This document shows positions 1 to 23,001 of a stretch of DNA of 23,001 nt, piece after piece (within the stretch, counting starts at the first letter, position 1; the number at the start of each line of letters is the position of its first letter). The notes under the pieces were generated by a model, which worked only from the letters and a program-made list of their open reading frames with translations, was not told where the DNA came from and searched no databases. The stretch lies in the IMG/VR virus record IMGVR_UViG_3300027859_000081, positions 1 to 23,001 of that record; one strand, written 5' to 3'. A program made the translations under genes and the position numbers. The DNA comes from a virus.

Positions 1-171
1 CCTACTGGACCCACTGGTCCAACAGGTAACCAAGGCAACCAAGGTGTTCAAGGTGCTACAGGTTCTGGTGGACCTGGTGGTTCAACAGGTCCTACTGGAC
101 CCACTGGTCCCACTGGTCCTACTGGTCCAACAGGTCCTCAAGGTAACCAAGGTGTTCAAGGTGCCGTTGGT
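1..171 (+). repeat. Collagen-like Gly-X-Y coding repeat
   Basis: There are 57 codons of unbroken G-X-Y triplets, including a run of five PTG units. At DNA level the nine-base units (such as cctactgga and ccaacaggt) are near-identical, so the stretch is prone to recombination with the similar repeats at 2722-3015 and 3379-3558. Confidence 0.85.
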
Positions 172-354
172 GCTACAAACCCACCAAGTGGAACTAACAT
201 CCAGTTGACTGATGGTTTTTACACTAATGATCAGGAGTTAAACTCTGATAAAACGCTATCTGGTTCACTGAACGGTGGAGTGTTTGGACCTTACACGATT
301 GCATCGGGAAGCACTCTTACGATTAGCAGTGGAGCAACCTTCACCGTAATCTGA
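1..354 (+). CDS. Collagen-like tail fibre protein, C-terminal part (5' end outside window)
   Basis: This is the last 117 codons of a gene that begins before the window; frame 1 stays open from base 1 to the TGA at 352-354. About the first 57 residues are uninterrupted Gly-X-Y triplets ([15 protein letters not shown]), which normally form a collagen-like triple helix in phage fibres. A roughly 60-residue non-repeat end follows, finishing with a Ser/Thr/Gly-rich beta-type stretch ([15 protein letters not shown]) that I recognise as a common ending of cyanophage fibre proteins. The triplet style matches the 937-residue fibre at 2614-5427, so the two are probably paralogues. In the repeats proline sits almost only in the X position. 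The role as a distal or side tail fibre is inferred from the repeats and neighbours. The receptor is unknown. Confidence 0.85.
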
Positions 355-384
355 TGTATAAATAATCCAAGTTATCAGATTTTT
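350..384 (+). terminator. Weak hairpin plus T-run after the first fibre gene
   Basis: TCTGAT (350-355) can pair with ATCAGA (374-379), and five T residues follow (380-384). The stem has only six pairs and the loop is long (18 bases) and contains the late promoter motif, so termination here is doubtful. Confidence 0.25.
357..364 (+). promoter_or_regulatory. T4-type late promoter motif TATAAATA
   Basis: This is an exact TATAAATA octamer just after the stop of the first fibre gene and 28 bases before the next ATG (393). It equals the T4 late promoter -10 element read by the gp55 sigma factor. Similar octamers precede most structural genes in this window. Confidence 0.75.
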
Positions 385-392
385 AACTTATT

Positions 393-605
393 ATGGTTAC
401 TGGAGTAGACGGAGTTTACGATAAAAGAATAATCTATGATAATGGTGAAGGTGGAGTTGCTATTATTGTACCCTCACCTTCTTGCCAATCAATTGATAGA
501 TTGATTCAAGATGTGCCTGCCGGAAGAAAATATCAAGTGGTTGATATTAGTGATATTCCTAGTGATAGAACTTTTAGAAATGCCTGGACCTACGAGGAGG
601 ATTGA
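393..605 (+). CDS. Small fibre-module protein, first copy (GVDGVYDKR family)
   Basis: This is a 70-residue protein whose motifs are GVDGVYDKRIIY, GGVAIIVPSPSC, DVPAG and IPSDRTFRNAWT. It is clearly paralogous to the protein at 5492-5701, sharing the GVDGVYDKR start, the GGV-I-VPS-x-x-C core, the VP-G--YQ-V segment and the IP-DR--R-AWT end. From memory, similar small proteins (a GG-V-VP core and a DLPADR-FR-AW tail) occur in many prophage tail-fibre regions, usually next to a partner like the next gene; the function is not known. A late promoter lies 28 bases upstream. The next gene's ribosome-binding site (GAGGAGG, 594-600) overlaps its last codons, so the two are almost certainly translated together. 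It may be an assembly helper or minor fibre component. Confidence 0.8.
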   Translation: MVTGVDGVYDKRIIYDNGEGGVAIIVPSPSCQSIDRLIQDVPAGRKYQVVDISDIPSDRTFRNAWTYEED

Positions 606-607
606 TT

Positions 608-883
608 ATGGCACATATTGGAATTAATACAGCAAAAGCAAAAGAAATTCATAAAGAGCATATTCGCGAAAAGCGTAACCCTTTGCTTTCTGCTAAAGAC
701 GTTGACTTTCAACGAGCTCAAGAAACTGGAGCAAGCACGGTAGATATTGTCTCTGCTAAGCAGGCACTTCGTGATGCTACAGATCTTGCTGACATTACTA
801 TTGACACAGTAGGTGTTACTAGTGTCACTAATCAACTCAAAGCATCTTGGGACACAAGTCTTTTAGGCGATAATCCTTGGTAA
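608..883 (+). CDS. Fibre-module partner protein, first copy; assembly-chaperone-like
   Basis: This is a 91-residue protein. I chose ATG 608 because GAGGAGG (594-600) sits seven bases before it; an in-frame TTG at 602 would overlap the upstream stop and has worse spacing. The N-terminal half is helical and basic (AKAKEIHKEHIREKRNPLL), followed by a KQALRDAT segment and the ending LLGDNPW. It is a paralogue of the protein at 5705-5986. The pattern R-x-PLL...D..F.RA.E....KQALRD loosely resembles the LLAESDW...YRQALRDLP pattern of phage tail assembly chaperones such as the gene at 2202-2555. I therefore suggest, without proof, a chaperone or adaptor for the neighbouring fibre. Similar proteins are recalled from prophage fibre loci in company with the previous gene type. 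Confidence 0.8.
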   Translation: MAHIGINTAKAKEIHKEHIREKRNPLLSAKDVDFQRAQETGASTVDIVSAKQALRDATDLADITIDTVGVTSVTNQLKASWDTSLLGDNPW

Positions 884-886
884 GTT

Positions 887-1270
887 ATGAGCACTTTAGT
901 AGCAGCAAATATACAAAACACGGGCAGCGGTGCTCCGACATTTAAGAACACCTCCGGCACGGAGATCGGTCAACTTGCTAAGGCTTGGATTCAATTCAAC
1001 GGCACAGGAACGGTTTCAATTAGAGAGAGTTTTAACTTTTCCTCACTTACTGACAACGGCACTGGTGACTATACAATTACCTTTACAACTGCGATGACAG
1101 ACGCTAATTATGCTGTACTTGGTATGACTTCTGAAAGTGGGAACCCAAACCGCATGATGGCACAAAGAGAGGACAGCACAATTGTCAATACAAGCGTTCG
1201 CGTGGGAACATTTACAACGGGTGGCAGCGTAAGCGATGAAGAACATAATTCTGTTGTGGTTTTCCGCTAA
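887..1270 (+). CDS. Small fibre-tip-like structural protein with AKAW-FNGTGTVSIR domain
   Basis: This is a 127-residue protein. Its N-terminus (MSTLVAANIQNTGSG...NTSGTEIG) is of the short attachment type seen at the start of many cyanophage fibre proteins. Residues about 31-80 carry the motif AKAWIQFNGTGTVSIRESFN, then TDNGTGDYTITFT and NYA. The same domain makes up residues 28-73 of the next protein and the end (837-937) of the large collagen-like fibre, so this is a free-standing copy of a fibre C-terminal module. It starts three bases after the preceding stop, so it is probably in the same transcript as 393-883. A receptor-binding tip is the likely role, inferred from context. No catalytic motif is visible. 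Confidence 0.75.
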   Translation: MSTLVAANIQNTGSGAPTFKNTSGTEIGQLAKAWIQFNGTGTVSIRESFNFSSLTDNGTGDYTITFTTAMTDANYAVLGMTSESGNPNRMMAQREDSTIVNTSVRVGTFTTGGSVSDEEHNSVVVFR

Positions 1271-1276
1271 TCAATT

Positions 1277-1663
1277 ATGAGCACTATAAAAGTAAACAAT
1301 TTACAAAATACTTCTGGAGGTGCAAGTTCAACAGCAGAAGAAATTCAGCAAGGTAGAGCAAAAGCGTGGGTGAACTTTAATGGCACCGGCACAGTCTCCA
1401 TTTACGATGACTATAATGTAAGTACAATTACTGATCATGATACGGGACAGTATACTATCAATTTCACCAATCCAATGCCAAACGCAAACTATGCCTTTAC
1501 TGGAATTAATTCTTCAGACGGAGACAGTGGTCATGAATCAATTGTGTCGAAGCACGGAGGATCTACTCCAACTACGAGTGCCTTACGTATCCGTATTACA
1601 AAGACAAGTGACGCAGGTTATACGAACAAAGCAATGACCAGCGTTATAATTTTTGGAGATTAA
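1277..1663 (+). CDS. Small fibre-tip-like structural protein, paralogue of the previous gene
   Basis: This is a 128-residue protein built like its neighbour: an N-terminal MSTIKVNNLQNTSGG stretch and then [33 protein letters not shown] and NYAF (about residues 28-73). The distal part (residues 75-128) differs from the 887-1270 protein, as expected if this surface contacts a variable receptor. Only six bases separate it from the previous stop. Both proteins match the C-terminus of the 937-residue fibre, closest in the AKAWVNFNG block. The role as a virion tip protein is inferred. Confidence 0.75.
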   Translation: MSTIKVNNLQNTSGGASSTAEEIQQGRAKAWVNFNGTGTVSIYDDYNVSTITDHDTGQYTINFTNPMPNANYAFTGINSSDGDSGHESIVSKHGGSTPTTSALRIRITKTSDAGYTNKAMTSVIIFGD

Positions 1664-1665
1664 CA

Positions 1666-2205
1666 ATGAGTCAAATTAAAGTAGATAGTATAGTTCCAAG
1701 AAGTGGACTTTCTGGTGGTGCCAGTGGTGGTATCATACAATCAGTACACGAGTTTAGTACTACGAAGATTGAGACGAGTTCAGATGCTGATATTATTTCA
1801 GCAACTATTACTCCATCATCTTCATCAAGTAAAATTTTATTCATGTACACTGGTAACGTAGCTCAGGAAAGCACTGAAGGACGGGAATGGGGATTCATAG
1901 CGTATAGAGGTTCAACTCAAATTCGCCTTGGAAGGGATGAAAATAGCAACAGTAGAGCAACATTCCAAGCTTTTGGTACTGACAACCGTGCTGCTGCGAG
2001 CAACTTCAATGGAACATATCAAATAACTGGTATTTTAGTTGATGAACCAAACACCACTTCATCAATAACTTATAAACTTGCTATAGAACAATTTTATACA
2101 AGTAGTACTGCACCAGTTAAGATTGGGGAATCTGGATGGGGTGGAACGGGAATTGAACAGGTAACTAATGGTTACTCTTTGACACTAATGGAGATTTCAG
2201 GATGA
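1666..2205 (+). CDS. Putative fibre-associated structural protein
   Basis: This is a 179-residue protein. ATG 1666 follows a GGAG site (1655-1658). The start MSQIKVDSIVPRSGLSGG shares the MS-x-IKV-x-x-I/L pattern with the two preceding proteins, suggesting a common docking segment. The rest is Ser/Thr-rich and beta-prone (SATITPSSSSSKILFMYTGN, ITYKLAIEQFYTSS, NGYSLTLMEISG). The layout of small beta strands and a closing LTLMEIS strand is like single-domain jelly-roll proteins recalled from marine phage fibre loci. It lacks the AKAW domain. Its stop overlaps the next ATG (ATGA), so it is translationally coupled to the chaperone-like gene. Specific function unknown. Confidence 0.7.
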   Translation: MSQIKVDSIVPRSGLSGGASGGIIQSVHEFSTTKIETSSDADIISATITPSSSSSKILFMYTGNVAQESTEGREWGFIAYRGSTQIRLGRDENSNSRATFQAFGTDNRAAASNFNGTYQITGILVDEPNTTSSITYKLAIEQFYTSSTAPVKIGESGWGGTGIEQVTNGYSLTLMEISG

Positions 2206-2555
2206 TTGGAAAAGCACTTCAAAACTTAAGACCAGGATCAAAATGGACTATTCGTGGGGGTTATTATGGTGGGATAGAGTGGAAAGATACAGAACAAACA
2301 AAACCAACAGAAGAAGAAGTAAATTCGGAAATAGCAAGACTTCAATCAGAAGAACCAATGAAAAGGTTGAGAGATTATAGAAATAAACTGTTGGCAGAAA
2401 GTGATTGGATGGCAAACTCTGATGTAACAATGTCTGATGCATGGAAAACATATCGTCAGGCACTTAGAGACCTTCCAAGCACTGCTACACCAGTGTTAGA
2501 TAACACCTCAAAACCAGGTATTTCGGGAGTTACCTGGCCAACAAAACCTTCTTGA
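2202..2555 (+). CDS. Tail fibre assembly chaperone-like protein (Phage_tail_APC type)
   Basis: This is a 117-residue protein. The C-terminal half has the hallmark sequence of phage tail assembly chaperones: RLRDYRNKLLAESDWMANSD (about residues 55-74), then W-x-x-YRQALRDLPS and a final GVTWPTKPS. Proteins of this family (Pfam Phage_tail_APC, from memory) sit directly behind the fibre gene they serve and help it fold or trimerise. The N-terminal part (LRPGSKWTIRGGYYGGIEWK) is less familiar. ATG 2202 overlaps the preceding TGA by one base pair step, pointing to coupling with the structural protein at 1666-2205, its most likely client. The large fibre at 2614 lies just downstream under its own late promoter and is an alternative client. 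Confidence 0.85.
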   Translation: MIGKALQNLRPGSKWTIRGGYYGGIEWKDTEQTKPTEEEVNSEIARLQSEEPMKRLRDYRNKLLAESDWMANSDVTMSDAWKTYRQALRDLPSTATPVLDNTSKPGISGVTWPTKPS

Positions 2556-2587
2556 CGGTCTGATGCTGATGTGATTTGATTTGATTT

Positions 2588-2595
2588 AATAAATA
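2588..2595 (+). promoter_or_regulatory. T4-type late promoter motif AATAAATA
   Basis: The octamer AATAAATA lies in a 58-base gap, 18 bases before ATG 2614 of the large collagen-like fibre. It differs from the consensus only in the first base. Confidence 0.6.
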
Positions 2596-2613
2596 CTCAA
2601 AAAAGTGTAGATA

Positions 2614-5427
2614 ATGGCAGCACTAAATTTTCCTGCGAACCCTAGCAATGGTGACACTTACTCAGCAAATGGGTTAACTTTTACATTTAATGGCACTGCC
2701 TGGACAAGAGGTAGTGATCCTGGTGCACAAGGACATCAAGGTGTTCAAGGTGCACAAGGTCATCAGGGTGTTCAGGGTGCTACAGGTGCAAATTCAAGTG
2801 TAGCAGGTCCTACTGGACCACAGGGCAATCAAGGCGTACAGGGTGCCCAAGGTGTTCAGGGTGCCACAGGTGCTGGTGGTTCAACAGGTTCCACAGGTCC
2901 ACAGGGCAATCAAGGCGTACAGGGTGCTCAAGGTGTTCAGGGTGCTTCAGGTTCCGGTGGTTCAACGGGTTCAACAGGACCTCAGGGTTATCAAGGCGTA
3001 CAAGGTGCTGATGGAAACTTCGGTGGTGCCACTTTTGATTATACATTTAGCACTACAACAACAGATTCTGATCCTGGACAAGGAAACTTAAGATTCAATA
3101 ATGGCACACTGTCCTCTGCGACAGAAATGTATATTGATGATGAAGATGATGGCGGTAATGATATCCAAGCATTCTTAAGAACAATTGACGATTCAACGTC
3201 AACAGTCAAAGGTCACGTTAGAGTATCTAATAGACTCAACGCAGCAGACTTTGCTCTATTCACAATTAGTGGTACAAACACAGAAGCATCTGGTTATCAT
3301 AAGGTAAGTGTATCTTATGTTTCTGGTGCAACTTCATTTAGTAATAGTGAAGATATTATTGTAACTTTTGCCAGAACTGGAACAAAAGGCGACACTGGTT
3401 CTGCTGGACCTCAAGGTAATCAGGGTGTCCAGGGTGCTGGTGGACCAACGGGTTCTACCGGTCCCACAGGACCACAAGGAAACCAAGGTGTTCAAGGTGC
3501 TCAAGGACATCAAGGTGTTCAAGGCGCTACTGGTTCCACTGGACCTACAGGACCTAACACGATTGACGATTTTATAACTCATAATGGAGATACAGACACC
3601 AAATTTGGATTTGCTGCTGCTGATACATTTACAGTAGAGACTGGTGGTGATGAAGCACTTCGTATAGATTCAAGTGGTCGTGTAGTAATTGGTACTGACA
3701 CTGCACGAACCGATTTCTTTTCAGGTACTTTGTCTGCCAACGTACAGGTAGAAGGTAGTTCTTATGCGGCTTATTCTTGCTACGCAACTAATGGCAACGG
3801 TGCGTTTATTTTTGGACGTGATAATGGATCTAGCGGTTCGACTATCGGAAACCTGAGTTGGCAGGCAGACGACGGAACAGATGAAGTCGAAGCTGCAAGA
3901 ATTTCCGCGCAAATAGATGGCACTCCTGGATCAAATGATATGCCGGGGCGTCTATTGTTCTTCACTACTGCCGATGGAGCATCATCACCAACAGAAAGAC
4001 TTCGTATAAGTTCTGCTGGTAATGTTGCTATCGGAACTGATGCATATGGTAACGTTGACCCTCTAGCACCACTTCATGTTTCCAGTTATTCTCCAACAAC
4101 AGCAATCACAGACCATGGTACTTTAAGAGCTGCTGCAACACTATTGTTGCAGACATCAAATAATGTTAATGACTCTAGATCTGGTGTAATGTTTAGTGGA
4201 GCACTCCACTCAACAGATGGATGTAGTGCTGGTATCATAGCAAATCATGAAAATGTATCGGAAAATAGTGAGTCCACATCTTTAAGTTTTTATACTTCAC
4301 ATAATGAAAGTCTGGGAGAAAGACTTCGTATAACTTCTGGTGGTGGTCATAGGATAAAATGTAATGAAAGTTGGACTGCAGCAAATCTATCAGAACTTAA
4401 TAGTGATAAATTAGCACTTAATATTAATCAAACAAGACAGGGGCAAACAAAAGCAATTGCATTTGGTGCTATTGGTGCTTCTGGTGGTTCTACTGGTATT
4501 CAGTGTTATGATACATCTGATAACAGTGCTAATCCCTTATTAATAAATCCATTTGGTGGTAATGTTGGTATCAATATTACTACTCCTGAAAGACCATTGC
4601 ACATCGTTGGTAATGATGGTGCTACTGGTGCAACACTAGGTAATAGTGATACCACACTAGTACTTGATAATTCTGGTGGTAATGGTGCAATGATTGAGTT
4701 CCTTGCTTCTAATACTGGACAGGGACATATCATGTTCACTGATACTGATGGAACCAATAGAGGTAGAATTTCATATAATCATACTAGTGATTATTTTAGA
4801 ATTGATACTGCTGGTACAGAAAGACTTCGTATAACTTCTGCTGGTAGAGTGCATGTTACTGCTGGTGATTTTAGAGTTACTGATAATAACTCTGGATTGC
4901 TGTTCCAAGAAAGTAATAATGGAGCATTCCTTTGGTTAGATGGTGCTAATGGCGATTTCGTTGGTGGTGATTATTATGGTATTGCTGCAAACAATAGTGC
5001 TCAGTTGCAATTTGGATATGCTGGTTCTGCACATATGGTACTTGATAGCAGTGGTAATCTCACCGTAAACGGCACTTTAACTGCAAATAGTTTTAGTGGT
5101 TCTTTAACATCTGATAATACTGCTAAAGCATGGGTCAACTTCAATGGCTCTGGAACAGTTTCTATCCGTGACGACTTTAATGTAAATACTATTAGTGATC
5201 AAGGCACTGGAAAATATTTTGTTAATTTTTCTAATAGTCTGTCTAATGGTAATTATGCTGCTGCTTTGGGAATATCAGGAGCAAATGGATATGTAATGTC
5301 CAATTCTCTTAAAGATGGATATGGTCGTGGTGGAACCATGGATTCATCTGGGTTTAATATTTGGACAAACAACGACTCCAACCACTCCGGTGATGAAAGT
5401 GTAGTCACTGCTGTTGTCTTTGATTAA
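2614..5427 (+). CDS. Large collagen-like tail fibre protein
   Basis: This is a 937-residue protein. Residues 1-32 ([19 protein letters not shown]... and TFNGTAW) form an N-terminal cap common in cyanophage fibres. Residues 37-134 and about 256-315 are Gly-X-Y collagen repeats ([18 protein letters not shown]), interrupted by a beta-rich globular segment. The middle carries recurrent short motifs ([68 protein letters not shown]), typical of repeated beta-structured fibre shafts. Residues 837-937 are the [20 protein letters not shown] tip domain also found alone at 887-1270 and 1277-1663. It most likely forms a trimeric fibre for host recognition. The late promoter at 2588-2595 fits late expression. 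No S74 self-cleavage domain is present, so folding may depend on the small chaperone-like neighbours. Confidence 0.9.
2722..3015 (+). repeat. Collagen-like Gly-X-Y coding repeat, first block of the 937-residue fibre
   Basis: About 98 residues of mostly G-X-Y triplets lie here. A longer unit encoding [17 protein letters not shown] occurs twice with nearly the same DNA (around 2818-2865 and 2899-2946). One interruption ([10 protein letters not shown]) breaks the register. Confidence 0.85.
3379..3558 (+). repeat. Collagen-like Gly-X-Y coding repeat, second block of the 937-residue fibre
   Basis: Sixty codons starting [13 protein letters not shown] and ending GPTGPN. Unlike the first block it begins with a charged GTKGDTG triplet pair, frequent at the start of bacterial and phage collagen-like domains. 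Confidence 0.85.
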
Positions 5428-5429
5428 AC

Positions 5430-5458
5430 TTGACAAAATTTTAGAGTTTGATTAAAAT
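5430..5458 (+). promoter_or_regulatory. Sigma70-type promoter TTGACA-17-TAAAAT
   Basis: A perfect -35 box (TTGACA, 5430-5435) is followed after exactly 17 bases by TAAAAT (5453-5458), five of six matches to TATAAT. It lies just after the stop of the 937-residue fibre and overlaps the late promoter motif at 5456-5463. Confidence 0.6.
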
Positions 5459-5463
5459 AAATA
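5456..5463 (+). promoter_or_regulatory. T4-type late promoter motif AATAAATA
   Basis: AATAAATA lies 28 bases before ATG 5492, the same distance as at the paralogous gene 393. It shares bases with the -10 box of the sigma70-type promoter described at 5430-5458. Confidence 0.6.
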
Positions 5464-5491
5464 GATAAGTATAAAAAAGTTTGAAGGTATT

Positions 5492-5701
5492 ATGCCTGGA
5501 GTAGATGGAGTTTACGACAAAAGGGTGATTTATCCAGATGATGATGGTGGAGTCACTATTTTAGTGCCATCAACACACTGCCCATCTCTCGAAAGATTGG
5601 CAGAAAATGTACCTGAAGGAAAACCATATCAAATAGTAAACGTGTCTGAAATTCCTACTGATAGGAGTTATAGAGATGCTTGGACATTCGTGGAGGACTA
5701 G
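5492..5701 (+). CDS. Small fibre-module protein, second copy (GVDGVYDKR family)
   Basis: This is a 69-residue paralogue of the protein at 393-605. It shares GVDGVYDKR, IY, GGV-I-VPS, a single Cys, VPEGKPYQIV and IPTDRSYRDAWT-x-x-ED. GAAGG (5483-5487) precedes ATG 5492 by four bases. It lies directly behind the large collagen-like fibre just as its twin lies behind the other collagen-like fibre, which ties the family to this fibre class. It is followed after three bases by its usual partner gene. The function is unknown; an accessory or assembly role for the fibre is inferred from this repeated placement. Confidence 0.8.
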   Translation: MPGVDGVYDKRVIYPDDDGGVTILVPSTHCPSLERLAENVPEGKPYQIVNVSEIPTDRSYRDAWTFVED

Positions 5702-5704
5702 TAA

Positions 5705-5986
5705 ATGAGCATAGGTATTGATGTAAACAAGGCGAAACAAATCCATAAAGATAAAATTCGCAATGTTCGCCAACCACTGTTAGAAGCAGAGGATATAATC
5801 TTTATGAGAGCAGTTGAATCTAATGATGACACTGCCAAAACAACATCTTCTACAAAAAAACAAGCACTACGTGATGCTACAAATATTGTTGACAGTGCTA
5901 CTATTACTGCCACTGATGTTGTTGGAGTAACTAATGAACTCAAAGCAGTTTGGAATACTGATTTATTAGGAGACAATCCACTTTAA
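5705..5986 (+). CDS. Fibre-module partner protein, second copy; assembly-chaperone-like
   Basis: This is a 93-residue paralogue of the protein at 608-883. Shared elements include IGI/IGIDVNKAKQIHKDKIR, R-x-PLL, D-x-x-F-x-RA, KKQALRDATNI, GV-x-x-x-TNELKAVWNTDL and LLGDNP. ATG 5705 is preceded by GGAGG in the end of the upstream gene (5692-5696), so the pair is coupled in the same way as the first copy. The predicted helical N-terminus and KQALRD segment suggest relation to tail-fibre assembly chaperones, but the similarity is weak and judged by eye. After this copy comes an oxygenase, whereas small tip proteins follow the first copy. Confidence 0.8.
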   Translation: MSIGIDVNKAKQIHKDKIRNVRQPLLEAEDIIFMRAVESNDDTAKTTSSTKKQALRDATNIVDSATITATDVVGVTNELKAVWNTDLLGDNPL

Positions 5987-5993
5987 TATTATA

Positions 5994-6647
5994 ATGAATC
6001 ATAATGCAGTAGGTGTATTCGCACAACCGATAACAAGAATAAAGTGTGATATAGAGGGAGTGTGTGAATTTTTTGACAGTGTAATTAAACGTAAAGATGA
6101 TTCTGTTACAAATAAACTTCTTGGTGGTGGCAGTCCACAATTGAGACATTATCATAATTGTAATAATGTTTTCAACATATATTCAGAGTTGAAAAACTTG
6201 CATGATCAAGTTTTAGAGAAATCAAACTTTGTCTATAGAAAAGTGATGAATTATGAAAGTGATGTTTTTATCACAAACGCTTGGTTTAATGAGTGTCAGA
6301 TTGGTGGTTCTCAAGACCTTCATAGTCACTGTAATTCTATGTTGTGTGGAACTCTTTATTTAAGAACTGATGAAAATACTGAGATTTTATTTAGTAGTCC
6401 ATTTGGCACAAGTAAAATTGCTCCCAATTTGTCTGATAAGGCATCTGGTCAACCAAATGAATTTGGATATAACTATCATCAAACTAAAATTTATATAAAT
6501 CCAAAACAAGGCGACTGTTTGTTTTGGCCAAGTTTTCTAAGTCATGGATACTTTTCTAATCAAACACCAAACAGATTATCTCTAAGTTTTAATTTGATGC
6601 CGGTGTCATTTAACTCACTTTACAAACCACACCATGTAAGTCGTTAG
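5994..6647 (+). CDS. Putative 2OG-Fe(II) oxygenase (2OG-FeII_Oxy_5-like)
   Basis: This is a 217-residue protein. The C-terminal half fits the double-stranded beta-helix of 2-oxoglutarate/Fe(II) dioxygenases of the type often found in cyanophages: QDLHSHCNSMLCGTLYLR (H110, H112), then GDCLFWPSFLSHGYF (H184) and NRLSLSFN (R194, the likely 2-oxoglutarate-binding Arg). In this family the first metal motif is often written H-x-H or H-x-x-x-N rather than the classical HxD, so activity is plausible but not certain. The substrate is unknown. No clear Shine-Dalgarno precedes ATG 5994, which starts seven bases after the fibre-partner gene, so it is probably read from the same transcript. It is one of four such oxygenase-like genes in the window. 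Confidence 0.75.
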   Translation: MNHNAVGVFAQPITRIKCDIEGVCEFFDSVIKRKDDSVTNKLLGGGSPQLRHYHNCNNVFNIYSELKNLHDQVLEKSNFVYRKVMNYESDVFITNAWFNECQIGGSQDLHSHCNSMLCGTLYLRTDENTEILFSSPFGTSKIAPNLSDKASGQPNEFGYNYHQTKIYINPKQGDCLFWPSFLSHGYFSNQTPNRLSLSFNLMPVSFNSLYKPHHVSR

Positions 6648-6657
6648 TTGATGCCCC

Positions 6658-6686
6658 TTGACACCCCGAGGTGGATGCCTTATAAT
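6658..6686 (+). promoter_or_regulatory. Consensus sigma70 promoter TTGACA-17-TATAAT
   Basis: TTGACA (6658-6663), a 17-base spacer and TATAAT (6681-6686) exactly match the bacterial sigma70 consensus. Transcription would start near 6693, 19 bases before ATG 6712, and could run through the small genes and the tRNA cluster. In T4-like phages such promoters serve immediate-early genes read by host polymerase. Confidence 0.9.
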
Positions 6687-6711
6687 ACGGGGGTCAACAA
6701 CAAAGCAATCC

Positions 6712-6909
6712 ATGAACGCCGAAACTTTTGTTGAGAATGTCGTTATTGACATTTGTAGCAGGTCTTTCATCGTCACTAGTGACAAAAATGACAAACGTAT
6801 GGTAGAATGTGATAGTGCAGAAGAGTTTATGAATCTTCTTGAGGTTTGCACTGCTCTCCTAGAGGAAGATCAAATTCTATATACAGAACCAGTTACTATG
6901 GAAAGTTGA
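6712..6909 (+). CDS. Small protein of unknown function upstream of the antitoxin-like gene
   Basis: This is a 65-residue acidic protein (MNAETFVENVVIDICSRSFI... and AEEFMNLLEVCTALLEEDQI). I use ATG 6712 because the in-frame TTG at 6658 lies inside the sigma70 -35 box and would not be transcribed. The beginning looks beta-stranded (VVIDICSRSFIVTSD) and the end helical. I do not recognise a family with known function, though I believe similar proteins are frequent in T4-like cyanophages. Its TGA overlaps the ATG of the Phd/YefM-like gene (TGATG), so the two are coupled. The gene order resembles a two-gene toxin-antitoxin unit, but nothing in this acidic sequence looks like a known toxin. Confidence 0.75.
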   Translation: MNAETFVENVVIDICSRSFIVTSDKNDKRMVECDSAEEFMNLLEVCTALLEEDQILYTEPVTMES

Positions 6910-7082
6910 TGGAAGTATTTACTATTCAAGAATGGGAAAAGAATTTTGATGAACTCTTCAAGAGAGTAGAAGACGGAGAAACAATAGGTATAATCAAAGA
7001 AGATGGACAGGCAGCAGTAATGATGCCTGCCGATGATGAAATTATACGAATATACACAGAGCAAAATAACGAAGCTCAGTAA
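6909..7082 (+). CDS. Phd/YefM-like antitoxin-type protein, without obvious toxin
   Basis: This is a 57-residue protein read from ATG 6909, which overlaps the preceding stop. The sequence FTIQEWEKNFDELFKRVEDG, then ETIGIIKEDGQAAVMMPADD, follows the Phd/YefM antitoxin pattern (a short N-terminal strand, a helix with NF-x-EL-x-x-RV-x-x-GE, then a strand pair with a turn and the V-x-x-P motif). Phd/YefM proteins dimerise, bind operator DNA by this N-terminal fold and neutralise Doc, YoeB or related toxins with a C-terminal tail. Here the tail is short (about 15 residues), and no RelE-, Doc- or PIN-type gene is adjacent. It could act against a host toxin or have kept only the DNA-binding role. It is transcribed with the tRNA cluster from 6658-6686. 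Confidence 0.7.
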   Translation: MEVFTIQEWEKNFDELFKRVEDGETIGIIKEDGQAAVMMPADDEIIRIYTEQNNEAQ

Positions 7083-7093
7083 TTTCATCATCT

Positions 7094-7165
7094 GGGACTA
7101 TCGCATATTGGTTAATGCCCACTGCTTATAACGGTGTGAACCGGGTTCAATTCCCGGTAGTCCTA
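7094..7165 (+). tRNA. tRNA-Ile (anticodon UAU)
   Basis: The cloverleaf is complete. The acceptor is GGGACTA with TAGTCCT (one G-U pair); the D stem is GCAT/ATGC with a GG in the loop; the anticodon stem is CACTG/CGGTG with loop CTTATAA; the T arm is CCGGG-TTCAATT-CCCGG; the discriminator is A. The anticodon TAT (7127-7129) reads AUA (Ile). No CCA is encoded. A direct AUA-reading tRNA is uncommon in bacteria, which normally use a lysidine-modified CAU tRNA. Confidence 0.88.
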
Positions 7166-7167
7166 TC

Positions 7168-7239
7168 AGTGTAGATGTGATGTAAGGAAACACGCCTCTT
7201 TGGAGAGTATTGCAGGTATCAAACCCTGTCATCTACACT
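7168..7239 (+). ncRNA. Cloverleaf-like structured RNA between tRNA genes (degenerate tRNA or tRNA mimic)
   Basis: A nine-pair closing stem, AGTGTAGAT (7168-7176) with ATCTACACT (7231-7239), encloses three hairpins in tRNA order. They are GTG/CAC (7177-7179/7191-7193) with a GG-containing 11-base loop; CTCT/AGAG (7196-7199/7204-7207) with a loop of only four bases; and GCAGG/CCTGT (7212-7216/7225-7229) with an 8-base loop, TATCAAAC, that resembles a T loop with one extra base. There is no seven-base anticodon loop and no U8/A9 linker, so I cannot assign an amino acid. It could be a decayed tRNA, a tRNA needing an unusual fold, or a small RNA released by the tRNA processing enzymes. The perfect closing stem argues against mere junk. 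Confidence 0.6.
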
Positions 7240-7243
7240 ATCT

Positions 7244-7316
7244 GCTTCCTTAGCAATCTGGTGAATGCAGCAAACTCATAATTTGCCTAAGGTGAGTTCG
7301 ATCCTCACAGGAAGCA
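7244..7316 (+). tRNA. tRNA with CAU anticodon (elongator Met or Ile2)
   Basis: The acceptor is GCTTCCT/AGGAAGC; the D stem is GCA/TGC; the anticodon stem is GCAAA/TTTGC with loop CTCATAA; the T arm is GTGAG-TTCGATC-CTCAC; the discriminator is A. The anticodon CAT is at 7277-7279. The G1-C72 pair excludes an initiator tRNA. Met versus lysidine-modified Ile2 cannot be settled by eye; the presence of a separate Ile(UAU) tRNA makes Met somewhat more likely. The 3' bases after the discriminator are CCT, so a full CCA is not encoded. Confidence 0.88.
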
Positions 7317-7320
7317 CCTT

Positions 7321-7405
7321 GCGAGTATGGCGGAATCGGTAGACGCACCAGACTTAAAATCTGTTGAGCATCATGCTCGTGGGAGTTCAAGTCTCCCTAC
7401 TCGCA
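7321..7405 (+). tRNA. tRNA-Leu (anticodon UAA)
   Basis: The acceptor is GCGAGTA/TACTCGC. The D arm contains the typical GGCGGAATCGGTAGACGC. The anticodon loop CTTAAAA has TAA at 7355-7357. A long variable arm (TTGAGCATCATGCTCG) marks a class II tRNA. The T arm is GGGAG-TTCAAGT-CTCCC, and the discriminator is A. It reads UUA, a codon rare in GC-rich marine Synechococcus but common in this phage DNA. No CCA is encoded. Confidence 0.95.
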
Positions 7406-7408
7406 TAA

Positions 7409-7416
7409 AATAAATA
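7409..7416 (+). promoter_or_regulatory. T4-type late promoter motif AATAAATA
   Basis: AATAAATA lies four bases after the tRNA-Leu end and 18 bases before ATG 7435. It marks the switch from the tRNA transcription unit to late structural genes. Confidence 0.6.
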
Positions 7417-7434
7417 AGACAAAGCGTGAGGCTT

Positions 7435-7749
7435 ATGTCAAATTTTGTCTATAAGGTAACCCAATCTTACAATTGGTTTAATAATGGAAATATAATTGTA
7501 AGGATGTATTTTCTTAATCATATACCTTTCACTTTTGATGAATTAGATCCTGGTTATCTTTATGATAGAGACATAGTAGAACAAGCAGACAAAGAAAAAG
7601 ATTATGACATTAACGATGTTTATATGGGATCACAATATTTAATTCTTGAAAAATGTCATCCGTGCTTTGATATGATTGATATTGAGAACAAGGATGAACT
7701 TCCAGATGATCTAATACCATATTTTGACGAGGAAGATTTGAGGGGATAA
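7435..7749 (+). CDS. Acidic 104-residue protein of unknown function
   Basis: This is a 104-residue protein using ATG 7435; GAGG at 7428-7431 may serve as its binding site, and a GTG at 7426 is a less likely start. The sequence (MSNFVYKVTQSYNWFNNGNI, later MYFLNHIPFTFDELDPGYLY and a run ending DDLIPYFDEEDLRG) has no family I can name. The second half is strongly acidic (DKEKDYDINDV, IENKDELPDD). It has its own late promoter and is followed by another late promoter that overlaps its stop codon, so it may be a single-gene late transcript. Its place immediately before the 1798-residue fibre suggests a virion or assembly link, but this is only positional. Confidence 0.7.
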   Translation: MSNFVYKVTQSYNWFNNGNIIVRMYFLNHIPFTFDELDPGYLYDRDIVEQADKEKDYDINDVYMGSQYLILEKCHPCFDMIDIENKDELPDDLIPYFDEEDLRG

Positions 7750-7752
7750 ATA
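7745..7752 (+). promoter_or_regulatory. T4-type late promoter motif GATAAATA
   Basis: GATAAATA contains the stop codon TAA (7747-7749) of the preceding gene and lies 32 bases before ATG 7785 of the giant fibre gene. Confidence 0.65.
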
Positions 7753-7784
7753 GAACATAGAAATCTAATGGTCGTCATAATCCG

Positions 7785-10700
7785 ATGCCTCTTAATAAGC
7801 TGGAAAACTTCATTAAGAATACAGAAGGTCGTATTCTTTATGTAAACCCTAGTGACCTTGATGCTACTGACGCGATTGAAAATCAGGGAAACTCATTAAC
7901 TAAACCTTTTAAAACTGTCCAAAGAGCACTGCTAGAGGCAGCAAGATTCTCCTATTTGAGGGGAAGTGATAATGATATTATTGAGAAAACAACCATTCTT
8001 CTGTATCCAGGAGAACATCTTATTGATAACAGACCTGGTTTTGCAATTAAAGATGTGAGTGGAACCGCAACTGCTGTTTCTCCCTCTGGTGCAACAACGA
8101 GTGCTCAAACTACTCTTACATTAACTACAGACTCAATATTTGATTTAACTCAAGAAGATAATATTCTCTACAAGTTCAATAGCATCAACGGTGGTGTTAT
8201 TGTTCCCCGTGGAACCTCTATTGTCGGTCTTGACTTAAGAAAAACTAAACTGAGACCAAAATATGTACCAAATCCAACAGATGATAACTTATCTGGAACT
8301 GCTCTGTTCAGAGTAACTGGTACTTGTTACTTCTGGCAATTCTCCATCTTTGATGGTGATCAAAGTGGAACTGTTTATACTGACAGTCAGGACTTTTCAT
8401 CTGCTAATACCGCTACTCCTACATTCTCTCACCACAAACTTACTGTATTTGAATATGCTGATGGTGTAACCATTCCAACCGGTTATACTATCTCTGACTT
8501 AGCGATGTATTATAGTAAGCTTTCTAATGCTTATAATACAGAAACTGGAAGAAATATTGACCAGAAGTGGCCAGCAGATCCACTTGGTTTTGCTGCTAAG
8601 CGTCCAGAATTTGAAATTGTCGGCGCATTTGCAGATGATCCTGTCAATATTTCCACTATCATTTCTGGTGATGGATCTACACCAAGTAGTATTATCACAG
8701 TGACGACAAGCACTGACCATAAACTGACATCAGGGACACCAATTAAGATTAAAGGTGTCAGTGTGGAAGATTATAATATCGCTACCACAGTTCAGAATGT
8801 CACTAATGCTAGAACATTTACATTCTTGCTTCCATTCGTTAGAAACAATCTGACAGCATCTCCTAGTGCTTCAGGTTCTACTGTTACTATTGAGACTGAT
8901 ACTGTCCAGGGTGCCTCTCCATACATCTTTAACATCTCACTACGTTCAGTCTTTGGCATGAACGGCATGCATGCTGATGGTGCAAAGGCAACTGGATTCC
9001 GTTCCATGGTTGTTGCCCAGTTCACCGCTGTCGGTCTTCAAAAGGATGACAGAGCGTTCGTTAAGTATAATGAATCTTCAAGAGTTTATGAGGGTATTAG
9101 TGTATCTAAGGTAACTGGTGCTGCTCTCGCTAGCGGTTCTTCATCTACTGATGCCACTAAAGTCTATCACTTAGATAGTGAGGCGCAGTATAGAATTGGA
9201 TGGGAAAGTTCTCATATCAAAGGTTCAAACGATTCCTTCTTACAGATTGTTTCAGTCTTCGCTATTGGTTTTGCCTATCACTTTGATGGTAGAAATGGTG
9301 CTGACATGAGCATCACAAACTCCAACTCTAACTTTGGACAAATTTCTCTGAATGGTGTTGGATTTAAGAAAGCAGCATTTAATAAGGATAATAAAGGATA
9401 TATCACATCGGTTATCACTCCTAAAGCAGTCATAACTAAAGAAGAAGATATTGATTGGGTAACTCTTGATGTTGGTCTTACAACTTCTGTCGGTATTACT
9501 AGTCATCTATATCTCTTTGGATATAATAACAAGAATATTAAACCACCACATAAGATTCAAGGTTATCGTATTGGTGCCAAACTGAACGAGAAACTATCCT
9601 TTGTAGGTTCTGGAACCACCTACACTGCAGATGTTCTGATGGTTGACAATGAAATAAGCACTACTGCCACTACTTCTGCCCTTGGGGAAACCAGCTCTGT
9701 CAAAGAATATAAAGTAACCTCAGTAACCAATAGCACTTTTACTATTGGGTCGCATCAAATAATTACTGGTGAGAAGATTGTAATTAACAGTGACACTGGA
9801 GATCTTCCAGAAAATATTGAAGCACACAAGGTTTATTTTGCTATTAAGGCAAGTGCCACTACTATTAAAGTTGCAGCATCTATTACAAACGCTGAGAATG
9901 ATGAGGCAATCACACTGTATGGTGGAGAAAGTTTGAGAGTTCGCAGTAGAGTTTCTGAAAAGAGTTCTGGCGAAATTGGTTCTCCAATTCAATTCGATGC
10001 AGGTAATGGAAACTGGTTTGTCAAGTCATCTGTCGGTAACGCAATTTATAATGCTTTTAATACTCTTGGAACAGGAACCCTTGGCACTAGAACAACAACC
10101 AGTTTTATCAAAAGAAAAGAGGATTCCAGAAGTCTTGATGAAAAACTGTATAAGTTAAGAGTTGTTGTTCCAAAGGAACTCTCTAATTGTAAGGAACCAG
10201 AGGAAGGATTTGTTATTCAGGAATCTAGCACTACATCACTGAGATCTAATGCAGATTTTACCGCTACGGGCATCACAACTTCTGATCCAGACTTTAATAG
10301 AAATCCAAGATTTATTAGCACTTGTTCTACTTCAAGTTCTACAGTAACTGTCATCTCTGAGATTCCACACAACATTAAAGTTGGTGAGAAGATTACAATT
10401 AAGAATGTAACCAGTACAGGAAATACTGCTGGTACAGAGAACAAAGGATATAATGGTGTATTCACTGTATTGTCTATTCCTGATGATAAGACATTTACTC
10501 ACTCCACAACTGATGTTGATGACATCACTCATAATGGTGGTAGTTTTACCAACAATACAAGCACTAGAACAATTGCTCTGCCTAGATTTGAGAGAACTGA
10601 CTGGAAGGGCAACTTCTACATCTATAGAAATGAAGTTATCACACCATATGTTGAAAATGTAAGTGATGGTATCTATCATCTCTACGTTCTGAACGCAAAC

Positions 10701-13181
10701 AATGATATTCCAGCAGAATATACCACTCACTATTACAGTCAAAAGGTTGATGATCTTTATCCACAGCAGGATAAGGATAATGTGAATGATAATCCAGAGT
10801 CTGCTGAATCTTTTGCGATGAGATCACCAGTGGGTGATGTAACTACAAGTGACTTGAAGAAGAGTATTACTAGAGAAAGTATTGACAATCTTCTTCCTAC
10901 ACTTGGTATTGGTCTTACCATTTCTGGCGTCACCACGTCATTCACATCAAATACAGTTGGTGTTGCCACGATTACCTTCCATGAAAACCACAACTTCAAC
11001 GGTATTGTAACTTACAGTGCTCTGACTGGTGGTTCTGGTTACGTTAATGGCACTTACCATAATGTTAAACTGTTCAACAACGGCACAACAACATGGGATG
11101 GTGCCACAGCAAGAGTTGTTGTCGCTGGTGGTAAAGTATCTAATGTTGACATTACCTCTGGTGGTTCTGGATATACAAACAACGAAGAGTTAGACTTTGA
11201 TACTTCTAGAGTTGGTGGTGGAACTGGTGCAGGTGTCACTATTTCTACTTCCGGTATCTCTACTGTTAATGGTAATACAATTCAACTGACTGGTATTGGC
11301 ACCCACACCAGTGGACACTTTAGAATTACTGGTGTTCCTGGTAAGAATCAAGTTGCGATTGCCATTAGTAACACTGATGCTAGACCAATCCAGGGACAAT
11401 ATCTTATCAATATCGCTCCTGAGATCACAGTTTCTACTGCTACCACTACAATTACTTCTGGTATTACCACATTTACAACAACTGAACCACACGGTTTCGT
11501 GGTTGGTAACAGGTTGACCGTTAAAAACAACAGTGATGCTGATCTTGGACACTATGATGTTACTGGTGTTACCACAACCACAGTCACAGCAAACGTTGGT
11601 GTTGGTGTTACAATCCATGGACCTAAGTTCCTGCTGAAGCATGGTTTATCCGCTAATGATCTGACATCTGATAAGAATGGTGAGAACTTAGGATCTAGAG
11701 GTTTGTCGTTCTTCGGTAATGAGACTGCTATTCTAAAGTCTAGCATTACTAATGAAACGACGATTAAAGTCAAGACTACAAATGTTGGTGTTTCCACTGC
11801 TGCTAGATTTGAACTTGGATCTTATATCCAAGTTGATAATGAGATTATGAGAGTCACCAGTAATGTTCTTTCAGGCTCTGCTAATAATGAGATGACTGTT
11901 ATCCGTGGTGCTATGGGAACAGTTAAGGAGAATCATTCTGGTGGAGCACTCATTAAGAAGATTGATCTCAAGGCAATTGAGTTCCACAGACCAACGTATT
12001 TGAGAGCATCTGGTCATACATTTGAGTATCTTGGTTATGGTCCAGGTAACTACTCTACCGCACTTCCTCAGGTTCAAGTAAGATCTCTGAACGAAGAAGA
12101 GGAAACTCTAGCACAGGCACAAGAGAAGAATTGTGGTATTGTTGTTTACACTGGTATGAATAATGATGGTGACTTCTATATCGGTAACAAGAAGATTAAC
12201 TCTGCTACTGGTAAAGAGAAGACCTTTGATATTCCTATCCCAACTGTAACTGGTGAAGATGCTAGTGTAAACAGTGTAGTGTTTGATGAGGTTATAGTTA
12301 AGGAGAGACTAATTGTTGAGGGTGGCAATTCTGGCACTGTTCTTTCTCAGTTTGATGGTCCTGTTACCTTTAATGGTGAAACCAAGTTTAATGAAAATAT
12401 TGATGTTGATGCCTCTGTTAAAGTTACAGGAGTGTTTAATCTCACAGATACTACAGAATCTACTAGTGTTGGAACTGGTGCTCTGACTGTAGATGGTGGT
12501 GTTGGTATTGATAAGAATCTGAATGTTGGTGGTAACATCACTGCTACCGGCGCAGGAACAAGTATTTCTGCCACAAACTTCTATGGTGATGGATCTACAC
12601 TGACTGGTATTACTACAACAATACTGTATGATTCAAATGATGCTGTAAGAGTTGAAGGGACAACAACTGGAGCAACTGTAACTGGAACACTGGATGTAAA
12701 TGGCAGAGCAGATATTGATAATGTAAAAATTGACGGAAACACTGTTACTACCACCAGCGGAAACTTAACTCTTGATTCTAATAATGGAACACTTGTTGTT
12801 AATGATAATCTTGATGTTAATGGAACAGGCACTCACACATTTGCTGGTCCTATTTCTGTCAGTGGTGCTGGCACATTCACAGGTGATGTTATTGCCTTCT
12901 CCTCTTCCGACCAAAGACTGAAAGATAATGTTGAACCTATTGAAGATGCCATCGCTAAGGTCTTGAGTCTTAGTGGCAATACATTTGAATGGAATGACAA
13001 GTCTGATAAGGAAGGACTTGACATCGGTGTTATCGCTCAGGAAGTTGCAGGTCTTGATTTACCAGGTCTCTATACAACTAGAGATGATGGATATATGGCA
13101 GTTCGTTATGAAAAACTTGTGCCTCTACTTATTGAGGCAATTAAACAACTTAATTCGAAAGTTGATGACCACCATAAATAA
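7785..13181 (+). CDS. Giant tail fibre/virion structural protein with C-terminal peptidase S74 chaperone
   Basis: This is a 1798-residue protein. The N-terminus (MPLNKLENFIKNTEGRILYV, then KPFKTVQRALLEAARFSY and TTILLYPGEH) resembles the start of pectate-lyase-like beta-helix structural proteins that I associate with cyanophage baseplate or fibre genes. The middle is beta-rich and contains a GGSGY-type repeat pair around 11025-11190. Near the end are fibre-shaft motifs (SVGTGALTVDGGVGIDKNLN, FYGDGSTLTGI). Residues about 1708-1798 form a peptidase S74 intramolecular chaperone: SSSDQRLKDNVEPI with S1708 and K1713 spaced like the Ser-Lys pair of endosialidase chaperones, then GNTFEW, GVIAQEVAG and YEKLVPLLIEAIKQL. 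Such domains trimerise the fibre and then cut themselves off. Late promoters lie just before and just after the gene. The exact virion position is uncertain. Confidence 0.88.
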   Translation: MPLNKLENFIKNTEGRILYVNPSDLDATDAIENQGNSLTKPFKTVQRALLEAARFSYLRGSDNDIIEKTTILLYPGEHLIDNRPGFAIKDVSGTATAVSPSGATTSAQTTLTLTTDSIFDLTQEDNILYKFNSINGGVIVPRGTSIVGLDLRKTKLRPKYVPNPTDDNLSGTALFRVTGTCYFWQFSIFDGDQSGTVYTDSQDFSSANTATPTFSHHKLTVFEYADGVTIPTGYTISDLAMYYSKLSNAYNTETGRNIDQKWPADPLGFAAKRPEFEIVGAFADDPVNISTIISGDGSTPSSIITVTTSTDHKLTSGTPIKIKGVSVEDYNIATTVQNVTNARTFTFLLPFVRNNLTASPSASGSTVTIETDTVQGASPYIFNISLRSVFGMNGMHADGAKATGFRSMVVAQFTAVGLQKDDRAFVKYNESSRVYEGISVSKVTGAALASGSSSTDATKVYHLDSEAQYRIGWESSHIKGSNDSFLQIVSVFAIGFAYHFDGRNGADMSITNSNSNFGQISLNGVGFKKAAFNKDNKGYITSVITPKAVITKEEDIDWVTLDVGLTTSVGITSHLYLFGYNNKNIKPPHKIQGYRIGAKLNEKLSFVGSGTTYTADVLMVDNEISTTATTSALGETSSVKEYKVTSVTNSTFTIGSHQIITGEKIVINSDTGDLPENIEAHKVYFAIKASATTIKVAASITNAENDEAITLYGGESLRVRSRVSEKSSGEIGSPIQFDAGNGNWFVKSSVGNAIYNAFNTLGTGTLGTRTTTSFIKRKEDSRSLDEKLYKLRVVVPKELSNCKEPEEGFVIQESSTTSLRSNADFTATGITTSDPDFNRNPRFISTCSTSSSTVTVISEIPHNIKVGEKITIKNVTSTGNTAGTENKGYNGVFTVLSIPDDKTFTHSTTDVDDITHNGGSFTNNTSTRTIALPRFERTDWKGNFYIYRNEVITPYVENVSDGIYHLYVLNANNDIPAEYTTHYYSQKVDDLYPQQDKDNVNDNPESAESFAMRSPVGDVTTSDLKKSITRESIDNLLPTLGIGLTISGVTTSFTSNTVGVATITFHENHNFNGIVTYSALTGGSGYVNGTYHNVKLFNNGTTTWDGATARVVVAGGKVSNVDITSGGSGYTNNEELDFDTSRVGGGTGAGVTISTSGISTVNGNTIQLTGIGTHTSGHFRITGVPGKNQVAIAISNTDARPIQGQYLINIAPEITVSTATTTITSGITTFTTTEPHGFVVGNRLTVKNNSDADLGHYDVTGVTTTTVTANVGVGVTIHGPKFLLKHGLSANDLTSDKNGENLGSRGLSFFGNETAILKSSITNETTIKVKTTNVGVSTAARFELGSYIQVDNEIMRVTSNVLSGSANNEMTVIRGAMGTVKENHSGGALIKKIDLKAIEFHRPTYLRASGHTFEYLGYGPGNYSTALPQVQVRSLNEEEETLAQAQEKNCGIVVYTGMNNDGDFYIGNKKINSATGKEKTFDIPIPTVTGEDASVNSVVFDEVIVKERLIVEGGNSGTVLSQFDGPVTFNGETKFNENIDVDASVKVTGVFNLTDTTESTSVGTGALTVDGGVGIDKNLNVGGNITATGAGTSISATNFYGDGSTLTGITTTILYDSNDAVRVEGTTTGATVTGTLDVNGRADIDNVKIDGNTVTTTSGNLTLDSNNGTLVVNDNLDVNGTGTHTFAGPISVSGAGTFTGDVIAFSSSDQRLKDNVEPIEDAIAKVLSLSGNTFEWNDKSDKEGLDIGVIAQEVAGLDLPGLYTTRDDGYMAVRYEKLVPLLIEAIKQLNSKVDDHHK
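13173..13180 (+). promoter_or_regulatory. T4-type late promoter motif CATAAATA
   Basis: CATAAATA overlaps the last codons and TAA stop (13179-13181) of the giant fibre gene and lies 19 bases before ATG 13200. Confidence 0.6.
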
Positions 13182-13199
13182 CTAGAAAAGCATCCAGAG

Positions 13200-15053
13200 A
13201 TGGCGAATTATAGAAAATCGTTTAATTTTCGTAATGGTGTTCAAGTTGACGATGATAACTTAGTTGTAAACGCTAATGGCTTGGTTGGTATAGGCACGAC
13301 CGTACCAACTGAGTCTTTGGATGTTAGAGGGACCGCAAGAGTAGTTGGTCTTGTTACTGCATCAAGTGGTATCATCAAGAACTTGGAAGTGACTGGCGTC
13401 AGTACAATCACTTCAGGTTCTATAGGAAACCTGAATGTAAATGCTGCGGGTATTGCCACTGCCGTGTCTGGTGTTGTCACTTATTATGGTGATGGTTCCA
13501 ACTTATCAAATATTCCAACATCTCAGTGGGTGGATATTGATGTTGGTTTAGGATTTACAAGTATCTACAATACGGGATTTGTTGGAGTATCCACTAATGA
13601 TCCTAGGATGAATCTCCAGGTTGGTGGTAATCCATTACTTACTGGTACAGTTCCTGGTGGTGTTGGTATTAGTTCTCTTGGTCACATTAAAGCGACTGGT
13701 ATTATCACTGCTACACAATTTGTAGGTGATAAGTTTACCGGTAGTGTCACAGGAAATATAAACTCCACGGGTGTTTCTACATTTGCTGACCTTAAAGTTG
13801 GTAGCAACATTACTGCAACTCTTGGTGTCATCACAGCAACTACTTTCAGTGGCGGTTTTTCTGGCAACCTAACAGGTAATGTAACTGGTGATGTTGTTGG
13901 TATTGCCACAAATGCTAGAGGTCTGATAGGAACCCCAAATATTACGGTTGGAACAATCAGTGCTACAGATATTACAGCAAATTCCTTAAACTTACCAACT
14001 GCGGGCATTATTACCGCAACGAATGAGTTAAATGTTGGTGCTGGTGGCACAATGTTTACCGCGTTACAAAATAAAGCGGCATTCGGAGCTGCAAATCCTG
14101 ATGCCAACTTGGAGATTAGAACTGCATCCGGATTATCTTCGGTACACATAAGAAGCGCAGATAATTCTTCCATCATCACACTTGGCCGCGGCGCTCCTAC
14201 AGAAACCACATCTGGAGCGATTAGATTCGGAAACCCACTAGGATCTTTCCCATATAGTTCATCCAAATCTTTTGACGTTATTAACTATGATACTGGTAAT
14301 GTCAACTTCTATCTTGAGGCAGGAACTGCTGGTGTAGGGACAGGTGATTTCCACTGGCACAGAGGAAAAAATACTTCTAGGTTAATGTCACTTACCTATG
14401 GTGGCAACTTAGGGATAGGAATTACAAATCCATCACATAAATTAAGTGTTTCAGGTATTTCCACATTCACTAGTAATATCTATTGTAATGGTAATGTTAA
14501 TATTGAAGGTAGCTTAACTGTTGATAGTTTCTCTTCAGATCTTACTGGAAACGTTACCGGAAACCTTACTGGTAATGTTAATGCGGCAACAGGAGTTTCA
14601 ACTTTTACTAATTTAGTTGTCACTAATAATATCAATACTCAAAGTGGCATTACGACTACAGACATAGTAAGTTTGGGTTCAGCTCTTTCGAATATATTAA
14701 AAGTTGACGAAAATGGAAATGTTGGTGTAAAAACTGATACGATACTCCCCGACATGGAACTTGATGTCAGAGGAGATGTTCAGGCACAACATGGTTTAGT
14801 TGTTGGTCCAACTACATCTCCAAAATGTGCTGTTGATATGTCAAGTGTAGTTGATGTTGTGGGCGACGGTGGCACATCAAGGGCAACTATTGCATATATG
14901 ATTCCACCTAGAGTGACGACAACTCAAAGAAATGCCTTGAGGGATACTGCTGGTAATGCACTTAGTACTGATGAAGCAGGTGCAGTGATTTACAACACAT
15001 CGACTAACAAACTTCAAGTTTGGAATGGTTCATCCTGGAACGATTGCTTCTAA
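13200..15053 (+). CDS. Repeat-rich tail fibre-like structural protein
   Basis: This is a 617-residue protein. It begins MANYRKSFNFRNGVQVDDDN and has recurrent blocks such as LVGIGTTVPTESLDVRGTAR, GVVTYYGDGSNLSNI, GITNPSHKLSVSGIST and GNVTGNLTGNV, the short beta-repeat vocabulary of cyanophage fibre shafts (also seen late in the giant protein). The end (MIPPRVTTTQRNALRD, AGAVIYNTSTNKLQVWNGSS) is a C-terminal motif widely found in phage and bacterial fibre proteins. There is no S74 domain or collagen repeat. It is expressed from the late promoter overlapping the giant gene's stop and runs with only six bases into the glycine-rich adhesin, so the two may form one fibre with shaft and tip. That pairing is inferred from order only. 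Confidence 0.85.
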   Translation: MANYRKSFNFRNGVQVDDDNLVVNANGLVGIGTTVPTESLDVRGTARVVGLVTASSGIIKNLEVTGVSTITSGSIGNLNVNAAGIATAVSGVVTYYGDGSNLSNIPTSQWVDIDVGLGFTSIYNTGFVGVSTNDPRMNLQVGGNPLLTGTVPGGVGISSLGHIKATGIITATQFVGDKFTGSVTGNINSTGVSTFADLKVGSNITATLGVITATTFSGGFSGNLTGNVTGDVVGIATNARGLIGTPNITVGTISATDITANSLNLPTAGIITATNELNVGAGGTMFTALQNKAAFGAANPDANLEIRTASGLSSVHIRSADNSSIITLGRGAPTETTSGAIRFGNPLGSFPYSSSKSFDVINYDTGNVNFYLEAGTAGVGTGDFHWHRGKNTSRLMSLTYGGNLGIGITNPSHKLSVSGISTFTSNIYCNGNVNIEGSLTVDSFSSDLTGNVTGNLTGNVNAATGVSTFTNLVVTNNINTQSGITTTDIVSLGSALSNILKVDENGNVGVKTDTILPDMELDVRGDVQAQHGLVVGPTTSPKCAVDMSSVVDVVGDGGTSRATIAYMIPPRVTTTQRNALRDTAGNALSTDEAGAVIYNTSTNKLQVWNGSSWNDCF

Positions 15054-15059
15054 TAACAT

Positions 15060-16085
15060 ATGACACTACAATCTACGGGTCAAATTACTTTTTCCAATAT
15101 TACTAATGAGTTTGGAACTCCTAGTAACAGTAATTTAGGAGCTTTTCGTGTATCTGAAAATCATGGATCTCTTTCAAATATTCCTTTAGATAGTAATATC
15201 CCTCAGACGGGTGAGATAAAATTTAGTGATTTTTACGGTAGAAGATTGAATGTAGTAGTTGATTGCCATTCTGGTTCTGTAGAAGAGAGAGGAAATGCTA
15301 AATCAAAATATAATGGCAATCAGGTTAGTGTTGTTGGAGGTTTTAGGTCTCATCCAAGTCCTCCAACTGGAATTAAAGTGATTATAAATGTTAATAAATC
15401 ATTTAAATCCGAAAAAGGTAAAGCAAAAAATGTAGTTGCACTAAGAACTGGAGAATATGGTTCTGATTGTTTATTAAGGGTTGATGTTGGATCTGAAGGT
15501 TATATCGGTGGTGCTGGTGGTAATGGTGGTAGAGGTGGTAATAGGGGTAGTAATAGTGGTTCAGGCGGAGAAGATGGAAATAGTGGATTAGGTATTGACC
15601 ACGAATCTTCTGATGGAACCACTGTAATTAACAACAGTGGAACAATTTCTGCCGGATTTGGTGGAGGTGGAGGTGGCGGCGCTGCATATCAGTTCGATGA
15701 AGGAGGGAAAGGTAAGTCTGATAAAAGAAGAAATGCCTCAGGAGGTGGCGGTGGCGGTGGTGCCGGTTTCCCAGCAGGTAGTGGTGGATCTGGTGGTTCA
15801 TCCGAAAAGAGTGGTGGTAATGGTAGTAGTGGTGGATTGAATTCTGCGGGGGGAGGTGGTGAGGGTGGTAATAATGATGGTGAAGCAAGAGGCGGTACTG
15901 GAGGAACTGGTGGAAGTAATGGTGAAGGAGCTAATTCGGGTGGAGGAGGATCAGGAGAAGAAACAGGTAGCGGTGGATCAGGAGGAGGAGATGGTGCTGC
16001 TATAAGAAAAGCAAGTGGTGTCTCAATATCAGTAGTAAATAACGGAACAATTAGGGGATCTACGAGTGCTACAGGGGTGGGATAA
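15060..16085 (+). CDS. Glycine-rich tail tip/adhesin-like protein
   Basis: This is a 341-residue protein. Residues 1-60 (GQITFSNITNEFGT, then GEIKFSDFYGRR) match the I-x-FSDI...I-x-x-SDFYG signature often seen at the start of phage tip proteins. After a beta-rich part, residues about 150-310 are extremely glycine-rich, with runs such as FGGGGGGGAA and ASGGGGGGGAG and many GGSGG units. The final 30 residues (VSISVVNNGTIRGSTSATG) echo an earlier NNSGTISAGFGGG block. Glycine-rich stretches of this sort form polyglycine-II bundles in the gp38 adhesins of T-even-like phages, so a receptor-binding tip is a good hypothesis, but the overall sequence is not gp38. It is followed at its stop codon by the late promoter of the oxygenase operon. 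Confidence 0.8.
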   Translation: MTLQSTGQITFSNITNEFGTPSNSNLGAFRVSENHGSLSNIPLDSNIPQTGEIKFSDFYGRRLNVVVDCHSGSVEERGNAKSKYNGNQVSVVGGFRSHPSPPTGIKVIINVNKSFKSEKGKAKNVVALRTGEYGSDCLLRVDVGSEGYIGGAGGNGGRGGNRGSNSGSGGEDGNSGLGIDHESSDGTTVINNSGTISAGFGGGGGGGAAYQFDEGGKGKSDKRRNASGGGGGGGAGFPAGSGGSGGSSEKSGGNGSSGGLNSAGGGGEGGNNDGEARGGTGGTGGSNGEGANSGGGGSGEETGSGGSGGGDGAAIRKASGVSISVVNNGTIRGSTSATGVG

Positions 16086-16088
16086 ATA
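16081..16088 (+). promoter_or_regulatory. T4-type late promoter motif GATAAATA
   Basis: GATAAATA includes the TAA stop (16083-16085) of the adhesin gene and sits 19 bases before ATG 16108. It puts the oxygenase operon under late control, like the fibres. Confidence 0.7.
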
Positions 16089-16107
16089 AAACATCTGAAG
16101 TTTTATT

Positions 16108-16686
16108 ATGGCATCTGAGTTTGATTTGATACGAAGGTATCGTGGTGCTTTTTCAAAAGAAGAGTGTAAGGAGATAATAAATTATATTGAATTTTTTGAA
16201 AATAATCACATTTTAACTTATGATAGAGGTAGTCTGCATAAAGAAGACCATAAGACAATAAATGTCACGCACGACTATAACTTTGTAGCATCAAATAAAT
16301 TATCCACAATGATATTTCCAGGATTCAAACCCTGTTTAGAGGAATATCTGGAAACTTTTAGTATTTTGGGAAACAGAAAATTTCTTTTACATGATCTGAA
16401 ACTGAAAAAAATACCTCCGGGTGGAGGATTTCATGCATGGCATTATGAAAATGGTGCTTTATCTGTAGCACCAAGACAATTTGTCGTTCAACTATATTTG
16501 AATGATGACTTTGAGGGTGGTGAGACAGAATTTTTATATCAACAGAGAAGAGAAGAATCAATAGCAGGAGATGTTATTATGTTCCCTGCTTCATTTACAC
16601 ATACTCATAGAGGAAATCCTCCTTTAGGAGGAACAAAATACATAGCAACATCATGGGGAGTCATACAAGATGAAGGTAATATTTAA
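16108..16686 (+). CDS. 2OG-Fe(II) oxygenase, prolyl 4-hydroxylase-like
   Basis: This is a 192-residue protein. The catalytic core is visible: FHAWHYENG gives a likely H112-x-E114 metal pair (an HxE variant of HxD), then FVVQLYLNDDFEGGETEF, AGDVIMFPASFTHTHRG (distal His, probably H167) and GGTKYIATSWG with K177 as the probable 2-oxoglutarate ligand. Enzymes of this fold hydroxylate protein or small-molecule substrates using O2, Fe(II) and 2-oxoglutarate. The substrate here is unknown. It is the first gene of a five-gene operon behind a late promoter and overlaps the next gene by 17 bases. It is shorter than animal prolyl hydroxylases and has no signal peptide, so it should act in the cytoplasm of the infected cell. 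Confidence 0.85.
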   Translation: MASEFDLIRRYRGAFSKEECKEIINYIEFFENNHILTYDRGSLHKEDHKTINVTHDYNFVASNKLSTMIFPGFKPCLEEYLETFSILGNRKFLLHDLKLKKIPPGGGFHAWHYENGALSVAPRQFVVQLYLNDDFEGGETEFLYQQRREESIAGDVIMFPASFTHTHRGNPPLGGTKYIATSWGVIQDEGNI

Positions 16687-17020
16687 AATAGTTGAATATT
16701 ATCCTGATGAAAATAGGATTGAAGTAAAATTTTGCGATGAAAAGTCAACCATTCCAATTGACAATTACAAAGCATATTCAATAAATTGTGATTACTTAGA
16801 TATGACTGATTCAGATTTTTTCTCAGACTCTCTAGTCAAAAATCATGGATTGAATATTATTGAGCAACAAATAAATAAACGAACAATAAATCCATCTAAT
16901 ATTTCAAAATCTATTTCTGATGATGAATTCAACTTGGAAGATCTGGTAGGTAAAGTTATAGAGGGCAAGTATTTTTCCAGACCCAAATATCCTATTAAAA
17001 TGAAGAGGATTGAATTATGA
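16670..17020 (+). CDS. Unknown 116-residue protein in the oxygenase operon
   Basis: ATG 16670 follows GGGGAG (16655-16660) inside the end of the oxygenase gene. The protein starts with a beta-type stretch (MKVIFKIVEYYPDENRIEVK) and a following YKAYSINCDYLDMTDSDFF; the end is basic (KYFSRPKYPIKMKRIEL). I do not recognise the family. The N-terminal half has the look of a small ligand- or enzyme-binding beta domain. Its overlap with genes on both sides (17 bases upstream, 4 bases downstream) shows it is translated with the hydroxylases and may be a partner of them. Confidence 0.75.
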   Translation: MKVIFKIVEYYPDENRIEVKFCDEKSTIPIDNYKAYSINCDYLDMTDSDFFSDSLVKNHGLNIIEQQINKRTINPSNISKSISDDEFNLEDLVGKVIEGKYFSRPKYPIKMKRIEL

Positions 17021-17487
17021 AATACTTTAAGAGATGTGAGGAGTTTTACATTTGTGGATCAAAAGATAAAAAAAGAGAAATTTTTGCAGAATCAAAAGAA
17101 AATTCTATAACTCTATTTCAAATCATAGTTAAAGGAAAAGGAAGACTGATTACAACTTTTGATTCAACATCGATTGATGGTAGTAGGGGAGATATTATGA
17201 ATTGTAAGTCTATGATGGGTAAAGATAGAGTTCTTGTATCAGATAAAGATAGCGAAGAGTATTATGAAGTTTATGGATTTAATTCTCTAGATCCGTCAGA
17301 AGATTGGGATGCTAAAAAAATTACATCTTCCTTTAGAGGAGACAGTAATAGTTGGATTATATGTTTTGATGGTAGTGCAACTATAAATGGAAAGGTAGTC
17401 GAAAAATTTGATTATGCAAAATTAGAAGATAAAGATTATGAAGTTGTAATTGGCAATGCCTTACTGGGAGTATTCACAAAACTATGA
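17017..17487 (+). CDS. Unknown beta-rich protein, possibly cupin-like
   Basis: This is a 156-residue protein, ATG overlapping the preceding stop. The end, SNSWIICFDGSATINGKVVE followed by FDYAKLEDKDYEVVIGNALL and GVFTKL, has the alternating strand pattern of a cupin second half (a strand with WII-x-x-x-G, a loop, then a strand ending in a control-type phrase). A second strand-rich unit lies in residues 25-60. No metal-binding HxH-type motif is present, so it would be a non-catalytic cupin if it is one. It may bind a ligand or partner with the oxygenases around it. The assignment is by eye and weak. Confidence 0.7.
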   Translation: MKYFKRCEEFYICGSKDKKREIFAESKENSITLFQIIVKGKGRLITTFDSTSIDGSRGDIMNCKSMMGKDRVLVSDKDSEEYYEVYGFNSLDPSEDWDAKKITSSFRGDSNSWIICFDGSATINGKVVEKFDYAKLEDKDYEVVIGNALLGVFTKL

Positions 17488-17948
17488 TTACTAAACAAGA
17501 TCTAAACTCATTATATGAATGGGCAAGAGATACTGAGTTTCCATTAAGGAATGAACGTATCACATCAAAATATATGGGATATGGTCTCAAAATATGTTGG
17601 ATAAAATTACATAATCTTTATCCAAATAAAGAACTATCTAAACCTGTGATTCACATCATAAAAAATAAAGATATTCTTGGTGTTTACTTTTTAAGTTATC
17701 CACCAAATATGACTGCTCGTCCACATAGAGATTACAATCCACATCGTCAACCATATAAAAGGATTCAGATACCCACAAAGGTTGAAGATGGTTATATTGA
17801 ATGGACTGCTACTGGTGAGAAAGTTTACTGGAAGGAAGGTAGATCAGAAATTTTTAATGTGGAACAAGAACATCAGGGTGCTAATAATTCTAACACAACC
17901 ATGGAATTTTTATATGTTGACGTAAAATTTGATATAGAGGTTGAATGA
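17484..17948 (+). CDS. Aspartyl/asparaginyl beta-hydroxylase-like 2OG-Fe(II) protein
   Basis: This is a 154-residue protein. Motifs are PHRDYNPH (H81-x-D83, the iron pair), KRIQIPTK (R93), then IEWTATGEKVYWKEGRSEIF and EQEHQGANNS with the distal H130. This order (HRD, R-x-x-IP, a W/Y-rich strand, H-x-x-x-NNS) is that of the Asp/Asn beta-hydroxylase family (Asp_Arg_Hydrox, from memory). Enzymes of that family add a hydroxyl to Asp or Asn residues or to free amino acids. The substrate is unknown. It overlaps both neighbours by four bases, so it is stoichiometrically linked to the other oxygenases. Confidence 0.8.
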   Translation: MITKQDLNSLYEWARDTEFPLRNERITSKYMGYGLKICWIKLHNLYPNKELSKPVIHIIKNKDILGVYFLSYPPNMTARPHRDYNPHRQPYKRIQIPTKVEDGYIEWTATGEKVYWKEGRSEIFNVEQEHQGANNSNTTMEFLYVDVKFDIEVE

Positions 17949-18565
17949 TGGAAAATATTGAAGCTGAGGTATTTTATGAACCATTCCCGCATGTAATCTT
18001 TCATAATTTTTATAACAAAGATGAACTAGATTTAATTTGGCAAGAACTAGATTTTTATACTAGACCTGGAAAATTTCTAGAAGCGAAGGATTATGGTGGA
18101 GTAGTTGATAAAACTAATTCGCATGCGTTGCTACTAGATGACATTTATTCAGATGAACATAGAAAATTATCAAACATTCTAACTGTAACCAGAAAAGTGT
18201 TTGATAGTTCTGTTTTGGATGTATTTTCCGAACTACATGATTGCTGCTCTATTGCTAGATATTCTAATTGGGACTGCACCAAAGTCAGATATTATCATAA
18301 TGGTGAATACTATGAACCACACATTGATAAATCCATGCAATTTTTAGCATTTTCATACTTTTACAAAGAACCGAAAGTGTTTAATGGTGGTGAATTGATC
18401 TTCCCAAAATACAATTACAGTTTTGGTTGTCATAACAATTCTTTAATCATGATGCCTGGTTGGGTAGAACATGGTGTGAATAAAGTGTCAATAGAAGACT
18501 CTGATTACTTTGAAGGGCATGGTAGATATTCTATCACATCTTTCTTTGGAAGCAAGCACACTTGA
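17945..18565 (+). CDS. 2OG-Fe(II) oxygenase, prolyl hydroxylase-like (HxD type)
   Basis: This is a 206-residue protein with a textbook core: YYEPHIDKSMQFLAFSYFY (H126-x-D128), then GGELIFPKYN, NNSLIMMPGWVEHGVNKV (distal H176) and GRYSITSFFG (R194, 2-oxoglutarate binding). It is the clearest catalytically complete oxygenase of the window. The start could be either ATG of the tandem pair (17945 or 17948). The N-terminal EPFPHVIFHNFYNKDEL resembles the start of many phage and bacterial prolyl 4-hydroxylase-like proteins. It is the last gene of the operon, and its stop overlaps the -35 box of the following early-type promoter. The substrate is unknown. Confidence 0.87.
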   Translation: MMENIEAEVFYEPFPHVIFHNFYNKDELDLIWQELDFYTRPGKFLEAKDYGGVVDKTNSHALLLDDIYSDEHRKLSNILTVTRKVFDSSVLDVFSELHDCCSIARYSNWDCTKVRYYHNGEYYEPHIDKSMQFLAFSYFYKEPKVFNGGELIFPKYNYSFGCHNNSLIMMPGWVEHGVNKVSIEDSDYFEGHGRYSITSFFGSKHT

Positions 18566-18590
18566 CAAAAGTCCCAAAAGACTTTAGACT
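18562..18590 (+). promoter_or_regulatory. Sigma70-type promoter TTGACA-17-TAGACT with palindrome in spacer
   Basis: TTGACA (18562-18567), a 17-base spacer and TAGACT (18585-18590, four of six matches). The spacer contains the inverted repeat AAAGTC (18568-18573)/GACTTT (18580-18585), which could be an operator. It overlaps the stop of the last oxygenase gene. Confidence 0.5.
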
Positions 18591-18656
18591 GTGCCTTGTC
18601 GCCGTTGATGGGAACATCATGAGCTTAAAACACAATAGGGTTCATCGGTAGAGACG

Positions 18657-18665
18657 TGCTATAAT
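18657..18665 (+). promoter_or_regulatory. Extended -10 promoter TGCTATAAT before the helicase gene
   Basis: TATAAT (18660-18665) preceded by TGC forms an extended -10 element. There is no good -35 box, as is usual for such promoters. The predicted start near 18672 is about 15 bases before ATG 18687. Confidence 0.6.
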
Positions 18666-18686
18666 AACTGCAAGACACCAAACCCA

Positions 18687-19856
18687 ATGACTGTCACCCT
18701 TCGTCCTCACCAAAGCAAAGCATTAGATGCCATGCGACAGCATGACAAAGGTCAGGTCATCATCCCTACTGGTGGTGGCAAGACTATGTGCATGATTGAA
18801 GATGCCCGTATTGATCTTCTTCATGGCAGAACTATTGTTGTAGTTGCTCCTCGTATTCTGCTGGCAGAACAACTTTGTAAAGAGTTCCTTGAAGTGTTGT
18901 CAGATACTTACACTCACATTATGCACGTTCATAGTGGTGATGTTGAGTATTTTCACACTACCAATCCTGAGAAAATTCACTTGTTTGCTAATGTTGCTCG
19001 CACGGCAGGTGAAAATTGCATCATCTTCACCACATATCATTCTCTGCATCGTATCAAAGAAGCAGATATTGAGGTGAATACCATTTACTTTGATGAGGCA
19101 CACAATAGTGTGCAACGTAACTTCTTCCCTGCTACAGAACATTTCTCTCACGATGCTGATCGTTGCTACTTTTTTACTGCTACTCCTAAGCATTCTCTTA
19201 CCATCTTCAAACCAGGAATGAATGATGCTGAGGTTTATGGTCAGGTAATTTGTAGTGTTCCTGCACCTAAACTGGTTGAGGAAGGTTATATTCTTCCTCC
19301 AAAGGTTGTGGTTCAGGAATTACCTCAGGGTGATTTCAAGCAGTCTGATGAGAGAAACCTTTTGGATATTATTGATGCAAACTCGCTCAATAAGATTCTG
19401 ATTGCTGCACGTTCTACCAAACAGATTGTGCGTCTTGTTTCACAGTCCGACTTCTGCTATGAGTTGCAACAACGTGGATACAACTGGATGTATATCACTA
19501 GCAAGACTGGTGCTATCATTAACGGTAAGAAAGTGTCCCGTGAAGAGTTCTTCAAAACTCTGAACCAGTGGGGCACTGATGACACTCGTTTTGTTGTCAT
19601 GCACCATAGTATCCTTTCTGAAGGTATCAACGTCAAGGGACTGGAAGCAGTTCTGTTTATGCGTAACATGGACTACATCGGTATCAGTCAGTCTATTGGA
19701 CGTGTGATCCGCTTAGGAAACCGTCACAAGACCTTTGGCTTGGTTTGTGTGCCTGTCTATGATAAAGTGGGCATAGGCACCGCCAGGTCCGTTCAGACAG
19801 TGGTAGACACTGTATTTGAACAGGGTCAACCCGCCATTTCTACTATCCGTCGCTAA
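18687..19856 (+). CDS. SF2 DEAH-box helicase (ResIII/UvsW-like)
   Basis: This is a 389-residue helicase. Motifs in order: LRPHQ (5-9, Q-type), IPTGGGKT (26-33, Walker A), VVVAPRILLAEQ (51-62, Ia), FDEAH (135-139, Walker B), FFTATP (162-167, III), SEGINVKGL (311-319, V) and QSIGRVIRLG (335-344, VI). This makes it an ATP-driven DNA or RNA helicase or translocase of superfamily 2. It starts almost at the Q motif and lacks the N-terminal domain of T4 UvsW (about 500 residues), so I do not name it uvsW; it may be a second, compact phage helicase. Base composition is visibly richer in GC than its neighbours. It has its own sigma70-type promoters and stands at the boundary between late and early-type genes. 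Confidence 0.9.
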   Translation: MTVTLRPHQSKALDAMRQHDKGQVIIPTGGGKTMCMIEDARIDLLHGRTIVVVAPRILLAEQLCKEFLEVLSDTYTHIMHVHSGDVEYFHTTNPEKIHLFANVARTAGENCIIFTTYHSLHRIKEADIEVNTIYFDEAHNSVQRNFFPATEHFSHDADRCYFFTATPKHSLTIFKPGMNDAEVYGQVICSVPAPKLVEEGYILPPKVVVQELPQGDFKQSDERNLLDIIDANSLNKILIAARSTKQIVRLVSQSDFCYELQQRGYNWMYITSKTGAIINGKKVSREEFFKTLNQWGTDDTRFVVMHHSILSEGINVKGLEAVLFMRNMDYIGISQSIGRVIRLGNRHKTFGLVCVPVYDKVGIGTARSVQTVVDTVFEQGQPAISTIRR

Positions 19857-19858
19857 TC

Positions 19859-19999
19859 ATGAAAGTTCGAGTTCAACTGTTCAAAGTCGGCAAAGTCTTT
19901 GACGAAATCGTTATTGCAAATGACTATGAAGATGCCAAAGAAGTGGCATTAGCACGAAATCCTGGTGCCACTGTAATTAGTGTGACCGCAGTATTTTGA
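19859..19999 (+). CDS. Small conserved-type protein, 46 residues
   Basis: An open frame from ATG 19859, two bases after the helicase stop, encodes MKVRVQLFKVGKVFDEIVIA, then a helix (NDYEDAKEVALARNP) and a final strand (GATVISVTAVF). The beta-beta-alpha-beta pattern is compact and plausible for a folded mini-protein. I believe near-identical proteins occur after this helicase in other T4-like cyanophages, but I cannot name a function. It ends at the TGA 19997-19999, which overlaps the TTG start of the next gene. Confidence 0.75.
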   Translation: MKVRVQLFKVGKVFDEIVIANDYEDAKEVALARNPGATVISVTAVF

Positions 20000-20262
20000 G
20001 CAAATTTCTAAAACCATTCATCCCCTTTCCATCCATTCTTGACCCAAAACCTAAAAATCCATTAGGTTACGTTACTAATGATGGTATGTGGGCTGCCATT
20101 CCCCTTGGTAATAGTAAAAAATATGTTATTATTCACCAAGGAACCCAAGTTACAACTCTCAATACATACAATCAAGCAGTTGACTTCATTAACAACCAAC
20201 TCAAAACAAAGAAACGTAAATCAAGGAGTTCTAATGTCCGGAAAAAGCGAAAAACGTCGTGA
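19996..20262 (+). CDS. Small basic protein, TTG start
   Basis: This is an 88-residue protein. The proposed start is TTG 19996, overlapping the previous stop (TTGA); no ATG lies near, and the downstream ATG in DGMWAAIP would cut into what looks like real protein (FLKPFIPFPSILDPKPKNPLG). The middle (MWAAIPLGNSKKYVIIHQGT and a helix NQAVDFINNQL) is folded-looking. The tail is strongly basic (KTKKRKSRSSNVRKKRKTS), suggesting nucleic-acid contact. The tail overlaps the start of the next gene by 29 bases. Unknown family. The start is less certain than the reading frame. Confidence 0.65.
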   Translation: MSKFLKPFIPFPSILDPKPKNPLGYVTNDGMWAAIPLGNSKKYVIIHQGTQVTTLNTYNQAVDFINNQLKTKKRKSRSSNVRKKRKTS

Positions 20263-20413
20263 TGCTCTTGGTCTTTTTTATGAAAGTGTACTGAAACCAG
20301 ATCATCAACTCCGTCAGTGCGCTCACAATCAGGAATGTTACAACGAATTGATGGAGTGGCGAACTGAAATTATTGAATATCTTGATACTAAAAGAAATCA
20401 GGAGTTTGGATAA
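20234..20413 (+). CDS. Unknown 59-residue protein
   Basis: ATG 20234 has a strong AAGGAG site (20223-20228) five bases ahead, which decides against upstream in-frame starts. The protein (MSGKSEKRRDALGLFYESVL... and NELMEWRTEIIEYLDTKRNQ) is helical and charged, with two cysteines (QCAHNQEC). No family recognised. It begins inside the basic tail of the previous gene in another frame, and its stop TAA lies inside a late promoter motif. Confidence 0.75.
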   Translation: MSGKSEKRRDALGLFYESVLKPDHQLRQCAHNQECYNELMEWRTEIIEYLDTKRNQEFG

Positions 20414-20416
20414 ATA
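20409..20416 (+). promoter_or_regulatory. T4-type late promoter motif GATAAATA
   Basis: GATAAATA contains the TAA stop (20411-20413) of the previous gene and lies 21 bases before ATG 20438. It is the only such motif before a gene in the right-hand part of the window. Confidence 0.55.
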
Positions 20417-20437
20417 TCTGTAGATTGTGTCAAACTA

Positions 20438-20755
20438 ATGTTATCTACACAATACCGACTTCGGTTGGAGTTTATTTGCAAACGTATTGCTAATGATGAA
20501 GAGGTAAAACTTGAAGACATGATCTGGGCAGAGAAGTTGTCCAAAGCAAATACTACCGCTCGTGAGTGGTTAAGGAAGGCACGTCGAGCTGCTGCAAATC
20601 CTGATATTCAGGAAGGTAGCATGGATGATTTTATGAATAGGATGGGATTAGGTGACCCCGACCCGTCCAATCATAAAATGGGGTTTGATGGTGCTGATGA
20701 AATAGTTGATTGGTTTCAACGTGACAAACCTGATGATTGGAGACAACGTGATTAA
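20438..20755 (+). CDS. Conserved cyanophage-type protein, 105 residues
   Basis: This is a mainly helical, charged protein. It opens MLSTQYRLRLEFICKRIAND and continues with EDMIWAEKLSKANTTAREWL, RKARRAAANPD, a FMNRMGLGDPDPSNH loop and EIVDWFQRDKPDDWRQRD at the end. I recall proteins of this look in T4-like cyanophages without known function. The arginine/alanine-rich helix (EWLRKARRAAANP) could bind nucleic acid. A late promoter motif is 21 bases upstream, and its stop overlaps the GTG start of the next gene. Confidence 0.8.
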   Translation: MLSTQYRLRLEFICKRIANDEEVKLEDMIWAEKLSKANTTAREWLRKARRAAANPDIQEGSMDDFMNRMGLGDPDPSNHKMGFDGADEIVDWFQRDKPDDWRQRD

Positions 20756-20897
20756 AGTAACTGACAAAACTATTGCTAATCAACTTCTAAAAAATGCGGC
20801 AAAATTGCTTGGTGGAAAACTAACTCACTGGAATATCTATGAACAATCTGGTGAATTAAGTAATAAAATTGTAATCGAATACAAGGAGAACACCTAA
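20748..20897 (+). CDS. Unknown 49-residue protein, GTG start
   Basis: I place the start at GTG 20748, which overlaps the previous stop and has GGAG (20739-20742) five bases ahead; the more upstream TTG lies deep in the preceding gene. The protein begins MIKVTDKTIANQLLKNAAKL and continues LGGKLTHWNIYEQ, SGELSNKIVIEYKENT. One helix followed by a beta hairpin is likely. Unknown function. It ends exactly where the glutaredoxin-like gene begins (TAATG). Confidence 0.7.
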   Translation: MIKVTDKTIANQLLKNAAKLLGGKLTHWNIYEQSGELSNKIVIEYKENT

Positions 20898-21133
20898 TGG
20901 GACCTATAGTTTTATACAGCAACGGTAATCAAGAATGTGAACGTGCCAGAACACTTCTGGAAACTCTGAACATTCAGATACAAGAATACAAACTTGGTAA
21001 TCATTTTTCAGAGAGATCATTTCGATCTGAATTTGGTGGTGAGGCGGAATATCCTCAGGTTGCTATTGGTTACAAGCACATTGGTGGATTAAAAGATACA
21101 CTACACTACTTTCAAGAGAATAAGCTATTATGA
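20897..21133 (+). CDS. Glutaredoxin-like protein with altered active site
   Basis: This is a 78-residue thioredoxin-fold protein. IVLYS (strand 1), NQECERARTLLETLNI (active-site loop and helix), an EYKLG strand, EYPQVAIG with the cis-proline P53, then HIGGLKDTLHYFQ follow the glutaredoxin layout. In place of the usual C-P-Y-C the sequence reads N-Q-E-C: the N-terminal, normally nucleophilic Cys is replaced by N11, and only C14 remains. This would abolish the classical dithiol or monothiol reaction, so the protein may bind a partner (for example glutathione or ribonucleotide reductase) or act through C14. An alternative is that C14 serves as the attacking thiol in a shifted loop. AAGGAG (20882-20887) precedes the ATG. 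Confidence 0.8.
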   Translation: MGPIVLYSNGNQECERARTLLETLNIQIQEYKLGNHFSERSFRSEFGGEAEYPQVAIGYKHIGGLKDTLHYFQENKLL

Positions 21134-21339
21134 ACCCAGTAATCCTTATTGCTTGTTTTTCTCCTATTGCAGTAATTTGGATAGTAATGAAACTCTCATT
21201 ATGGATTGCCGCTGTTAACGACGAACAGAATTATGTCAGAGCAGAATCCAGAAAACCACACGGACCCTATGTGGAAAACCCATATGCAGACGTTGATGAA
21301 GAGGAAGAAGAATTTACAAGTCGCACAGATTATAGATGA
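21130..21339 (+). CDS. Small membrane protein with acidic tail
   Basis: This is a 69-residue protein. Residues about 2-29 form one hydrophobic membrane helix (NPVILIACFSPIAVIWIVMK and LSLWIAAV). The rest is hydrophilic with the conserved-looking ESRKPHGPYVENPYAD and an EEEEE run, ending TSRTDYR. ATG overlaps the glutaredoxin stop (ATGA). It probably sits in the inner membrane with an exposed acidic tail. The last third overlaps the next gene in a different frame for 107 bases, and both frames look real. Function unknown. Confidence 0.75.
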   Translation: MNPVILIACFSPIAVIWIVMKLSLWIAAVNDEQNYVRAESRKPHGPYVENPYADVDEEEEEFTSRTDYR

Positions 21340-21463
21340 TGCACTCTATCAGTATTACGTGGTAGAAAATAATTTACCTGTTCCTAATTGGAGATACATT
21401 AAAGATCAGGACTGGTGGGTAAAGTATCTTGAAGATATGGGACTTGACCCAAAGAATAGATAG
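21233..21463 (+). CDS. Unknown 76-residue protein, long overlap with the preceding gene
   Basis: The frame from ATG 21233 encodes MSEQNPENHTDPMWKTHMQT, then helical QVAQIIDDALYQYYVVENNL and PVPNWRYIKDQDWWVKYLED, ending MGLDPKNR. The C-terminal half has strong protein-like features (aromatic clusters, no low-complexity). The start is uncertain: ATG 21233, 21269 or 21296 are all possible and none has a strong ribosome-binding site. If 21233 is right the overlap with the membrane gene is 107 bases. Sigma70 promoter boxes for the next gene lie in its last codons. Confidence 0.65.
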   Translation: MSEQNPENHTDPMWKTHMQTLMKRKKNLQVAQIIDDALYQYYVVENNLPVPNWRYIKDQDWWVKYLEDMGLDPKNR

Positions 21464-21472
21464 TGCTATACT
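21444..21472 (+). promoter_or_regulatory. Sigma70-type promoter TTGACC-17-TATACT (extended -10)
   Basis: TTGACC (21444-21449) and TATACT (21467-21472) are 17 bases apart, each with one mismatch to consensus, and TGC before the -10 makes it extended. The start would fall near 21479, about 15 bases before ATG 21494. Confidence 0.7.
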
Positions 21473-21493
21473 ACATCATAATAAAATTGCATC

Positions 21494-21688
21494 ATGGACT
21501 ACAAACCTTATTCGCCTGAATGGCATCGTAAAAGATACCTAAAAGAGGCTTTAGATGCGTATTTTGATGATTATGTGGAGGTAGACACTATCTACACAGA
21601 TATTATGGACATCCTGAATGACAAAATGGTTGCATCTCTGGATGAGTATAAAAAATTAGACGACTTGTATTCACGATTCAATGCTTGA
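21494..21688 (+). CDS. Unknown 64-residue protein
   Basis: A helical acidic protein (MDYKPYSPEWHRKRYLKEAL... DAYFDDYVEVDTIYTDIMDI... DEYKKLDDLYSRFNA). The early YSPEWHRKRYLKEALD segment looks conserved. First gene behind the sigma70-type promoter at 21444-21472 and likely the start of an operon of six or more tiny genes joined by overlaps. No known function. Confidence 0.75.
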   Translation: MDYKPYSPEWHRKRYLKEALDAYFDDYVEVDTIYTDIMDILNDKMVASLDEYKKLDDLYSRFNA

Positions 21689-21827
21689 CGATAAAACACC
21701 ATGGGCAAATGTAATATCATTTGTATTTGTTTTACTTGTCACATTCAGCGTTGTTGTGCTAGGATACTTTCATGGTAACATGCACTTGCTTACCACACTA
21801 AAAAATGCTAGAAACAGTGTATCATGA
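21681..21827 (+). CDS. Small single-pass membrane protein, 48 residues
   Basis: ATG 21681 overlaps the end of the previous gene, and the frame closes at TGA 21825-21827, which overlaps the next ATG. The peptide starts MLDDKTPWAN, has one strongly hydrophobic segment of about 20 residues (VISFVFVLLVTFSVVVLGYF), and ends with HGNMHLLTTLKNARNSVS. It is probably an inner-membrane protein. Because it is shorter than usual gene-calling limits it is easy to miss. The four-way overlap context supports it being real. Function unknown. Confidence 0.75.
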   Translation: MLDDKTPWANVISFVFVLLVTFSVVVLGYFHGNMHLLTTLKNARNSVS

Positions 21828-22015
21828 CTACCAAAAAATTTACTAATAAAAGTGGTGACACTTTTGAGTGGGATGAAACTCCAGAACTTGTTGAAGCACT
21901 AAAAAAACTTAATAAACCTGTATTTGCAGGAAATTATCAAGGACCACTGTATGCTCCACATCCTGAGTTAAAGAGACCAAAACAGAGACCTACAACTGAT
22001 TCTACAGAAAAATGA
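21824..22015 (+). CDS. Unknown 63-residue protein
   Basis: This protein begins MTTKKFTNKSGDTFEWDETP, has a helix ELVEALKKLNKP and a proline- and basic-rich end (LYAPHPELKRPKQRPTTDS). The start K-x-G-D-x-FEWDET suggests a small beta hairpin. ATG overlaps the previous stop, and its own stop overlaps the next ATG (ATGA). I do not know the family. Confidence 0.75.
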   Translation: MTTKKFTNKSGDTFEWDETPELVEALKKLNKPVFAGNYQGPLYAPHPELKRPKQRPTTDSTEK

Positions 22016-22308
22016 AACTACTAACACTTGATGATTACCAAAGGGCAGGCGAAACTTTTTGGCCTAAGTATTGGTATGTTGCCAAAGAACTTGGTGAGGA
22101 TGCAAAACCCGAAGACGTTATTAAAGTAATGGAAGCAATCGGTGGTGTTGCACTGAAAGCAGCATTAGAAGAAAAATCAGCAGACCCTTTTGGATTTAAC
22201 AAAAAAGTTAATGAAGATGGAGCACCAATTTTAACATCTTCAGAGGATTCACTGCCCGGAACTGTGGCAATTTATTCCAATGATCAGTGGGCAGCATATA
22301 ATCTTTAA
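22012..22308 (+). CDS. Unknown 98-residue protein
   Basis: This protein begins MKLLTLDDYQRAGETFWPKY, then WYVAKELGEDAKPEDVIKVM and EAIGGVALKAALEEKSADPF; the end is NEDGAPILTSSEDSLPG and SNDQWAAYNL. It is well balanced in composition and folded-looking, with a helical first two thirds. I recall similar proteins in cyanophage early regions, without known function. The following 41-base gap has the binding site of the next gene. Confidence 0.75.
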   Translation: MKLLTLDDYQRAGETFWPKYWYVAKELGEDAKPEDVIKVMEAIGGVALKAALEEKSADPFGFNKKVNEDGAPILTSSEDSLPGTVAIYSNDQWAAYNL

Positions 22309-22349
22309 TAAAAGATAATTTGCATTTAACAAAAAAGAGGAAAACAACG

Positions 22350-22538
22350 ATGACTGAGCAACAAGAACACCTTAGCAATCTTCTCAATCAAAGAGAAGAA
22401 CTTGCTAGATCTTTAGAGCGCACAAGAGAAACACTTTACAAAGTAACTGGTGCTATTGAATATCTGACACAAACTGGTGTTACACTTCCAGAACCAGAAC
22501 CAGAACCAGAGGTTAGTGATGATTCAGACAGCAACTGA
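22350..22538 (+). CDS. Small coiled-coil protein with PEPE tail
   Basis: ATG 22350 with GAGG (22337-22340) gives a 62-residue protein. A heptad-like helix (TEQQEHLSNLLNQREELARS, LERTRETLYKVTGAIEYLTQ) suggests a coiled coil, followed by the repeat PEPEPEPE and an acidic DDSDSN end. Such short coiled-coil proteins are frequent in phage early regions. No function assigned. It overlaps the next gene by 20 bases. Confidence 0.75.
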   Translation: MTEQQEHLSNLLNQREELARSLERTRETLYKVTGAIEYLTQTGVTLPEPEPEPEVSDDSDSN

Positions 22539-22770
22539 TGAAGTAATTGTACCTGACGGTGCAGAATTGTTTGATGATTGTTTCTATGTTTGGGAGACAC
22601 GATTCGGACTATTCTCTTCAATGACAGTTAAAGGTCGTCAAATGTTGACAGGTGCCGTTAGAGATAATGTCATTACGATGACACGATGGCACCTTAAATG
22701 TGAACAGGAAGGTTGGCCACAGGACAGTGTTCATGTTATAAATGGCAGTGGTTCTAGGGTAGATCTCTGA
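22519..22770 (+). CDS. Unknown 83-residue protein
   Basis: ATG 22519 (with AGAGG at 22508-22512) starts MIQTATDEVIVPDGAELFDD, followed by CFYVWETRFGLFSSMTVKGR, QMLTGAVRDNVITMTRWHLK and a KCEQEGWPQDSVHVINGSGS end. It is well structured by eye, with aromatic clusters. ATG lies inside the acidic tail codons of the previous gene, and the stop overlaps the next ATG. Function not known to me. Confidence 0.75.
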   Translation: MIQTATDEVIVPDGAELFDDCFYVWETRFGLFSSMTVKGRQMLTGAVRDNVITMTRWHLKCEQEGWPQDSVHVINGSGSRVDL

Positions 22771-22949
22771 TGTATGAAGAACTTAATTGTTTTGAAGAAG
22801 CACTAAAACATTTTGGAACAAGAGTTGAGTTTGTAATTGCCATGGAAATGGGAAGAAAAATCTCTCCAGAAGATTCCTATCAAATGATTAAGAATGAACT
22901 TAAAGAACTAAAAAAATGTCGTAAACAGTTTAAGAAAGATGAGTGTTGA
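22770..22949 (+). CDS. Unknown 59-residue helical protein
   Basis: This frame runs from ATG 22770 (TGATG overlap with the preceding stop) to TGA 22947-22949. It encodes MYEELNCFEEALKHFGTRVE, then FVIAMEMGRKISPEDSYQMI and KNELKELKKCRKQFKKDEC. It is almost entirely helical and ends very basic. Three cysteines are spaced through it. Not recognised. Confidence 0.75.
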   Translation: MYEELNCFEEALKHFGTRVEFVIAMEMGRKISPEDSYQMIKNELKELKKCRKQFKKDEC

Positions 22950-23001
22950 CAGTCTAAAAGTAAATCAAAATGAAGACGGTACGTTCACCCTTGAATGGGA
23001 C
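22939..23001 (+). CDS. Start of a small gene running off the window
   Basis: ATG 22939 overlaps the end of the previous gene by 11 bases and stays open to the last base. The 21 visible residues start MSVDSLKVNQNEDGTFTLEW. The look (an N-terminal strand, a turn with N-x-DGTF and a strand ending LEWD) is typical of short cyanophage proteins. The full length cannot be seen. Confidence 0.6.
   Translation, partial: MSVDSLKVNQNEDGTFTLEWD

Follow-up and report, generated by a model that had tools for sequence, protein, structure and literature searches.

A five-gene unit between a fibre-tip gene and a helicase gene

The window analysed here is a 23,001-base viral fragment from IMG/VR that is cyanomyovirus-like, and Synechococcus phages match its helicase region at 70-76% DNA identity. 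Between a gene for a glycine-rich, tail-fibre tip-like protein (TIP), which adjoins fibre genes, and the helicase gene lie five open reading frames, encoding three oxygenases (OX1, ASPH and OX2) and two proteins of new families (U1 and U2). The features of the locus are listed below.

15060..16085, + strand: TIP, tail-fibre tip-like protein of 341 aa, rich in glycine (28% Gly); matches phrog_11439 (tail fibre, 5e-6); constant oxygenase neighbour
16081..16088, + strand: late-promoter motif GATAAATA (cyanophage consensus NATAAATA); shares bases with the stop codon of TIP
16108..16686, + strand: OX1, 2OG-Fe(II) oxygenase (PF13640; H112/E114/H167)
16670..17020, + strand: U1, new small family whose predicted fold has one long helix and three beta strands; U2 always follows immediately
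17017..17487, + strand: U2, new family with a double-cupin (HutD/pirin-like) fold; metal ligands not conserved
17150..17700, + strand: approximate recombination tract at the U2/ASPH border (identity drop against L002, the nearest relative)
17484..17948, + strand: ASPH, Asp/Asn-hydroxylase-type oxygenase (PF05118; H81/D83/H130, R93)
17945..18565, + strand: OX2, 2OG-Fe(II) oxygenase (PF13640; H126/D128/H176/R194)
18687..19856, + strand: helicase, downstream bound of the cassette, after a 121 bp gap from OX2

An earlier, sequence-only reading of this DNA had described the genes starting at 16108, 16670, 17017, 17484 and 17945 as overlapping one another in series, and we found all five in this arrangement, with overlaps of 17, 4, 4 and 4 bases, the last three of which are ATGA. 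One relative that carries U1 and U2 also has psbA- and psbD-type genes, and a psbA-type gene is present in the single-cell marine virus MH319720, which has relatives of U1 and U2; cyanobacterial hosts are therefore likely. Elsewhere in the window, a tail-assembly chaperone (PF16778) and a collagen-repeat fibre (PF01391, 1.4e-16) at 2202-5427, together with another 2OG oxygenase (PF13759) at 5994-6647, form a second fibre-oxygenase neighbourhood. A Phd/YefM-like antitoxin (PF02604, 7e-6, below the curated cut-off) lies at 6846-7082 with no recognised toxin adjoining, and three tRNA genes (Ile-tat, Met and Leu-taa) at 7093-7406 are located between small genes and a long fibre gene.

The unit was also said to follow a late motif. 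The motif GATAAATA at 16081-16088 sits 27 nt before the OX1 start, and NATAAATA is the reported cyanophage late motif (PMC2984593). ATAAATA shows no excess over chance in the window (9 copies seen, 6.4 expected), and all nine copies are on the + strand. For eight of the nine, including the OX1 copy, a gene begins 9-60 nt downstream (binomial P 6e-9), and a late motif ahead of the operon is borne out. No strong sigma-70 match was found just before OX1 in the window. Across loci, the late motif precedes only 9 of 70 OX1 genes, compared with the fibre gene G13200 in 38 of 50 loci, and was found before none of the 46 helicase genes examined. This distribution makes read-through from the fibre block the likelier general rule.

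Properties of the oxygenases, U1 and U2

Pfam searches assigned OX1 (E-value 1.3e-8) and OX2 (6.6e-6) to PF13640, and ASPH (1.4e-5) to PF05118. Against the PF13640 cut-off of 27 bits, OX1 scored 36.2 and OX2 27.4, a bare pass, while ASPH scored 25.5 bits against the curated PF05118 cut-off of 22.6. Metal ligands are kept in at least 90% of relatives of OX1 (H112/[DE]114/H167) and of OX2 (H126/D128/H176/R194); the conserved columns listed from the OX1 alignment include the metal triad, and a basic 2OG-binding residue is not among them. In the 32 aligned ASPH sequences, H81 and H130 are invariant, D83 is found in 29 and R93 in 31, and no conserved basic residue follows H130, indicating that 2OG anchoring in ASPH either differs or is unrecognised. 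Hence, the proposal that three of the genes encode 2OG-Fe(II)/Asp-hydroxylase-like proteins with motifs H112/E114, H81/D83 and H126/D128 is supported both by the Pfam matches and by conservation of the motifs across relatives. The median dN/dS was 0.15 for OX1, 0.25 for U1, 0.15 for U2, 0.22 for ASPH and 0.13 for OX2, with a value of 0.37 for the tip, and purifying selection on the five genes (0.13-0.25) implies that they are maintained.

Two of these families extend beyond the tip. Relatives of OX2 sit in the tip cassette and also in a PhoH-nuclease-OX2-gp59-gp32 operon, and we therefore rejected a strictly tip-specific OX2; in their weakly supported tree, OX2 relatives seem to have changed context several times. 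One such conserved replication operon (L017:7077-9235 and relatives) carries the OX2-family oxygenase between a PD-(D/E)XK nuclease and gp59, near gp32. With OX1 as bait, fibre genes were near in only 42 of 80 loci. The cassette's oxygenases also matched phrog_274 and phrog_2297, annotated as 'DNA endonuclease (V)', whose members (for example, L116:4935-5456 and L108:7231-7740) match PF13640 above the cut-off. The families appear to be oxygenases, and the 'endonuclease V' label on these phage families is likely to be a propagated annotation error.

Searches of Pfam, PHROGs and PDB sequences gave nothing credible for U1 or U2. Among 50,697 phage records, relatives were found only in MH319720, and both proteins are absent from cultured phages; many relatives are present in IMG/VR, and a scan of bacterial and archaeal genomes found none of U2. 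U1 and U2 thus represent two new protein families, with no earlier report found in the open-access literature, which leaves most subscription journals outside its scope.

The AlphaFold2 model of U2 is a double-cupin barrel (pLDDT 93.6, pTM 0.87), in agreement with the earlier description of the 17017 product as beta-rich and perhaps cupin-like. Fold matches included HutD (TM 0.62, E 4.5e-4) and pirin-like proteins; identity to these double cupins is ∼8-12%, and the likeness is one of predicted fold only. Proteins of P-HM1 and P-HM2 share a similar predicted fold. The top PDB matches of U2, cyclic-nucleotide kinases, were rejected as global mis-superpositions (rmsd 13-15 Å, TM ∼0.35). No histidine is conserved in 42 U2 sequences and the metal motifs of enzymatic cupins are not seen, and U2 is therefore unlikely to be a metal enzyme. 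The U1 model (pLDDT 84, pTM 0.61) found no convincing relative in a fold search, in keeping with the earlier description of a protein of unknown fold; its best viral matches, uncharacterised phage proteins (E 3e-3, TM ∼0.4), were set aside.

Conservation and modularity of the tip-linked cassette

We used U1 and U2 as bait to collect 60 non-redundant IMG/VR contigs. The two genes are adjacent in all 60, with a 4-base overlap in 59, and an oxygenase is near them in 59. Where the stretch upstream was visible, a glycine-rich tip lay at most five genes upstream in 51 of 52 contigs. Junctions inside the unit overlap in 266 of 282 cases. Between the tip and the helicase, these contigs carry from none to seven recognised oxygenases per locus, and oxygenases make up 187 of the 280 genes of at least 100 aa there, compared with 20 of 63 in the remainder of these loci. 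A long common form reads tip-OX1-2OG-2OG-U1-U2-ASPH-2OG-2OG, and the shorter form of the window tip-OX1-U1-U2-ASPH-OX2-helicase. The expectation that the five-gene order would be conserved in related phages did not hold, as the exact order was seen only in the nearest relative, L002, and the unit is modular. In some loci the slot also contains a tryptophan halogenase (PF04820, 2e-80), sulfotransferases, a SAM methyltransferase or TauD, and DNA methylase and restriction-like cargo occurs mostly towards the helicase. The flavin-dependent halogenase comes right after U1-U2 and is encoded on the other strand (L065:6452-7972, - strand; also in L068 and L069).

We then used the first 156 residues of the tip as bait and kept the best 80 of 117 matches, which covers the nearer tips and gave 77 usable loci. 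In this set of the best 80 of 117 matches, an oxygenase lies within five genes downstream of the tip in 77 of 77 loci and is the very next gene in 70 (53 on the same strand and 17 convergent), and U1/U2 are present in only 38. When tips were thinned to at most 90% similarity, 60 loci were left, in which the neighbour of the tip is OX1, OXc8, OX2, U1 or a fibre gene, and oxygenases occur on either strand. These counts indicate that the tip with an oxygenase is the constant, and U1-U2-ASPH an optional insert. An obligatory partnership of U1/U2 with the oxygenases was rejected, as 39 of the 77 tip loci (best 80 of 117 matches) have oxygenases without U1/U2, and MH319720 has U1-U2 without an adjacent oxygenase. 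Tip distances correlate with OX1 distances at r 0.88, compared with 0.50 for the helicase; physical linkage explains this value, and we did not use it as proof of co-evolution.

Units of the form OX1-OX2-OX1 are convergent with the tip gene in L219, L220, L226-L230, L233, L235, L241, L242 and L244-L246; in those checked, their stop codons overlap that of the tip by ∼4 bases, and several lie behind perfect sigma-70 consensus promoters. A perfect TTGACA/TATAAT promoter was found just upstream in 9 of 17 convergent oxygenase units examined, compared with 5 of 2080 random stretches, which suggests that these units may be expressed early. This predicted early expression weakens the timing argument of the sequence-only reading, which had seen a compact late unit behind a glycine-rich tip gene and had suggested a role in virion maturation. 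Compactness stands, the tip link is conserved far beyond the window and the window has a plausible late promoter, but the motif precedes only 9 of 70 OX1 genes. The step from late expression to virion maturation is weak, given the convergent sigma-70 units and the OX2 relatives in replication operons, although the link to the tip itself is strong.

Comparison of the window with L002 in steps of 150 bases showed 93-100% identity from 13 to 20 kb, except at ∼17.15-17.7 kb, where identity falls to 81-85%. This local drop marks a recombination tract over U2 and ASPH. Phages with tips only ∼44% identical carry U2 and ASPH alleles that are 74-88% identical, which disfavours tight tip specificity of U2 and ASPH. 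Purifying selection acts on the cassette, whose parts are exchanged through recombination, and the data show its linkage to the tip, its conservation and its intact catalytic residues.

Among cultured phages, S-CAM1, S-CAM4 and S-MbCM7 have the order short tail fibre, OX1-type gene, tail-assembly chaperone, oxygenase(s). The chaperone is phrog_4697 in S-CAM1 and S-MbCM7, while the S-CAM4 counterpart, annotated 'hypothetical', was taken from the annotation. As in the window, the genes lie behind a tail-fibre gene with the OX1-type gene first and a partner gene flanked by oxygenases, and in S-MbCM7 a helicase follows. Unlike the window, these phages have a chaperone instead of U1-U2 and a fibre that is not a glycine-rich tip, and no ASPH was found in them. 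In S-RIM2 and P-RSM1 a fibre gene and two small ORFs precede OX1, in S-SCSM1 oxygenases follow the fibres, and S-SKS1 has fibres and helicase without an oxygenase between them. Counter-examples are P-SSM4, ACG-2014d and ACG-2014f, in which OX1-type genes lie near uvsY, psbA and uvsX. The asparaginyl beta-hydroxylase of P-HM1, P-HM2 and MED4-213 (T4-GC 546) is of the PF05118 type like ASPH (31-32% identity over 95%); in P-HM2, unlike in the window, it lies in a region of metabolic and hypothetical genes and not behind fibre genes. A PDB sequence search with TIP found no match to the solved structures of the T-even adhesin gp38, a polyglycine-II sandwich, and the excerpts of the gp38 literature at hand do not mention oxygenases alongside gp38.

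Possible substrates of the cassette

We interpret the five genes as one variant of a modular, tip-linked cassette for side-chain modification, a reading to which we assign a probability of roughly 45%. Late in infection, side chains of freshly made tip proteins, or of fibre proteins next to them, would be hydroxylated by OX1, ASPH and OX2 with 2-oxoglutarate, O2 and Fe(II). Relatives whose slot contains a sulfotransferase, halogenase or methyltransferase would attach additional groups. A role in holding, folding or presenting the tip, like that of an assembly chaperone or a scaffold, is probable for U1 and U2, since an annotated tail-assembly chaperone occupies the same place between the oxygenases in cultured phages. 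The effect would be to tune tip stability or receptor binding. Modification of the tip or fibre fits best because of the linkage to the tip, which inversion does not break, the chaperone-like position of the partner genes in cultured phages and the other side-chain-modifying enzymes. We know of no fibre-tip operon in Paramecium bursaria Chlorella virus 1 (PBCV-1), a eukaryotic algal virus that likewise has a 2OG oxygenase. As described in PMC9301287, which cites Eriksson 1999, this prolyl 4-hydroxylase has viral protein substrates, and to the extent of that description it provides a precedent. Tip modification is opposed by the convergent oxygenases in 17 of 77 tip loci from the best 80 of 117 matches, by the perfect sigma-70 promoter in 9 of 17 convergent units examined and by the OX2 relatives in replication operons. 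Only 42 of the 80 loci collected with OX1 have fibre genes close by, and in some cultured phages OX1 relatives are neighbours of uvsY, uvsX or psbA. Restriction and methylase cargo, also inserted before the helicase, counts against it too.

Such cargo could mean that the junction at which late fibre genes give way to the early helicase block is an insertion hot-spot that gathers mobile genes, the oxygenases being of assorted function unrelated to the tip. The variety of the cargo, with DNA methylases and restriction-like genes sharing the junction, the 550-bp recombination tract and the absence of an oxygenase between the fibres and helicase of S-SKS1 agree with this. However, the positions closest to the tip are almost always taken by oxygenases or U1-U2, which are coupled by overlapping starts, and restriction-type cargo is mostly distal. 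An oxygenase accompanies the tip in 77 of 77 loci (best 80 of 117 matches) and the linkage persists through inversion of the unit, and we consider a hot-spot unlikely. Enzymes that alter the host surface molecule bound by the linked tip, thereby preventing superinfection or loss of progeny on debris, would also have to travel with the tip, and the linkage is kept even where the unit is convergent and probably expressed early. Parallels exist: sulfotransferases and methyltransferases are able to decorate surface molecules, LpxO, which hydroxylates lipid A, is a PF05118 member, and phage T5 has a gene for receptor blocking next to that for its receptor-binding protein. Yet in the window a late motif precedes the unit, and immediately ahead of OX1 there is no strong match to sigma-70. 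The sequences of these small enzymes give no sign of a membrane anchor, and U1/U2 with their chaperone-like position fit fibre assembly better. We regard modification of the cognate receptor as quite improbable.

A role in DNA repair or 2OG metabolism has been proposed for cyanophage oxygenases (PMC2984593, PMC3037559, PMC9146016); their targets would then be DNA, nucleotides or pools of 2-oxoglutarate. In the window 121 bp lie between the unit and the helicase, the helicase lacks a late motif, and the Pfam assignments are to the Asp/Asn hydroxylase family (ASPH) and PF13640 (OX1 and OX2) and not to an AlkB family. The nine 2OG-Fe(II) oxygenase copies of S-SZBM1 are scattered and not tied to repair genes (PMC9146016). 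Against these points stand the OX2 relatives between PhoH/nuclease and gp59/gp32 and the OX1 relatives near uvsX and uvsY, and we regard this role as quite improbable for the cassette.

Returning to tip modification, a stronger form of it may be put forward tentatively and is, in our estimate, rather doubtful: a swappable enzyme cassette would travel with the phage adhesin and decorate it post-translationally with hydroxyl and, in relatives, sulfate, halogen or methyl groups, U1-U2 being dedicated tip-presenting partners. The oxygenase families are already known. Within the open-access literature, which omits most subscription journals, we found no report of a tip-linked multi-oxygenase cassette or of U1/U2, and no paper in it linked phage oxygenases to tail-fibre modification in cyanophages.

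Few unexplained genes are as numerous in T4-like cyanophages as those for 2OG-Fe(II) oxygenases, which the reports consulted treat as DNA-repair or metabolic genes. The near-invariant link of one lineage's glycine-rich tip to oxygenases, inverted arrangements included, points to a substrate related to adsorption. The cassette, carried by uncultured ocean cyanophages, hints at chemical modification of the part of the virion that touches the host, which would give these common oxygenases a testable job. If the swappable-cassette reading is true, the phage would vary the surface that binds its receptor through chemistry in addition to sequence.
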